Part shown: one piece after another, positions 1-64,000 of the stretch
Numbering within the stretch: position 1 is the first letter of the stretch
How the letters are laid out: each line of letters starts with the position of its first letter
Source of the DNA: Bauldia sp.
GTDB taxonomy: Bacteria > Pseudomonadota > Alphaproteobacteria > Rhizobiales > Kaistiaceae
Assembly (NCBI GenBank): GCA_037200845.1
Contig: JBBCGQ010000001.1
Span: 124,001-188,000 of the forward strand
Length of the DNA: 64,000 nt
Direction of reading: 5' to 3'
Notes under the pieces: model-generated
The model's database searches: none
Seen by the model: only the letters and a program-made list of their open reading frames with translations
Told to the model about the DNA's origin: nothing
Position numbers and translations under genes: made by a program

Positions 1-23
1 GTGGAAAAATTCGCTGTGAAAGG

Positions 24-180
24 AGGAGAGACACCCCTCCCCAAAACCGCGAAGTGCGGTTTTGGCCCTCCCGCAAGGGGAGGGCTCAAGCGGAGTTTGC
101 TGGAGCGTGGTGCTTCAACGGGACGAACCCTCCCCTCAAAACGCCGAAGGCGTTTTGGGGGGAGGGGTGTCTCCCCTCCT
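24..180 (+). repeat. Rep-A palindromic repeat, copy 1
   Basis: This is the first of seven copies of a dispersed non-coding element. The outer ends are inverted repeats built on GACACCCCTCCCCAAAAC and its complement. Inside are a CCGC...GCGG hairpin, a CCCTCCC-GGGAGGG hairpin and a GCCGAAGGC hairpin. In this copy the right-hand inner hairpin has lost its GCGGGAGGG arm, so the CCCTCCCCT runs directly into CAAAACGCC. No coding function is visible. It lies downstream of the minus-strand gene at 267-1328. Confidence 0.85.
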
Positions 181-207
181 TCCGCAGCCAAACAACTTGC
201 CGCCACC

Positions 208-238
208 AAAGAAAAGCCCGGCCTCGCGGCCGGGCTCC
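208..238 (-). terminator. Rho-independent terminator
   Basis: Read on the minus strand, GAGCCCGGCC-GC-GAGGCCGGGCTTTTC forms a GC-rich hairpin followed by a short T run. It lies about 30 bp after the stop of the secreted-protein gene 267-1328 and fits as its terminator. Confidence 0.75.
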
Positions 239-266
239 AATATCGTCACCAGCTATCGGCCGGGGA

Positions 267-1328
267 TCACTCCCAGGTCGAATACGCCAGCGTCAGCTTC
301 TTCGTCGCGCCGCCGGTGAGGCCGGTGATCTGGAACTGGCTGACGCGGCCCTGGTTGGTCGCGGCGCAGATGTAGCTGCCGACCGGCAGCGTGATGAGCG
401 GCACCGCGTTCGGACTGAAGGATGCCGCAGAGCAGCCGTCGTAGCCGCGGTCGGACTTGTTGCCGACGGCAAACTGCGCGCCGTTCATCGGCCTGAGGAA
501 CAACTGCGTCGCCGTCACCGCCTGGAACTGCAGGTCGGCGGCGGGGCCGCCCGGAACGTTGCCCTCGTCGAGATCGAGCGTGAACGTCTGCTGGACCGCG
601 ATCGTGCCGTCCGAATGGACCGGCTGGCTGCCGCCGCCGCTGCTCGCGCTCCACGTCGTGTGGTCGAAGTAGATGGTCATCGGGATCGGCAGACCCGGGA
701 TGCCGTTGACGTTGGCTACCCGCAGGCGGCCGAAGTTGCCGTCGCTCGTCTTGACGCACAGCCACACGCCGACCGGCAGTTGCGACTGCGGGATCGGGCC
801 GGCGCCATACGGTGCCGTCTGGCAATCGGCAAAGGTCGGCAGATGCGTGCCCTGCGGGCTGAGGCGCGTGTTGTTGACCGGCTCGAGCAGGCGCAGGAAC
901 GGATTGTCGGCGCGCAGGCGAATGTCGGGCGCTCCGCCGGCGTCGAGGTCCGCCACGCCATTGTCGACCAGCGTGATCGGGCCGTCGGAGACGATGCTGA
1001 CGGAGGGGCCCGGCGGCGGCGCCGAGACGCACTTGAACCGCTTGCCCGGAATCTTGGCGCAATTCTCGTTGACCGGAGCGGCGCGCGACATGGCGCCGGA
1101 GGATCCATAGGTGCACACCAGCACCTGCTGGCCGCTCGACAGATCGACCTTGTAGTCGGTGAGCGGGCTGACCTGCGAGTTGGTGGTCCAGCCCGGCGGC
1201 AGCGGCTCGACGATGGTGCGCGTCGCCTGGAAAAGCGGACAGGCAACCGTCGAGTCGGCGTGTGCCGACACCGCCGACAGCCCCATCGCAAAGCCGGCGA
1301 CGATCATAGTGCCCAAAAGGCTACGCAT
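267..1328 (-). CDS. Secreted protein of unknown function
   Basis: The protein is 353 residues. The N-terminus has a basic start, a hydrophobic stretch (about residues 5-20) and an AHA-like cleavage site near residue 24, so it is probably exported. The mature part is rich in Pro, Gly, Thr and Val and contains several Cys residues (for example in ACPLF and VCTYG). The two similar stretches around PDIRLRADNPFLRLLEPVNNT and ADLQFQAVTATQLFLRPMNG suggest an internally repeated beta-rich domain; each is followed by a Cys-containing segment (FADCQ, YDGCS) and then a LPVGV/YICA-like strand. I do not recognise a family. It is a single-gene unit ending at a strong hairpin terminator. Confidence 0.75.
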   Translation of the reverse strand: MRSLLGTMIVAGFAMGLSAVSAHADSTVACPLFQATRTIVEPLPPGWTTNSQVSPLTDYKVDLSSGQQVLVCTYGSSGAMSRAAPVNENCAKIPGKRFKCVSAPPPGPSVSIVSDGPITLVDNGVADLDAGGAPDIRLRADNPFLRLLEPVNNTRLSPQGTHLPTFADCQTAPYGAGPIPQSQLPVGVWLCVKTSDGNFGRLRVANVNGIPGLPIPMTIYFDHTTWSASSGGGSQPVHSDGTIAVQQTFTLDLDEGNVPGGPAADLQFQAVTATQLFLRPMNGAQFAVGNKSDRGYDGCSAASFSPNAVPLITLPVGSYICAATNQGRVSQFQITGLTGGATKKLTLAYSTWE

Positions 1329-1735
1329 GCGAACGTCCCTCCCGTTTCGGCCGAAGGGCCGACCGATCGATACTAGCTTAGCGCGCGGTACCTGAAACCC
1401 TGATGAACCAAATATTCAGCATGGCTTTGTCGTCAGCCATGCGTCCGCGAGCATCCGGTCCCGGTCCTGTGTTCGCGTTGACTATTTCGCCGGTTCCAGT
1501 AGAAGAAGCCCCGGTTTTCCCAAGGTCCGCCATGAACTTGCGCCTCGCTCTCCTGGCCCTTTTTGCCCGCCCGGCTCTCGCCGACGGCAAGGCCGTGGCG
1601 CGGAAAACCAAAACGAAAACCACGAAAACCGCTTAAGTTCTCGCTCCCGCCGCGACCTCTCTCCCCGGCATCGGGCGAGGGAAACGGGTCGGATGTGGCC
1701 CGAAGGATGAGCGGAGAGGGAACGGAGCTTTCAAG
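1329..1735. other. Intergenic region upstream of asd
   Basis: This 407-bp stretch separates the divergent secreted-protein gene and asd, so both promoters should lie here. It also contains a weak palindromic stretch at about 1657-1720 (CTCTCTCCCC...GGGAACGG / GCGGAGAGGG) that resembles the short intergenic repeats elsewhere in the window. A possible very small ORF is listed separately. No RNA gene is visible. Confidence 0.5.
1532..1636 (+). CDS. Possible small secreted peptide
   Basis: An ATG at 1532, preceded by AAGG, opens a 34-codon frame. Its N-terminus (MNLRLALLALFARPALADG) looks like a complete signal peptide. The rest is a short Lys/Thr-rich tail (KTKTKTTKTA). A signal sequence followed by only about 16 residues could be a genuine small basic peptide or a chance reading frame; the GC-rich context makes chance quite possible. 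There is no neighbour support. Confidence 0.2.
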   Translation: MNLRLALLALFARPALADGKAVARKTKTKTTKTA

Positions 1736-2770
1736 ATGGGTTTCAAGGTCGCGGTCGTAGGCGCCACCGGCAACGTCGGGCGCGAGATGCTCGCCACGCT
1801 GGACGAGCGCGGCTTCCCCGCCGACGAGGTCGTGGCGCTCGCCTCGCGCCGCAGCCAGGGGACGGAAGTCTCCTACGGCGACAGCGTGCTGAAGGTGAAG
1901 ACGCTCGACAACTATGACTTCTCCGACACCGACATCGCCCTGATGTCGGCGGGCGGCGCCGTCTCCAAGGAATGGTCGCCGAAGATCGCCGCCGACGGCT
2001 GCATCGTCATCGATAATTCCTCGGCCTGGCGCTACGACGCCGACGTGCCGCTGATCGTGCCCGAGGTCAACGCCGACGCGATCGTCGGCTTCCGCAAGAA
2101 GAACATCATAGCCAACCCGAACTGCTCGACGGCGCAGCTCGTCGTCGCGCTGAAGCCGCTGCACGACCGCGCCAAGATCAAGCGCGTCGTCGTCGCCACC
2201 TACCAGTCGGTGTCCGGTGCCGGCAAGGAAGCGGCGGACGAATTGTTCACGCAGACGCGCGCGATCTTCGTCTCCGATCCGGTCGAGTACAAGAAGTTCC
2301 CCAAGCGCATCGCCTTCAACGTCATCCCGCAGATCGACGTCTTCCTCGACGACGGCTTCACCAAGGAAGAATGGAAGATGGTGGTCGAGACCAAGAAGAT
2401 CCTCGACCCGAAGATCAAGCTGGTCGCGACCTGCGTGCGCGTGCCGGTGTTCATCGGCCACTCCGAGGCGGTGGCGATCGAGTTCGAGAATCCGATCACC
2501 GCCGACGAGGCCCGCGACATTCTACGCGAGGCGCCCGGCTGCCTGGTCATCGATAAGCGCGAGCCCGGCGGCTACATCACGCCGGTGGAAGCCGCCGGCG
2601 AGGATGCGACCTACATCAGCCGCATCCGCGAAGACCCGACCGTCGACAACGGCCTGATGCTGTGGGTGGTCTCCGATAACCTGCGCAAGGGCGCGGCGCT
2701 GAACGCGGTGCAGATCGCCGAGGTGCTGGTCAACCGCAAGCTGATCAAGCCGAAGCAGAAGGCGGCGTAA
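1736..2770 (+). CDS. asd: Aspartate-semialdehyde dehydrogenase
   Basis: This enzyme reduces L-aspartyl-4-phosphate to aspartate semialdehyde with NADPH, the branch point to lysine/diaminopimelate, threonine and methionine. The 344-residue protein is a normal length. It shows the N-terminal nucleotide loop GATGNVG (residues 9-15), the catalytic cysteine in NPNCST (Cys130), the SVSGAGKEA substrate loop (about 158-166), and the conserved RVPVFIGHSE segment with Arg235 and the catalytic His242. The ATG at 1736 is preceded by a purine-rich AGAGGGAACGGAG. It stands alone on the plus strand; the Hyphomicrobiales pattern places it near the leu genes, as here. Confidence 0.97.
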   Translation: MGFKVAVVGATGNVGREMLATLDERGFPADEVVALASRRSQGTEVSYGDSVLKVKTLDNYDFSDTDIALMSAGGAVSKEWSPKIAADGCIVIDNSSAWRYDADVPLIVPEVNADAIVGFRKKNIIANPNCSTAQLVVALKPLHDRAKIKRVVVATYQSVSGAGKEAADELFTQTRAIFVSDPVEYKKFPKRIAFNVIPQIDVFLDDGFTKEEWKMVVETKKILDPKIKLVATCVRVPVFIGHSEAVAIEFENPITADEARDILREAPGCLVIDKREPGGYITPVEAAGEDATYISRIREDPTVDNGLMLWVVSDNLRKGAALNAVQIAEVLVNRKLIKPKQKAA

Positions 2771-2838
2771 CGATGCCGGGAAAAGTGGGCACCGCCTTTC
2801 CGTCCGGCGTGGTGCGGTAGGAACGGGCGGCCGCGACG

Positions 2839-3243
2839 ATGGCAACCACGAGCGGCGCCCGCCACTGGGGAGGCTTCATCCTCTCCGGCGGCACCGCGTT
2901 CGTGGCCGATTCCGGCATCACGCTGATGCTCGCCCACTTCGGCCTCAACCGTTTCGTCGCGCGCCTGCTCGGCATCGCGGTGGCGATGGTCGTCGCCTGG
3001 CTGATGCACCGCCGCGTCACTTTCGCCATGGACGCCGGCGCCTCGTGGACCGAGTTCCTGCGCTTCGCGGCCGTGGCTGCCAGCGCCAACGCGCTGAACT
3101 TCGTGATCTACAGCCTGCTGCTGCTGGCGTTTCCGGCGCTGGCGACGCTGGTCGCCATCGTCATCGCGACGGCGATAGCCACGGTCGCCTCCTACCTTGG
3201 CTTCCGCCTCGGCGTGTTCCGCGAGCCTCCGCCGGTGGTGTAG
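2839..3243 (+). CDS. GtrA-family membrane protein
   Basis: This 134-residue protein has four predicted membrane helices (about residues 8-30, 35-55, 65-90 and 95-120). It carries the family's features: FILSGGTAFVADSGI near the start, an HRRVTF segment after helix 2, and a Y-GFR-VF motif at the C-terminal end. GtrA-like proteins are thought to flip or export polyprenyl-linked sugars or support cell-surface polysaccharide decoration. No glycosyltransferase partner lies beside it, so the substrate is unknown. It follows asd by 68 bp and may be co-transcribed. Confidence 0.85.
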   Translation: MATTSGARHWGGFILSGGTAFVADSGITLMLAHFGLNRFVARLLGIAVAMVVAWLMHRRVTFAMDAGASWTEFLRFAAVAASANALNFVIYSLLLLAFPALATLVAIVIATAIATVASYLGFRLGVFREPPPVV

Positions 3244-3289
3244 GCGGGGTTGGCGGCAGCGGTCGTTTCGGGACAGCGGTCATCCCGGG

Positions 3290-3462
3290 AGGATGAGAGA
3301 CACCCCTCTCCAAAACGGCGAAGTGCGGTTTTGGCCCTCCCACAAGGGGAGGGCTCAAGCGGAATTTGTTGGAGCGCAGTGTTTCAACGGGGATGAACCC
3401 TCCCCTTGTGGGAGGGTCAAAATGCCGAAGGCATTTTGGGCAGGGGTGTCTTTCATCCTCCC
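3290..3462 (+). repeat. Rep-A palindromic repeat, copy 2
   Basis: Same orientation as copy 1. Outer inverted ends, both CCCTCCC/GGGAGGG hairpins and the GCCGAAGGC hairpin are present with some substitutions (CCCACAAGGGG version, AATGCCGAAGGCATT loop). It fills most of the 329-bp gap between the GtrA-like gene and the FadL-like gene. Confidence 0.85.
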
Positions 3463-3572
3463 GAACGCCACGTTCCACCCACCGCATTTCGCCGACCACC
3501 CGCGAAATCTTGGTTAAAACTTTACTTCTTCCCGCGAGACTCAAGTGTCAGACAAATCGCGGGGGAGCTTCG

Positions 3573-4823
3573 ATGACCAACCGGCGCACAACCGGGCTGC
3601 TGCTTGCGGCCGGCCTGTTCTCGCTTGCCGCGACCGCGGCCCACGCCGGCGGGCTGGAGCGCGGCGGCTACGACATCGACCCGCTGTTCGACGCCACCAG
3701 GGTCACCGGATTCGTCTCCGAAACCTTCGTCATGCCCGAGCGCCGGCTGAACAACGTCGTCGACACCAACAACATCGACGGCATCGGCACCACCGGCACC
3801 GGCGGCGGCGCCACCGACGGGGTCCACGAGTCGCCCGCCTACACCGTGCCGAAAATGGGCATCAAGCTGGGCCTCGGCGACCACGTGGATTGCCTCGCCG
3901 ACTACTCGCAGCCGTGGGGCGCGCATCTCGATCCGGGCAACGGCTGGGCCGGCCTCAACAGCAACATCGAGACGCGGATCGACAGCGACAACTACGCCGC
4001 GACCTGCTCGTACCGCATGACCTTCGGCAAGGGTCAGGCCCGCATCATCGGCGGCCTGTTCTATCAGGAAGTCTCCGGCTTCAAGGTCCGCCAGGTAGTG
4101 CCGGACAGCACTGTCATCGGCAACGGCACGGGCCGCCTCGATCTCGCCGGCCACGGCGTCGGTTGGCGCATCGGCGCTGCCTACGAGATTCCCGAAATCG
4201 CGCTCCGCGCCAGCGTCCTCTACAACAGCAAGGTCGATCTCGGTAACATCACCGGCATGCTCGACATCAGCGAGGTGAACGGCTCGCCGCTCATCCCGAT
4301 CTTCGGCAATCAGGCGATGCCGCAGACGCTGGAGCTCAAGGCGCAGTCGGGTATCGCCAAGGACTGGCTGGCCTTCGGCTCGGTCAAATGGGTCGACTGG
4401 AGCACGTTTCAGATCGTCTCCTTCTGCTCGCAGGCGATCATGGGCACGCGGCCCTGCACCTTCGGCGACGTCGCCAAACTGGCCTCGCTCGACTTTCTCT
4501 ATCGCGACGGCTGGACGCTCTCCGGCGGCGTCGCGCACAAGTTCAGCGACCTGTGGAGCGCGCAGGCGTCGCTTGCCTGGGACCGCGGCACGACCACCGG
4601 CCTCTCGTCGCGCACCGATATGTGGACGCTGTCGGCCGGCGCCAGCTTCACGCCGCGCGCCGACATGGAACTCCGCCTCGGCGGCGCGCTCGGCATCCTC
4701 ACCGCCGGCTCGGTCGGCGCCGAAGCCGAAGCCGACGGCACCCTGCACGGTACCGACGTCAGCTACAGCTTCGGTAACGACCTGATCGCGGCACTGTCGA
4801 CGTCGTTCAAGATCAAGTTCTAG
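3573..4823 (+). CDS. OmpP1/FadL-family outer-membrane channel
   Basis: FadL-type beta-barrels carry hydrophobic compounds such as long-chain fatty acids across the outer membrane. From the ATG at 3573 (GGGGAG ribosome-binding site 7 bases upstream) the protein has 416 residues. It has a signal peptide (about 1-25, cleavage at AHA-GG), a GLERGGYDIDPLFD plug-like N-terminus, alternating amphipathic strands and a terminal Phe (SFKIKF) as expected for a BAM substrate. The open frame extends upstream to 3366 through repeat DNA, but the later start gives the proper signal peptide. Its stop overlaps the stop of the convergent pdxY gene in a shared CTAG. Confidence 0.88.
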   Translation: MTNRRTTGLLLAAGLFSLAATAAHAGGLERGGYDIDPLFDATRVTGFVSETFVMPERRLNNVVDTNNIDGIGTTGTGGGATDGVHESPAYTVPKMGIKLGLGDHVDCLADYSQPWGAHLDPGNGWAGLNSNIETRIDSDNYAATCSYRMTFGKGQARIIGGLFYQEVSGFKVRQVVPDSTVIGNGTGRLDLAGHGVGWRIGAAYEIPEIALRASVLYNSKVDLGNITGMLDISEVNGSPLIPIFGNQAMPQTLELKAQSGIAKDWLAFGSVKWVDWSTFQIVSFCSQAIMGTRPCTFGDVAKLASLDFLYRDGWTLSGGVAHKFSDLWSAQASLAWDRGTTTGLSSRTDMWTLSAGASFTPRADMELRLGGALGILTAGSVGAEAEADGTLHGTDVSYSFGNDLIAALSTSFKIKF

Positions 4824-5656
4824 AGGCGGGTTACCGTCACCCCGGCGGGCGCGGCCAGGAAGGCTTCCTGCCCCGCCGCCAGCGGCATCTCGTCGGCGCC
4901 GGTATCGGCAGCGAGCGCGACCAGTCGCAGCACCGCGGAGGTTGCCCGCTCCAGCGCGGCTTCCGGCCTGACGCCATCGAGCCGGTGCGCGAGGTAGAGC
5001 GCGGCGAACAGATCGCCGGTGCCGTGCGGCTCGTCGGCAATGCTGCGGTGGACCGCCAGATGCGTCCCCTCCGCCGTGACCAGCAGCGTCCCGATCTCGC
5101 CGTCCGCGGCGTGCGCCGAAGTCACCAGCACCTCGCGCGGCCCGAGCTTGCGCGCCGCCGCGATGAGCGCCGCGTTGTCGCCGATCGGCATGCCGGTCAG
5201 CCAGCCGAGCTCGTAGCGGTTGGGCGTCGCGATGTCGGCGAGCGGCATCGCGAGATCGCGGAGCGCGACCACCATCGCCTCCGGCTGGAACAGGCCGTAG
5301 TAGTCGCCGATGTTCGGGTCGCACAGGAACAGCGCCGCCGCGTTTCCGGCCTTCAGGGTGCGCATGAGTTCGGCGGCCGCCGCCACCTGATCGATCGTCC
5401 CAAAATATCCCGCCAGCAGCGCGCCGACTTCGCCCAGCCATTTCGCCTTGCCGAGGTCGGCGAGCAGCGCGCCGAAGCCGGCGTTATCGGGCGCGATGCG
5501 GCTGGCGCGGCCGTGGCCCGGATGCCATGGCAGGACCACGGTCGGCACCGACCAGACCGGGAAGCCCAGCCGCTCAAGGGCAAAGACCGACGCCCGGCCG
5601 CCGATGGCGCCGCGCGCGACGAGGCTGTTGACGACGATGACGGCAGATTTCGGCAC
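4820..5656 (-). CDS. pdxY: Pyridoxal kinase PdxY
   Basis: This PfkB/ribokinase-superfamily kinase phosphorylates pyridoxal in the vitamin B6 salvage pathway. The sequence shows the N-terminal VVNSLVARGAIGGR substrate segment, FLCDPNIGDYYGLF in the middle, and the anion-hole/catalytic motif HGTGDLFAALYL with the catalytic Asp. The length is about 278 residues. I choose GTG at 5656 because GGAG lies six bases upstream; a TTG two codons earlier is also possible. That GGAG belongs to a Rep-B repeat. The gene is convergent with, and overlaps by 4 bp, the FadL-like gene. Confidence 0.9.
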   Translation of the reverse strand: MPKSAVIVVNSLVARGAIGGRASVFALERLGFPVWSVPTVVLPWHPGHGRASRIAPDNAGFGALLADLGKAKWLGEVGALLAGYFGTIDQVAAAAELMRTLKAGNAAALFLCDPNIGDYYGLFQPEAMVVALRDLAMPLADIATPNRYELGWLTGMPIGDNAALIAAARKLGPREVLVTSAHAADGEIGTLLVTAEGTHLAVHRSIADEPHGTGDLFAALYLAHRLDGVRPEAALERATSAVLRLVALAADTGADEMPLAAGQEAFLAAPAGVTVTRL

Positions 5657-5662
5657 GGCCAA

Positions 5663-5694
5663 CTCCGCTTCCCCCGCGAAGGCGGGGGTCCAGG
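5663..5694. repeat. Rep-B short palindrome (single hairpin)
   Basis: CCGCTTCCCCCGCG-AA-GGCGGGGGTCCAGG is one hairpin unit of the Rep-B family. It abuts the start of pdxY, and its GAAGCGGAG end, read on the minus strand, supplies the purine-rich sequence just before the pdxY start codon. Confidence 0.75.
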
Positions 5695-5819
5695 ACGGCG
5701 TGAGTTAGCACGGCCCTCCTGAAGGCGGCGACTCCAATCCTTCGCCGCCTGTCGCACGCCTCTGGAGCAAACCACGCCGCCACGCTAAAGCATGGCCCGC
5801 GACCTTCGGAGTGAACGAG

Positions 5820-6737
5820 ATGCCTGCCAGCCTGCGCCCCCGCCGGAGCGCACTTTACGTCCCCGGCGCGAACGCGCGCGCCGTCGCCAAGGCGAAGACG
5901 GTGCCGGCCGACGTCATCATCTTCGACCTCGAGGATTCGGTCTCGACCGCCAACAAGGAGCGCGCCCGCGAGGCCGTCGCCCAGGCGGTCGCCGAGATGG
6001 TCAACGGGGCGCGCGAGATCGTGGTGCGCGTCAACGGCCTCGACACGCCGTGGATCGCCCGCGACGTCGCCGCGATGGTGGCCGCCAAACCGAACGCGCT
6101 GCTCCTGCCCAAGATCGCCCGCACCGACGACATCCGCCGCGCCCGCGCCGCGATCAGCGCCGCATCGCCGCCGAAGGACATGAGCCTGTGGGTGATGATC
6201 GAGACGCCCGCCGCGATCCTCAACGCCGCCGCGATCGCCGCCATCGCTTCGCTGCCGCCGCCGGCGATCACCGGCTTCGTCATCGGCACCAACGACCTCG
6301 CCGCCGAGCTCGGCGTGCCGCCGCGCCCGGGGCGCGCCGCGCTGCTGCCGCACCTGTCGCAGGCGCTGCTCGCCGCCCGCGCCCACGGCCTGACCATCCT
6401 CGACGGCACCTTCAACGACATCGACGACCGCAAGGGCCTGAAGGCGGAGTGCGTGCAGGGCCGCGAGATGGGCATGGACGGGAAGACATTGATCCACCCC
6501 TCGCAGGTGCCGATCGCCAACGACGCCTACGCGCCGGACGAGGAAGAATTGATCTGGGCGCGGAAGATCGTCGCGGCCTTCGCCGAGCCCGACAATTCCG
6601 GCGTCGAGGTGCTGGCGCTGGCCGGACGGATGGTCGAGCGGCTGCACGAACGCTCGGCCAAGCGCATGATCGCGATGGCGGAGGCGATCAAGGCGATGGA
6701 GGCGGATACGGCGGAGCCGAAGGCGCGGCGGAAGTAG
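5820..6737 (+). CDS. HpcH/HpaI-family CoA ester lyase (CitE/malyl-CoA lyase-like)
   Basis: Enzymes of this family cleave or make acyl-CoA esters such as malyl-CoA, beta-methylmalyl-CoA or citryl-CoA with Mg2+. The 305-residue protein shows RSALYVPGAN near the N-terminus, the metal-binding IIFDLEDSV, the RVNG(L)DTPW segment, MIETPAAIL with the metal-ligand Glu, GTNDLAAELG and a C-terminal GKTLIHPSQV. I start at ATG 5820, which has GGAG eight bases upstream; the GTG at 5811 lacks a site. The next gene on the chromosome is leuD on the opposite strand. Which CoA ester is used cannot be told from sequence. Confidence 0.88.
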   Translation: MPASLRPRRSALYVPGANARAVAKAKTVPADVIIFDLEDSVSTANKERAREAVAQAVAEMVNGAREIVVRVNGLDTPWIARDVAAMVAAKPNALLLPKIARTDDIRRARAAISAASPPKDMSLWVMIETPAAILNAAAIAAIASLPPPAITGFVIGTNDLAAELGVPPRPGRAALLPHLSQALLAARAHGLTILDGTFNDIDDRKGLKAECVQGREMGMDGKTLIHPSQVPIANDAYAPDEEELIWARKIVAAFAEPDNSGVEVLALAGRMVERLHERSAKRMIAMAEAIKAMEADTAEPKARRK

Positions 6738-6830
6738 CGCTGGACAGCCTACGCACTATTGTCGCCGCCCGAACTTCGCGGGGACGACAGCCGGGGCGAT
6801 GTCTCTTTGCAGGTTTCCAATACCCGGGCG

Positions 6831-6995
6831 GAGGAGAGACACCCCTCCCCAAAACCGCTGCGCGGTTTTGGCCCTCCCACAAGGAGAGGGCTCAGTGGAG
6901 TTTGTTCGAGCGCGGTGTTCCGCCAAGGATGAACCCTCCCCTTGCGGGAGGGTCAAAACGCCGAAGGCGTTTTGGGGAGGGGTGTCTCCCCTCCC
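6831..6995 (+). repeat. Rep-A palindromic repeat, copy 3
   Basis: Complete copy in the same orientation as copies 1 and 2: terminal inverted repeats, CCGCTGCGCGG hairpin, two CCCTCCC/GGGAGGG hairpins and GCCGAAGGC hairpin. It lies in the convergent gap between the CoA ester lyase and leuD and is followed at once by a Rep-B pair, so the 359-bp gap is almost all repeat. Confidence 0.85.
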
Positions 6996-7000
6996 CACAG

Positions 7001-7090
7001 CGTCATTCCGGCGAAAGCCGGAATCCAGCGGGCGATAATCGACCTCGCCGCACCCTTAGTGCTGGACCCCGGCTTTCGCCGGGGTGACGA
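7001..7090. repeat. Rep-B facing hairpin pair (GTCATTCCGG subtype)
   Basis: Two short hairpins, CGTCATTCCGGCGAAAGCCGGAATCCAG and CTGGACCCCGGCTTTCGCCGGGGTGACG, face each other across about 35 bp. The pair ends a few bases before the stop of leuD, so it lies in the leuD 3' untranslated region and could act as a transcription end or RNA-stabilising structure. Confidence 0.75.
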
Positions 7091-7096
7091 CGAAGG

Positions 7097-7702
7097 TCAC
7101 ACCCAGGGCCGCTCGACCGCCGCCGCCTTCTCGAACGCCGAGATCCGCTCCGTCTTCTCCAGCGTCAGCCCGACCTCGTCGAGCCCGTTCAACAGGCAAT
7201 GCTTCTTGAACGCGTCGATCTCGAAATGCACCACGCCGCCGTCCGGCCCGCGCACTTCCTGCGCCTCGAGATCGATCGACAAGGTCGCGTTGGCGCCGCG
7301 CTGTGCGTCGTCCATCAGCTTGTCGAGATCTTCCTTCGACACCTTGATCGGCAGGATGCCGTTCTTGAAGGCGTTGTTGTAGAAGATGTCGCCGAACTCG
7401 GTCGAGATCACCGAGCGGATGCCGTAGTCGAGCAGCGCCCACGGCGCATGCTCGCGCGACGAGCCGCAGCCGAAGTTGTCGCCGGCGACGATGATCTTCG
7501 CCGTCTTGTAGGCCGGCTTGTTCAGCACGAAATCCGGGTTGGGCGAGCCATCGTCGTTGTAGCGCAGCTCCGCGAAGAGACCCTTGCCGAGGCCGGTGCG
7601 CTCGATCGTCTTCAGGTAGTCCTTTGGAATGATCATGTCGGTATCGACGTTGATCATATTGAGCGGCGCCGCGACGGCGGTGAGCGTGGTGAACTTTTCC
7701 AT
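7097..7702 (-). CDS. leuD: 3-isopropylmalate dehydratase small subunit
   Basis: LeuD forms the LeuCD isomerase, which converts 2-isopropylmalate to 3-isopropylmalate in leucine synthesis. The 201-residue protein has the small-subunit signature [14 protein letters not shown] near residue 17-30, the [17 protein letters not shown] loop around residue 70-85, and the C-terminal [12 protein letters not shown]. The large subunit leuC is 3.3 kb away on the same strand, with deoD, the b561 remnant and two other genes in between, so the two subunits are not in a tight operon. Confidence 0.97.
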
Positions 7703-7777
7703 CTGGCTTGCCTTTGCGGTCTCTTTCCCTCGCGGCCCGTGTCATGCGACGGTCGGTCCGCGAGGTCAAGGCTGCCG

Positions 7778-8278
7778 TCACCAACCGCTAGACTTCAGTT
7801 TTTCGATGTTTTGCAACAGCACGTCGTTGTTCTTCTCAACATTGCCAAGCAACTCGGCATTCCTCTCATTCTTGAGCTGAAGCGCGGTCGTCGATTGCAA
7901 GATGGAAGTCCAGTTTAGGTTCGGATCGACATCCGATGATTTTTGACCCGCTGCCGCCAGTTCCTTCAGTTTTGTCGTCAGCTCTGTGATAGCCGCAGCG
8001 TTCGCGTCCACCGCCTTTTTTAGATCAACAAGGCTGTTGGCACTGGCTTGAGCCGTTTCAACCACGAGGCCGTCTTTCGGCGAGAATACGATTTTCGTGA
8101 ACACGCCAGCACCCAGGAGCGCCACGCAACAAACCAACGCAATCGATGCAGTACCGCTGTTGAGTCCTCTGACGATACTGATTAGGAGGGCCGTCGCACC
8201 AACAGCGCCGACGATCACAGGCGCTAGCCACAGTAGGTCGCGAAGTATCATGAGGAACCCGCGGTAAACGATCTGCAC
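7778..8278 (-). CDS. Membrane-anchored coiled-coil protein, unknown
   Basis: The frame codes for 166 residues. Two hydrophobic helices lie in the first third (about residues 10-36 and 43-62). A long Ala/Leu/Lys-rich segment (about 75-115, TAQASANSLVDLKKAVD... to LKELAAAG) and a second heptad-like segment near the C-terminus (LQLKNERNAELLGNVEKNN) predict coiled coil. Base composition and codon use are less GC-biased than in neighbouring genes, which suggests recent arrival. An internal ATG at codon 10 is an alternative start. I do not recognise a family; a two-helix anchored coiled-coil protein of the LapA/DUF-type is possible. Confidence 0.65.
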   Translation of the reverse strand: MQIVYRGFLMILRDLLWLAPVIVGAVGATALLISIVRGLNSGTASIALVCCVALLGAGVFTKIVFSPKDGLVVETAQASANSLVDLKKAVDANAAAITELTTKLKELAAAGQKSSDVDPNLNWTSILQSTTALQLKNERNAELLGNVEKNNDVLLQNIEKLKSSGW

Positions 8279-8335
8279 CGTAGGATATCTTGAAACACAT
8301 CATTTGCTATTCATAGTTGTTCTCGGAGCATTCCA

Positions 8336-9046
8336 GTGACACCCCATATCGAGGCGAAAGCCGGCGACTATGCCGAGGCGGTGCTGCTGCCCGGCGATCC
8401 GCTGCGCGCCAAGTGGGTGGCCGAGACGTTCCTGGAGGCGCCGCGCCTGGTCAACAAGGTGCGCAACTGCCTGGGCTATACCGGCACGTACAAGGGCAAG
8501 CCGGTGAGCGTGCAGGCGACCGGCATGGGCCAGCCCTCGCTCGGCATCTACGTCCACGAATTGATCAACACGTATGACGTCAAGCGGCTGATCCGCATCG
8601 GCACGTGCGGCGCGCTCGTGCCCAAGGTGAAGCTCCGCGACGTCGTCATTGCGTCCACCGCCTCGACCAGCTCGGCGATGAACCGCGACGTCTTCGGCCA
8701 GTTTAATTTCGCCCCCGCCGCCGATTTCGGCCTGCTGCGCGCCGCGGTGGAGGCGGCCGAGACGCGGCATCTGCACTGGCACGTCGGCGGTATCGTCTCG
8801 ATCGACGTGTTCTACCATCCGGACGGCGTCAAGGTTTACGACACCCTCGCCGCACACGGCGTGCTGGGCGTCGAGATGGAGACGGCGGCGCTCTACACGC
8901 TCGCCGCCCGCTTCGGCCGCCGCGCGCTCACCGTCTGCGCCGTGTCGGACTCGCTCGTCACCCGCGAGGAGATCGATCCCGAGGCGCGGCAGACATCGCT
9001 CCGCGAGATGGCCGAACTGGCGCTGACGGTGGCGACCGGCGCCTAG
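8336..9046 (+). CDS. deoD: Purine nucleoside phosphorylase DeoD-type
   Basis: This hexameric enzyme splits purine (deoxy)ribonucleosides with phosphate to base and ribose-1-phosphate. The 236-residue protein matches the family length. It begins TPHIEAK, and contains the phosphate-binding PGDPLRAKWVAE, the GTCGALVPKVKLRD strand-loop, the ribose-contacting VEMETAALY and the base-contacting VSDSLVT with its Asp. The GTG start at 8336 has GGAG seven bases upstream. The stop shares a CTAG with the end of the convergent b561 frame. Confidence 0.95.
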   Translation: MTPHIEAKAGDYAEAVLLPGDPLRAKWVAETFLEAPRLVNKVRNCLGYTGTYKGKPVSVQATGMGQPSLGIYVHELINTYDVKRLIRIGTCGALVPKVKLRDVVIASTASTSSAMNRDVFGQFNFAPAADFGLLRAAVEAAETRHLHWHVGGIVSIDVFYHPDGVKVYDTLAAHGVLGVEMETAALYTLAARFGRRALTVCAVSDSLVTREEIDPEARQTSLREMAELALTVATGA

Positions 9047-9570
9047 CCGGCGGGCAGCATCCGGCGCAGCACCGGATCGCGCAGCACGAGGTGGTGGAAG
9101 ATCGCCGCCACCGCATGCAGGCCGGCGAGCCCGATCAGCACCGTCGCCATCCGGTGGTGAATTTCGAGGATCTAGTGGCCGATGCGGCGCGAGGCGGAAA
9201 TCAGCGGCTCGATCTCGCCTCCGTAGATCAGGAGCGCGTTGCCCTCGCGCCATGTGCCGACGATGGCGCTGAGCGGCACCGCCACCATCAGCGCATAGAG
9301 CAGCCAGTGCGAGGCCTTGGCGGCGAACGCCATCAGCCCGGGCATCGGCGGCAGGACGGGGCGCCGGTCGAACAGCCGCCAGATGAGGCGGAGCAGCACC
9401 AGGATGAACACGGTGAAGCCGATCGACTGGTGGGCGCGCATCAGCGGCGAGCTTGTGTCCTGGCCCCACGAGCCGGCGATCAGCCAGTTGCCGACGATGA
9501 GGATGGCGGTAATCCAGTGGAAGCCCTGCGCCACAAGGCCGTAGCGATTTTCGCTGCCGAAAACAGACAT
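9043..9570 (-). pseudogene. Cytochrome b561, interrupted by one in-frame TAG
   Basis: The frame starts MSVFGSENRYGLVAQGFHW and runs 132 codons to a TAG at 9172-9174. Past this stop the same frame continues for another 42 codons with clear family sequence (ILEIHHRMAT, GLAGLHAVAAIFHH, RDPVLRRMLPAG) to a natural stop at 9043-9045. The complete frame would be 175 codons, the usual CybB-type length. Two haem-ligand histidines (His17 in FHW and His46 in AHQS) lie before the stop, and the other two (His138 and His152) lie after it, so the truncated product could not hold both haems. There is no frameshift or other damage, so the loss is recent, or the TAG is read through, or it is a sequence error. 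Confidence 0.85.
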
Positions 9571-9674
9571 GGAGACATCCCCGTGCGCCGTTGCCGCTCT
9601 CTTCCTCCCACGAGCGGATCGGCATCTTCCGACGGCCGTGGAACATAAATATTTCGCGGCCTGATAGAAAATGC

Positions 9675-10082
9675 CTAGCCGACCTCCGCCTCGATCGCCT
9701 CCATGTCGTCGTCGGACAGGCCGAAGTGGTGCCCGATCTCGTGGATGAGCACGTGGCTGACCACGGCGCCGAGCGTCTCCTCGTGCTCCGCCCAGTAGTC
9801 GAGGATGGGCCGGCGGTAGAGCCAGATCATGTTCGGCATCTCGCCGGTCTGCGCCGTGGCGCCGTGGTGCGCCATGCCGACACCCTGAAACAGGCCGAGG
9901 ATGTCGAACTCCGACTCGATGCCGAGGTCGGTGAGCACGTCCTCCTCGGGAAATTCGGTGACGCGGATCGGCACCTCGCCGACAAGGGTGCGGAATGTAT
10001 CGGGCAGCGCCGCGAAAGCATCGCGCGCGATCGCCTCGATGTCGTCGAGGGAGGGGGCGAGGTCAGTGGGGGAGATCGGCAT
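9675..10082 (-). CDS. Metallopeptidase-family (zincin-like) protein with HExxH
   Basis: The 135-residue protein ends with HVLIHEIGHHFGLSDDDME, an HExxHxxG(F/L)xxD zinc-binding pattern. It also has the GLFQGVG and WLYRRPILDYW segments typical of the small bacterial MMP-like zincin family (once annotated DUF1025). The function in bacteria is not established. I choose the ATG at 10082 (MPISPTDLAPS); the frame continues upstream only into Rep-A DNA, which is not plausible coding sequence. Confidence 0.85.
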   Translation of the reverse strand: MPISPTDLAPSLDDIEAIARDAFAALPDTFRTLVGEVPIRVTEFPEEDVLTDLGIESEFDILGLFQGVGMAHHGATAQTGEMPNMIWLYRRPILDYWAEHEETLGAVVSHVLIHEIGHHFGLSDDDMEAIEAEVG

Positions 10083-10122
10083 GGCGCCGGGAGACTTCCT
10101 TGGCTCACGTTGCAGGTCAAGC

Positions 10123-10288
10123 GGATGAGAGACACCCCTCCCCAAACGGCCTTCGGCCGTTTGACCCTCCCACAAGGGGAGGGTTCATCCGTGTTGGAAC
10201 CTCAGGCGCCAACAAACTCCGCTTGAGCCCTCCCCTTGTGGGAGGGCCAAAACCGCAAAGCGGTTTTGGGGAGGGGTGTCTCTCCTCC
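10123..10288 (-). repeat. Rep-A palindromic repeat, copy 4 (inverted)
   Basis: Complete copy in the opposite orientation to copies 1-3: on the plus strand it begins with the GGCCTTCGGCC hairpin arm and ends with the CCGCAAAGCGG hairpin. It lies upstream of the divergent metallopeptidase and secreted-protein genes and takes up much of their shared 364-bp gap. Confidence 0.85.
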
Positions 10289-10446
10289 GCACGAAATCCG
10301 CACGAGGCGACGTGGCCGTTCATCAATGTGGCCGGCGCCTGAACCTCAGATAAACGCCCGCCTCAGGTTCGGTTCAGCGGCTCCCGATTAGAACCTGCAT
10401 CACGGTCGGACGAAACGACCCGACACATAGCCCACGGGAGACCACC

Positions 10447-10851
10447 ATGTTGAAGAAGACCCTCATCGCAGCCGCCACTGCCGGCCTCATCGGCCTCGGC
10501 ATGGCTGGCACCACGACCTCGGCTTCCGCTGCAGGCGCCTCGGCGCAGTTCGGCGGCCCCGGTTGGAGCGTCACCATCGGCAACGGCAACTACAACCAGT
10601 ACAACCAGTTCAAGCCGGCCAAGTTCTGCACGCCCATCGTCAAGAAGGTGAAGTGGTGGGACCGCTTCGGTTATCCGCACTGGAGCCAGGTCGTCGTCGG
10701 CCAGAAGTGCCCGCCGCCGTTCCACCCGCCGCACAACAACGGTCCGTTCCCCGGTGGCCCGGGCAACCATGGTCCGTTCCCCGGTGGCCCGGGCAACCAT
10801 GGCCCGTTCCCGGGCGGCCCCGGCCAACACGGTCCGGGTTGGGGTTGGTAG
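10447..10851 (+). CDS. Small secreted protein with GPFPGGPGNH repeats
   Basis: The protein has 134 residues. A signal peptide (MLKKTLIAAATAGLIGLGMAG, cleavage near residue 29) precedes a short region with WSVTIGNGNYNQYNQF and two Cys residues (FCTPIV and QKCPPPF). The C-terminus is three 10-residue repeats of GPFPGGPG(N/Q)H ending in PGWGW. Such His/Gly/Pro-rich tails may bind metal or be extended spacers, but this is only inference. A good terminator follows. I know of no named family. Confidence 0.75.
   Translation: MLKKTLIAAATAGLIGLGMAGTTTSASAAGASAQFGGPGWSVTIGNGNYNQYNQFKPAKFCTPIVKKVKWWDRFGYPHWSQVVVGQKCPPPFHPPHNNGPFPGGPGNHGPFPGGPGNHGPFPGGPGQHGPGWGW
10741..10830 (+). repeat. Three 30-bp tandem repeats inside a coding region
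   Basis: Units 10741-10770 and 10771-10800 are identical at the DNA level (GGTCCGTTCCCCGGTGGCCC plus GGGCAACCAT), and 10801-10830 is a diverged third unit. Identity of the first two units points to recent duplication and possible length variation between strains. Confidence 0.9.
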
Positions 10852-10879
10852 TCGCGTCCAACCTTTGACCTGTGGGAAG

Positions 10880-10915
10880 AGCCCCGCGCTCACAAAGCGC
10901 GGGGCTTCTTCTTTG
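10880..10915 (+). terminator. Rho-independent terminator
   Basis: AGCCCCGCGCT-CACAA-AGCGCGGGGCT forms an 11-bp perfect stem followed by TCTTCTTTG. It ends the secreted-protein gene 10447-10851. Confidence 0.9.
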
Positions 10916-11044
10916 CCGCAAGTGACGACCCGGTGCGCCCCTGTTTACGGGGGAACTGTCGGCGCAGCCGACTGAGGGGGCGCCCTCTCCACCATGCCTC
11001 GCATGGTCCCCCTCCCCGTTCCACGAGGGAGGAGCCCCCTGTGC

Positions 11045-12463
11045 TTAGGCGGTTCCCCACTCGCGCACGTCGACGAAGCGGCCAGCGATCGCGGCAGCCG
11101 CGGCCATCGCCGGCGACACGAGGTGCGTGCGGCCCTTGAAGCCCTGGCGACCCTCGAAGTTGCGGTTGGACGTCGAGGCGCAGCGCTCGCCGGGCTTCAG
11201 CCGGTCCTCGTTCATGGCGAGGCACATCGAGCAGCCCGGCTCGCGCCAGTCGAAGCCCGCGGCCTTGAAGATCTTGTCGAGGCCTTCGGCTTCCGCCTGC
11301 TCCTTCACCAAGCCGGAGCCCGGCACGACCATCGCGATCACCGCCGGGTTGACGTGCTTGCCGGCGACGATCTTCGACGCGGCGCGCAGGTCCTCGATGC
11401 GGCCGTTGGTGCACGAGCCGATGAAGACGTGCTCGACCGTGATGTCCTTGATCGGCGTGTTCGCCTTGAGGCCCATGTAATCGAGCGCGCGCTCGACCGC
11501 GCGGCGCTTGTCGGGATCGGCGATGTTCGCCGGATCGGGGACATTGCCGTTCACCGTCACGACATTTTCCGGCGAGGTGCCCCACGTGACCAGCGGCGGC
11601 AGCTTCGACGCATCGAGCTTCACCTCGCGATCGAAATGCGCGCCGTCTTCTGAGTAGAGCGTCTCCCAGTAGCGCCGCGCCATGTCGAACTGCGCACCCT
11701 TCGGCGCGCGCGGCCGGCCGTTGATGTAGGCGTAGGTCGTCTCGTCCGGCGCGATCAGGCCGGCGCGGGCGCCGCCTTCGATGCTCATGTTGCACACCGT
11801 CATGCGGCCTTCCATCGACAGGCCGCGGATCGCCTCGCCGGCGTATTCCATGACGTGGCCGGTGCCGCCGGCGGTGCCGATCTCGCCGATGATCGCGAGG
11901 ATGATGTCCTTGGCGGTGACGCCCGGCGGCGGCGTGCCGTCGACCGTGATCCGCATGTTCTTGGCTTTCTTCTGGATCAGCGTCTGGGTCGCCAGCACGT
12001 GCTCGACCTCCGACGTGCCGATGCCGTGCGCCAGCGCGCCGAAGGCGCCGTGCGTCGAGGTATGCGAGTCACCGCACACGATCGTCATGCCGGGCAGCGT
12101 GAAGCCCTGCTCCGGCCCGACGATGTGCACGATGCCCTGGCGATGATCGAGCTCGTCGAAATATTCGACGCCGAACTCCTGCGAGTTCCTCGCCAGCGTA
12201 TCGACCTGCAGCTTCGATTCCGGATTGTGGATGCCGCCGCGCCGGTCGGTGGTCGGCACGTTGTGATCGACGACGGCGAGCGTCTTCTCCGGCGCGCGCA
12301 CCTTGCGATGCGTCATGCGCAGCGCCTCGAAGGCCTGCGGGCTGGTCACCTCGTGGATGAGATGACGGTCGACGTAGAGGAGCGAGGTGCCGTCGGCGCC
12401 GTCCTCGACCAGGTGGTCGTTCCAGATCTTGTCGTAGAGGGTCTGCGGTTTGTCGTTGGCCAT
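11045..12463 (-). CDS. leuC: 3-isopropylmalate dehydratase large subunit
   Basis: LeuC is the [4Fe-4S] subunit of isopropylmalate isomerase in leucine synthesis. From the ATG at 12463 ([14 protein letters not shown]) the protein has 472 residues. The three cluster cysteines are visible: Cys351 in IGSCTNGR, and Cys411 and Cys414 in GCSMCLAMN. Other family segments are [27 protein letters not shown] and [10 protein letters not shown]. An upstream in-frame start at 12484 exists but does not match family N-termini. The next minus-strand gene upstream is rplS, with a plus-strand methyltransferase gene inserted between them. Confidence 0.97.
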
Positions 12464-12517
12464 GGCGGGTGGTCCTGAATGCACGGGTCGGATTGCCCTG
12501 ACGGGCGGCGGCGTCAG

Positions 12518-12661
12518 CTAGGCCGCGATAAGTCCGTCGACCGTGACGTGGCGCGCCAGGAACCGCCACGGCATGCGCGCGCGATCCGCCATCCCCGCGA
12601 AATCGAAGGTTCCGCGGAGGCGCCGGCCGTGCTGCTGCGAGGTGAAAACTGTCGTTTTCAT
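12518..12661 (-). CDS. Possible small ORF upstream of leuC
   Basis: A 47-codon frame (MKTTVFTSQQHGRRLRGTFD... to VDGLIAA) lies in the leuC leader, ending 54 bases before the leuC start. It has no obvious ribosome-binding site and is not leucine-rich, so it is not a classical attenuation leader. It may be a chance frame. The remainder of the 309-bp gap up to 12772 should hold the leuC promoter and that of the divergent methyltransferase gene. Confidence 0.2.
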   Translation of the reverse strand: MKTTVFTSQQHGRRLRGTFDFAGMADRARMPWRFLARHVTVDGLIAA

Positions 12662-12772
12662 GGGGGGTTAGATAGCAACCCTGTGGCCGTAAGACAAATG
12701 GCAGTTAAACTGCGCCCACGAGCCCCTTGGATGGCTGTGGCAACCGAGCCCTGCGGGCCAGGAGTAACGACC

Positions 12773-13576
12773 GTGTCCCTCGCCGCGACGTGGCTTTCGT
12801 GGTCTTCCCTCGGGATCCCAAGATACCTGGCCCGATCGGCGTGGCACCAGCACGCTCCCTTCGCCGAGTGGCTGATCGAGACGCACCGCCCGGCGAGCCT
12901 CGTCGAGCTTGGAACGTATTCCGGCTTTTCCTACGCGGCCTTCTGCGACGCCGTGCAGCGCAATGGGCTCCCGACCCGATGCAGTGCGATAGATACGTGG
13001 CGCGGCGACGAGCACGCCGGCTTTTACGGCGAGCAAGTCTTCACCGCGTTCCGCAAGTACCACGACGCGCGTTACGCCGCCTTCTCGCAGCTGATCCGCG
13101 CGACGTTCGACGACGCGCTGGCAACTTTCCCCGACCGGTCGATCGATCTGCTGCATATCGACGGGCGCCACCTGTACGAAGACGCCCTCCATGATTTTTC
13201 GACGTGGCGTCCGAAACTTTCCGCGCGGGCGATCGTACTCTTTCACGATACGGCCGTGCTCACCCGGAACTTCGGCGTCCACCGTCTCTGGAAGGAACTG
13301 TCCGCCACCTATCCGCACTTCCAGTTCACGCACGGTCATGGCCTGGGTGTCCTCGGCGTCGGCGACCAGCGGACGCAGGCGCTGATCGATCTCTACGCTG
13401 CCGAGGGCACAGACGAGGGCCAGCGCATACGGTCGACGTACGCTCATCTCGGACGCGCGATATCGGATCACTACGAAAGTGCGCGGCTCAAAGCGGCAAT
13501 GTCCGAGCGGGAAAAAGAGATCGACCGGCTGCGCAAAGTCATCGCGGCAACGGACAACAAATCCATGCCCGCTTGA
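12773..13576 (+). CDS. Class I SAM-dependent methyltransferase (Methyltransf_24-like)
   Basis: The 267-residue protein has a motif I-like SAM site (LVELGTYSGFSYAAFCDAV, about residues 40-60), an acidic strand-end (CSAIDTWRGDE) and the IDLLHIDGRHLYEDALHDF segment followed by GAIVLFHDT-like sequence, as in methyltransferases linked to surface-glycan and natural-product clusters. The GTG start at 12773 is chosen because GGAG lies eight bases before it; the open frame begins as early as 12479 but lacks such a site. The C-terminus (about 235-260) is a charged possible coiled coil (SEREKEIDRLRKV). It sits on the strand opposite to the conserved leuC and rplS genes, so it looks like an insertion into a conserved neighbourhood. 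The substrate is unknown. Confidence 0.8.
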   Translation: MSLAATWLSWSSLGIPRYLARSAWHQHAPFAEWLIETHRPASLVELGTYSGFSYAAFCDAVQRNGLPTRCSAIDTWRGDEHAGFYGEQVFTAFRKYHDARYAAFSQLIRATFDDALATFPDRSIDLLHIDGRHLYEDALHDFSTWRPKLSARAIVLFHDTAVLTRNFGVHRLWKELSATYPHFQFTHGHGLGVLGVGDQRTQALIDLYAAEGTDEGQRIRSTYAHLGRAISDHYESARLKAAMSEREKEIDRLRKVIAATDNKSMPA

Positions 13577-13593
13577 GATTGCCCGCAAGGCGA

Positions 13594-13620
13594 AACAAAA
13601 AGGGCGGCCGAAGCCGCCCT
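13594..13620 (-). terminator. Rho-independent terminator after rplS
   Basis: On the minus strand AGGGCGGC-TTCG-GCCGCCCT is followed by TTTTTGTTTCG. It lies 26 bp past the rplS stop and ends the ffh-rpsP-rimM-trmD-rplS unit. It also lies just after the stop of the convergent methyltransferase gene. Confidence 0.9.
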
Positions 13621-13645
13621 GAACCCGAACCGCTGGAGCGGAAGC

Positions 13646-14041
13646 TTACGCCTTCGCTTCGGCCTCGGTGCCCTGCTCCCGGAAGTCCTGCTTCTCGGTG
13701 ATGCGGGCCGACTTACCGCGCAGGCCGCGCAGGTAATAGAGCTTGGCGCGGCGGACCTTGCCGCGGCGCACGACCTCGATCGAGTCGACCGACGGCGAGA
13801 AGAGCGGGAACACGCGCTCGACGCCCTCGCCGTACGAAATCTTGCGCACGGTGAAGCTTTCGTTGATGCCGCCGCCGGTGCGGGCGATCACCACGCCTTC
13901 ATAGGCCTGGATACGGGTGCGCGTGCCTTCGGTCACCTTGACGTTGACCTTGACGGTGTCGCCCGGCGCGAACTCGGGGACGGCCTTGCCACCCATGATC
14001 GCCGCGGCTTGCTCTTTTTCAAGCTCCTGGATGATGTTCAT
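13646..14041 (-). CDS. rplS: 50S ribosomal protein L19
   Basis: L19 sits at the 30S-50S interface of the ribosome. The 131-residue protein starts [14 protein letters not shown] and contains the family segments [38 protein letters not shown] and [15 protein letters not shown]. The acidic/Ala-rich C-terminal tail ([10 protein letters not shown]) is a common alphaproteobacterial extension. It is the last gene of the ffh-rpsP-rimM-trmD-rplS cluster, 170 bp after trmD, so it may also have its own promoter. Confidence 0.97.
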
Positions 14042-14211
14042 GGGGGTCGAGCCTTCTTCTCTGACGCGAAGCGATGGGCGCCCTCGTGGCGCAACCGACC
14101 GCATACCGGCGTATCCGTTGAAATTGGGCGGTTCCATACCCTAACAGGGATGGGTTGTCGAGGGCGGAGCGCCAATTCCCGCCACTCTGCCGGCCATGCG
14201 TTAACGCCGCG

Positions 14212-14904
14212 CTAGCCTTGGTCTCTCCGGCCTTTGAGGAGGTCGGGCCGCCTTTGCCGCGTAATCCGTTCGGCCTCGGCCCGCCGCCAGGCGGCAATCT
14301 TCGCGTGATCGCCGGAAACCAGCACCTCGGGGATGGGCCGCCCCTCCCACACCTGCGGCCGGGTGTAGTGCGGATACTCGAGCAGCGCCTCGGCGAAGCT
14401 TTCGCTCTCGCCCGACGCCTCGTTGCCCATGACGCCGGGGAGCAGCCGGACGACCGCATCGACGAGCGCCATCGCCGCGATCTCGCCGCCGGACAGGACA
14501 TAGTCGCCGACCGAAACTTCGGTCAGCCCCCTCCCCTCGATGACGCGTTCATCGACGCCCTCGAAACGCCCGGCGACGATGACGACGCCGGACTTGCCGG
14601 CGAGATCGGACACGAACGCCTGATCGAGCGGCCGCCCGCGCGGCGACATCAGCAGGCGCGGACGATCGTCAGCACCGACCGCATCTATTGCCGCGCCCAG
14701 CACGTCGGCGCGCATCACCATGCCCGGCCCGCCGCCTGCCGGCGAGTCATCGACGCTGCGGTGCTTGTCGGTCGCCGAGGCGCGGATATCGCGCGCCTCC
14801 AGCGACCATTTCCCTTCCGCCAGCGCCTTGCCGGCGAGGCTGACGCCGAGCGGTCCCGGGAACATCTCGGGAAACAGCGTGAGAATGGTGGCGCGGAAGC
14901 TCAT
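14212..14904 (-). CDS. trmD: tRNA (guanine-N1)-methyltransferase
   Basis: TrmD places m1G at position 37 of tRNAs that read CNN codons, preventing frameshifts. The 230-residue SPOUT-fold protein shows [10 protein letters not shown] near the start, the [13 protein letters not shown] loop, the knot-forming [13 protein letters not shown] and the [13 protein letters not shown] segment, with the domain-linked LEYPHYTRP. It overlaps rimM by 4 bp (ATGA), so the two are translationally coupled. Confidence 0.97.
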
Positions 14905-15464
14905 GCTTCGTCGCCTTCTTCTTCGTTGTCGTCGTTGTCGTCGTCGAAGATGCCGCGCGGCGGATCGAGGATCACGCGTCCGCCCGCGATGTCGACTTGC
15001 GGCACGGCCGCGTCGGTGAACGGCACCAGCACCGTGTTGCCGGTCGGCGGCGCAATCTCCAGCAGATCGCCGGCGCCGTAGTTTGGCACGCCGACGACGG
15101 TGCCGAGGATCGTGCCGCTGAGCGTCACCGCGGAGAGGCCGATGAGGTCGGCGTGGTAGTACTCGCCTTCCTCGGCCGGCGGCAGCTTCTCCTGCGGCAC
15201 CGACAGCTCGATCCCGTTGAGCTTCTCCGCCGCGTTGCGATCGGCGACGCCCTTGAGCCGCACGATCAGCATGTCGGCCGACGACGATCCCGCCGCGGCG
15301 CGCGCGGTCTCGATCTCGAATGTGCGCCCGTCGCGCGCGGTCAGCGGCCCGTAGTCCTCGACGGAAAACGGGTCCTGCGTGAACGACTTCAGCCGCACCT
15401 CTCCCTTGATGCCGTGCGCGGCGCCGATCTGCGCGACGAGGACGAGCTTCGGCTTGTCAGACAT
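14901..15464 (-). CDS. rimM: 16S rRNA processing protein
   Basis: RimM helps maturation of the 30S head and binds S19. The 187-residue protein begins [21 protein letters not shown], matching the family N-terminus; the middle has the PRC-barrel start [10 protein letters not shown] and [12 protein letters not shown], and the C-terminus has DPPRG. A very acidic tail ([13 protein letters not shown]) ends the protein. The frame is open far upstream, but the preceding DNA is Rep-B repeat and rpsP, so the ATG at 15464 is the start. Confidence 0.95.
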
Positions 15465-15486
15465 AGCGCGCCCCCCTCCCGCCCAG

Positions 15487-15601
15487 CTCCGCGTTCCCCG
15501 CGAAAGCGGGGACCCACGCGGTCGAAGAAGTGTCGCGGCAGTCGCGAGTTGCGCGCTCCATGGCCAAGCTCCTGGACCCCGCTTTCGCGGGGGAAGCGGA
15601 G
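15487..15601. repeat. Rep-B facing hairpin pair
   Basis: CCGCGTTCCCCGCGAAAGCGGGGACCCA and CTGGACCCCGCTTTCGCGGGG face each other across about 55 bp. The pair lies between rpsP and rimM inside the ribosomal operon, so it would be transcribed and could modulate read-through or mRNA stability of the downstream genes. Confidence 0.8.
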
Positions 15602-15607
15602 TGGTGG

Positions 15608-15991
15608 CTAGGCCGCCGGGGCCTCGGCCGGAGCGGCAGCAGCAGCGGCGGCCTTGTCGGCAGCGGCGGCGGCAGCACCGGTGCGCTCCTGCGCCTTCTT
15701 GCCCGGCACGGCCTTCTCCGGATTGTTGCGCGGCGAACGCTTGGCGAGGCCGGCGGCATCGAGGAAGCGGAGCACGCGGTCGGTCGGCTGCGCGCCCTTG
15801 CTGATCCAATGCTGGATGCGCTCGGTGACGAGCTCGACGCGCTTCGGATCGTTCTTCGGCAGGATCGGGTTCCAGGTGCCGACGATCTCGATGAAGCGGC
15901 CGTCGCGCGGGTAGCGCGAATCGGCAATCACGATGCGGTAGAACGGACGCTTCTTGGCGCCCGCGCGGGTGAGACGGATTTTCAGGGACAT
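15608..15991 (-). CDS. rpsP: 30S ribosomal protein S16
   Basis: S16 is needed for 30S assembly. The 127-residue protein begins [20 protein letters not shown], has the family segments [22 protein letters not shown] and [16 protein letters not shown]. An Ala-rich C-terminal extension from about residue 95 is common in this order. The true start is the ATG at 15991; the longer frame is unlikely because it reads back into the ffh end. It follows ffh by 31 bp in the same operon. Confidence 0.97.
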
Positions 15992-16022
15992 TTCAGTTTC
16001 CTTGCGTTGATTTCGGTGAACG

Positions 16023-17558
<1,536 letters not shown>

Positions 17559-17610
17559 CAGGCCGCGCCCCCCTCGGCCATCCCGTCGCTCTTCGTCATC
17601 CCACTCTCAG

Positions 17611-17698
17611 TCGTCATCCCGGCGAAGGCCGGGATCCAGTCTTGTTCCTGCTTGGCGCTCACGCGCCGCTGGACCCCGGCTTTCGCCGGGGTGACGAG
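17611..17698. repeat. Rep-B facing hairpin pair (GTCATCCCGG subtype)
   Basis: TCGTCATCCCGGCGAAGGCCGGGATCCAG and CTGGACCCCGGCTTTCGCCGGGG face each other across about 35 bp. It lies upstream of ffh in the gap to the small membrane-protein gene at 17886. The remaining gap 17699-17885 shows no gene. Confidence 0.8.
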
Positions 17699-17885
17699 TG
17701 AGTATGAGGTAGCGATCACGTTCAAAATACCAATATTCCCAAGCAGTTACGCGCCCGCGGGCGCATTGCGCTGGCGGACGCTGACCTCCGGGATCCGGCC
17801 CCGGTGGGCTTATCTAAATCTCACTCTTTTCAGAGTCGGCCGTGGGTTTACGTGGCGGTCCGGCCGGAGTCAAACAAGCCCATGG

Positions 17886-18269
17886 TTACCAGAGGACGCC
17901 CGGGTCCCATTTCTGGTCGCGGGCAAACACCGCGCCGATGGTGGCCATGCCGAAGAAGCCGATAGCCAGCGGCACCAGCGCGAACGGCACCGCCAGCGGA
18001 AATAAGATGAAGCCGGGATCGTTGCGCGGGATGAGCAGCAGTGCCGCAAGCTCCCCAACCAGAATGGCAAGCGGCCAGCGCCAGACGCGGACCGGCACCA
18101 GATAGCCAAGCACGGCGGAAAGGATGCCGAGCGCCGGCAGCGCGAGGTACCACCACGAGTCCGCGTCCCAGGCCTCGTGCGTCGGCGTCGGGAATGCGAA
18201 CGCTGCCCAGGCGACGAACCCGGCAGCAGCAGAAATGAAACCAGCGATCAGAGGATGAAGCCGCGACAC
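17886..18269 (-). CDS. Small four-helix membrane protein, unknown
   Basis: From a GTG at 18269 the protein has 127 residues with about four hydrophobic helices: IAGFISAAAGFVAWAAF, YLALPALGILSAVLGYLV, LAILVGELAALLLI and LFPLAVPFALVPLAIGFFG. No charged catalytic motif is visible. It starts 13 bp after the stop of the desaturase gene on the same strand and is probably co-transcribed with it. The start is uncertain because the ribosome-binding site is weak. I do not recognise a family. Confidence 0.6.
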   Translation of the reverse strand: MSRLHPLIAGFISAAAGFVAWAAFAFPTPTHEAWDADSWWYLALPALGILSAVLGYLVPVRVWRWPLAILVGELAALLLIPRNDPGFILFPLAVPFALVPLAIGFFGMATIGAVFARDQKWDPGVLW

Positions 18270-18282
18270 CAGCCGACAGTGC

Positions 18283-19338
18283 CTAGGCCGACGGAAGCGC
18301 CACGCCGGCGTCCGCCTTCGCATTGTGGCGCATCTCGCGGAAGGAGACCAGCCGCTTCCGCCCTTCGTCCCATAGGACAAGCTTCACGCAGCCGAGGCTC
18401 TGGAACAGCGTCAGCCGCCCGACACCGGCGAGCTCGGGATGGTCGCGCAGCACATCGGGCAGCCGGTAATACGGGATGCGGCTCGACAGGTGGTGGATGT
18501 GGTGGATGCCGATGTTGGCGCTGAACCAGCGCAGCACGCCCGGCAAGTCGTAGTGCGACGAGCCGTGCAGCGAAGCCTCGGGGTGGCTCCAGTCAGGATC
18601 GCGCTCCCACGACGTGTGCTCGAACTGATGCTGGACGTAGAACAGCCACACGCCGATCGACGCCGCGATGATCGTGATCGGCAGGTGAATCATCAGGAAC
18701 GCGCCGATGCCGGTGAGCCAGATCAGCCCGCCGGCGAGCACGAGGATGCCGAGGTTGGTCGTCATCGTCGACACCCAGGAATGCCAGCCGAGCCGGAACG
18801 AGCCGACCGGCAGGCGATGCTGGAGCAGGAACAGGTACGCCGGCCCGATGAGGAACAGCACGATCGGGTTGCGATAGACGCGGTAGCTGAGCTTGCCGCG
18901 CCAGCCGAGCTGCCGGTATTCGGCGACCGTCTTGGTGGTGACATCGCCGATGCCGCGATGATCGAGGTTGCCCGAGCCGGCGTGGTGCAGCGCGTGACTT
19001 TGGCGCCACGAGTCGTGCGGCGTCAGCGTGAAGACGCCGATGACGCGGCCGACCCAGTCGTTGGCACTGCGCCGCGCGAAGAACGAGCCGTGGCTGCAGT
19101 CGTGCTGGATCATGAACAGGCGGACGAGAAAGCCCGCCGCCGGTACGGAGAGCAACAGCACCAGCCAGTAGCCGACGAAATGGAGCGAGGCCCACATCGT
19201 CAGCCACAGCGCGATGAGCGGGAATGCGGTGAGCGCGATTTCGACGGCGCTCCGCCCGTCGCTCGGGTCGCGATAGCGCGCGAGCGCCTTCGACCATTGG
19301 CGAGAGTCGCTCGGTAGCGTGGTGACGGGCTGCCGCAT
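18283..19338 (-). CDS. Membrane fatty acid desaturase-family protein
   Basis: These di-iron membrane enzymes insert double bonds or hydroxyls into fatty acyl chains or carotenoid-like lipids. The three histidine boxes are present: QHDCSH (His79/His83), SHALHH (His115, 118, 119) and HHIHH near residue 260. They are interleaved with at least four hydrophobic segments (for example LIALWLTMWASLHFVGYWLVLLL). The protein is 351 residues from the ATG at 19338; a GTG start 17 codons earlier is possible. It is probably an omega-type or AlkB-unrelated desaturase; the regioselectivity cannot be told. The small membrane-protein gene follows closely. Confidence 0.88.
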   Translation of the reverse strand: MRQPVTTLPSDSRQWSKALARYRDPSDGRSAVEIALTAFPLIALWLTMWASLHFVGYWLVLLLSVPAAGFLVRLFMIQHDCSHGSFFARRSANDWVGRVIGVFTLTPHDSWRQSHALHHAGSGNLDHRGIGDVTTKTVAEYRQLGWRGKLSYRVYRNPIVLFLIGPAYLFLLQHRLPVGSFRLGWHSWVSTMTTNLGILVLAGGLIWLTGIGAFLMIHLPITIIAASIGVWLFYVQHQFEHTSWERDPDWSHPEASLHGSSHYDLPGVLRWFSANIGIHHIHHLSSRIPYYRLPDVLRDHPELAGVGRLTLFQSLGCVKLVLWDEGRKRLVSFREMRHNAKADAGVALPSA

Positions 19339-19452
19339 GTGTCTTGTAGCGTACAGCACCTTGGGCGACGGCAATGTTACATTTTGCACATCTCCAGAAG
19401 AATGAGGCCGGCGCTGGCGCCGTTCTCGGTATTCTTCGCTGGAAACGGGCGG

Positions 19453-20178
19453 TTAGGACTCGTTCGAGGCGAACACCAGCACCGGCTTTTCGCGCCAGAG
19501 GTCCGGGAACGCCGTCTTGAGGTTCGCGATCTTGGGCAGGTCGAAGTACTGGAGGTAGCCGACGTTGACCCGGAGCGTCGTGGCATTGTCCTGGTGGTAG
19601 TCCTCGGCCTGGAAGAAGTTGGTGTAGGGCGTCACGGTGGTGACGATCTTGGCCGGGAACACCTTCGCCGCGTCGAGTTGCGCGATGTAGTCGGCGGCGA
19701 CCTTCTTCTGCGCGTCGGTCATCGCGAAGATGGCCGAGCGGTAGCTCGTGCCGTAGTCGTTGCCCTGATAGTTGAGCGTCGTCGGATCGGAGACGACCGA
19801 GAAGAAGATCTGCAGCAGCTTGCCGTAGCTGACCTGCTTCGGATCGAAGGTGATCTTCACCGCCTCGGCATGACCGGTGGTCTCGTCGCTCACTTGCTCG
19901 TAGCTCGGGTTGTCGACGGTGCCGCCGGCATAGCCGGAGACCGCGCTCTCGACGCCCTTGACGTGCTGGAAGACGCCCTGCACGCCCCAGAAGCAGCCGC
20001 CGGCGATGACGAAAGTTTCCGGGCCGGAGCCGGCCGGCTCATCGACCGCCGGCGCCGGCACGTTGACGATGCCGCCCTCGGCGGCGCCCCTTTGCGTCAT
20101 CATCAATCCTCCGACGATGGCGAGCGCCGCGATCGGCGCGAACCCGGTTACGAATTTCGAAAGTTTGCTCATGGTCAT
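19453..20178 (-). CDS. msrA: Exported peptide methionine-S-sulfoxide reductase MsrA
   Basis: MsrA repairs the S-epimer of methionine sulfoxide in proteins. The 241-residue protein has a hydrophobic N-terminal stretch (about residues 10-28) before the catalytic domain, so it is probably periplasmic or membrane-anchored. The catalytic cysteine is Cys62 in AGGCFWGV; GHAEAVKI and YRSAIFAMT are typical substrate-pocket segments. No resolving Cys is seen near the C-terminus. The usual FGTGxYQGGT-like middle is present as DYGTSYRSA. It lies 30 bp downstream of msrB on the same strand, giving an exported MsrB-MsrA pair for both epimers. Confidence 0.93.
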   Translation of the reverse strand: MTMSKLSKFVTGFAPIAALAIVGGLMMTQRGAAEGGIVNVPAPAVDEPAGSGPETFVIAGGCFWGVQGVFQHVKGVESAVSGYAGGTVDNPSYEQVSDETTGHAEAVKITFDPKQVSYGKLLQIFFSVVSDPTTLNYQGNDYGTSYRSAIFAMTDAQKKVAADYIAQLDAAKVFPAKIVTTVTPYTNFFQAEDYHQDNATTLRVNVGYLQYFDLPKIANLKTAFPDLWREKPVLVFASNES

Positions 20179-20208
20179 GACCCCGATGGGTGGAGTTTCA
20201 GGAAACGG

Positions 20209-20796
20209 CTAGGCGGGCGCGTTGGCCCAGGGAATGAAGCGCATGGCGACGCCATCCATGCAGTAGCGCAGGCCGGTCGGCTTCGGGCCGTCGTCGAAGA
20301 CGTGGCCGAGATGCGCATCGCAGAGCGCGCACGAAACCTTGTAGCCGCCCTGCTGCGGAATGGTGTGGACCACGTTCTCCTCCGAGATCGGCTGCCAGAA
20401 GCTCGGCCAGCCGGTGCCGGAATCGTACTTGGTATCGTTGGTGTAGAGGGCATTGTCGCAGCAGACGCAACGATAGAGCCCGGCCGAATGGTTGTCCCAG
20501 TTCGGCCCGCTGAACGGATATTCGGTGCCTTCCTGGCGCGCGACCTTGAAGGCGGTCGAGCCGTCGCCGGCAACCGGCGCCGAGGCAAGCTGCTTCTCCC
20601 ACTCCGCGTCGGTCTTCACGACCTTGTCCATCTCGACCACGCCGATGGATTTGCCGAGGTCGGTGAACTGATGGATCTGCACCTTGCCGGGTACTCCTGC
20701 GATGGTCTGGGCCTTGGCCCAGCGGCTGAGGCCGAAGGCGCCGGCAACCGCGATGGCGGCACCGGAAAGAAGAAAGTTGCGGCGGGACGACGTCAT
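20209..20796 (-). CDS. msrB: Tat-exported peptide methionine-R-sulfoxide reductase MsrB
   Basis: MsrB repairs the R-epimer of methionine sulfoxide. The 195-residue protein begins MTSSRRNFLLSGAAIAVAG, a twin-arginine (Tat) signal with SRRNFL, cleaved near AKA. Zinc ligands are Cys110/Cys113 (CVCC) and Cys156/Cys159 (CALC). The catalytic Cys179 is in RYCMDGVAMRF, where most relatives have RYCIN; the Asn is replaced by Asp here. Start is the ATG at 20796 with GGGGAGG upstream. The Tat route suggests that it is exported folded, with its zinc, to act in the periplasm with MsrA. Confidence 0.93.
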   Translation of the reverse strand: MTSSRRNFLLSGAAIAVAGAFGLSRWAKAQTIAGVPGKVQIHQFTDLGKSIGVVEMDKVVKTDAEWEKQLASAPVAGDGSTAFKVARQEGTEYPFSGPNWDNHSAGLYRCVCCDNALYTNDTKYDSGTGWPSFWQPISEENVVHTIPQQGGYKVSCALCDAHLGHVFDDGPKPTGLRYCMDGVAMRFIPWANAPA

Positions 20797-20899
20797 GGCG
20801 GGAACCTCCCCAATTGCTGACGGGTATATAGGGATTCCCGTGGTGACTTGGGCGTCAATTGACGGTGAGCGGGATGTGACCCCTGCAACAGCGTGCGCT

Positions 20900-21060
20900 G
20901 AGGCACACCCCTCCCCAAACGGCCTTACGGCCGTTTGACCATCCCACAAGGGGAGGGTTCATCCTTGTTGGAACGCTGCGCTCCAACAAACTCCGCTTGA
21001 GCCCTCCCCTTGTGGGAGGGCCAAAACCGCAACGCGGTTTTGGGGAGGGGTGTCTCTCCG
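20900..21060 (-). repeat. Rep-A palindromic repeat, copy 5 (inverted)
   Basis: Same orientation as copy 4. The left terminal arm is altered (GAGGCACACCCCTCCCC instead of GAGACACCCC), while the right end is intact. It fills half of the 323-bp divergent gap between msrB and dapF, so it lies close to the dapF promoter. Confidence 0.85.
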
Positions 21061-21119
21061 CCCCGCCGGCACAATCCGCCGTCTGGCATTCCCCCGCGCG
21101 ATCCGCCATATACGCCGCC

Positions 21120-21995
21120 ATGGGCGCCATTCCCTTCCGCAAGATGAACGGCCTCGGCAACGAATTCATCGTCTTCGATGCGCGCCGGGGACCGATCGCT
21201 TTGCCGCCGGACGCGATCCAGGCGCTGGGCGAGCCGGGCGCCATCGGCTTCGACCAGATGATCACGCTGGAGCGCGCGAAGAACGGCGCCGACGCCTTCA
21301 TGCGCATCCACAACCGCGACGGCGGCGAGGTCGATGCCTGCGGCAACGCCACCCGCTGCGTCGGCTGGCTGCTGATGGCAGAAGCCGGCACTAAGTCCGC
21401 GATCATCGAGACCAACGCCGGGCTGCTGCGCGCCTTCGACACCGGCAAGCCGGAGACCATCGCCGTCGACATGGGCGAGCCGAAGTTCGGCTGGAAGGAC
21501 ATCCCGCTTGCCGAGGAATTCGCCGACACGCGCACCATCGAACTGCAGATCGGGCCGATCGACGCGCCGATCCTGCACTCGCCCTCGGTCGCCTCGATGG
21601 GCAACCCGCACGCCATCTTCTGGGTCGACGATGTCGAAGCCTATGCCCTCGACCGCATCGGCCCGCTGCTCGAAAATCATCCGATCTTCCCCGAGCGCGC
21701 CAACATCACGCTCGCCCACGTCACCGCCCGCGACGCGATCACGGCGAAGACCTGGGAACGCGGCGCCGGCATCACCAAGGCGTGCGGCACCGGCGCCTGC
21801 GCCACCGCCGTCGCCGCCGTCCGCAAGGGCTTCACCGACCGGCGCGTGACCGTGACGCTGCCCGGCGGGCCGCTGCTCATCGAATGGCGCGACGACAACC
21901 ACGTCTGGATGACCGGCCCGGTCGCCACCGAATTCGAAGGCACGCTCGACCCGGCCACGCTCCGCTGGGAGGCCTCGGCGCGGGGCGCGGCGTAG
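21120..21995 (+). CDS. dapF: Diaminopimelate epimerase
   Basis: DapF turns LL- into meso-diaminopimelate for peptidoglycan and lysine. The 291-residue protein has the two active-site cysteines, Cys74 in DACGNATRC and Cys222 in KACGTGACAT, and the N-terminal KMNGLGNEFIVFD. The ATG at 21120 is chosen; the frame extends upstream only through Rep-A repeat sequence. It is followed by mtaB and ftsY in a tight operon typical of this order. Confidence 0.97.
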   Translation: MGAIPFRKMNGLGNEFIVFDARRGPIALPPDAIQALGEPGAIGFDQMITLERAKNGADAFMRIHNRDGGEVDACGNATRCVGWLLMAEAGTKSAIIETNAGLLRAFDTGKPETIAVDMGEPKFGWKDIPLAEEFADTRTIELQIGPIDAPILHSPSVASMGNPHAIFWVDDVEAYALDRIGPLLENHPIFPERANITLAHVTARDAITAKTWERGAGITKACGTGACATAVAAVRKGFTDRRVTVTLPGGPLLIEWRDDNHVWMTGPVATEFEGTLDPATLRWEASARGAA

Positions 21996-23284
21996 TGAGC
22001 ACGGCAGAAAACCAGAACTCCAACCTCCCCCTCGAGGGGAGGTCGAAATCGCGCAGCGTTTCATCGATCGACGTCATCACCTTCGGCTGCCGGCTGAACC
22101 TGCTGGAATCCGAAACGATGCGCCGCCGCGCCGCCGAAGCCGGGCTCCGCGACGCAATCCTCGTCAACACGTGCGCGGTGACGTCCGAAGCCGTGCGCCA
22201 GGCGCGGCAGGCGATCCGCAAGGCGCGCCGCGTTCATCCGGAACGCGAGATCGTGGTCTCAGGCTGCGCCGCGCAGATCGACCCGGACTCGTTCGCCGCG
22301 ATGCCGGAAGTCGACCGCGTGATCGGCAACGCCGAGAAACTCGAAGCGTCGGCATATGTCTCCGACCAGCGCCGGCGCGTCGGCGACATCATGGCGGTGC
22401 GCGCGGCCGGCAGCGGCGCGACGACCATCGCCGGCCACACGCGCGGCTTCGTCGAAATCCAGAACGGCTGCGACCATCGCTGCACCTTCTGCGTCATCCC
22501 CTTCGGCCGCGGCAATTCGCGTTCCGTGCCGATGGCGACGGTCGTCGCCGAGGTCCGCGCGCTGGTCGCCGTGGGCCACGGCGAGGTCGTGCTCACCGGC
22601 GTCGATATCACCAGTTATGCCGCGCCCGATCTGGGCACGCTCGTCCGCACCATCCTGCGCGAGGTGCCCGAGCTGCAGCGTCTGCGTCTCTCCTCCATCG
22701 ACTCGATCGAGGCCGACGCGACGCTGATCGCGGCGTTCGCCGAGGAGGAGCGGCTGATGCCGTACCTCCATCTCTCGCTCCAGCACGGCGACGACATGAT
22801 CCTGAAGCGGATGAAGCGGCGCCACTCGCGCGCCGACGCCGTGCACTTCACCGACACGGTCCGGCGCCTGCGTCCCGACATCGCCTTCGGCGCCGACCTC
22901 ATCGCCGGTTTTCCGACCGAGACCGACGCGATGGCGGAGCAGTCGTTGTCGATCGTCGACGACTGCGGCCTCTCCACCCTGCACGTCTTCCCTTATTCGC
23001 CCCGCCCCGGCACGCCTGCCGCGCGCATGCCGCAGGTCGGTGGCGCCACGATCCGCGCCCGCGCCGCAAAACTCCGCGCCAAGGGCGCGTTGGCCTTCGC
23101 CGCGCATCTGGCCGCCGAGCAGGGCAGCATCCGCCGCCTGCTGGTCGAAAACGGCGGCATCGGCCGCACGCCGCAGTTCACGCCGGCCAAGATCGACGCC
23201 GCGCCGGGCACCTTCGTCGACGCCCGCATCGTCGGCCGCGACGCGCGCGGCCTGATCGCGACGACAGAAACGGCGGCGGCGTAG
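21995..23284 (+). CDS. mtaB: tRNA t6A37 methylthiotransferase MtaB
   Basis: MtaB is a radical-SAM enzyme that converts t6A to ms2t6A at tRNA position 37. The 429-residue protein has the UPF0004 domain (TFGCRLNLLES, VNTCAVTSEA, SGCAAQ cysteines for the auxiliary cluster), the radical-SAM CxxxCxxC (Cys159, 163, 166 in GCDHRCTFC) and a C-terminal TRAM-like region. It starts with a GTG that overlaps the dapF stop by one base. The first residues (NSNLPLEGRSKS) are encoded by a CTCCCCCTCGAGGGGAGG palindrome that resembles repeat arms, so the N-terminal extension may stem from a repeat insertion. Confidence 0.95.
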   Translation: MSTAENQNSNLPLEGRSKSRSVSSIDVITFGCRLNLLESETMRRRAAEAGLRDAILVNTCAVTSEAVRQARQAIRKARRVHPEREIVVSGCAAQIDPDSFAAMPEVDRVIGNAEKLEASAYVSDQRRRVGDIMAVRAAGSGATTIAGHTRGFVEIQNGCDHRCTFCVIPFGRGNSRSVPMATVVAEVRALVAVGHGEVVLTGVDITSYAAPDLGTLVRTILREVPELQRLRLSSIDSIEADATLIAAFAEEERLMPYLHLSLQHGDDMILKRMKRRHSRADAVHFTDTVRRLRPDIAFGADLIAGFPTETDAMAEQSLSIVDDCGLSTLHVFPYSPRPGTPAARMPQVGGATIRARAAKLRAKGALAFAAHLAAEQGSIRRLLVENGGIGRTPQFTPAKIDAAPGTFVDARIVGRDARGLIATTETAAA

Positions 23285-24265
23285 ATGGCGCTGTTCGGCA
23301 AGATTTTCGGCGGCGATAAGCCGGCGGCGGAAGCCGCGCCCGAGGCGCCGCGCCAGACGTGGCTGCAGCGCCTGCGCTCCGGCCTCGCCCGCTCGTCCGG
23401 CGCGCTGACCGAGGGCATCACCGCGATCTTCACGCGGAAAAAACTCGACGCCGACGCCATCGCCGACCTCGAGGACACGCTGATCCGCGCCGACCTCGGC
23501 TCCGACGTCGCCGCCCACGTCATCGCGACGCTGCGCGCCACGCGCTACGACAAGGAAATCACCGACGAGGAGGTGAAAGCCGTGCTCGCCGACGAGATCG
23601 GCAAGACGCTGGCGCCCGTCGCGCAGGCGTTCGCCGTCGATCCGGCGCTGAAGCCGCACGTCGTGCTGGTCGTCGGCGTCAACGGCACCGGCAAGACGAC
23701 CACCATCGGCAAGCTCGCGGCAAAACTCCGCGCCGAAGGAAAATCCGTGGTGCTCGCCGCCGGCGATACTTTCCGCGCCGCCGCGATCGAGCAACTGAAG
23801 ATATGGGGCACGCGCACCGGCGCCACCGTCATCTCCGGCGAGCAGGGTGCCGACGCCGCCGGCCTCGCCTTCGATGCGCTCACCTCGGCGAAGGCGTCCG
23901 GCGCCGATGTCCTGATCATCGACACTGCCGGCCGCCTGCAGAACAAGGACGCGCTGATGGCGGAGCTGGAGAAGATCATCCGCGTCATCCGCAAGGTCGA
24001 TCCGACGGCCCCCCATTCCGTGCTGCTGACGCTCGACGCCACGACCGGGCAGAACGCGCTGCAGCAGGTCGACATCTTCGGCAAGCGCGCCGGCGTTACG
24101 GGCCTGGTGATGACCAAGCTCGACGGCACGGCGCGCGGCGGCATCCTCGTCGCCATCGCGGCGAAGTATAAGCTGCCGGTGCATTTCATCGGCGTCGGCG
24201 AGGGTGTCGACGACCTCGAACCGTTCGCCGCGGCCGATTTTGCCAAGGCGCTGGCGGGACTCTAA
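23285..24265 (+). CDS. ftsY: Signal recognition particle receptor FtsY
   Basis: FtsY receives SRP-ribosome complexes at the inner membrane. The 326-residue protein has a short N-terminal region with an amphipathic start (MALFGKIFGG), the NG domain with GVNGTGKTTTIGKLA, GDTFRAAAIEQLK, DTAGRLQNKDALM, and TKLDGTARGG, and the C-terminal GVGEGVDDLEPF. It lacks the long acidic A domain of E. coli FtsY, which is normal in alphaproteobacteria. It begins immediately after the mtaB stop. Confidence 0.98.
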   Translation: MALFGKIFGGDKPAAEAAPEAPRQTWLQRLRSGLARSSGALTEGITAIFTRKKLDADAIADLEDTLIRADLGSDVAAHVIATLRATRYDKEITDEEVKAVLADEIGKTLAPVAQAFAVDPALKPHVVLVVGVNGTGKTTTIGKLAAKLRAEGKSVVLAAGDTFRAAAIEQLKIWGTRTGATVISGEQGADAAGLAFDALTSAKASGADVLIIDTAGRLQNKDALMAELEKIIRVIRKVDPTAPHSVLLTLDATTGQNALQQVDIFGKRAGVTGLVMTKLDGTARGGILVAIAAKYKLPVHFIGVGEGVDDLEPFAAADFAKALAGL

Positions 24266-24267
24266 TC

Positions 24268-24380
24268 TCCGCTTTCCCGCCGAAAGCGGGACCCAGGTAC
24301 GAAAGACAGAGCCGCAATAGTTGGTAAGCACCTCGCCATCCTCCGACCCCCTGGACCCCCGCGAGCGCGGGGGAAGCGGA
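24268..24380. repeat. Rep-B facing hairpin pair
   Basis: CCGCTTTCCCGCCGAAAGCGGGACCCAGG and CCTGGACCCCCGCGAGCGCGGGGGAAGCGG face each other across about 50 bp directly after ftsY. The right arm overlaps the 5' end of the small hypothetical frame at 24321. Confidence 0.8.
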
Positions 24381-24677
24381 CTTGCGATCCGCGCCAACGA
24401 GGAACGCCTCGCGGCGCTGGCCGAGGTGTGCCGCGAGCTGAACCAGAAATTTGCCGGCGCCGCGGTTGAGCCCATCGCCGGCGAGCGCCCGCCGACCTGG
24501 CGGATCCGCCTTGCCAGCGGCCGCATCTTCGCCAGCTTTGGCGTCGTCGATGCGACGTATTTCTGGACCTTCGACGGCGGCGAGAGCATGCACTACGCCA
24601 AGAACAGGGACGTCATGCGCCGGCTGCTCACGCTCGAGCTCGGCCGCGCGCTGCAAAGAGAACCGGTGCTGCCATGA
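24321..24677 (+). CDS. Hypothetical small protein
   Basis: The frame opens at a TTG at 24321, but its first 20 codons are Rep-B sequence, so the true start is unclear. The credible part begins near IRANEERLAALAEVCRELN (about residue 23). It continues with WRIRLASGRIFASFG and FWTFDGGESMHYAKNRDVMRRLL, giving about 95 residues. No family is recognised. It overlaps the next gene by 4 bp (ATGA), so the two form a coupled pair inserted between ftsY and the septation-protein gene. Confidence 0.55.
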   Translation: MVSTSPSSDPLDPRERGGSGLAIRANEERLAALAEVCRELNQKFAGAAVEPIAGERPPTWRIRLASGRIFASFGVVDATYFWTFDGGESMHYAKNRDVMRRLLTLELGRALQREPVLP

Positions 24678-25333
24678 GCCACCTAAGCCGCGATAGAATC
24701 GTAGCTGCAAAGAAAGACATTGAGTCTTTCCGTCCGCTCGAAGAATTCTGCGCTTACTCCAGTGAGCTCATTAACTTAATGCCGTCCGACCAGTTCTTCG
24801 TAGCAGCCGGTATGACTTTCGCGCGCGATGCTTGGATCGCTTCCCGAGTTGCAAGGGGCCTCGACGCCACCCGCGTTCGCCTAGTCCCGGACAACTGGCC
24901 CGACTTCGAGATCGAGGTGGATGGGACCTCGATAAGCTTCGAGGCGACCGAGGTCGATCTTCCTGATCGTCGGCGCTCAGACGAATATCGGGCAGTCGCC
25001 GCGGGCACGACGCCACGAATGACGCATGACCCGGTTGAGGCTTGGGCAGCGCGCGCGGCACAAATTCCGGCCGCGCTACAAACTGCTGCCCGATCCAAGG
25101 CCGCGAAACGCTACCCGCCAACCGCGGACCTCGTCATCTACCTCAACATCGACGAGCGGGGCATTCGGCACGAGCAAATCGTCGACGACCTATCCGAAAA
25201 TACCAAGGAAGCCTCCCGCGCCTTTCGGCGCGTGTGGGTGTTATGGAAAGCGACCTTGTATCTCGTCTGGGACAACGGCCGCCTTGCAAGTCTCGCCGTC
25301 AGTTTGGCCTCGGATCCCGAGTTGTCGCCATGA
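24674..25333 (+). CDS. Hypothetical protein with PD-(D/E)xK-like pattern
   Basis: The protein has 219 residues. An N-terminal helical part is followed by WPDFEIEVDGTSISFEATE (about residues 75-93). The spacing of Asp77 and Glu90-x-Thr92 is like a PD-(D/E)xK nuclease core with Thr in place of Lys. A later hydrophobic strand (DLVIYLNID) is compatible with that fold, but the match is weak. Base composition is less GC-rich than in the flanking genes, pointing to transfer. It overlaps both neighbours by 4 bp (start ATGA, end ATGA), so it is embedded in the operon between ftsY and the septation protein. I assign no function. Confidence 0.6.
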   Translation: MSHLSRDRIVAAKKDIESFRPLEEFCAYSSELINLMPSDQFFVAAGMTFARDAWIASRVARGLDATRVRLVPDNWPDFEIEVDGTSISFEATEVDLPDRRRSDEYRAVAAGTTPRMTHDPVEAWAARAAQIPAALQTAARSKAAKRYPPTADLVIYLNIDERGIRHEQIVDDLSENTKEASRAFRRVWVLWKATLYLVWDNGRLASLAVSLASDPELSP

Positions 25334-25974
25334 GCCTGGAATCCGCTCCCAACCACGAGACACCGGCGGAGAAGAAGCTGAACCCATGGCTGAAGATCGG
25401 CCTCGAGATGGGGCCGCTGGTCATTTTCTTCCTCGCCAACGCGCGCGGGGAAAAGATGGCGGCGAGCTGGCCGCTCATCCAGCAGCTCGGTGGCGCGATT
25501 TTCTTCGCCACCGCCGTCTTCATCGTCGCGACGCTGCTGGCGCTGGCGATCTCGTTCGCGCTGACGCGCAAGCTGCCGCTGATGCCGTTCGTGACCGCGA
25601 TCGTCGTCGTCGTTTTCGGCGGGCTGACGCTCTACCTGAAGGACGACACCTTCATCAAAATCAAGCCGACCATCATCTATTGCCTGTTCGGGGGCGTGCT
25701 CATCGGCGGCCTGTTCTTCGGCCGCTCGCTGATGGGCTACGTCTTCGATGCGGTGTTCAAGCTCGACGATGACGGCTGGCGGAAGCTTACCATCCGCTGG
25801 GGCCTGTTCTTCTTCGGCCTCGCCATCCTCAACGAGATCGTCCGCCACTTCGCCACGACCGACCAGTGGGTGACCTTCAAGGTCTTCGCCATCGTGCCGA
25901 TCACCTTCGTCTTCGCGCTGACGCAGATGCCGCTCATCCAGCGCCATTCGCTCGAGGAGAAGGAAGCCGAGTGA
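25330..25974 (+). CDS. yciB: Inner-membrane septation protein A (YciB/IspZ family)
   Basis: YciB-family proteins are multi-pass inner-membrane proteins linked to cell division and envelope integrity. The 214-residue protein has five or six hydrophobic helices (GPLVIFFLANA, FFATAVFIVATLLALAISF, and others) and the family segments KPTIIYCLFGGVLIGGLFFG, LDDDGWRKLTIRWGLFF and NEIVRHF. The start at 25330 overlaps the preceding hypothetical gene by 4 bp. The open frame runs upstream in that gene, but the family N-terminus fits this ATG. Confidence 0.93.
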   Translation: MSLESAPNHETPAEKKLNPWLKIGLEMGPLVIFFLANARGEKMAASWPLIQQLGGAIFFATAVFIVATLLALAISFALTRKLPLMPFVTAIVVVVFGGLTLYLKDDTFIKIKPTIIYCLFGGVLIGGLFFGRSLMGYVFDAVFKLDDDGWRKLTIRWGLFFFGLAILNEIVRHFATTDQWVTFKVFAIVPITFVFALTQMPLIQRHSLEEKEAE

Positions 25975-27161
25975 GCGCAGCGCTCGCGCCGCCGCCCGCC
26001 TTCGTCCGCCAGCCGGCGACCTGGTACGGCTACCTGCTCATCGCAACGCAGATCTATCTGTTCAACGTGCAGGGCAACGTCATCCCGTTCCTGCAGGATG
26101 AATTCGCCCTCTCCTATCGTGTCGTCAGCCTGCATTCGAGCGCCGTGGCGCTGGGCGTAATCGTCACCGCATTGTTCGGCCGCCATGTCATCGCGCCGCT
26201 CGGCCGCCGGCGTTCACTGTGGCTGGGCGGCGGCGGCATCGCGGTCGGCGCGTTTCTGCTCTGCCTGTCGCCGGGCGCCTGGGCGAGCATCCCGAGCTGC
26301 CTGATCATCGGACTCTGCGGCGGGCTGATCCCGTCGGTCGTCCCCGCGATCCTGTCCGACCTGCACGGCGAGGCGCGCCGCCATGCCTTCGCCGAGCAGG
26401 CGATCCTCGCGTATTCCTTCGCCATCGTCGGGCCGCTGCTCACCGGCTTCTCCGTCGCGCAGGGCCTCGGCTGGCGGCCGGCGGTGATCCTCGGCGGAGC
26501 GATGGGCGTCACGCTCGTCGTCCTCTTCCGCAACATCGCCATCCCCGAAGCCCACGCCGACGCGACGGTGACGCACAAGCCGCTGCCGCCGGCGTTCTGG
26601 GCCTACTGCACCCTGCTCGGCTTCTCGTGCTCCTTCGAATTTTCCGTGCTGCTGTGGTCGCCGTCGTTTCTGGAACGCGTCGTCGCCTTGAGCCCCGCGC
26701 AAGCGGCGACCTACGCCGCCGGTTTCTTCGTCGGCGTGCTCGCCGGCCGCATCGCGCTCCGCGCCCTGCTCCATCGCTTCCAGCCGCAGGCGATCCTGCT
26801 CGCCGCCTTCGCCACCGGCCTCGTCGGCTTCCTGCTCTACTGGGGCATCGCGACGCCGTGGGCGGCGATCCCCGGCATCGTAATGCTGGGCCTCTGCGTC
26901 GCCCCGCAATATCCGCTGACCATGGCGCTGGCGCTCGGCGCCGCCGACGGCAACAACGATGCGGCGGCGCGGCGCCTGACATTGGCATTCGGCCTCGCCG
27001 TTCTGCTGGCGCCGGCGATCCTCGGCGCACTCGCCGACGTCGTGGGACTAAGGTTGGCGCACCTGACGCTGCCGGTGCTGATCGCTGCGGCGCTCACCGC
27101 GTTCCTGACCGGACAGACGCTCAGCCGCCGGCCGGCGTCAGCTTCGCGATCTGCGGCATGA
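25971..27161 (+). CDS. MFS transporter
   Basis: This 396-residue protein has about 12 hydrophobic helices with an LGRRRSLW cytoplasmic loop (about residues 77-84) between helices 2 and 3. It is a major facilitator superfamily member. The sequence does not show the specificity. It starts with GTG at 25971, overlapping the septation gene by 4 bp (GTGA), so it is translationally coupled to it. Its 3' end overlaps the convergent ccmG coding sequence by 41 bp, an unusually long tail-to-tail overlap. Confidence 0.85.
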   Translation: MSAALAPPPAFVRQPATWYGYLLIATQIYLFNVQGNVIPFLQDEFALSYRVVSLHSSAVALGVIVTALFGRHVIAPLGRRRSLWLGGGGIAVGAFLLCLSPGAWASIPSCLIIGLCGGLIPSVVPAILSDLHGEARRHAFAEQAILAYSFAIVGPLLTGFSVAQGLGWRPAVILGGAMGVTLVVLFRNIAIPEAHADATVTHKPLPPAFWAYCTLLGFSCSFEFSVLLWSPSFLERVVALSPAQAATYAAGFFVGVLAGRIALRALLHRFQPQAILLAAFATGLVGFLLYWGIATPWAAIPGIVMLGLCVAPQYPLTMALALGAADGNNDAAARRLTLAFGLAVLLAPAILGALADVVGLRLAHLTLPVLIAAALTAFLTGQTLSRRPASASRSAA

Positions 27162-27702
27162 GCACGCGTTCGACATTGTCCGCGTCGAGCGCGCCGATCA
27201 CCTTGGTGATGATCGTCCCGTCCGGCCCGACCAGAAACGTCTCCGGCACGCCATAGACGCCCCAGTCGATGGCCGCGCGCCCGCGCTGGTCGACGCCGAC
27301 CGCCGCATAGGGGCTGCCGAGTTCGGTGAGGAAGGCGAGCGCGTTGCCCGGCTGGTCCTTGTAGTCGATGCCGACGACGCGGATGCGCGTGTCTTTCGCC
27401 AATTGCGCCAGCACCGGATGCTCCTGCCGGCAGGGCACGCACCACGAGGCGAAGACGTTGACCACGGTGATCTTGCCGAGGAGATCGGCCCGCGCCAGGC
27501 CCGGCGCGCCGAGCTTGTCGAGCGGCGGCAGCGTGAACTCCGGCGCCGGCTTGCCGATCAGGGCCGAGGGGATCGCATCCGGCGCGTCGCCCGATTCCAG
27601 CCGCGACAGGAACACCAGCGCCAGCGCGATGAACAGGCCGAGCGGCAGCAGGTAGATCAGCCGCCAGGCGGCCTTGGTGCGTGGAGATTCGGTCTCGCTC
27701 AT
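27121..27702 (-). CDS. ccmG: Cytochrome c biogenesis thioredoxin CcmG/DsbE
   Basis: CcmG reduces apocytochrome c haem-binding cysteines in the periplasm. The 193-residue protein has one N-terminal anchor helix (about residues 14-33), then a thioredoxin fold with the WCVPC active site (Cys88/Cys91) and the cis-Pro loop GVPETFLVGPDG. Start is the ATG at 27702. It is the last gene of the ccmA-B-C-D-G order, separated from ccmD by a palindromic repeat. Confidence 0.95.
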   Translation of the reverse strand: MSETESPRTKAAWRLIYLLPLGLFIALALVFLSRLESGDAPDAIPSALIGKPAPEFTLPPLDKLGAPGLARADLLGKITVVNVFASWCVPCRQEHPVLAQLAKDTRIRVVGIDYKDQPGNALAFLTELGSPYAAVGVDQRGRAAIDWGVYGVPETFLVGPDGTIITKVIGALDADNVERVLMPQIAKLTPAGG

Positions 27703-27721
27703 CGGCGTTGACTGCCCGAAG

Positions 27722-27821
27722 AGACCCCCTCCCGGCCTCCCCCTTTCAGGGGGAGGAGGAAAAAGGCGCAGCCGGTGCAACAGCGCCCCTCCCCCTGAAA
27801 GGAGGAGGCTGGGAGGGGGTC
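27722..27821. repeat. Intergenic inverted repeat (ACCCCCTCCCGGCCTCCCC family)
   Basis: The outer arms ACCCCCTCCCGGCC and GGCTGGGAGGGGGT are inverted, and each side also holds a CCCCCTTTCAGGGGG or CCCCCTGAAAGG palindrome. It lies between ccmD and ccmG, inside the cytochrome c maturation operon. It differs from Rep-A and Rep-B. Confidence 0.7.
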
Positions 27822-27843
27822 AAGCCTCACGGCATGGCACCAG

Positions 27844-27996
27844 TCATGACGCCGACCGCCGCTTGATGCCACGCGCATCGAGATCGGCCAGCCGCTTCCT
27901 CTGCGCTCGACCATCGACCACCACCCACAGGATCAGGGCCGCCAGCACCAGCGCCGTCGAAAAATATGCAGCGGCGATAAATCCGGCGTGGGTCAC
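27844..27996 (-). CDS. ccmD: Heme exporter protein CcmD
   Basis: CcmD is a very small single-helix protein that helps release holo-CcmE from CcmABC. The 50-residue frame begins with GTG at 27996 (VTHAGFIAAAYFSTALVL), has one hydrophobic helix (about residues 6-27) and a basic cytoplasmic tail (RAQRKRLADLDARGIKRR), as in the family. It overlaps ccmC by 4 bp. Confidence 0.9.
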   Translation of the reverse strand: MTHAGFIAAAYFSTALVLAALILWVVVDGRAQRKRLADLDARGIKRRSAS

Positions 27997-28724
27997 GCCG
28001 CACTCCCCGCCGCGGTCAGTTCCAGCGTGCGCACGCGGCGGCGAAGAATCTCGTTCCGCATGGCGGCGAACAGCAGCACGACAAACAGCAGCGTCATGCC
28101 GCCGAGCATCACGAACAGCGCCCGCAGCATGCCGCCATCGATGGTCGGCCCGCCGGCGCGGAAGATGCTTTCGCCCTGGTGCAGCGTATTCCACCAGTCG
28201 ACGGAAAATTTGATGATCGGGAGATTCACCGTGCCGACCAGAATCAAGATGGCCGCGACGCGCGATGCGCGGCCGGGATCCTCCACCGCCTGCCACAGCG
28301 CGATCAGGCCGAGATACATGAGCAGCAGCACCAGCTCCGATGTCAGCCGCGCATCCCACACCCAGTAGGTGCCCCACATCGGCTTGCCCCACAGCGAGCC
28401 GGTGAGCAGCGCGAGAAACGTGAACGCCGCCCCGATCGGCGCCGCGCTTTTCGCCGCCACGTCGGCGAGCGGATGGCGCCACACCAGCGTGCCGAGCGCG
28501 GCCAGCGCCATCAGGCCATAGCCGAACATCGACAGCCACGCCGAGGGAACGTGGATGTACATGATGCGCACGGCGTCGCCCTGCTGGTAGTCGGGCGGCG
28601 AGGCGAAGAAGGAGAGGTAGAGCCCCGCGGCGAGAAGGATCGCGGTCGCGGCGATCAGCCACGGCTGCACCTTGCCCGCGAAGGCAAGGAAACGCGTCGG
28701 GTTGGCGAGGTCGACGATGGCCAT
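27993..28724 (-). CDS. ccmC: Heme ABC transporter permease CcmC
   Basis: CcmC binds haem at its periplasmic WWD motif and loads it on CcmE. The 243-residue protein has six hydrophobic helices. The tryptophan-rich motif is GKPMWGTYWVWDARLTSEL (about residue 110-130), and the haem-ligand histidines are likely in YIHVPSAWLS and in NTLHQGESIFR. It is separated from ccmB by a plus-strand small secreted gene. Confidence 0.96.
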   Translation of the reverse strand: MAIVDLANPTRFLAFAGKVQPWLIAATAILLAAGLYLSFFASPPDYQQGDAVRIMYIHVPSAWLSMFGYGLMALAALGTLVWRHPLADVAAKSAAPIGAAFTFLALLTGSLWGKPMWGTYWVWDARLTSELVLLLMYLGLIALWQAVEDPGRASRVAAILILVGTVNLPIIKFSVDWWNTLHQGESIFRAGGPTIDGGMLRALFVMLGGMTLLFVVLLFAAMRNEILRRRVRTLELTAAGSAA

Positions 28725-28808
28725 GGGGAGGTTGTAGGGGGGCGACCGCCCGGCGGCAACGTGGTAGACCCGCGCGGGCGAAGGGGCTCGATTGTTCAGG
28801 GAATACGC

Positions 28809-29159
28809 ATGAAGAAGATCGTCACCGCCGTCGCGTTTCTCGCGACGCTTTCCGTCCCCGCCCTCGCCGCCACCGACGACGAACTGAAGCAGGCGATCGT
28901 CGGAAGCTGGGGCGATGAAGCGACGTGCAGTCAGGGCCGCCTGACCTTCAGCGCCGACGGCACTTTCACGTCGGGTAGCGCCGCCGATCCGGCGGACATC
29001 CAGAAGGGCACCTACACTATCGCCAACGGCAAGCTGAACGGCAGTGCCGGCGATGCCGCAATGCCCGAGATGATCGTCACCATCGAAGGCGGCAAGATCT
29101 ACCTGTCGGCCGACGGCAGCCTGAAGGATCCGCTCTATCCCTGCGCTCCCGCGCAGTAG
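28809..29159 (+). CDS. Small secreted protein, possible lipocalin-like
   Basis: The protein has 116 residues from the ATG at 28809. A signal peptide (MKKIVTAVAFLATLSVPALA) is followed by IVGSWGDEATCSQGRLTFSADGTF and later KGTYTIANGKL and GKIYLSADGSL. This run of short strands with a G-x-W near the start is reminiscent of small lipocalin-like domains, but the match is weak. Two cysteines (Cys43-region and the CAPAQ end) could form a disulfide. It is transcribed opposite to ccmC and ccmB and sits between them, interrupting the ccm operon. Confidence 0.7.
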   Translation: MKKIVTAVAFLATLSVPALAATDDELKQAIVGSWGDEATCSQGRLTFSADGTFTSGSAADPADIQKGTYTIANGKLNGSAGDAAMPEMIVTIEGGKIYLSADGSLKDPLYPCAPAQ

Positions 29160-29162
29160 CGC

Positions 29163-29831
29163 CTAGTCCGCACTGGCGCGCAACGCCGCGGCGGCGGCGA
29201 GCGGCGCGATCACGGCACTCGCCATCGTCAGCGCGCAGAGGATCAGGAACGGCGGCAGGAACGGCGTCGGCCCGACGATCAGCGCCGACGCCGCGCTGAC
29301 GCCGAAGATCAGCACCGGGATCGTGAACGGCAGCACCAGCACCGCCACGATCAGCCCGCCGCGCCCGAGCGCCGCGATCAGCGCCGCGCCGATCGAGCCG
29401 ATCAGCGTCAGCGCCGGCGTGCCCGCCAGCAGCGTGCCGGCGACCGCGAGCAGCGCGCCCGGCTCGATGCCCAGCAGCAGCCCCAGCACCGGCGCGATGA
29501 TCACCAGCGGCAGGCCGGTCGCCAGCCACGCGCCGGCGCATTTCGCCAGCACCGTCAGCTCCAGCGGCACGTCGCTGAGCATCAGAAGATCGAGCGAGCC
29601 ATCCTCACGGTCGTCGCGGAACAGCCGGTCGAGCCCGAGCAGCGTCGCCAGCAGCGCGCCGATCCACAGCATCGCCGGCCCGATCCGCGCCAGCAGCTTG
29701 AGGTCGGGCCCGACGCCAAACGGCACCACCACGATCACCGCGAGGAAGAAGACGAGACCGACCAGCGCGCCACCGCCGCGCAGCGACAACCGCGCAGTCT
29801 GGGCGGCGATTGCCGTAAGCGCCGCGATCAT
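29163..29831 (-). CDS. ccmB: Heme ABC transporter permease CcmB
   Basis: CcmB is a membrane subunit of the CcmAB(C) complex that remodels or releases haem-loaded CcmE. The 222-residue protein has six hydrophobic helices and the family's cytoplasmic FRDDREDGSLDLLMLSDVPLE segment (about residues 71-91). It overlaps ccmA by 4 bp (29828-29831). Its 3' end abuts the stop of the convergent small secreted-protein gene within 3 bp. Confidence 0.95.
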   Translation of the reverse strand: MIAALTAIAAQTARLSLRGGGALVGLVFFLAVIVVVPFGVGPDLKLLARIGPAMLWIGALLATLLGLDRLFRDDREDGSLDLLMLSDVPLELTVLAKCAGAWLATGLPLVIIAPVLGLLLGIEPGALLAVAGTLLAGTPALTLIGSIGAALIAALGRGGLIVAVLVLPFTIPVLIFGVSAASALIVGPTPFLPPFLILCALTMASAVIAPLAAAAALRASAD

Positions 29832-30409
29832 GCGGCCCCCAGCGACAACGTCGCGGCAGGAATGGGCAGCGGCCGGTGCGTCGCGACGATCGCCATGCCG
29901 CCGCCCGCGAGATGTTCGCCGATGACCGCGCCGAGCGTCGCCTCGGCAGCGGCGTCGAGCGCCGTTGCCGGTTCGTCGAGCAGCCACAGCGGCCGCCGCG
30001 CCACCAGCAGCCGCGCCAGCGCCACGCGCCGCTTCTGCCCCGCCGACAGCACGCCGACGTGCAGATCGGCGAGAGACTCGAGCCCGAGCCGCGCCAGCGC
30101 GGGCGCGACGGCGCCGCCCTTCCACAGCACGCGCCAGAACTCGAGATTCTGTCGCACCGTCAGCGCCGTCTTCAAACCGTCGAGGTGGCCGAGATAGTGG
30201 ATCGCGCTATCTTCCGGTTGCGGCTCGAGGGCGACCTTCCCGCCTGCCGGCGTGAGCAGCCCGGCGACCAGCCGGAGCAGGGTCGATTTGCCGGCGCCGT
30301 TCGGCCCGGTCACCGCCAGCGCCTGGCCTTCGCCGAGCGCGAACGACACGCCGGAAAACACGGTCCGCCCGCCGCGGACTGACGCGAGATCGGTGGCGGT
30401 CACCCGCAT
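29828..30409 (-). CDS. ccmA: Heme ABC transporter ATP-binding protein CcmA
   Basis: CcmA powers release of holo-CcmE in cytochrome c maturation. The 193-residue protein has the Walker A GPNGAGKST (about residues 34-42), the Q-loop region near YLGHLDGLK, the signature LSAGQKRR, Walker B LWLLDEPATALD and the switch-His in VATHR. Length is close to the family norm. I choose the ATG at 30409 (MRVTATDLASVRGG). It is divergent from acnA with a 210-bp shared upstream region. Confidence 0.95.
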   Translation of the reverse strand: MRVTATDLASVRGGRTVFSGVSFALGEGQALAVTGPNGAGKSTLLRLVAGLLTPAGGKVALEPQPEDSAIHYLGHLDGLKTALTVRQNLEFWRVLWKGGAVAPALARLGLESLADLHVGVLSAGQKRRVALARLLVARRPLWLLDEPATALDAAAEATLGAVIGEHLAGGGMAIVATHRPLPIPAATLSLGAA

Positions 30410-30619
30410 GTCGGGAGGGCGCGGTTCTTGCTTGGAACCGTCCGAAGGAACGGTTGCAAGCGCATGGGGAGCGCGGCTTTTGTTCGTCTGGAATTGCACA
30501 TTGGAATGGGACTATAAGGCCCGCGCACCGCTTCCGTCGCCTGGCAAGGCTGAGCCCCGACCATATCCCCTGTCGTTCCCTTGCCCGCGCCCGTCAAACT
30601 GCCGAGGAGCAGAGAGCCC

Positions 30620-33343
<2,724 letters not shown>

Positions 33344-33474
33344 CGCGCCGGCTTTGCGTATAGTGCCCGGTAGGGAAGCGGTGAATTTCACCCTAACGTG
33401 ACTCGTACTTGAGCCGGCCGGGTCATAGTTAGACGCTCGGCGCCGGAACAGGCGCCGGGAAGTGGGGAAGCAGC

Positions 33475-34215
33475 GTGTCATTCATCCGCATGGCTATTGT
33501 CGCCGCGTTCGGCGCGCTTGCCGCTGGCAGCGCGCTGCCCGCGCATGCCGCGGACACGAAATCCGTCATCGAGCTGTTCACCAGCCAGGGCTGCTCGTCG
33601 TGCCCCGCCGCCGACAAGCTGCTCGCGACCTACGCCGATCGCGAGGACGTGCTCGCCCTTTCCTACAACGTCGACTACTGGGACTACCTCGGCTGGAAGG
33701 ACACGCTCGCCAGCCACGATTTCTCGCAGCGCCAGCGCGACTACTCTTCGGCGCGCGGCGACGGCGACGTCTACACGCCGCAGGCCGTGATCGACGGACG
33801 CACGCACGTCCCCGGCAGCTTGAAGAACGACATCGAGAATGCGATCGCGACCAACTCCGGCGCGCTGTCGGTGCCGATCGATCTCTCGACCACCGCCGAC
33901 GCGGTGACCGTGCACATCGGCGCGGCGCCGAGCGACATGCCGCACGCCACGCTGTGGCTGGTGATGTACGACCGCGCCGTCACGGTGCCGATCGGCCGCG
34001 GCGAAAATTCCGGCAAGACGATCACCTACTCGAACGTCGTGCGGAAGATGCGGCCGATCGCGATGTGGACCGGCGCCTCCATGTCGGTCGACCTCGCCAA
34101 GAGCGAGATCGAGCACGCCAAGGCCGACCGCTGCGCCGTGTTGCTGCAGACCGAATTGAAGGACGGACTTCCCGGCCCGATCCTCGGCGCGGCGACCATT
34201 CGCGCAGGCCTTTAA
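33475..34215 (+). CDS. DUF1223 secreted thioredoxin-fold protein
   Basis: The 246-residue protein has a signal peptide (about 1-26, cleavage at AHA-AD) and the DUF1223 core: VIELFTSQGCSSCPAADKLL with a CxxC pair (CSSC), followed by ALSYNVDYWDYLGWKDTLAS and YTPQAVIDG. It resembles thioredoxin-like periplasmic proteins, but the function is not defined. The GTG at 33475 has GGGGA just upstream; the ATG at 33490 is an alternative. Its place next to acnA is conserved in Hyphomicrobiales. Confidence 0.88.
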   Translation: MSFIRMAIVAAFGALAAGSALPAHAADTKSVIELFTSQGCSSCPAADKLLATYADREDVLALSYNVDYWDYLGWKDTLASHDFSQRQRDYSSARGDGDVYTPQAVIDGRTHVPGSLKNDIENAIATNSGALSVPIDLSTTADAVTVHIGAAPSDMPHATLWLVMYDRAVTVPIGRGENSGKTITYSNVVRKMRPIAMWTGASMSVDLAKSEIEHAKADRCAVLLQTELKDGLPGPILGAATIRAGL

Positions 34216-34286
34216 GCAGCCAATAACCCTTTTGAGTCGGAATGGCTTAGCGGCAACTCCTGATTCGCCGCGAGAGGCGATTCCGT

Positions 34287-34487
34287 ATGGCTGAAATTGT
34301 AAAGTTCCGATCGCGTGCCGAGCTTGTCGAGGAGGAGCTGGATTTGGACATCGACCTGGTCACCGCCGTCGATGCCGCGATTCGCGACCTCCGCGAGATC
34401 GTTGCGAAGTGGGGCGACGCCGCGATGCTGCAGCAGGCGCAGGACTGCCAGCGCATGCTCGAGCGCGCCCTCGCCGCCGCATTCTGA
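34287..34487 (+). CDS. Small acidic alpha-helical protein, unknown
   Basis: The 66-residue frame from ATG 34287 reads MAEIVKFRSRAELVEEELDL, then an almost all-helical acidic sequence (AIRDLREIVAKWGDAAMLQQAQDCQRMLERALAAAF). Similar tiny helical proteins are found throughout this order, but the family has no known role. The isolated position and acidic composition could suit a regulator or a chaperone-like partner; nothing proves this. Confidence 0.65.
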   Translation: MAEIVKFRSRAELVEEELDLDIDLVTAVDAAIRDLREIVAKWGDAAMLQQAQDCQRMLERALAAAF

Positions 34488-34518
34488 TTTTCAGGTAGAT
34501 TCCTAAGCCCCATACGTA

Positions 34519-34546
34519 AATTGGCCGGCGCGAGCGCCGGCCAATT
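34519..34546. repeat. Perfect palindrome, possible bidirectional terminator
   Basis: AATTGGCCGGCG-CGAG-CGCCGGCCAATT is a perfect 12-bp inverted repeat just after the small gene 34287-34487. It has no long T run, but A/T-rich ends on both sides could give weak termination in both directions. The rest of the 328-bp gap (34488-34815) shows no gene; it includes a CCCCGGGGGGCTGGGGGG tract at about 34603-34620. Confidence 0.6.
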
Positions 34547-34815
34547 GCCACCTCATGGGAATTACCCCGTTACGCAGGACAAATCGGTTCGGTCCAACAG
34601 AGCCCCGGGGGGCTGGGGGGCTGAGAAACTACCGTGACCCCGCCGGACCGAACCTGAGGCAACGATGAAAGGGTCGCCGCGCACGGTGGCCTCGCAAGGG
34701 CCGAAAAAGGGCGAAATCGTGAATTCTCTTCCGCGTCCCCGATGAGAAAATATGCGCCTTGCCAGCCGTCCTGAACGGGACAATCATGACGGTCGGGTGA
34801 ACGGTGGAGGTGCTT

Positions 34816-35193
34816 GTGGCAACAGGCGAGACTACTGAAAAAGAGCCCTTGGGCGGTCGCGCGAACCTTATCCCGCTGGCCGCCTACAAGCAGGACGAGC
34901 CGGTCGCCTTCAACCGGCAAGAGATCACCAAAATCCTCGAAGTCTACGGACGCCACGTCGCCGACGGCGAATGGCGCGACTACGCCATCGACCACCTGCG
35001 CGAGCGCGCCGTCTTCTCGATCTTCCGCCGCACCTCCGAGGTGCCGCTCTACCGCATCGTCAAGCAGCCGAAGCTGGCGCGGAAGCAGGGGGCGTATTCG
35101 CTGGTCGCCGCCACCGGCGCGATCCTGAAACGCGGACACGATCTGGCGAACGTGCTCAGGTTTATCGACAAGCCGAAGCTGGTTGTGGCTTAG
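34816..35193 (+). CDS. DUF2794-family protein
   Basis: The 125-residue protein carries the DUF2794 core: VAFNRQEITKILEVYGRHVADGEWRDYAIDHL (written here in two parts: VAFNRQEITKILEVYGR and HVADGEWRDYAIDHL), AVFSIFRRTSEVPLYRIVK and KLARKQGAYSLVAATG. The family is conserved in alphaproteobacteria without an assigned function. The GTG at 34816 is preferred because GGAGG lies five bases upstream; the GTG at 34804 would place that site inside the gene. Confidence 0.85.
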   Translation: MATGETTEKEPLGGRANLIPLAAYKQDEPVAFNRQEITKILEVYGRHVADGEWRDYAIDHLRERAVFSIFRRTSEVPLYRIVKQPKLARKQGAYSLVAATGAILKRGHDLANVLRFIDKPKLVVA

Positions 35194-35233
35194 GTCGATT
35201 CGCGGAGGCGGCTCTGCGCGGCCTCGCGGACGA

Positions 35234-35393
35234 TAGACGCCCCTCCCCAAAACCGCTGCGCGGTTTTGGCCCTCCCGCAAGGGGAGGGCTCAAGCGGAGC
35301 TTGGTGAAACGCTCTATTTCAGCGGGCCGAACCCTCCCCTTGCGGGAGGGTCAAAACGCCGAAGGCGTTTTGGGGAGGGGTGTCTCTCCTCCT
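35234..35393 (+). repeat. Rep-A palindromic repeat, copy 6
   Basis: Complete copy in the orientation of copies 1-3, with the CCGCTGCGCGG hairpin, both CCCTCCC/GGGAGGG hairpins and the GCCGAAGGC hairpin. It fills the convergent gap between the DUF2794 gene and the GNAT gene. Confidence 0.85.
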
Positions 35394-35429
35394 CGCTGAT
35401 CGCCGCTAAAAGCGGCCGCGCCAGCGCGC

Positions 35430-35960
35430 CTAAGGCCGCTCCGGCTGCGCCTTGTCCCCCACACCCAGCGCCCGCTGCATCAGCACCGCGTCGAGCCACC
35501 GCCCGAACTTGTGCCCGACCGAAACCAGCGTCCCGGTCATCTCGAACCCGGCCGCGCGATGCACGCGGATCGACGCCATGTTCTGCGAATCGCCGATGAC
35601 CGCGACCATCTGGCGGAAGCCAAGCTTGGTGCTTTCCTCGATCAGCACGCGGAGCAGCAGGCCGCCGATGCCCTGCCCGCGCACGTCGGGCGCGAGATAG
35701 ATCGAATCCTCGACCGTGTGCCGGTACGCCGGCCGCGCTCGATATGGCCCGGCGTAGGCATAGCCGACCAGGCGGTCCTCGCGTTCCGCGACGATGTAGG
35801 GATACCCCTCGTCGAGCAGGGCGCGCATGCGCGCGGTCATTTCCGCCTCGTCGGGCGGCGCGAGCTCGAACGTCGCCGTGCCGTAGAGCACCTGCTCGGC
35901 ATAGATCGCGGTGATCGCCGGAATGTCGGCGTGAGTGGCAGGCCGGTGCGTCGCGCTCAT
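35430..35960 (-). CDS. GNAT acetyltransferase (phosphinothricin/methionine sulfone acetyltransferase-like)
   Basis: The 176-residue protein fits the PAT/MddA branch of GNAT enzymes, which acetylate small amino acid analogues. It has ITAIYAEQVLYGTATFELAPP near the N-terminus, YAGPYRARPAYRHTVEDSIYL, the acetyl-CoA binding loop RGQGIGGLLL (about residues 94-104) and the IGDSQNMASIRVHRAAGFE segment. The exact substrate is unknown. A terminator hairpin separates it from the Bax-inhibitor-like gene upstream. Confidence 0.88.
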   Translation of the reverse strand: MSATHRPATHADIPAITAIYAEQVLYGTATFELAPPDEAEMTARMRALLDEGYPYIVAEREDRLVGYAYAGPYRARPAYRHTVEDSIYLAPDVRGQGIGGLLLRVLIEESTKLGFRQMVAVIGDSQNMASIRVHRAAGFEMTGTLVSVGHKFGRWLDAVLMQRALGVGDKAQPERP

Positions 35961-35970
35961 GGCATAGCCC

Positions 35971-36006
35971 GGAAAAGACGAAGGGCGCGGAGTGACCCGC
36001 GCCCTT
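35971..36006 (-). terminator. Rho-independent terminator after the Bax-inhibitor-like gene
   Basis: AAGGGCGCGG and CCGCGCCCTT form a 10-bp stem around a 6-base loop. On the minus strand a T-rich TTCGTCTTTTCC follows. It lies about 28 bp after the stop of the gene at 36034-36804. Confidence 0.8.
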
Positions 36007-36033
36007 CTCTTAGCTTGACCCTGAAGGCTTGCG

Positions 36034-36804
36034 CTAGTTGCGGCTGTTGCCGAACAGGCGGAGCAGCATCAGGAACAGGTTGACGAAGTCGAGGTAGAGC
36101 GACAGCGCGCCCATGACGGCCTTGCGGCCGATCATCGTGCCGTCGTCGGCGGCCGAGTACATCTCCTTGATCTTCTGCGTGTCGTAGGCGGTGAGGCCCG
36201 TGAACACGATGACGCCGATCACCGAGATCGCGAACGACAGGGGACCCGACGGGAAGAACATGTTCACCACCGAGGCGAGGATGATCCCGATGAGGCCCAT
36301 GAACAGGAACGAGCCCATGCCGGTGAGGTCGCGCTTCGTGGTGTAGCCCCACAGGCTCGTGACGCCGAAGGTGCCAGCGGTGATGAAGAACACGCGCGCG
36401 ATCGACTGGCCCGAGTAGGTCAGGAAGATCGACGACAGGAACAGCCCGAGCACCGCCGAGTAGACCAGGAACAGCGTCAGCGCCGTGCTTACCTGCAGGC
36501 GGTTGATGCGGAAGCTGATGAACCACACGAGGCCGAGGGTGCCGAAGAACAGCACGATCAGCGCCAGCGGGTTGAACAGCGCCTCGCCGAACGACGTCAG
36601 CCCCGCGATGCCCTCGGAAGTGAGGTGGATGTCGGCGCCGCCGGCCGCCTGGTAGGCAAACCACGCCACCAGTCCGGTGATGACCAGAGCGCCGGTCATG
36701 TAGTTGTAGACGCGGATCATATGGGCCCGAAGGCCGGCATCGATCGCTTCGGCGCCGCGTGCGACGGAAGCGCCGTAGCGCGGCTGGTTATCAATATTGG
36801 CCAT
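36034..36804 (-). CDS. Bax inhibitor-1/YccA-family membrane protein
   Basis: The 256-residue protein has seven hydrophobic helices (for example NYMTGALVITGLVAWFAY, GLMGFIGIILASVVNMFF-like) and family features such as TYSGQSIARVFFITAGTFGVTSLWGYTTKRDLTGMG (two parts: TYSGQSIARVFFITAG and TSLWGYTTKRDLTGMG) and GLTAYDTQKIKEMY. Bacterial members may act as membrane ion channels or modulate FtsH proteolysis. It is transcribed alone and ends at a strong hairpin. Confidence 0.92.
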   Translation of the reverse strand: MANIDNQPRYGASVARGAEAIDAGLRAHMIRVYNYMTGALVITGLVAWFAYQAAGGADIHLTSEGIAGLTSFGEALFNPLALIVLFFGTLGLVWFISFRINRLQVSTALTLFLVYSAVLGLFLSSIFLTYSGQSIARVFFITAGTFGVTSLWGYTTKRDLTGMGSFLFMGLIGIILASVVNMFFPSGPLSFAISVIGVIVFTGLTAYDTQKIKEMYSAADDGTMIGRKAVMGALSLYLDFVNLFLMLLRLFGNSRN

Positions 36805-37040
36805 GGAAAGTGATCCCTCTCCGTCCTGCTGCGAACGCCCTCGTCCGCAGCGTTTCGCGGACTTGGCGAGAATATGGAGTGTGCCGCACCGCCAAACAAG
36901 TGGGCCGCGGCGGCCCTGTCCCCGCCAAGCCCCCGGCCAAGTCCTTGTGGGGTGAGGCAGAAAGACTTGGGCCCTCCCCCTTTACATGAGGCGCAACTCA
37001 CCCGAGATTCTGTTTACGGGCCGCTAACCGGAGAATCACT

Positions 37041-37637
37041 ATGCCGCGACTTTTCACCGGCATCGAAATTCCCGAACACATCGCGGATCGGCTCGCCTTC
37101 CTCCGCGGCGGCCTGGTTGGCGCCCGCTGGATCGATACCGCCAATTATCACCTGACGCTGCGCTTCATCGGCGACGTCGACATGGATGTCGCCGAGGAGG
37201 CCGCCGACAGCCTGGCGCGCGTCCGCCGCCCCGCCTTCCCGCTCCGCTTCACCGGGCTCGGCGTGCTCGGCACCAAGAAGCATCACGCCGTCGTCGCCGA
37301 GGTCGAGCCGTCGCGCCCGCTGATGGAGCTGCAGGCCGAGCACGAGCGTATCCTCCAGCGCCTCGGCCTCCAGGCCGAAGGCCGCAAGTACACGCCGCAC
37401 GTCACGCTGGCGCGGCTCCGCAGCGGCAATGCCCGCAACATCGCCGAGTACCTGACGCTGCGCGGCGGCTTCTTCGCCGAGCCGTTCGTCGTCGACCGCT
37501 TCGTCCTGTTCTCGTCGCGCGATTCCATCGGCGGCGGCCCCTACATCGTCGAGCAGGCGTACGACCTGACTGTGCCGCGTATGCCGGCGCCCGGCATCGG
37601 CACCGGCGAGGAGCACGGCCGGTGGCCGCAAAACTGA
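37041..37637 (+). CDS. thpR: RNA 2',3'-cyclic phosphodiesterase (ThpR/LigT family)
   Basis: This 2H-phosphoesterase opens 2',3'-cyclic phosphates on RNA ends. The 198-residue protein has the two catalytic H-x-T-x motifs: HLTL (about residues 36-39) and HVTL (about residues 117-120). The N-terminus [14 protein letters not shown] is typical. The 3' end overlaps the next gene by 16 bp, so they are likely co-translated. Confidence 0.93.
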
Positions 37638-37912
37638 CCGCCGCCGCCCGCGGCGCCGCGCTCCGCAAGCTGCCGAAGTGGAAGCTGTCCGCCGACGGCA
37701 CCGCCATCGCGCGCACTTTCACCTTCGCCGATTTCACGGAAGCCTTCGGCTTCATGACGCGCGCCGCGCTCGCCGCCGAGAAGATGGACCATCACCCGGA
37801 CTGGTCGAACAGCTACAAGAAGGTCGCCGTGACGCTGACCACGCACGATGCCGGCGGCCTGACCAAGTTGGACATCGCGCTCGCCGAAGCGATGGACGCG
37901 ATCGCTAAGTAG
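37622..37912 (+). CDS. phhB: Pterin-4a-carbinolamine dehydratase (PhhB)
   Basis: This enzyme dehydrates 4a-hydroxytetrahydrobiopterin. The 96-residue protein has the signature [15 protein letters not shown] with the catalytic His pair, then [15 protein letters not shown]. The GTG start at 37622 lies inside the end of thpR (16-bp overlap). No phenylalanine hydroxylase is in the window, so the partner pathway cannot be judged. Confidence 0.93.
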
Positions 37913-37916
37913 CAGT

Positions 37917-38009
37917 CCGCTTCCCCCGCGAAAGCGGGGGCCCAGGTCGCACAACAAACTCACCGCGAAAGTCGCCACCTGGATCCCCGCTTTCGCGGGG
38001 AAAGCGGAG
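37917..38009. repeat. Rep-B facing hairpin pair
   Basis: TCCGCTTCCCCCGCGAAAGCGGGGGCCCAGG and CTGGATCCCCGCTTTCGCGGGG face each other across about 35 bp, immediately after phhB. The following gap to the DUF1232 gene has no other feature. Confidence 0.8.
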
Positions 38010-38072
38010 AGGAGTTGCGGCGCCGCAATTCATGTCCCATGTTTCCGGCCTGGGCTTTGACGGAGGGGCGGG

Positions 38073-38453
38073 ATGCCCGAGATCCTTTACGGCGAGATTC
38101 TGGGACCCGAGAAGGGTAACGACGACGAGGCCCGCTCGGCCCGGATCAAGCGCACCTTCTGGGCGACGTTTCGCAAGGCCATCCGCTACATCCCGTTCGC
38201 CGACGATCTGGTCGCCGCGTACTTCTGCGCCCTCGACCCGGCCACGCCGCACCGTGTCCGCGCCATCCTTCTGGGGGCGCTGGCCTACTTCGTCCTGCCG
38301 TTCGATGCGGTGCCCGATTTCCTCGCCGGCATCGGCTTTTCCGATGATGTGACGGTGCTGGTCGCCGCCATTGCCATGGTCCGCGCCCACATCACGCCGG
38401 CCCACCGCGAAGCCGCCCGGCGCGCCATGGACGCCGCGGCCGGTGCCGATTAA
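38073..38453 (+). CDS. DUF1232 (YkvA-like) small membrane protein
   Basis: The 126-residue protein carries the DUF1232 core: YFCALDPATPHRVRAILLGALAYFVLPFDAVPDFL (in parts: ALDPATPHRVRAILLG, AYFVLPFDAVPDFL) followed by GFSDDVTVLVAAI. This is the hallmark -P-DxVPD-D- pattern. The function is unknown. It stands alone between two repeat-bearing gaps. Confidence 0.9.
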   Translation: MPEILYGEILGPEKGNDDEARSARIKRTFWATFRKAIRYIPFADDLVAAYFCALDPATPHRVRAILLGALAYFVLPFDAVPDFLAGIGFSDDVTVLVAAIAMVRAHITPAHREAARRAMDAAAGAD

Positions 38454-38654
38454 CCAGTAATTACCGGCACTTCCATCACATTATCGTCGCGATTTGACGG
38501 CAGAGATCGGCGCTGGCGGCCAAAACCGCCACCGCGGCGCGGTTGCCAGCGGGTGCTTAGCGAAATAGTAACTCCGGTCAGCGAAGTTTAATAAATGATC
38601 ACCAGAGCGAGAGATTCCGGTACCGGCGCGTTCCTGCCGGCCGGGCAGATACCG

Positions 38655-39176
38655 ATGAACCTACGCCTGCTCGCCATTGCCGCCGTCGCCCTCGCGGGCC
38701 TGACCGGCGCCGCCGTCGCCCAGTCCGCCGCCACCAATATCGGCACCTACAAGGACTGGAACGCGTTCACCTCGTCGGATGGCGGCAACAAGATGTGCTT
38801 CGTCGCCACCCAGCCGACCGACTCGAAATATTCGCAGCCCGCCTCCGGGCGCGACCCCGCCTTCTTCCAGATCACGCGCATCCCGGCCGGCGGCCGCGTC
38901 AACGAAGTGAGCTCCATCGCCGGCTATACCTTCGCCGCTAACGCCGACGTGACGATCGACGTCGACGGCGCCAAGTTCAAGATGTTCCTCGACGCCGCCC
39001 ACCCCGACACCGCCTGGTCGGTGGCCGAGACCGAGGCCGCGCTGGTCGACGCGATGAAGAAGGGCCACGTCATGACCATGACCGGCACCTCCAAGCGCAA
39101 CACGGTGATCACCGACACGTACTCGCTGTCAGGCATCAGCGCCGCGCTGGATGCTGTGACGAAGGAATGCCCGTAG
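38655..39176 (+). CDS. Invasion-associated locus B (IalB)-family protein
   Basis: The 173-residue protein has a signal peptide (MNLRLLAIAAVALAGLTGA, cleavage at VAQ). It continues with the IalB-like sequence YKDWNAFTSSDGGNKMCFVATQP and RDPAFFQITRIPAG. IalB is a periplasmic/secreted protein named from Bartonella, but homologues are widespread in non-invasive alphaproteobacteria and the role is not clear. I use the ATG at 38655 because it gives a normal signal peptide; an ATG 20 codons earlier is possible. Confidence 0.9.
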   Translation: MNLRLLAIAAVALAGLTGAAVAQSAATNIGTYKDWNAFTSSDGGNKMCFVATQPTDSKYSQPASGRDPAFFQITRIPAGGRVNEVSSIAGYTFAANADVTIDVDGAKFKMFLDAAHPDTAWSVAETEAALVDAMKKGHVMTMTGTSKRNTVITDTYSLSGISAALDAVTKECP

Positions 39177-39187
39177 CGCTTCCTGGA

Positions 39188-39337
39188 GGAGGAGAGACAC
39201 CCCTCCCCAAAATGGCTTCGCCATTTTGACCCTCCCGCAAGGGGAGGGTTCATCCTTGTTGGACGACCTGGACTCCGCTTGAGCCCTCCCCTTGCGGGAG
39301 GGCCAAAACCGCAAAGCGGTTTTGAGGGAGGGGTGTG
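39188..39337 (-). repeat. Rep-A palindromic repeat, copy 7 (inverted)
   Basis: Shortened copy in the orientation of copies 4 and 5; the central spacer between the hairpins is only about 15 bp (TTGTTGGACGACCTGGACTCC). The right terminal arm is altered (TTTTGAGGGAGGGGTGTGCC). It sits upstream of rlmN. Confidence 0.85.
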
Positions 39338-39399
39338 CCAGCCCAACCCGCCATCGCAGCAAAGCTGGCCACACTCATATCTTGCGCTATAACCCCGCC

Positions 39400-40584
39400 A
39401 TGCCACCCGAAGCCGCCCATGTCCCCGCCCCCGCCGGCAAGCCGTCGCTTGTCGGGCTGACGCGCGCCGGCCTTGCCGACGCGCTCGCCGGCATCGGCAT
39501 CCCGGCGGCGCAGGTGAAGATGCGCGCCGGCCAGCTCTGGCACTGGATCTACCTGCGCGGCGCCACCGATTTCGGGCAGATGACGAATGTCTCGAAGGAC
39601 CTCCGCGCCACGCTCGCGGATCACTTCGCCATCGCGCGGCCGGAGATCGTCACCGAGCAGATTTCCAACGACGGCACGCGCAAATGGCTGCTGCGTTTCC
39701 CCTCGCGCGGCGCCGGCCGGCCCGTCGAGATCGAGACCGTGTACATCCCCGAGGAAGGCCGTGGCACGCTGTGCCTGTCGAGCCAGGTCGGCTGCACGCT
39801 CTCCTGCACGTTCTGCCACACCGGCACGCAGAAGCTCGTGCGCAACCTCACGGCGGAAGAAATCGTCGGCCAGATCCTGCTCGCCCGCGACCGCCTCGGC
39901 GATTACCCGCAGACGACGCCGATCGAAGGCGATGTCCCTTCCACCGGCCGCATGGTGTCGAACGTCGTCATGATGGGCATGGGCGAGCCGCTCTACAACT
40001 TCGACAACGTCAAGGATGCGCTGCACATCGCCTCCGACGGCGAAGGCATCGGCCTGTCGCGCCGCCGCATCACGCTATCGACCTCCGGCGTCGTGCCGAT
40101 GATCCCGAAGGCCGGCGACGAGATCGGCGTCATGCTCGCGATCTCGCTGCACGCGGTGCGCGACGAACTCCGCGACGAGCTCGTGCCGCTCAACAGGAAA
40201 TATCCGATCAAGGATCTGCTCGCCGCCTGCCGCGCCTATCCCGGCCTGTCGAACGCGCGCCGCATCACCTTCGAGTACGTGATGCTGAAAGGCGTCAACG
40301 ATTCACTCGCCGACGCGCGCGAGCTGGTCCGCCTGCTTGCCGGCATCCCGGCGAAGATCAACCTGATCCCGTTCAATCCGTGGCCGGGCAACAGTTATGA
40401 ATGCTCGGACTGGGGCCAGATCGAAAAGTTCGCCGAGATCGTGAATGCGGCGGGCTACGCCTCGCCGATCCGCACGCCCCGCGGCCGCGACATCCTCGCC
40501 GCCTGCGGCCAGCTCAAGAGCGAGAGCGAGCGCATGAAAATCCGCGAGCGCATGGCGCTGGAAGCGATGATCGCGCCGGCCTAG
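39400..40584 (+). CDS. rlmN: 23S rRNA/tRNA adenine-C2 methyltransferase RlmN
   Basis: RlmN is a radical-SAM enzyme that methylates C2 of A2503 in 23S rRNA and A37 of some tRNAs. The 394-residue protein has the CxxxCxxC motif at Cys132, 136 and 139 ([12 protein letters not shown]), plus [16 protein letters not shown] and the SLHAV loop. The catalytic methyl-carrying Cys lies near the C-terminus (AACGQL). The frame runs upstream only into repeat DNA, so the ATG at 39400 is chosen. Confidence 0.97.
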
Positions 40585-40591
40585 CCCCGCC

Positions 40592-40622
40592 CCGCTTCCC
40601 CCGCGAACGCTGGGGAAGCGGA
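40592..40622. repeat. Rep-B collapsed single unit
   Basis: CCGCTTCCCCCGCGAACGC and TGGGGAAGCGG are the outer arms of a Rep-B pair joined directly, with the middle lost. It lies in the 51-bp convergent gap between rlmN and the outer-membrane protein gene and may act as a terminator for both. Confidence 0.65.
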
Positions 40623-40635
40623 GAAGCGGGGTGGG

Positions 40636-42135
40636 TCAGAACTTCTTGTTCAAGCCGACTTTGACGATGCTGCCGGTGTTGTGGATCGTCCAGCCGAAGG
40701 CGGGCGTCCCGACATCGGGATTCATCTGCAATCCGCTGACCAGCTTCGAGCCCAAGTCGAAGTACTGATACTCGGCCTTGATCGACCAGTCCTCCGCGAG
40801 CGCCATCTCGACGCCGGCGCCGGCGGTCCATCCGGTCTGGAAGCCGGTGTGCGACGTGAGGACGGCGGCGGGGCTCGGATCCAGGTTCGACATCGGGATG
40901 TACGGATCGTTCGCCGTCGCGTGGACGTCGGCCATGATCACGCCGCCGCTGAGGAAGCCGAGGAACTTGCCGTTGGTGACGCCGACGCGGGCGCGCACCG
41001 CGCCCGCGAGGCCGCCGACTGCGGTGACCACGGTCGACGAGTCCAGTGACGAAGAGGCCGTGCCGCGGAAGCCGAGGTAGCCGACGTCGCCTTCCACGCC
41101 GAGCACGGCCGAACCGGCCTGCCAGTTGTAGCCGACCTGGACGCCGCCGACCGGCCCGGTCGTGCGGGCGGAGAACGTATCGCCGGGCGCGTTGTAGAAG
41201 CCGTCGCCAACGTCGGTGTCGGTTGCCGTCGCCGTGCCGAAGGCGCCGCCGAGATTGACGCCGGCATAGGCGCCCGCCCACGTGCGCGGCGCCACCATCG
41301 CCGGCGGGCTCGGGAAGCTGAGGTCGGCGCCGCCGCTGCTGTCCATCGCGCCCTGATTGAAATGATAGTTGAGACCGACGCGCAGAATGTTGATGTGGCT
41401 CGGGGCCGAGATGTTTTCGGAAAAGAACGGCGCGAAGCTTCCCTCGTAGAAGGTGTTGTAGTCGGCCGCCGCGAGGTCGACGTAGAGATACTCGCCCTTG
41501 AGCGACCAGCCGCCGCCGAGTTGCGTTTCGCCGCCGACGCCGATCGTCCAGCCCGGCACCACCATGCTGCCCGAGCCTCTGGAAATGTCGCGGTTCGTGG
41601 TGCCGTCCTGCAGGTAGTAGTGCAGCGTCGAGTTGCCGCTCACCTGGCCGAAGGCGAGACCGCCGGTCACGTAGAGCAACGTGTTGTTGGTGATCAGCGT
41701 GCCGACGCGGCCGCGGACGGTCGCCAACCAGTCGACACTGGTGTGTTCATCGATGGTGGACGGGTAGAGACTCGGAAACACGCCGGAGAAGTTGCGCGTC
41801 GCCGTGCCGGAAAGCGCGCTGAGGTCGCTTTCGAATCCCCACACCATGCCGCCCGTCTGGATGTCGGCGCCGATCTGGCCGCCGCCGATGACGCCGGTGC
41901 TGCTCGCCGGGCCGTTGCCGAACGGATTGACGAGATAGGCCGGATCCTGGTCCGACGGCGGCAGAAACACGTCCTGCCACTCGCCCTGTCCGAGCAGGAC
42001 AAAGTCGGTGTTGTTGGTCTGCCCGCCGATGTTGATGCCGGCGTGCCAGCCCGACCATGGGCCGCCGGACGCCAGCACAGGAGTAGTGACCGCGAGGCCG
42101 GCAAAAGCCAGGCCGATCAGGCTCAGATTTCTCAT
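40636..42135 (-). CDS. Outer-membrane protein with two tandem beta-barrel domains
   Basis: The 499-residue protein has a signal peptide (about 1-23) and two tandem copies of an Omp25/31-like beta-barrel. The first starts WSGWHAGINIGGQTNN (about residue 27) and ends INILRVGLNYHFNQ (about 265). The second begins TWAGAYAGVNLGGAFG (about 287) and ends SIVKVGLNKKF, with the terminal Phe expected for BAM recognition. The two halves share segments such as WSIKAEYQYFDLG and WSLKGEYLYVDLA. Single barrels are about 200-250 residues in this family, so this is a fused pair. It is convergent with rlmN. Confidence 0.9.
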   Translation of the reverse strand: MRNLSLIGLAFAGLAVTTPVLASGGPWSGWHAGINIGGQTNNTDFVLLGQGEWQDVFLPPSDQDPAYLVNPFGNGPASSTGVIGGGQIGADIQTGGMVWGFESDLSALSGTATRNFSGVFPSLYPSTIDEHTSVDWLATVRGRVGTLITNNTLLYVTGGLAFGQVSGNSTLHYYLQDGTTNRDISRGSGSMVVPGWTIGVGGETQLGGGWSLKGEYLYVDLAAADYNTFYEGSFAPFFSENISAPSHINILRVGLNYHFNQGAMDSSGGADLSFPSPPAMVAPRTWAGAYAGVNLGGAFGTATATDTDVGDGFYNAPGDTFSARTTGPVGGVQVGYNWQAGSAVLGVEGDVGYLGFRGTASSSLDSSTVVTAVGGLAGAVRARVGVTNGKFLGFLSGGVIMADVHATANDPYIPMSNLDPSPAAVLTSHTGFQTGWTAGAGVEMALAEDWSIKAEYQYFDLGSKLVSGLQMNPDVGTPAFGWTIHNTGSIVKVGLNKKF

Positions 42136-42242
42136 GGGTATTGGCCCCGATTTTTACGAAAACGAATCAACCGCCGCGGGGTCAGTCGGCGCCTAATTTC
42201 CCGTCAGGGATGTATAGTACTGCACACTCGCACTACGCATTT

Positions 42243-42890
42243 TTACCGCGTGTGCGTCAGGATCAGCTTCACCGCGAAGGCGCCGAGCACGCCCGCGAAC
42301 AGCCAGTCGACGATCCGCGTCGCGCGCGACGACGTCTTGAGCAGCGCCGCGATCCGGTCGGCGCCGAGAATGAAGGCGCCGCAGACCGGGATGTTCGCCA
42401 CCATGAACACCAGCCCGAGGAACAGCATCTTGCCGGCCGCATGCGGATCGTCGGCGGAGACGAACTGCGGCAGGAAGGTCACGAAGAAGATGATGACCTT
42501 CGGATTGAGCAGGTTGATCAGCAGCCCCTTGAGGAACACGGCCCGTAGGCGCTCCGCCCGCGCGCCGGGCATCAGCGACAGCGACGAGCCGTGGCGGATG
42601 GCGTCGATCGCGAGGTAGGCGAGGTAGGCGGCGCCGGCAAATTTGAGAATGGTAAACGCCGTCGCCGACGCCGCGAGCAGCGCCGACAGCCCGAGCGACA
42701 CCAGCACCGAGTGGATCGCGACGCCCACCGAAACCCCGCCGAGCGCCGCGAATCCGGCCTTCCGCGACAGCGCGATCGTCTTCGACAGGAAGAACGTCAT
42801 GTCCGGGCCGGGCGTCAGCGCCAGCACGATCGAGGCAGCGGTAAACGCGGCGACAACCGGCAGCGCGGGGACGAAATCGGCGAGCATCAA
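42243..42890 (-). CDS. LysE-family amino acid exporter
   Basis: The 215-residue protein has about six hydrophobic helices and the family N-terminus LALTPGPDMTFFLSKTIA. The RhtB/LysE-type loop GLLINLLNPKVIIFFVTFLPQF (about residues 125-146) is present. It probably exports an amino acid or related compound; the substrate is unknown. Starts at MM, either ATG may be used. It is divergent from the PAP2 gene with 56 bp between them. Confidence 0.9.
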   Translation of the reverse strand: MMLADFVPALPVVAAFTAASIVLALTPGPDMTFFLSKTIALSRKAGFAALGGVSVGVAIHSVLVSLGLSALLAASATAFTILKFAGAAYLAYLAIDAIRHGSSLSLMPGARAERLRAVFLKGLLINLLNPKVIIFFVTFLPQFVSADDPHAAGKMLFLGLVFMVANIPVCGAFILGADRIAALLKTSSRATRIVDWLFAGVLGAFAVKLILTHTR

Positions 42891-42946
42891 CGACTTATAA
42901 CCGGCGCCCGCGCTATAAGGGAGCCGCCCGTGGGAGTGCGTAAGCG

Positions 42947-43834
42947 TTGACCCTGCCGGAAGAAAACCCGCCGCGGCGTCTCGGCGGCCACGTATGGCCG
43001 AAGGGCTGGCTGCACGCCGATTCGCCGGCGCTGATCGCCAACCCGCTGGCGCAGGCGGCGATCGCCGTGCTCCTGCTGTCGCTTCTCTTCCTGGTTTTCC
43101 CCGGCCTCGACATCTGGTTCTCCGGCCTGTTCTACGACGGCAAAGGTTTCCCGACGGGCGACCTCGGCGCCTTCGTCGCGCTGCGCGCTCTCGGCAACAA
43201 CCTGACGTTTTTCGTGGCGCTCGGGCTGGTCCTGGTGCTCGTTCTCAAGCTGGCGCTGCCCGAGCAGCAAAGCTTCATCCCGCCGCGCGACACGCTCTTC
43301 GTCCTCGGCACGCTGATCGTCGGGCCGGGCATCGTCGTCAATCTCATCTTCAAGAATAACTGGGGCCGCCCGCGCCCTACCGCCGTCGATATCTTCGGCG
43401 GCAACCATCCCTTCGTCGGCGCCTGGCACATGAGCGACGCCTGCGCCTCGAACTGCTCGTTCGTCTCCGGCGAGGCGTCGTCCGCGATCTGGCTGATCAC
43501 GCTCGCCGTGCTGCTGCCGCTCGCATGGCGGCGTCCGGCGCTGCGCATCCTCATCGGCCTCGCCGTTCTCTTGTCGCTGAACCGCGTTGCCGCCGGCGGG
43601 CATTTCCTCTCCGACGTGCTGCTCGCCTGGGCGATCACGCTGGCGGTCATCGCCGTCGCCTGGCGCTTCCTCTACGTGACGCCCCCGGCAGTGCTCACCG
43701 ATCCCGTCCTCGAGGCCGGCCTGACCCGCGCCGGCTTAGCCATCCGCGATTTCGCGCGCGCGGGCGCCCGCCGCATCGGCGCGATGCGCCCGGCCAAGCC
43801 GCCGGCCGACCCGCCCGCGCCACCCGCGGCTTGA
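42947..43834 (+). CDS. PAP2-family phosphatase (lipid phosphatase-like)
   Basis: PAP2 membrane phosphatases act on lipid phosphates such as undecaprenyl-PP or lipid A. The 295-residue protein has about six hydrophobic helices and the three catalytic motifs: KNNWGRPRP (Lys136 to Pro144), CSFVSGEASS (the usual SGH is SGE here, Glu176), and LNRVAAGGHFLSDV (Arg213, His219, Asp223). The Pro-rich C-terminus (about 255-295) is an extension. Start is a TTG at 42947 with GGGAG ten bases before it. No Lpx genes are next to it. Confidence 0.88.
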   Translation: MTLPEENPPRRLGGHVWPKGWLHADSPALIANPLAQAAIAVLLLSLLFLVFPGLDIWFSGLFYDGKGFPTGDLGAFVALRALGNNLTFFVALGLVLVLVLKLALPEQQSFIPPRDTLFVLGTLIVGPGIVVNLIFKNNWGRPRPTAVDIFGGNHPFVGAWHMSDACASNCSFVSGEASSAIWLITLAVLLPLAWRRPALRILIGLAVLLSLNRVAAGGHFLSDVLLAWAITLAVIAVAWRFLYVTPPAVLTDPVLEAGLTRAGLAIRDFARAGARRIGAMRPAKPPADPPAPPAA

Positions 43835-43888
43835 GGCGACCTCCCGCCCGTCCTATAAGCCCGCACTCGTTTCCGGGGAGCGTACCCA

Positions 43889-45106
<1,218 letters not shown>

Positions 45107-45205
45107 GGCTTGCGGCGAAAAGCCGGCCTCGCCTTAATCACGCATTAAGCCGCACCTGCCAATGCTCGCCAAACGCGCGAGCATTGTTCAGCGGTCGTAA
45201 AAAGC

Positions 45206-47755
45206 GTGACCAGGTCGGACGCAAAACGCCAGCCGGAGGCAATGGCCGACAACGACATGTCGCCCGCGGCCCTCACGGCGTTCCTCGAGAAGCTCGACGC
45301 CGGCGCCTGCATCTGGGACGCCAGGCTGCGCCTGGTTGCGTGGAACTCCGCCTACCAGCGCGTGCAGGCCGTGCCCGACCGCATCCTGAAACGCGGCACC
45401 CGGCTCGCCGAAATTCTCGATCACACGCCGCGCGTCATCGACGATCCGCGCAACGGCGAAGAGACCGAGCAGGGCGCGCTCCGCGGCCTCGCCGAGCGCG
45501 GCAAGCTCGACCTCGACCGCATCTACGCCGACGGCCGCACGATCTCGGTCACCTACGACGCCTTCGGCGACGATCACTGGCTCGCCGTCTACCACGACGT
45601 CACCGAGCAGCGGAACGACGTGCGGCTGCTGCGCGTCAGCGAGCACGAGGTGCGCCGCCAGCACGCCCAGCTCGACGCCTCGCTCGACAGCATGTCCTAT
45701 GGCTTCGTCATCTGGGACGACAGCTTCAACATCCTCGTCTGCAACGACCAGTTCCGCCGCATCTTCAGCCTGCAGGGGAACCTCAGTCCCGGCACGTCGC
45801 TCGCCGAGGTTTGCCGCCTGTCGAGCGTCGCCGGCAACTGGCCCGACGTGTCGGCGGAGGAACTTACCCGGCTGTACCGGCAGCGCATCGGCGAGACGCG
45901 CGATCCCGCCAAGCCGCAGCTCTACGAGATCGAGCTGCAGGGCCGCACCATCCGCTCGACCTATACCCGCAGCCCGGGCATCGGCTGGGTCGTCACCCAC
46001 CAGGACATCACCGAAGACATCGCCCGCGTCCGCCAGCTCGAGGCGCGCGAGCACGAGCTTGCCCGCCAGAACATGCGCTTCGCCGTTGCCGTGAACAGCA
46101 TGGCGCAGGGTCTCTGCATGTTCGACGCCGAGCAGCGGCTGGTCATCTGCAATCCGCAATATGCCCGCATGTACGAGCTGCCGCCGCACATGGTCACCCC
46201 CGGCACCAAGCTCGACGATATTCTCGACTACCGCCTCGCCCACGGCATGTACCCCGAGGACGCCGACGCCTATTTCAAGCGCCGCCGGCAGATCGCCGCC
46301 TCCGGCGAGGACGGCGTCGACATCTCCGAGCTGCGCAACGGCCGCGTCATCTCGATGCTGCATCACCCGATGCCCGACGGCGGCTGGGTGTCCACCCACC
46401 AGGACATCACCGAGCAGCGCCGCCACGAGACCCACATCCGCCATCTCGCACGCCACGATACGCTCACCAACCTGCCCAACCGGCTGATGTTCTCGGAGAC
46501 CATGCAGGCGGCCGAGCAGCGCATCCGCCGCCGCGAGCGGCTCGCCGTCCTCGCCGTCGATCTCGATCATTTCAAGATGGTCAACGATACGCTCGGCCAC
46601 GGCGTCGGCGACAAGGTGCTGGCCGAGGTCGGCAAGCGGCTGCGCTCCTGCTGCCGCGAGGGCGACGAAATCTCCCGCCTCGGCGGCGACGAATTCGCCG
46701 TGCTCACCGGGCCGCTGGAGGCGCCGCGCGATGCCGCCGCGATCGCCGAGCGCATCATCACCCGCATGGCCGAGCCGTTCGACATCGACGGCCACTCCAT
46801 CGTCATCGGCGCGTCGATCGGCATCGCCGTGGCGCCCGGCGACGGCACGACCAGCGAGGCGCTGCTCAAGAATGCCGACCTCGCGCTCTACCGCGCCAAG
46901 AACGGCGGCCGCAGCGCCTACCATTTCTTCGAGAGCGGCATGGACGCGGCGCTGCAGGAGCGGCGCGCGCTGGAGGTCGGCCTGCGCCAGGCGGTCGCCA
47001 ACCGCGAGTTCCGCCTCGTCTACCAGCCGCTGTTCAACCTAGCGGAGGGCCGCATCTGCTGCCTCGAGGCGCTGCTGCGCTGGCACCGGCCGGAGCGCGG
47101 CATCGTCCCGCCGAGCGAATTCATCCCCATCGCCGAGGACACCGGCCTCATCGTCACGATCGGCGAATGGGTGCTGGTCGAGGCCTGCCGCGCCGCCGCC
47201 GCCTGGCCGCAGGATGTGCGCGTCGCGGTCAACCTCTCGACCATCCAGTTCCGCCACCGCAACCTGTTCAACCACATCAAGACCGCGCTCGCCGTCTCCG
47301 GCCTCAAGCCCGAGCGGCTGGAGATCGAGGTGACCGAGTCGCTGCTGCTCGCCGACGTCGAATCCACGATCACGACACTGCACCAGCTCCGCGCGCTGGG
47401 CGTGCGCATCGCCATGGACGACTTCGGCACCGGCTACTCGTCGCTTTCCTACCTGCGCTCATTCCCGTTCGACAAGATCAAGATCGACCAGTCGTTCGTG
47501 AAGGAATTGTCGGCCAAGGAAGACAGCCGCGCCATCGTCACCGCCGTCATCGGCCTCGGCCGTTCCCTCGGCATGGCGACCACCGCCGAGGGCGTCGAAA
47601 CCGAGGCCCAGTTGGAACTCGTCCGCCAGCAGGGCTGCACCGAGGTGCAGGGCTTCCTGCTCTCACCGCCGCTCCCCGCCACTGCCGTCTCAAAACTGTT
47701 CGGCGAACAGGCCGGCATGGACGAATGGATGCGGACGCTGCGGAAGACGGCGTAG
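45206..47755 (+). CDS. PAS-GGDEF-EAL cyclic di-GMP signalling protein
   Basis: The 849-residue protein probably makes or degrades cyclic di-GMP. It has no obvious transmembrane helix. Three PAS-like domains lie at about residues 15-120, 155-275 and 285-400 (DARLRLVAWNSAYQRV, DDSFNILVCNDQFRR, DAEQRLVICNPQYARMY). The GGDEF domain has an intact GGDEF at 493-497; the EAL domain has Glu621-Ala-Leu and the DDFGTGYSSL loop. Both domains look active. It is uncertain whether translation starts at GTG 45206 or at ATG 45242; the GGAGG before the latter is only two bases away. Confidence 0.92.
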   Translation: MTRSDAKRQPEAMADNDMSPAALTAFLEKLDAGACIWDARLRLVAWNSAYQRVQAVPDRILKRGTRLAEILDHTPRVIDDPRNGEETEQGALRGLAERGKLDLDRIYADGRTISVTYDAFGDDHWLAVYHDVTEQRNDVRLLRVSEHEVRRQHAQLDASLDSMSYGFVIWDDSFNILVCNDQFRRIFSLQGNLSPGTSLAEVCRLSSVAGNWPDVSAEELTRLYRQRIGETRDPAKPQLYEIELQGRTIRSTYTRSPGIGWVVTHQDITEDIARVRQLEAREHELARQNMRFAVAVNSMAQGLCMFDAEQRLVICNPQYARMYELPPHMVTPGTKLDDILDYRLAHGMYPEDADAYFKRRRQIAASGEDGVDISELRNGRVISMLHHPMPDGGWVSTHQDITEQRRHETHIRHLARHDTLTNLPNRLMFSETMQAAEQRIRRRERLAVLAVDLDHFKMVNDTLGHGVGDKVLAEVGKRLRSCCREGDEISRLGGDEFAVLTGPLEAPRDAAAIAERIITRMAEPFDIDGHSIVIGASIGIAVAPGDGTTSEALLKNADLALYRAKNGGRSAYHFFESGMDAALQERRALEVGLRQAVANREFRLVYQPLFNLAEGRICCLEALLRWHRPERGIVPPSEFIPIAEDTGLIVTIGEWVLVEACRAAAAWPQDVRVAVNLSTIQFRHRNLFNHIKTALAVSGLKPERLEIEVTESLLLADVESTITTLHQLRALGVRIAMDDFGTGYSSLSYLRSFPFDKIKIDQSFVKELSAKEDSRAIVTAVIGLGRSLGMATTAEGVETEAQLELVRQQGCTEVQGFLLSPPLPATAVSKLFGEQAGMDEWMRTLRKTA

Positions 47756-47759
47756 CCGG

Positions 47760-47925
47760 CCCTCACCCTCTTTCTCTAGGCTCACCGTGCTCGCCAGAAG
47801 AAAGAGCCCTCTCCGACAGGTGGGGGGCGGACAAACCAATAGCGTGGCACGTCCCCTCTCCCACCTGTGGGAGAGGGCTTCGCCTCTTATGAGCGCAGCG
47901 AATTAGAGGCGAAGGGTGAGGGGGC
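47760..47925. repeat. Intergenic inverted repeat (CCCTCACCCT family)
   Basis: The outer arms CCCTCACCCTC and AGGGTGAGGGG are inverted, and the inner CCCTCTCCCACC-TG-TGGGAGAGGG is a perfect hairpin. A CGCCTCT...AGAGGCG pair lies to its right. It fills the convergent gap between the GGDEF-EAL gene and the cyclase-TPR gene. It differs from Rep-A and Rep-B. Confidence 0.7.
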
Positions 47926-47947
47926 AACGGCGCCCGCCATGGACGCC

Positions 47948-49792
47948 CTACTCCGCCAATCCCGCAATCCGCAGCCCATCGAGATACCTTGCCAGCACCT
48001 GCGGCTCGATGAACTTCAGTGTCTCGGCAACCTTGGCGATGGTCAGTCCCGGCCGCGTCTTGGTCAGCACCACGGTCGCCGCACGCGCATCGTCGATCCG
48101 GCCGGCGAGCGCGTAGTACGCGGCAAGGTCGCGATAGGCCCACGTCATGCCGGCCTTCTCGCGCACGCCCTTGAGCGTCCACTCGATCGCCTCGTCGTAG
48201 CGCCCCTCTACGAAATGCGCGAAGCCCATGCCGTTGAGGCTGTTGAACGAGAACGGATCGAGCGGCGACAGGCGCAGGGCATGCTCGAAGGCGGCGATCG
48301 CGGCCTCGGCATGGCCGCGGTATGCCTCGATGAAGCCGCGCCGCGACCACGCCCATGCGTAGTTCGGATCGAGCGTCAGCGCGCGATCGGTAAAGTGACT
48401 GGCGCGGTCGAGATCGCCGAGCAGCAACGTGGTGGCGGTCGCAAGCGCGCTGAGCGCGGTCGGATCGTCGCTCACCATCTCCGCCGCCGCCTCGATCAGC
48501 ACGCGGCTTTCCGCGCGCGTCTTCTCCACATCGTCGGTCCACGAGTAGATGACGTGCTGCGCCCTCGCCCACGCCGCCACCGCGATGGCGCGCGCGTACC
48601 CGGGATCGAGACGCCGCGCCTCGTCGAGCAGGCGGATCGCCTCGGCATTTTCCTCGCGCCGGTGCGCCCACAGGTGCGGCAGCGACCGCATCACCAGGTC
48701 GTACGCCGCGAGACTCTCCGGACGCTTGCGCCGGGCCAGCGCGATCTCCGCGAGCTGTATCGACGGGTTCACCGCCCCGGCGACCTTCTCGGCGATCTCG
48801 TCCTCGAAATCGAACAGGTTGTCGACCTGCCCGTCGTAGGAATCGGCCCACAGGTGCGCGCCCGAATCGGCGTCGATCAACTGCGCCGTAACGCGCACGC
48901 GGTCCTGCGACTTGCGCAGCGAACCTTCCAGCACGTAGCGCACACCGAGCGCCCGCGCGATGTCGCGGATGTCGGCGGCGCGGCCCTTGTAGGCATAGGA
49001 CGAGTTGCGCGCGATCACCTTGAAGTCGCGCACCCGCGACAGCGTCGCGGTAATTTCCTCGACGACGCCGTCAGCGATCGAGTCGGCGGAGGGATCGCCC
49101 GACATGTTGTCGAAGGCGAGCACCGCGATCGACGGCCGCCCGCTCCTCGGCATCTCCGGCGCCAGCGGCGGCACTTCCGGCGGCGGCGGCGCCACGCGCC
49201 CCGTCTGCTTGGCCGGAGCCATCGGCCGGTGCGCGAAGCCGACGATGCGGTTGCCGGCATTCTCGGCGCGCGGCCCGAGACCGCGCCACAGCCAGATCTC
49301 GAACTGCTCCTCCATGTTCTTGAACTCGACCCACTCCGTGCGGTCGAATTCCTGCGTCAGCGGCTTCGCCAGTTGCCAGCGCACCGAGTGCGTGATCGCG
49401 ATGCCGCCCGGCGGCGCCGCCTGCTGCAGCCGCACGACGAAGCCGACCGCCGATCCGAAGCGGTCCTCGCCCGAGACGAAAACGTCGGCGAGCCCGACGC
49501 CGAGCCGCACCTCGATCGCGTCGATGGTCCGCCCGGCGTTCCGGTCCGCCATCGCGGTCTGGAACGCGATCGCCCAGCGCACGCTGTCCTCGACGTTGGG
49601 AAACTCGATCAGCGCCCCGTCGCCCATCGTCTTGAACATCGTGCCGCCGTGCTCGTCGAGCGTCGGCCGCAGGATCCGCATGCGGATGCGGGCGAGCGCC
49701 AGCAGCGTCCCGCGCTCGTCGCGCTCCATGTGGCGCGTGTAGCCGGCGACGTCCAAAGACGCCAGAACGGTCAGCTTGCGTTGGGCGCGCAT
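47948..49792 (-). CDS. Degenerate class III cyclase domain with TPR repeats
   Basis: The 614-residue protein has an N-terminal class III nucleotidyl cyclase-like domain (about 1-150), a linker with IAVLAFDNMSGDPSADSIADGVVEEI (CadC/TolB-like segment, in parts IAVLAFDNMSGDP and ADGVVEEIT, about 235-330), and TPR repeats (about 395-600). The metal Asp residues (Asp14, Asp58) and purine Lys54 are in place. The transition-state Asn is replaced by Gly117 in FGSAVGFVVRL, with Arg121 kept. The domain may therefore be inactive or weak and serve as a sensor. Such proteins are abundant in Hyphomicrobiales. Convergent with the GGDEF-EAL gene. Confidence 0.88.
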   Translation of the reverse strand: MRAQRKLTVLASLDVAGYTRHMERDERGTLLALARIRMRILRPTLDEHGGTMFKTMGDGALIEFPNVEDSVRWAIAFQTAMADRNAGRTIDAIEVRLGVGLADVFVSGEDRFGSAVGFVVRLQQAAPPGGIAITHSVRWQLAKPLTQEFDRTEWVEFKNMEEQFEIWLWRGLGPRAENAGNRIVGFAHRPMAPAKQTGRVAPPPPEVPPLAPEMPRSGRPSIAVLAFDNMSGDPSADSIADGVVEEITATLSRVRDFKVIARNSSYAYKGRAADIRDIARALGVRYVLEGSLRKSQDRVRVTAQLIDADSGAHLWADSYDGQVDNLFDFEDEIAEKVAGAVNPSIQLAEIALARRKRPESLAAYDLVMRSLPHLWAHRREENAEAIRLLDEARRLDPGYARAIAVAAWARAQHVIYSWTDDVEKTRAESRVLIEAAAEMVSDDPTALSALATATTLLLGDLDRASHFTDRALTLDPNYAWAWSRRGFIEAYRGHAEAAIAAFEHALRLSPLDPFSFNSLNGMGFAHFVEGRYDEAIEWTLKGVREKAGMTWAYRDLAAYYALAGRIDDARAATVVLTKTRPGLTIAKVAETLKFIEPQVLARYLDGLRIAGLAE

Positions 49793-49992
49793 GCTGCAAT
49801 CCGTCCGGTATGGAGGTCTGGGCCGGTCAGCCGAAACATCCCGCTTCCCTAAGGGAATATCGCCGCCCAGCCAAGGGTAATTGCCCGTTTACGGCAGTCA
49901 TTTAGCTGTCGTTTGCGTTTGCGGCGCCGCTCACTATATTGCGCCGCAAACAAGCCTCCCTCCGCGCCGTCGGCGCATCCGGGAATTGGATC

Positions 49993-50022
49993 GGGCGCGG
50001 CCGCCGGCCGGCGCCCTTTTTT
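49993..50022 (+). terminator. Terminator-like hairpin in the typA leader
   Basis: GGGCGC(GGCCGCCGGCCG)GCGCCC forms a GC-rich stem followed by TTTTTT at 50017-50022. It ends 11 bases before the typA start, so the RNA hairpin would lie at the ribosome-binding region. It may be an attenuator, or the 3' end of an unseen transcript upstream. The TCACTATATTG sequence at 49931-49941 could be a -10 region about 50 bp before it. Confidence 0.6.
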
Positions 50023-50033
50023 GGTGAACACAA

Positions 50034-51854
50034 ATGGCCCTCCGCAACGTCGCGATCATCGCCCACGTCGACCACGGCAAAACGACCCTGGTCGACCGGC
50101 TTCTGCAGCAGTCCGGCGCCTTCCGCGAGAACCAGAAGGTCGCCGAGCGCGTGATGGACTCCAACGACCTCGAGCGCGAGCGCGGCATCACCATCCTCGC
50201 CAAGGCGACGTCGGTGGTGTGGAAGGACGTCCGCATCAACATCGTCGATACCCCCGGCCACGCTGATTTCGGCGGCGAGGTCGAGCGCATCCTGTCCATG
50301 GTCGACAGCGCCATCATCCTGGTCGACGCCGCCGAAGGGCCGATGCCGCAGACCAAGTTCGTGCTCGGCAAGGCGCTGAAGATCGGGCTGCGCCCGATCG
50401 TGTGCATCAACAAGGTCGACCGCCCCGACGCCCGCGTGCAGGAAGTCGTGAACGAGGTGTTCGACCTCTTCGCCGCCCTCGACGCCACCGAGGAGCAGCT
50501 CGACTTTCCGATCATCTATGGCTCGGCCAAGCAGGGCTGGATGGCCGACAGCCCGACCGGCGCCAAGGACGAGGCGATGGCGCCGCTGTTCGACCTGATC
50601 CTGAAGCACGTTCCCGAGCCGACCATCGAGCCCGGCCCGTTCCGCATGCTGGGCACCCTCATCGAAGCCAACCCCTACCTCGGCCGCCTTATCACCGGCC
50701 GCATCTTCGCCGGCAGCGTCAAGGCCAACCAGGCGGTCAAGGTCATTGACCGCGAGGGCAAGGTCGTCGAGAGCGGCCGCGTGTCGAAGATCCTCGCCTT
50801 CCGTGGCATCGAGCGCGTGCCGATCGACGAAGCCGACGCCGGCGACATCGTCGCCATCGCCGGCCTGCCCAAGTTCAACGTCGCCGATACGCTTGCCGCG
50901 CCGGAAGTCACCGTGCCGCTGCAGGCCCAGCCGATCGACCCGCCTACGCTGTCGATGACCTTCATGGTCAACGACAGCCCGCTCGCCGGCACCGAGGGCG
51001 ACAAGGTGCAGAGCCGCGTCATCCGCGAGCGCCTGTTCCGCGAGGCCGAGGGCAACGTCGCGCTCCGCGTCGACGTCGCCCCGAATTCCGACGCCTACGT
51101 CGTCTCCGGCCGCGGCGAATTGCAGCTCGCGATTCTCATCGAGACCATGCGCCGCGAGGGCTTCGAGCTCAGCGTCTCGCGCCCCAAGGTCGTGTTCCAG
51201 GAGGACCCCAAGACCGGCAAGATGCTCGAGCCGATCGAGGAAGTCGTCATCGACGTCGATGAGGAATACGCCGGCGTCGTCATCGACAAGCTGTCGCAGC
51301 GCAAGGCCGACATGATCGAGATGCGCCCGTCGGGCGGCGGCCGCATGCGGCTGGTATTCCATGCGCCCACCCGCGGCCTCATCGGCTACCAGGGCGAGTT
51401 GATGACCGACACCCGCGGCACCTCGGTGATGAACCGCCTGTTCCACGCCTACGCCGAGTACAAGGGCGACATTCCCGGCCGCCGCAATGGCGTGCTCATC
51501 TCCAACGAATCGGGCGAGGCCGTCGCCTACGCCATGTGGAAGCTGGAAGACCGCGGCCCGATGATGATCGAGCCTGGCGCCAAGGTTTACCGCGGCATGA
51601 TCGTCGGCGAGCACACCCGCGACAACGACCTCGAGATCAACGTGCTGAAGGGCAAGCAGCTCACCAACATCCGCGCCGCCGGCAAGGACGAGGCCGTCCG
51701 CCTCACCCCGCCGATCCGCATGACGCTGGAAAAGGCGCTCGCCTGGATCGACGACGACGAGCTGGTCGAGGTGACGCCGACCTCGATCCGCCTCCGTAAA
51801 TCTCTCCTCGACCCGAACGCGCGCAAGCGCGCCGACCGCGCCGGCGCGGCGTAG
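50034..51854 (+). CDS. typA: Ribosome-associated translational GTPase TypA/BipA
   Basis: TypA helps 50S assembly and growth under stress and cold. The 606-residue protein has the G1 motif [10 protein letters not shown] (about residues 10-19), RERGITI, the DTPGHADF G3 motif, NKVD G4 and SAKQ-like G5, then two beta-barrel domains and the C-terminal BipA-specific domain ([27 protein letters not shown] in parts: [18 protein letters not shown]). The start is ATG 50034, right after a terminator-like hairpin. Confidence 0.97.
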
Positions 51855-51964
51855 CCCCAGCATTTCCAACGCCCGCAGCAAGCCTGCAACACTGCGGCAA
51901 AAAACCTTAAGCCTGCGCGCCGTTCCCTCTTTGCAGCCGGAACCGCGGTGATAAGCTTTCGTTC

Positions 51965-52486
51965 ATGACGACGCAGGTCATCGGCGTGAGACGAGCTGAA
52001 GTCCGTGACGCGGAAGCGATCACGGCGGTCCACGACACCGCGTGGCGCTTCGCTTACGACGGCATGATCCCGGCCAAGGAACTGACCCGAATCATCGCCC
52101 GCCGCGGGCCGCGCTGGTGGGACCGCGCCATCCGCCGCGGCACCGCGATCCTGGTGCTCGAGGTCGGCGGCAGCATCTGCGGCTACGCCACGGTCGGCGC
52201 GAATCGCGCCCGCAACCTGGCGCAGAAGGGCGAGGTCTACGAGATCTACATGAAGCCGGAATACCAGGGCGTCGGCCTCGGCACGCGGCTCTTCCTCGCC
52301 GCCCGCCGCGAGCTCGCCCGATTCGGTTTCGACACGGTCGTAGTCTGGGCGCTGGCCGACAACGAGAACGCCTGCCGCTTCTATCGCAACGCCGGCGGCC
52401 GCAAGGTCGCCAAGGCGAACGAACGCTTCGGCGAGGTCGCGCTGACCAAGGTCGCGTTCGCCTGGGGCAAGGCGTCGGCGGCCTAG
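51965..52486 (+). CDS. GNAT-family N-acetyltransferase
   Basis: The 173-residue protein has the GNAT core: VRRAEVRDAEAITAVHDTAWRFAYDGMIP (in part RRAEVRDAEAITAVHDTAWR) at the N-terminus, YEIYMKPEYQGVGLGTRLFLAA with the acetyl-CoA loop (QGVGLGTR, about residues 99-106), and DNENACRFYRNAGGRK at the end. It could modify a protein terminus (RimI-like) or a small molecule. It ends one base before the stop of the convergent DUF167 gene. Confidence 0.88.
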   Translation: MTTQVIGVRRAEVRDAEAITAVHDTAWRFAYDGMIPAKELTRIIARRGPRWWDRAIRRGTAILVLEVGGSICGYATVGANRARNLAQKGEVYEIYMKPEYQGVGLGTRLFLAARRELARFGFDTVVVWALADNENACRFYRNAGGRKVAKANERFGEVALTKVAFAWGKASAA

Positions 52487-52487
52487 G

Positions 52488-52799
52488 TCACTTCGCTTCC
52501 CACATCTCGACGATCGCGGCGAGCTGATCCGGCGCGCCCGCGATTCGCATCTGCTTCACCCGCTGCGCCGCGCCGCGCACCAGCGTCACCGCCGACTTCG
52601 GCCGGCCGAATGTCTTGGCCAGAAGCGCGATCAGCGCCGCGTTCGCCGCGCCATCCTCCGGCACGGCCCGCACGCGCGCCAGCGCGACTTCGCTGCCGTC
52701 CGACAGCGCACCGACCCCGTCGACCGAATCGCGGCTGGCCTTGGGCGTCAGCCGGACGGACAGGACGATGCCGTCCGCCTCGCGCCGGAAGCAGGCCAA
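52488..52799 (-). CDS. DUF167/YggU-family protein
   Basis: The 103-residue protein has the family features: LSVRLTPKASRDSVDGVG near the start, RVRAVPEDGAANAALIALLAKTFGRPKSAVTLVRG (in parts VRAVPEDGAANAALIALLAK, SAVTLVRGA) and a C-terminal RIAGAPDQL. The function of YggU is not known. It lies just downstream of the YggT-family gene on the same strand, the usual pairing. Confidence 0.9.
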   Translation of the reverse strand: MACFRREADGIVLSVRLTPKASRDSVDGVGALSDGSEVALARVRAVPEDGAANAALIALLAKTFGRPKSAVTLVRGAAQRVKQMRIAGAPDQLAAIVEMWEAK

Positions 52800-52802
52800 G
52801 GC

Positions 52803-53093
52803 TCAGCCGAAGCTGCCGAGGAAAATCTCGAACAACAGGCTGCGCAGGAAATAGAGGAGCAGGATGAGGACGACCGGCGACAGGTCGAGCCCGCCGAAAT
52901 TGGGCAGGATGCTGCGGATCGGCCGCAGCACCGGCTCGGTCAGCCGGTAGAGCGCGTCGGCGATCATGGCGACCGCCTGGTTGCGCGTGTTGACGACGTT
53001 GAACGCGATCAGCCACGACAGGACCGCCGAGGCGATCAGGACGTAGATGTAGATCTGGATGACGGTCGAGATGAGCGCCAGAAGGGAGTACAT
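52803..53093 (-). CDS. YggT-family membrane protein
   Basis: The 96-residue protein has two hydrophobic helices (about 5-30 and 68-92) and the family hallmarks LIAFNVVNTRN and LTEPVLRPIRSILPNFGGLDLSPVV. It is linked to envelope maintenance, cell division or osmotic stress in other bacteria. It ends 3 bp before the DUF167 start, so the two genes are co-transcribed. Confidence 0.92.
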   Translation of the reverse strand: MYSLLALISTVIQIYIYVLIASAVLSWLIAFNVVNTRNQAVAMIADALYRLTEPVLRPIRSILPNFGGLDLSPVVLILLLYFLRSLLFEIFLGSFG

Positions 53094-53278
53094 CGCGTCA
53101 GGCCCCGCATCGAAGTAGCTGCCGCGCCTCCCGCCGGCTCGGTCGAGCCTGATTTAAGCTGCGCCGGAAGCCCCCGCAACCCCTGGGCCGTCTGCGTCTC
53201 CGGACCGTTCTTGACAGCCCCGAACCGCAAACCCTAAATGGCCGCGCTTTGCCGCCTTTCGGCAAACCCATCAGGTTC

Positions 53279-53354
<76 letters not shown>

Positions 53355-53611
53355 AAAGACACGTACAAGCGGGACCATTTCCACCGTTCTGTGCGAGATC
53401 AACGCCTTGGCGCTGCCGTTTGGTGCACCCCGCTGGCATACACACGGAGTGAAACAGGCGTCAGACTCTCTTCAACTCACCCTGAGCATCACATCCCTTA
53501 TGATGCCGAATGGCGTGCCATCGAGGTGGCAAGATGAAGAACAAAATCCCCTCGAACAAAATCTCAATAAGGTCGTGGCTGACCTCGTCGTCTGCGTTGC
53601 GTGCCGCCCGA
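53355..53611. other. Junction between tRNA-Ala and the catabolic block
   Basis: These 257 bp hold no gene that I can support. Short open frames on the plus strand (for example the one starting MALPFGAPRWHTHG at 53407) do not resemble a known protein. There is no visible integrase and no second copy of the tRNA 3' end in the window. The base composition is lower in GC than to the left. Confidence 0.5.
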
Positions 53612-54664
53612 TCAGATACCCGCGAGCCGGTACACTCGCGTCGCCGTACCGTGGAACAGATGGGCCTTTTCGTCGGCGGAATAGCTCGCCACGATCCGCT
53701 TGAACGTGTTCCAGATGGTGTCGTAGCTGCACGTTCCCTTGTCGACGGGAAAATTACCCTCGAACATGCAACGTTGGACGCCAAAGGCTGAAATGCACTC
53801 CTCGACATAAGGCCCCCACGCTTCTGCCAGTTCCGACGAGGAAGGCGGCAGCGCGCCGTTTTCAAAGCCAAACCCAAATAGCCGCATTCCAAAACCGCCA
53901 ACCTTGACGGTGACGTTGTCGTGCTCGGCAAGCCGCTGCATGCCGGCCAGCCACTCGCCGAAGACTGCGTCACGGCGACCGGCATACGGCCCGATGCCAA
54001 TTGGCCCTCCCGCATGATTGAGTACGATCATCGTTTCCGGAAAGGCGCCCGCGAGGTCAGCCAGCTCGGAAAGCTGTGTGTGGTACATCCATGCGTCGAA
54101 TGAGAGGCCCAGACGCCCGAGGTGGGCAAAGCCCTGCCTAAACGATCGTTCCTGCAGCATGCCTGGCGGCGGGTCGGCCGTCGTGCCGCGAGCCGCTGGA
54201 TCGGCATGCCACGCCGAGATGTTGCGAATGCCACGAAAACGAGTTGGCGCAGCCGCGACATGTGCTTCGAGCTCCGCTCCACTTCGGTCCCCGCTAGCGA
54301 CTAGGTCGACTTTGCCGACAATACCGGCGCAAACACGAGTGTCGCCGTACAGACCGCTCGCACCCATGGCGGCCACGCCATTAGCGAATTCCGTCTCACC
54401 CAACGACTTCAATCGGGGATCACCATCGGCGCGATACATCGCCCTGCATTCGACGAAGACGGTGGCGCGAATGTTGTGCCGGTCGCTGATATCGCCAAGG
54501 AATTCGAAAAGCAGATAACGGCGATCTGGTCGGTCCCAGAAAAGATGGTGGTGAGCGTCGACGATGGCCAGATTCGGCTCCAGGATCTCCTCCTGCCGTT
54601 GCGCCAGCCAATCCGGCCGAACTCGAATATGCGGGCCCGGTTCGTTCGTTTCTTTCCCACTCAA
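53612..54664 (-). CDS. Amidohydrolase-family (TIM-barrel) hydrolase
   Basis: The protein belongs to the amidohydrolase_2 family, which includes lactonases and decarboxylases of aromatic degradation. From TTG at 54664 (with GGGAG seven bases upstream) it has 350 residues. It shows RPDWLAQRQEEILEPNLAIVDAHHHLF (in part NLAIVDAHHHLF; metal ligands His38 and His40), ATVFVECRAMYRADG, and MIVLNHAGGPIG. The C-terminus has RCMFEGNFPVDKGTCSYDTIW with the catalytic Asp region. A TTG at 54742 would be an alternative start. It is the last gene of the minus-strand set NicX-like, DUF4286-like, CMD-like, Rieske, amidohydrolase. The substrate is unknown. Confidence 0.82.
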   Translation of the reverse strand: MSGKETNEPGPHIRVRPDWLAQRQEEILEPNLAIVDAHHHLFWDRPDRRYLLFEFLGDISDRHNIRATVFVECRAMYRADGDPRLKSLGETEFANGVAAMGASGLYGDTRVCAGIVGKVDLVASGDRSGAELEAHVAAAPTRFRGIRNISAWHADPAARGTTADPPPGMLQERSFRQGFAHLGRLGLSFDAWMYHTQLSELADLAGAFPETMIVLNHAGGPIGIGPYAGRRDAVFGEWLAGMQRLAEHDNVTVKVGGFGMRLFGFGFENGALPPSSSELAEAWGPYVEECISAFGVQRCMFEGNFPVDKGTCSYDTIWNTFKRIVASYSADEKAHLFHGTATRVYRLAGI

Positions 54665-54842
54665 GCGAAATCTCCCGATCGTGACTGGCAGTTCGATCAA
54701 CCTGCGCTGGGAGTGCAGGCCATCGCGCAACGCTTCATCCAAGTCTGTCGTGACGCCCCCCGGACACCCGTTCCGCGAGCCGTGCTCATTGCGCCCCGCG
54801 GAGGAGCACCACGCTCGCCAGCGTCCGTTCGCGCGCGAGCTG

Positions 54843-55205
54843 TCAGCCCGACCCCTCGCGCGCGACGCTGGGCATCTTGATGAAGATATGACCCTCCATA
54901 ACTTTTACCTCGAAGACCTGAAGATCGTTGGTTATGGGCGCGCAAAGCCCTTTGCCCGTTCTGATATCGAATCGGCCAGCATGAAGCGGACATTCGATCG
55001 CGCCATCCTCCAGCCACCCTTCCGAGAGGCGCGCGTACTCATGGGTGCAGATGTTGTCGGACGCGCGAAACTCATCGCCTGGAAGGTGATAGAGCGCGAT
55101 TTCGCGATCACCGACAGTGACGGTCGTGACGCTTCCTTCGATCACCCCATCGACCCCTGCAACCATCAGCCAGTCGTCGTCCGTCAATAAATCCACCTCA
55201 CGCAA
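54843..55205 (-). CDS. Rieske [2Fe-2S] ferredoxin
   Basis: This electron carrier probably feeds a ring-hydroxylating oxygenase. The 120-residue protein has the Rieske ligands Cys53-x-His55 (CTHEYARLSEG) and Cys72-x2-His75 (ECPLHAGRFD), typical of soluble dioxygenase ferredoxins such as the biphenyl or benzoate types. A ferredoxin-reductase-like flavoprotein is encoded 5.7 kb away at 60883. No oxygenase alpha subunit is in the window; it may lie outside. Confidence 0.9.
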   Translation of the reverse strand: MREVDLLTDDDWLMVAGVDGVIEGSVTTVTVGDREIALYHLPGDEFRASDNICTHEYARLSEGWLEDGAIECPLHAGRFDIRTGKGLCAPITNDLQVFEVKVMEGHIFIKMPSVAREGSG

Positions 55206-55284
55206 CCCGATGTCCGTTGAAAATGTCCGTTCGGCAAAATTTCACGATGCCGTCCGGAATGCCGGTGGCGCGTCCCTACGCGCG

Positions 55285-55761
55285 CTATTTCACCGTTGCG
55301 GTCTCTTTTTCGTAGGCGCCAGCATCTTCAAGCACGTGATTGGCGACTTTGAAGGCCTCCAGACCCGCCGGAATGCCGCAATAGACGGTTGCCTGCAGCA
55401 GCACTTCTTTGATCTCGTCAACAGAAACGCCGTTGTTCAAGGCGCCGCGGACATGCAGTTTCAGCTCTGAGGACCGATTGAGCGCCGTCAACATGGCCAG
55501 GTTGATCATGCTACGCGTCTTGAAATCGAGACCCGGCCTGCTCCATGCGAAACCCCAGCACCACTCGGTCGTAATGGTCTGGAACGTCATCATGAAGTCG
55601 TTGGCGTTTTCGATCGAGCTATCTACATAGTCGCTGCCGAGCACCGCACGGCGGACTTCCAGCCCGTCCTCGAAAAGCTTCGTCCGCCCGTTGAGATGAC
55701 TCTTTCCGTTTGAAGGCTTGGGCATATTTGTCTCTGCTGGTTGTTGCGATATCGACGTCAT
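55285..55761 (-). CDS. Carboxymuconolactone decarboxylase-family protein, first copy
   Basis: The 158-residue protein has the PcaC-like core: NDFMMTFQTITTEWCWGFAWSRPGLDFKTRSMINL (in parts: TTEWCWGFAWSRPGLDFKTR, SMINLAMLTALNRSSELKLH), HVRGALNNGVSVDEIKEVLLQ and TVYCGIPAGLEAF. In PcaC this domain decarboxylates gamma-carboxymuconolactone in the protocatechuate branch; here the substrate is not known. The start may be ATG 55761 or 55725. It overlaps the next gene by 4 bp, so it is coupled to it. Confidence 0.88.
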   Translation of the reverse strand: MTSISQQPAETNMPKPSNGKSHLNGRTKLFEDGLEVRRAVLGSDYVDSSIENANDFMMTFQTITTEWCWGFAWSRPGLDFKTRSMINLAMLTALNRSSELKLHVRGALNNGVSVDEIKEVLLQATVYCGIPAGLEAFKVANHVLEDAGAYEKETATVK

Positions 55762-56093
55762 CGCGGAGCGGGAGCGCTCTTCGGATTTTCGATTTCGACA
55801 TAGATGTTGCGCGTGAAGCGGTAATGCTGGCGCATCCGTGTAGTCCAGGGCGTCGACTGAGCGGCAGCCTTGGTGTAGCCATCGCTGCGAAGCACGTCGG
55901 CGCTCTCTAGCTCGTAGATCGCAAGATACTTCGGTGCTCCTTCCACCGCGACATAACGCTTGGCATCGAGAAACCCCTCAATAGCCAGTCGCTCCGGCAG
56001 ATGCTCTTCCCAATACCACCGGTTAAATTCCTCCTCGTATTCGGGCTCTACATCCATCGCGACTAACAGCAATGCCCGGGCTTCCTTGCTCAT
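55758..56093 (-). CDS. DUF4286/EthD-like small protein
   Basis: The 111-residue protein has VAMDVEPEYEEEFNRWYWEEHLPERL near the start (in part EPEYEEEFNRWYWEEHLPER) and GFLDAKRYVAVEGAPKYLAIYELES, matching the DUF4286 type of dimeric alpha-beta barrel. Such proteins often occur in catabolic gene clusters as small isomerase- or cyclase-like partners, but no activity is proven. It overlaps the CMD gene by 4 bp. Confidence 0.75.
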   Translation of the reverse strand: MSKEARALLLVAMDVEPEYEEEFNRWYWEEHLPERLAIEGFLDAKRYVAVEGAPKYLAIYELESADVLRSDGYTKAAAQSTPWTTRMRQHYRFTRNIYVEIENPKSAPAPR

Positions 56094-56192
56094 TTGTTCA
56101 AGCTCCTATTCCACCGACGAAGCGCACTGACGCGTTTGACCCATTCTTCTGGGCTTTGCTGCCGCAGCGATGAATCATAGGCGCGACCAGCG

Positions 56193-57239
56193 TCACATCG
56201 GTCCATCGATGGGCCGCAGAAAGCGCCCATCCTCGATGCGTTTGTCGCCATCGACATAGAGCGTCGGTTCGAGGAGGACGCCGTCGATGTGGATTTTGGA
56301 CATGATCGTTCCGCCAACGTCGATGTTGGTCCCAAGCCCGAAATGTATGGAGCCCAGGATGTTTTTGTCCTCCCGCTGAACCCCGCGGATCATGGCCTTA
56401 GTGTTTATGCCAACCGACGCTTCTGCTGGACACAGATACGCATTTTCGTCTCCAAATTCGGCAAGGTGATTACGCAAGGTGTGCGCGTCCGCGCCGCCGT
56501 CGATCTTGACGATCCGTCCCTTGTCGATGGTGATTTCAATCGGCCCTGTGAGACGGCCGAGGTGATGCATGCACAGATCTACGACGAGCTTTCCGTGTGC
56601 GTTGTATTCGACCGGCGGCACATTGAATTCGCCGTTCGGGAAGAGAAAGCGCCGAAGCAGCGACTTCCGGTTCTGCACCTTGCCGACATCCTGAATCTTG
56701 TACGGCACGAAATCGTCGCCCGGCAGATTTGGAACAAAGATTCGGCCCTCAACCGAATATGTGAAATCCGTGCCGTACTTGGATGTGACGCGGCAGGTCT
56801 TGGCATCCCGACCGAAGATGTTGACCGCCACGTAATAATTACGTCGCGCCATCTCGAGCTGGTTCTCGGTCACAGCGCCCGATTGGAACATCTCAAGCGT
56901 CATGCCGCCATCCATGCAGATGGCGGCGATGCCCGCCTGCATAGCCTTAAGGTTGGCGGGCGAATGCAGCATCCCGGTCGAAGCTATGAGGACATTCGCA
57001 TCCACAGTCAGCATGGCCGTGCAAACAGCTTCGGGCGGATCGAAATAATCAGCGGGACGACGATCGAAGATCGCAAGCGCGGCGTCGGCACCCAATTCCG
57101 AAAGGGTGGCCATCACCACCTGCCACACCCGCGGGTCGTGAGCGAAGTCGGTGATGACGAGAACCTTCATCCCCTCGGTGATATTGGCCACGAGAGGGGC
57201 CCTCAGGTACTTCATCGTTCCAGTCGTGAGCCCAGTCAA
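56193..57239 (-). CDS. NicX-like 2,5-dihydroxypyridine dioxygenase / M29-like family
   Basis: The 348-residue protein belongs to the aminopeptidase-T-like superfamily that also contains NicX, the Fe-dependent 2,5-dihydroxypyridine 5,6-dioxygenase of nicotinate degradation. Family-like features are ILGSIHFGLGTNIDVGG (His299) and the HID triplet His317-Ile-Asp319, which matches my memory of the NicX iron-site H-x-D pair. PAEASVGINTK (about residues 271-281) is the M29-like region. The context (Rieske, CMD, alpha/beta hydrolases) fits ring-cleavage chemistry. A peptidase-like activity or another heterocycle is also possible. It is the first gene of the minus-strand unit, divergent from the CMD gene at 57643. 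Confidence 0.7.
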   Translation of the reverse strand: MTGLTTGTMKYLRAPLVANITEGMKVLVITDFAHDPRVWQVVMATLSELGADAALAIFDRRPADYFDPPEAVCTAMLTVDANVLIASTGMLHSPANLKAMQAGIAAICMDGGMTLEMFQSGAVTENQLEMARRNYYVAVNIFGRDAKTCRVTSKYGTDFTYSVEGRIFVPNLPGDDFVPYKIQDVGKVQNRKSLLRRFLFPNGEFNVPPVEYNAHGKLVVDLCMHHLGRLTGPIEITIDKGRIVKIDGGADAHTLRNHLAEFGDENAYLCPAEASVGINTKAMIRGVQREDKNILGSIHFGLGTNIDVGGTIMSKIHIDGVLLEPTLYVDGDKRIEDGRFLRPIDGPM

Positions 57240-57642
57240 AGCCGCAGCCTCCTCAAAAGCACCTGCTCTCCAATCTGATCATATTACAGAATGTCTGTCA
57301 CTATCATACAATCATATACAGAAAATGTCTGCCGACGTGGTGCGGTGCCCTTTCTCGCCTATTCTCGTAAGCGTAGCAGCAAAAAACATGTGCTTATCAT
57401 GGGCTTCTGGCACAAGGAGGCGCCGCCTAGTTTGACTACGGTAGGACCGTATGATAGTAAGCCAACGTCGCGCTAGGACACGCTAGATTGTTTCAAAGCG
57501 TCGATGCCACAATCGGGGCGAGAGTTGGCGAACAGTCCGAGCGGCTCGCGCAGACAAGCTCATGGCGCAGCGATGCGATGCGCCGCGTTAGGCACCGTTG
57601 CCGCCGGCCGAGATTTCCCTAGTGACGCGATGGAGCAATAGA
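57240..57642. other. Divergent promoter region of the catabolic block
   Basis: This 403-bp AT-rich stretch separates the minus-strand unit (NicX-like onward) from the plus-strand CMD gene, so it should contain both promoters. It has two related inverted-repeat sites, listed separately. There is no coding sequence that I would support. The CMD gene's GGAG ribosome-binding site lies at 57632-57635. Confidence 0.55.
57284..57332. promoter_or_regulatory. Two related inverted-repeat operator candidates
   Basis: Site 1 is ACAGA-ATG-TCTGT (about 57286-57298). Site 2 is ACAGA-AAATG-TCTG (about 57318-57332). They are about 32 bp apart, three helical turns, and lie about 45 and 80 bp from the start of the NicX-like gene. 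The pair resembles a cooperative binding site for a dimeric regulator. The nearby GntR/FCD protein is a candidate, but its known consensus types differ from this one. Confidence 0.45.
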
Positions 57643-58215
57643 ATGGCGAGGGTTCCCTACATCACCCGCGATGAAGCGCCCGCGGAGTACCGCGAACTCT
57701 TCGACCATTCTGCTTCAAACCGCGGCCACGTCTCCCATTTGTTCAGAGCGCTGGTCGCATCTCCGAAGCTGTTCAGAAAGCGATACGACTACAGCAACAG
57801 CCTGCGGGACGACACGGCCATAGACCGCCGCTATCGGGAACTGGCGGTGCTCACAGTCGGCCGGATCGCGAATTCGGAGTACGAGTTCACCCATCATGCG
57901 CGTTTGGCGCTGCTGGCGGGCGTTCGGCCCACGCAGATTGATGCACTCGCCGACTTCGAGACCTCGACGGAGTTCAATGAACAAGACAAGGCGGTCATGC
58001 GCTATGCCGTCGAAGTGACGGAGCAGATACACGTCAGCGACCAGACATGGGCGGCGCTCGCGAAATTCTTCAATCATCGGCAGCTCGTGGAGCTCGTGCT
58101 CATTGTCGCTTGGTACAATCAGACCGTCCGTGTGCTGATCCCGCTGCAGATCGAACTGGAGGCCGATACCGTGAATCGGTACGTGGCCGAACGCGAGCGG
58201 CACGGAGCGGATTGA
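57643..58215 (+). CDS. Carboxymuconolactone decarboxylase-family protein, second copy
   Basis: The 190-residue protein starts at ATG 57643 (GGAG seven bases upstream): MARVPYITRDEAPAEYRELFD. It has the AhpD-like core RYRELAVLTVGRIANSEYEFTHHARLAL (in part ELAVLTVGRIANSEYEFTHH) with no CxxC pair, so a peroxidase-like role is unlikely. The middle has VRPTQIDALADFE and the C-terminal part AALAKFFNHRQLVELVLIVAWYN (in part HRQLVELVLIVAWYN). It is distinct from the first CMD copy at 55285. It probably acts in the same pathway. Confidence 0.85.
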   Translation: MARVPYITRDEAPAEYRELFDHSASNRGHVSHLFRALVASPKLFRKRYDYSNSLRDDTAIDRRYRELAVLTVGRIANSEYEFTHHARLALLAGVRPTQIDALADFETSTEFNEQDKAVMRYAVEVTEQIHVSDQTWAALAKFFNHRQLVELVLIVAWYNQTVRVLIPLQIELEADTVNRYVAERERHGAD

Positions 58216-58281
58216 GGATCCATCCGTTGAAATCCGATTGCGCCGCTGCCGACGCTTGCTCGCGATGACCATGGAGAGCGA

Positions 58282-59076
58282 ATGACGGCTCGAGTCATGA
58301 AGGCGGGCGACATCCACTTCAACGTCGTGGTGGAGGGGCCACCTGGCGCGCCGTGGGTGGTCCTGAGCAACTCGCTCGCCACCAACCTATCGCTCTGGGA
58401 AAGCTTGGCCGCAGCCCTGCGCGGACGATATCGTGTGTTCCGCTATGACCAGCGCGGTCACGGCCTTTCCACCGCATCGCCCCCACCCTATTCCCTGCCG
58501 CTGCTGGTTGAAGACGTAGTCCATTTGATGGACCAAGCCGGGATCGAGCGCGCAAATTTCGTCGGAATCTCGATGGGCGGCGCGACCGGATGGGGACTGG
58601 CGCACCATCACCACGAGCGGCTCATCTCCCTCACGGTTTGTGATTCGGCATTGGCGGCGAGTTCCGCGGCGGAATGGGAGAAGCGTCTCGCGATCGTACG
58701 CTCGGAGGGACTTGGTGCACTCGTGGAACCGACGCTGGCACGCTGGTTCACCAGTCAGTCCATAGCCCAGGAAACGGATGCCGTCAGGCAAGTGCGCAAG
58801 ATGATCCGAACCACCAGCCAGGAGGGATTCATCGGCTGCGTGATGGCGCTTCAGACCTACAGCTATTCGGAAGGAGTCGAAGCCCTAAGGCTTCCAGTGC
58901 TATTGGTCGCCGGCTCGCAAGACGGCCTTCGCCCGAAGACGATGGCGGAAGACGCGCGCCGCATCATCGGCGCCCGGCTTGCCGTAATCCCCAACGCTGG
59001 ACATCTCTCCAACATTGAAAATCCCGCCGAATTCAATCGCGTCGTCGGATCATTTCTGGACGCGCAGCAACTGTAA
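58282..59076 (+). CDS. Alpha/beta hydrolase, 3-oxoadipate enol-lactonase-like
   Basis: The 264-residue protein resembles PcaD-type enol-lactone hydrolases: VVLSNSLATNLSLWESLAAALRGRYRVFRYDQRGHGLS (in parts NSLATNLSLWESLAAALRG and RVFRYDQRGHGLS), nucleophile elbow GISMGG (Ser97), Asp214 in AGSQDGLRP and His241 in NAGHLSNIENP. The catalytic triad is complete. PcaD opens 3-oxoadipate enol-lactone; here the substrate may be related. It follows the CMD gene by 66 bp on the same strand. Confidence 0.88.
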   Translation: MTARVMKAGDIHFNVVVEGPPGAPWVVLSNSLATNLSLWESLAAALRGRYRVFRYDQRGHGLSTASPPPYSLPLLVEDVVHLMDQAGIERANFVGISMGGATGWGLAHHHHERLISLTVCDSALAASSAAEWEKRLAIVRSEGLGALVEPTLARWFTSQSIAQETDAVRQVRKMIRTTSQEGFIGCVMALQTYSYSEGVEALRLPVLLVAGSQDGLRPKTMAEDARRIIGARLAVIPNAGHLSNIENPAEFNRVVGSFLDAQQL

Positions 59077-59091
59077 GCACCGTCGGTCGGT

Positions 59092-59859
59092 TCAAGGGAG
59101 CGAAGACAGGAACGGCTTTACGAATTCGGCGAATTCTCTCGGCGCCTGATAGGGGCCCAGATGAGAAGCCGAAGGCGCTACGACGAACGTCGCGTTTCGA
59201 AGCCTGTCGGCAACGGCACGGGCTACACCGTCGGGCGGGTTGTTGTAGTCAAGTGCACCGCCCGCGACGAGCACCGGACACCGCATCTCGTCAAGGATCG
59301 GGTCGATGAACGTGCCCACGATACCGCGCACAGTCATCTCATAGCCCTTGGGATCGTTCTTGGAAAATATATCGTCGCGATAGTGGACGAAGTGGGCATC
59401 GTGGGGCAGCGGGCCGTAAGCTGTACTGACCGCCTCCTCGGCGATGAAATCCATTCCGCCGCCTCCCGACTTCATCTTTTCGAGCCGGGCGAGTGACAAC
59501 TCCCGTTTGGCGCCCATCGTCGGGTTAGTGAAGACAACCGATCTGACCCTTTCTGGGTAAGTATGGGCATAGTAGAGGCTGATGACGCCGCCGACGGCAG
59601 TCCCCATGATGGACAAAGTGTCCAGGCCGAGTGCATGCCTGATGGCCTCGATGTCTTCGACATGATCGGAGATCGTCCACGGACGGGCCGGGACCGGAGA
59701 ACGTCCGAAACCACGCTGGTCATAACGGATGCAGCGGACGTCCTCGCCCATCTCGGCAACGAACCTGTCCCAAAAGGTCAAATTCGCGCCCAGCGCATGA
59801 ACGAGGAGAAGGGGCGGCGCACCCTCGGGCCCGCTGACTTGCACGTTAAGGTCAATCAC
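59092..59859 (-). CDS. Alpha/beta hydrolase with Ala in place of the nucleophilic Ser
   Basis: The 255-residue protein has the alpha/beta hydrolase fold: LLLVHALGANLTFWDRFVAEM, RCIRYDQRGFGRS and a nucleophile-elbow sequence IMGTAVGGVIS. The usual G-x-S-x-G is G-T-A-V-G, with Ala88 (codon GCC) at the nucleophile position. Asp204 (GGALDYNN) and His233 (SASHLG) of the triad remain. It may be catalytically dead, use a different mechanism, or carry an unusual cofactor-free chemistry. N-formylmaleamate deformylase (NicD) of nicotinate degradation is also an alpha/beta hydrolase, but it has the Ser. It is convergent with the PcaD-like gene (15-bp gap). Confidence 0.85.
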   Translation of the reverse strand: MIDLNVQVSGPEGAPPLLLVHALGANLTFWDRFVAEMGEDVRCIRYDQRGFGRSPVPARPWTISDHVEDIEAIRHALGLDTLSIMGTAVGGVISLYYAHTYPERVRSVVFTNPTMGAKRELSLARLEKMKSGGGGMDFIAEEAVSTAYGPLPHDAHFVHYRDDIFSKNDPKGYEMTVRGIVGTFIDPILDEMRCPVLVAGGALDYNNPPDGVARAVADRLRNATFVVAPSASHLGPYQAPREFAEFVKPFLSSLP

Positions 59860-60188
59860 TTGCTTCCCTTGCCCTGCAATGAGAGAGCGACCGAACGCGA
59901 CGGGCGGACTGAACGAGCACGCGATCGAACTCGCCAGCTACGGAAACGATTGGCTTTTGAGGAATCCGAATGGACGCGATACAGAGCACTCACCTCTTTG
60001 AACGGGGCTCATGTCGTGACCGGCAGGAGGCTACCAGCGATGCAGAAATGCAAAATAGAGATCGCAGCCAATGTGTGACAATCATTCGATAATACTATAG
60101 TGGAGATTTTTCGTACTGCCAGCGTTCCGTTTCTTCATTTTTTCCAATATCTAACCGGATTCGAGCTTTGAGGCCCGAAGGGAAACAA
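59860..60188. other. Divergent promoter region upstream of the GntR gene
   Basis: This 329-bp gap lies between the Ala-elbow hydrolase (minus strand) and the GntR gene (plus strand). It is AT-rich near 60070-60150. GTGTGACAATCATTCGATAA (60073-60092) followed by TACTATAG could be a promoter, but no clean -35/-10 spacing is seen. No coding sequence is credible. Confidence 0.4.
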
Positions 60189-60866
60189 ATGGTCGACACG
60201 CTTCGCGTCGAGAAGATGCCTGCCCCGCTCCGCCAACGAGTGGTCGATAATTTGCGCGGTGCAATCACAGGCGGTCGCTTCAGGGCCGGGGACCGACTGG
60301 TCGAAAGGGAGTTGTGCGACGCTATCGGCGTAAGCAGGACGCTGATACGCGAAGCCCTTCGGCAATTGGAAGCCGAAGGCTTGGTCAGTGTGCTGCCCAA
60401 TAAGGGCCCCATCGTCGCTTTGATGACCGCGGAAGAAGCGCGTGGCCTCTATCAGGTGCGCGCCGTCCTGGAGGGATTGGCGAGCCGTTTGTTCATTGAC
60501 ACTGCAACCGAGAAACAGAAGGCGCAATTGAGACAGGCCTTCAACCGCCTCACGGTCGCGTGCGAAGCCGATAACTTCCTGGAGGCCAGCGCGGCCAAGA
60601 ACGACTTCTATGTGACCATGTTCAGCGGCTCTGGCAACGAGACCTTGCTGCTTCAACTCAATCAACTGTTCGCCCGCACCAGCATCCTGCGATCGATGAC
60701 GTTGAACTACCCGAACAGGCTTGCCCAGTCCGCCAAAGAGATCGAGAAAATATTCCAGGCGGTCATGAGTGGAGATAAAGAGGCAGCCTGGAATGCGAGC
60801 GTGGCTCACGTAGAAAGCGCGGCAGCCATCCTGATGAAGATCATGAAGGCAAGGGAAGATTCATAG
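60189..60866 (+). CDS. GntR-family regulator, FCD type
   Basis: The 225-residue protein has an N-terminal winged helix with VERELCDAIGVSRTLIREALRQLEAEGLV (in part ELCDAIGVSRTLIREALRQL; about residues 38-63) and a C-terminal all-helical FCD domain (about 75-220; RAVLEGLASRLFI, NDFYVTMFSGSGNETLL, AHVESAAAILMK). FCD-type regulators bind organic-acid-like ligands and often repress nearby catabolic genes. The ATG at 60189 has AAGGGA upstream; a TTG seven codons earlier is possible. Likely controls this block. Confidence 0.92.
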   Translation: MVDTLRVEKMPAPLRQRVVDNLRGAITGGRFRAGDRLVERELCDAIGVSRTLIREALRQLEAEGLVSVLPNKGPIVALMTAEEARGLYQVRAVLEGLASRLFIDTATEKQKAQLRQAFNRLTVACEADNFLEASAAKNDFYVTMFSGSGNETLLLQLNQLFARTSILRSMTLNYPNRLAQSAKEIEKIFQAVMSGDKEAAWNASVAHVESAAAILMKIMKAREDS

Positions 60867-60882
60867 CTCGCCGTCGCGAGAG

Positions 60883-62100
60883 CTAGGCCGCGGCCGCCTG
60901 TGCAAGCGGCACTGAAGCATCGCGCAAGGCTTCCATATTCACCGGCTTTCGACCCCGGATTAATGCGCGACCCGCGCGTATGTCTGCAGCACGGTTGATT
61001 GCGGTTACACCGTTCACGGTCCCCCCCTTCGAAATATGCACGGCGGTGAAGGCGTCATCGCCGCCGTCGGCACGCACGACAGTCGTCTCAGCCTCTGTCG
61101 CCAACCCGACCACCTGGATGTTTGCGCGGTGCTGATCGGACCAGAACCACGGAATCTCGTCGTAGGCTTGAGTAGACCCCGCCATGGATCGGCCGACGCT
61201 GAGGCCATGATTCTGGGCGTGGGCCCAAGTTTCAAGCCGCATTGGCTGCTGGTAGATGGGATGGGGAAAGACCGCGATGTCCCCCGCGGCATAGATGTCG
61301 GCTAAGCTCGATTCTCCGAACGCGTTCACCAGGATTCCATTGTCCGACTCGATCCCGGCCTGCTCGGCCAGTTCGACGTTTCGCTTCATCCCGATCGCGG
61401 CAACGACGACATCGCAGATCTCGTCCGGCCCGTTCGCGCACGCAACGCGCAGTCTGGCGCCAACAGGGACAATCCCCTCGACGCCGACGCCGTAGCGGAT
61501 TTCAACTCCCGCGTTTCTGTGTATCCGATCCACGGCCGCAGCGCCCTCCGGCGATACGCATCGTCCCATCGGCGCGGCCCCTGCCTCAAGGACGAGAACC
61601 GACGCGCCAAGCGCGCGTGCGCTCGCCGCGACCTCAAGACCGATCACCCCGGCGCCGATGCAAACGACGCGGGACGCCGAAACAAGCGCTGATCGCAGAC
61701 GCCGAGAATCGGCGAGGTTCCGCAGGTAATGTGCATGTTCGGCGCCGGGAATGGCCAGTCGACGCGCCCGGCCGCCGGTCGCGATCAGGAGTTTGTCGAA
61801 CGGTTGTGTCGCGCCATTGTCGAGTGTCAGGCGCCGGGCCTTGGCATCAATCTCCAGCACCTTCGTCTGAAGAAGCAGATCGATGTTTCGCTCATCGTAT
61901 GTCGTCACGGACTGAAAAAACTTGACCGCCGGTTCCTCGGCCTCGGTCAGCACCGCCTTCGACAAGGGCGGACGTTCGTAGGGATGCCAAGGCTCGTCGC
62001 CGACGATTAGGATACGGCCGGCAAACCCGGCCTGTCGCATTCCGATCGCCGCCCAACTCCCAGCTTGTCCGGCACCGATGATGACGTGGAGCGGTTCCAT
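60883..62100 (-). CDS. FAD-dependent ferredoxin reductase-like oxidoreductase
   Basis: The 405-residue protein (from ATG 62100) has two dinucleotide-binding motifs: GAGQAG (residues 9-14) for FAD and GAGVIGLEVAA (149 onward) for NAD(P)H, plus the RPPLSK segment (43-48) and IYAAGDIAVF. It closely resembles class III ferredoxin reductases of ring-hydroxylating oxygenases (for example BphA4-type). It could reduce the Rieske ferredoxin encoded at 54843. It lies 52 bp downstream of the tctA stop; a TTG at 62145 would shorten this to 7 bp. Confidence 0.9.
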   Translation of the reverse strand: MEPLHVIIGAGQAGSWAAIGMRQAGFAGRILIVGDEPWHPYERPPLSKAVLTEAEEPAVKFFQSVTTYDERNIDLLLQTKVLEIDAKARRLTLDNGATQPFDKLLIATGGRARRLAIPGAEHAHYLRNLADSRRLRSALVSASRVVCIGAGVIGLEVAASARALGASVLVLEAGAAPMGRCVSPEGAAAVDRIHRNAGVEIRYGVGVEGIVPVGARLRVACANGPDEICDVVVAAIGMKRNVELAEQAGIESDNGILVNAFGESSLADIYAAGDIAVFPHPIYQQPMRLETWAHAQNHGLSVGRSMAGSTQAYDEIPWFWSDQHRANIQVVGLATEAETTVVRADGGDDAFTAVHISKGGTVNGVTAINRAADIRAGRALIRGRKPVNMEALRDASVPLAQAAAA

Positions 62101-62151
62101 GACTGGCGTTCTTGGGTGCGACTTCGGTGCGACTTCGTTTGCCAACTGCCG

Positions 62152-63651
62152 CTACGCAGCCTTTCCGACCTTCCGAGTGATGGCCGCGCGCAGAGCAAGC
62201 GACACGCTCCACAGGACGATGAGTATGGCGATGACGAGGACAACACCGCTCACGGGCCTCTGGAACAAGACCCAGTAGTCCCCTTCAGAGATGAGCAGGG
62301 CACGCCGCAGGTAGACCTCCATCAACGGCCCGAGGATGAAGCCAAGCAAAAGCGGAGCGGGTTCAAGACCAACAAGCCGCATGAAATATCCGGCGCCGCC
62401 GAACACGCAGATGAGCCCGACGTCGAACACACTGGAATTGATGCTGTATGTGCCGATACATACCGCGGTCACGATGACCGGATAGAGCAGGTGGGTCGGC
62501 ACCGACAGAAGCTTGACCCAGATTCCGACCAACGGAACGTTGAGCAGGATCAGCATCACATTGCCGATCCAGAAGCTCGCAATGAGCCCCCAGAATATCT
62601 CGGGATTATTGGTGAGCAGAAGTGGCCCGGGCGTTATGCCGTGGAGCATCATCGCGCCAAGCATGACGGCCATGGTGGCGGTGCCCGGCACTCCGAGCGT
62701 GAGCATTGGGATGAATGCCGTCTGCGCCGCGGCGTTGTTGGCCGCCTCGGGTGACACCACGCCCTCTATGGCTCCGTGGCCAAAGCGCTCGGGCGTTTTT
62801 GATATCCGCTTTTCGACAAGATAGCTGAAGAACGAGGCGAGGGTCGGGCCTGTGCCCGGTAATGCTCCGAAGAAGCTTCCTATGCCGGAGCCGCGAAGGA
62901 CCGGATTCACGGAGCGCCGCACGTCATCGGCCGTCGGGATCATCGACCGGAGTGTAACCTTCGCCTTGATGATGTCGGGCGGCGCCTCGGTGAACGTCGA
63001 TATGATCTCGGTTATGCCGAAAAGTGCCATCGCCAGCACTGCAATGCTGATGCCGTCGTAGAGCGCATAGATGTCGAGGTCGAACCTTGGAACACCGCTG
63101 TTCACGTCGATGCCGATCAGCCCCAGAAGAATGCCGACGAGGACCATCGCTATGCCCTTGGCCGGACCGCTCTTGCCGATGCTCGCCGCGGCCAAAAGGC
63201 CCAGCACCATGACGGAGAAATATTCCGTCGGGCCGAAAGCAATCGCGAGATTTGCAATGACCGGCGACAGGATCATCAGCAGGATGATTCCGACGATGCC
63301 GCCGATGAACGAGCCGACACCTGTCATCAGAAGGGCTACGCCCGCGCGGCCTTGCCGCGCCATGGGATAGCCGTCAAGGGCGGTAACGGCACTGGCAGCG
63401 CCGCCGGGAACGTTGAGCAGAATCGACGTGATCGAGCCGCCGTATTCGGACCCGTAGTAGACGCCCGCGAGCATGATCATCGCGGTCACGGGATCCATGT
63501 AAAATGTAAAGGGAAGAAGAAGTGCGATGGTCGCCAGTGGGCCGATGCCGGGAAGAACGCCCACAAACGTTCCAAGGAAGACGCCGACAAAACAGTACGC
63601 GAGATTGTGAAGCGACAGAGCTATCGGAAATCCGATCGTGAACAGATCCAT
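62152..63651 (-). CDS. tctA: Tripartite tricarboxylate transporter large permease TctA
   Basis: TctA is the large membrane subunit of TTT transporters, which import organic acids with a periplasmic binding protein. The 499-residue protein has about 12 hydrophobic helices and the family signatures LGTFVGVLPGIGPLATIALLLPFTF (in part FVGVLPGIGPLATIALLLP), SEYGGSITSILLNVPGG, and GVPGTATMAVMLGAMMLHGITPGP (in parts GVPGTATMAVMLG and MLHGITPGP). It follows tctB on the same strand. No tctC is visible in the window. Confidence 0.96.
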   Translation of the reverse strand: MDLFTIGFPIALSLHNLAYCFVGVFLGTFVGVLPGIGPLATIALLLPFTFYMDPVTAMIMLAGVYYGSEYGGSITSILLNVPGGAASAVTALDGYPMARQGRAGVALLMTGVGSFIGGIVGIILLMILSPVIANLAIAFGPTEYFSVMVLGLLAAASIGKSGPAKGIAMVLVGILLGLIGIDVNSGVPRFDLDIYALYDGISIAVLAMALFGITEIISTFTEAPPDIIKAKVTLRSMIPTADDVRRSVNPVLRGSGIGSFFGALPGTGPTLASFFSYLVEKRISKTPERFGHGAIEGVVSPEAANNAAAQTAFIPMLTLGVPGTATMAVMLGAMMLHGITPGPLLLTNNPEIFWGLIASFWIGNVMLILLNVPLVGIWVKLLSVPTHLLYPVIVTAVCIGTYSINSSVFDVGLICVFGGAGYFMRLVGLEPAPLLLGFILGPLMEVYLRRALLISEGDYWVLFQRPVSGVVLVIAILIVLWSVSLALRAAITRKVGKAA

Positions 63652-63653
63652 GG

Positions 63654-64000
63654 CTATAAGGCTCCTCCAAAGGCGGGAATTTGGAGCTCAAGGCCAACGA
63701 CGAATAGTAGCCAGAACGCCAGAGTAGTCAGGCTCGCCAGGACGACTGTTTGCACGGGCCGGATTGTCTTGCCGCCGAGCGCGCACAGACAAACGCATAG
63801 GAAGACCGCCGGCACGAAACCGAGGTAGCTGATACCGGCTGCGAAGGCGGCCACACCGGCGAGGACTGCCGCGATCGCGCGCCACTCGACCTTCGGCAAT
63901 GGGCCGCCCGCGCGGTTGAACGCCGGCACTATGATGATGACCCCTACGAGAATGGCGAGCGCGCTGACCAGCAGAGGAAACAGGCCCGGCCCTATGCGCG
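63654..64000 (-). CDS. tctB: Tripartite tricarboxylate transporter small permease TctB (partial, runs off the right end)
   Basis: The frame is open to the right edge. Read from there it shows GPGLFPLLVSALAILVGVIIIVPAFN (in part GPGLFPLLVSALAILVG), the family-typical N-terminal GxGxFP, then WRAIAAVLAGVAAFAAGISYLGFVPAVFL (in part AISYLGFVPAVFLC-like) and a C-terminal VVLASLTTLAFWLLFVVGLELQIPAF (in part LLFVVGLELQIP). The start codon lies outside the window. Its stop is 2 bases before the tctA start (63651), so the genes are co-transcribed. Confidence 0.9.
   Translation of the reverse strand, partial: RIGPGLFPLLVSALAILVGVIIIVPAFNRAGGPLPKVEWRAIAAVLAGVAAFAAGISYLGFVPAVFLCVCLCALGGKTIRPVQTVVLASLTTLAFWLLFVVGLELQIPAFGGAL

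Follow-up and report, generated by a model that had tools for sequence, protein, structure and literature searches.

What does a NicX-sized protein do when its gene lies outside a classical nic cluster? The question is raised by a gene in a 64,000-nucleotide stretch of Bauldia sp. DNA (the window), whose product a first-pass annotation had found to fit the Fe(II) 2,5-dihydroxypyridine dioxygenase type in length and in its His-x-Asp pair. We favor a different reading, to which we give a probability of about 55%: that the window protein belongs to the metal-dependent hydrolases and carries, on a NicX-sized scaffold, a two-metal site of the M29 aminopeptidase type. The ligand residues are assigned by alignment and the fold class by structure prediction, and from these residues and the gene context we infer that metal is bound and that the reaction is a hydrolysis, together with the kind of bond and the class of substrate.

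The open reading frame (Table 1) does encode 348 residues, bearing out the NicX-like size noted earlier. The protein and its relatives (n = 17 in the genome collection, 61-77% identity, nearly full length) form what we call family A. It is single copy in its own genome, where a second match (62 residues, E 0.32) is noise, and its distribution is patchy, with strong matches (E <1e-199) in 6 of 297 genomes of the order, its own included, and in 1 of 398 genomes of a phylum sample, again its own. Within the NicX/M29 superfamily, family A is a group new to the literature that we searched (open-access PMC only), in which we found no description of it. Pfam and NCBIfam at E 0.001 gave no match for the window protein, which we do not count against NicX because the dioxygenase NdpE likewise gets none. 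Since NdpE matches no model and short M29-like relatives are labeled aminopeptidase, family libraries cannot separate these groups.

Table 1. Positions of the gene, its predicted metal-ligand codons and the surrounding genes in the window.
Feature	Position	Strand	Basis
Amidohydro_2 protein, start not settled	53612..54742	-	family-library match
Rieske ferredoxin	54843..55205	-	family-library match
PcaC-like CMD protein	55285..55761	-	family-library match
DUF4286-like small protein	55758..56093	-	below Pfam cut-off; relatives in other loci
Gene for NicX-sized protein with predicted M29-type site, 348 aa, TTG start	56193..57239	-	ORF, relatives
Codons H317-x-D319, predicted metal-2 ligands; AmpS H381/D383, NicX His318/Asp320	56283..56291	-	alignment
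Codon H299, predicted metal-1 ligand; AmpS H348 position, Leu300 in NicX	56343..56345	-	alignment
Codon E273, predicted bridging ligand; AmpS E319 position, His265 in NicX	56421..56423	-	alignment
Codon E204, predicted metal-1 ligand; AmpS E253 position, Phe in NicX	56628..56630	-	alignment
GAGGAGG, likely ribosome-binding site, 8 nt upstream of TTG	57248..57254	-	sequence
CMD/AhpD-like protein	57598..58215	+	family-library match
Alpha/beta hydrolase, PcaD-like, 237.5 bits vs cut-off 255.85	58282..59076	+	
Second alpha/beta hydrolase	59092..59859	-	family-library match
GntR/FCD regulator	60168..60866	+	family-library match
Ferredoxin reductase, HcaD-like	60883..62145	-	family-library match
TctA-like permease, tripartite tricarboxylate transporter	62152..63651	-	sequence, TctC neighbor, homologues elsewhere

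Judged by its sequence as a whole and by its predicted fold, the window protein is closer to NicX than to the M29 peptidases. NicX was the sole true match of the window protein among solved structures in a phmmer search (E 3.9e-5), improving to E 1.7e-11 with an 18-row family profile, and neither search found an M29 structure. Profile-profile comparison (hhalign) gave E 1.4e-23 over 300 columns for the NicX set and E 0.0016 over 128 columns for the M29 set. The AlphaFold2 model (mean pLDDT 77) places NicX at the top of the solved structures (Z 26.9, rmsd 3.6, 313 residues), followed by AmpS, PepS and AmpT (Z 17.6-18.6, AmpS at 18.6; another PepS entry at 15.0), and Foldseek with the same model returned NicX first and M29 next. 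The NicX assignment thus stands as far as size, profile and fold are concerned. Overall similarity to a dioxygenase rather than to peptidases speaks against our reading and, with NicX the nearest solved relative by every one of these measures, favors an alternative that we regard as rather unlikely, namely a ring-cleaving dioxygenase like NicX with an altered iron site and a different substrate.

The putative metal site tells otherwise. Iron in NicX is held by His265, Ser302, His318 and Asp320 (excerpts of PMC7910607), and the ligands of AmpS are E253, E319 (bridging), H348, H381 and D383, with Y355 nearby (excerpts of PMC7023490). Our alignment of 63 rows held 20 distinct family A rows, 16 NicX-type rows and 11 M29 rows; the M29 loci used numbered 11 of 21 and the plasmid records 8 of 46, the latter being NdpE and seven relatives, and L075-L089 were left out, as were L023-L025, whose contigs match those of L011, L004 and L019 in length. 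One M29 row, L073, passed the Pfam cut-off on a partial match without ligands and was kept in the alignment and dropped from the tree. The five M29 two-metal positions (E204, E273, H299, H317, D319) are invariant in all 20 family A rows, at only ~20% overall identity to M29, and this retention argues for a hydrolase. Conserved M29 metal ligands make up the first half of what the first-pass annotation had named beforehand as refuting its proposal, the second being peptidase activity with no iron-dependent ring cleavage, and an Fe(II) site is not supported here. In the same 20 rows Glu273 and Gly301 stand where NicX has the ligands His265 and Ser302, so that two of four are kept, whereas the NicX pattern persists in the 16 NicX-type rows and in another six taken from genomes with a family A member as well; this too points to a hydrolase. 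Three other rows (L035, L043, L048) have His at the 265 position with neither the NicX nor the M29 pattern complete. The His317-x-Asp319 pair, cited earlier as fitting the NicX type, is present as described, but by alignment it is not diagnostic of that type because M29 aminopeptidases also have His-x-Asp.

A smaller alignment gave the same ligand assignments. The hhalign pairings with NicX (E273 with His, H299 with Leu, and H317-D319) agree with the alignment, as do those of E204, H299, H317 and D319 in the weak match to M29, where E273 falls a few columns off. Loops 265-274, 284-292 and 302-314 of the model, which include the metal-ligand and active-site loops, have pLDDT <50, leaving the site geometry unconfirmed by the model.

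In a dioxygenase, Glu would stand in for His265 and a His would lie two residues before the Ser302 position, with one Fe(II) on E273, H317 and D319, or two. Such an enzyme would fit the alignment of L91-H92 with Leu104-His105 of NicX and of K292 with the Arg293 position; against it, besides the two replaced ligands, the substrate-binding His189 of NicX corresponds to Leu199 and Glu177 falls in a non-conserved stretch. According to excerpts of PMC7356986, KpiC is an amidohydrolase-family member that acts as a ring-cleaving dioxygenase; it offers the precedent of a hydrolase-family protein that cleaves rings with dioxygen, and because of it hydrolase ligands are no proof of hydrolysis.

Are these then ordinary M29 aminopeptidases? 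All five metal ligands are kept, and plasmid-borne relatives at 27-36% identity are annotated as aminopeptidases. The M29 rows, however, carry the same five ligands plus the active-site Tyr of the EEHYHD set in 10 of 11 cases, and all 20 family A rows have I or V in place of this Tyr; in excerpts of PMC7023490, Y352A abolished the activity of LmAmpII. Because a Tyr essential in an M29 peptidase is missing from its aligned position, the window protein is probably not a peptidase. It is also ~60 residues shorter than the M29 peptidases, its score with the Pfam M29 model (PF02073), 15.4 bits, stays below the cut-off of 27, and it sits in a catabolic cluster, all of which makes an aminopeptidase very improbable. 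The same model does match 15 of 18 family members when E values up to 10 are allowed (best 1.9e-7), and it missed both NicX-type proteins scanned, in keeping with a hydrolase.

The phylogeny points the same way. In a tree of 62 rows with the ligand columns removed, family A (support 100/100), the NicX clade (100/99) and the M29 peptidases (100/100) are each recovered, and family A together with five relatives forms a clade at 98/93; several long branches meet, so that deep joins outside the named clades are unsure. The comparison of NicX and M29 proteins proposed in the first-pass annotation thus resolves family A, but as a clade of its own outside NicX, which is consistent with a hydrolase.

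The window gene lies in a catabolic neighborhood that is not a nic cluster. Downstream and in the same direction lie the DUF4286-like, CMD, Rieske ferredoxin and Amidohydro_2 genes; the CMD/AhpD-like and PcaD-like hydrolase genes are divergent, and past the window edge are TctC, two Amidohydro_2 proteins and a 3-hydroxyisobutyrate dehydrogenase-type protein. The neighbors reported earlier, a Rieske ferredoxin and two CMD proteins, are there, and the placement outside a nic cluster holds: no homologues of the maleamate amidohydrolase NdpG, the maleate isomerase NdpH or the NicC-type NdpD were found in the window at E 1e-4, and no Mo hydroxylase among the window neighbors scanned. The PcaD-like hydrolase is a distant member of the NicD/NdpF superfamily (32% over 116 aa). 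We found no support for a Rieske oxygenase close by that would be fed by the Rieske ferredoxin and the reductase, the sole Ring_hydroxyl_A match in the genome lying ~153 kb away in a stretch that, from gene names read by eye, resembles betaine transport and demethylation. The own genome yielded no LigB-type dioxygenase and one intradiol dioxygenase, ~490 kb from the window gene. Far from the window, at C1:2321693-2322727, it encodes a NicC-family monooxygenase, 36% identical to that of locus L016, ~0.5 kb from an Abhydrolase_1 gene.

Among the relatives, 14 of 17 loci have an alpha/beta hydrolase 15-3938 bp from the family A gene, and with L090 and L091 added the count within 8 kb is 16 of 19, some of the loci counted being close relatives and some contigs being cut. 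The chance expectation is ~6% of 21-kb stretches (10 Abhydrolase_1 matches in the 3.15 Mb own genome), an estimate from one genome with Pfam at E 1e-10, set beside loci scanned by tblastn at 1e-6 with family-member queries. NicC-like monooxygenases occur nearby in 4 of 17 loci (L006, L013, L016, L019), as do a Mo hydroxylase large subunit and UbiD (L004, L005, L017, L019). We read these associations as supporting a hydrolase acting in the breakdown of small molecules. DUF4286-like relatives, often longer (~195 aa), accompany family A genes in 7 of the 17 other loci, and some relatives adjoin TRAP or TTT transporter genes.

The same neighborhoods also hold arguments for a dioxygenase. In L006 and L016 the family A gene directly follows the NicC-like gene, whose product has 6-hydroxynicotinate 3-monooxygenase as its closest solved relative (E 1e-99 and 5e-93), and this is the expected place for a ring-cleaving enzyme, which weighs against a hydrolase; a close alpha/beta hydrolase is likewise a feature of the ndp cluster. 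Among the L016 neighbors scanned, no other ring-cleaving dioxygenase was recognized, an RPE65-type oxygenase aside, and that genome gave no match to a NicX-type protein or to a maleamate amidohydrolase at the limits used. On the other side, homologues of the maleamate amidohydrolase are absent from all 17 family A loci, as they are, with those of the maleate isomerase, from the window.

Two loci deserve separate mention. In L003 a 64-aa match to the end of a NicC-like gene lies just before the family gene (upstream of 10001); L003 seems to have lost this gene, which its near twin L016 has whole. In L019 the contig breaks off within the first codons of an NdpH-like maleate isomerase gene that comes after a NicC-like gene (15544-16813), and an amidohydrolase fragment (72%) lies on another contig of that genome. 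This NicC-like gene may belong to a separate nic-type cluster that the contig end interrupts, ~5 kb from the family gene, so as support it weighs little.

A separate NicX-type protein was found in 6 of 13 relatives' genomes searched (for NdpE and the amidohydrolase; L005, L008, L010 and L011 were outside this set). Two of the 13, G659 and G665, hold family A yet give zero NdpE match, and the NdpE search is therefore insensitive to family A. The co-occurrence suggests different jobs for the two proteins and adds to the case for a hydrolase. The window protein may, as the first-pass annotation proposed, act on a different ring than NicX's.

If the protein is a two-metal hydrolase, metal 1 would be bound by E204 and H299 and metal 2 by H317 and D319, with E273 bridging both. 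The metal pair would activate water for attack on a C-N bond (amide, lactam or imide) or a similar acyl bond, and the molecule so opened or trimmed may be a small and possibly N-heterocyclic intermediate that stems from an aromatic or heteroaromatic acid; the next step would probably fall to the alpha/beta hydrolase encoded nearby. Context does not fix the bond or the reaction, because the associated genes vary between loci.

This wide variation in accompanying genes would also suit some other metal enzyme on the same scaffold, such as a decarboxylase, hydratase or isomerase of an aromatic-acid pathway. In a sister group (L029, L102, L103, L108) R-x-E replaces H-x-D with E, E and H kept, a different or lost metal site, and the site is therefore plastic in the wider superfamily, as such a proposal would have it. 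Five invariant hydrolase-type ligands argue against it, we know of no characterized superfamily member with such chemistry, and we consider it quite unlikely.

It is tempting to speculate, with little confidence, that the two-metal hydrolase does the job of NicX without oxygen. Beside the NicC-like decarboxylating hydroxylase of L006 and L016, family A might use its two metals to hydrolyze a dihydroxypyridine in its pyridone (lactam) tautomer, opening it to an amino-oxo acid, and NicX would then be an oxygen-using descendant of such hydrolases, through loss of metal site 1 and a change of the bridging Glu to His.

Beyond the window protein itself, whose breakdown pathway is probably not yet described, family A marks an enzyme step in several catabolic clusters that family libraries leave unnamed, its wider relatives being annotated as aminopeptidases. 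Among known systems, the crocagin proteins CgnE and CgnB (PDB 6zsu, 6zsv) share a related fold (Z 11.6 and 10.3), the sole basis of our comparison; they differ in being peptide-binding members of a biosynthetic pathway, according to excerpts of the source. Short M29-like proteins of haloarchaeal, Rhodococcus and Niallia plasmids (L101, L104, L106, L107) resemble family A in size and in their EEH..HD ligands, and L101, L104 and L106 have small-molecule catabolic neighbors, but at 27-36% identity they fall outside the 100/100 family A clade. Where annotated they are called aminopeptidases (L101, L103, L104 and L106 carry this label among the short relatives; NdpE is L105).

The M29 enzymes AmpS, AmpT and PepS (PDB 1zjc, 2ayi, 4icq) have the five metal ligands and a related fold in common with family A, which differs in its shorter chain, its lack of the active-site Tyr, its low identity and its weak profile match. 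With the 2,5-dihydroxypyridine 5,6-dioxygenases NicX and NdpE (PDB 7cn3, 7cup; NdpE on a Sphingobium plasmid) it shares length, fold, best profile, His-x-Asp and Leu-His, but it has Glu273 and Gly301, the additional Glu204 and His299 (Phe and Leu in NicX), and a separate clade. According to excerpts of PMC7356986, NicX and HpdF share homology with metallo-dependent aminopeptidases, and the loss of one metal site from NicX has been proposed from a 3D model. Family A would be a NicX-shaped group that keeps the ligands of both metal sites, in catabolic neighborhoods, and it makes the step from hydrolase to oxygenase testable through the exchange of a few residues.
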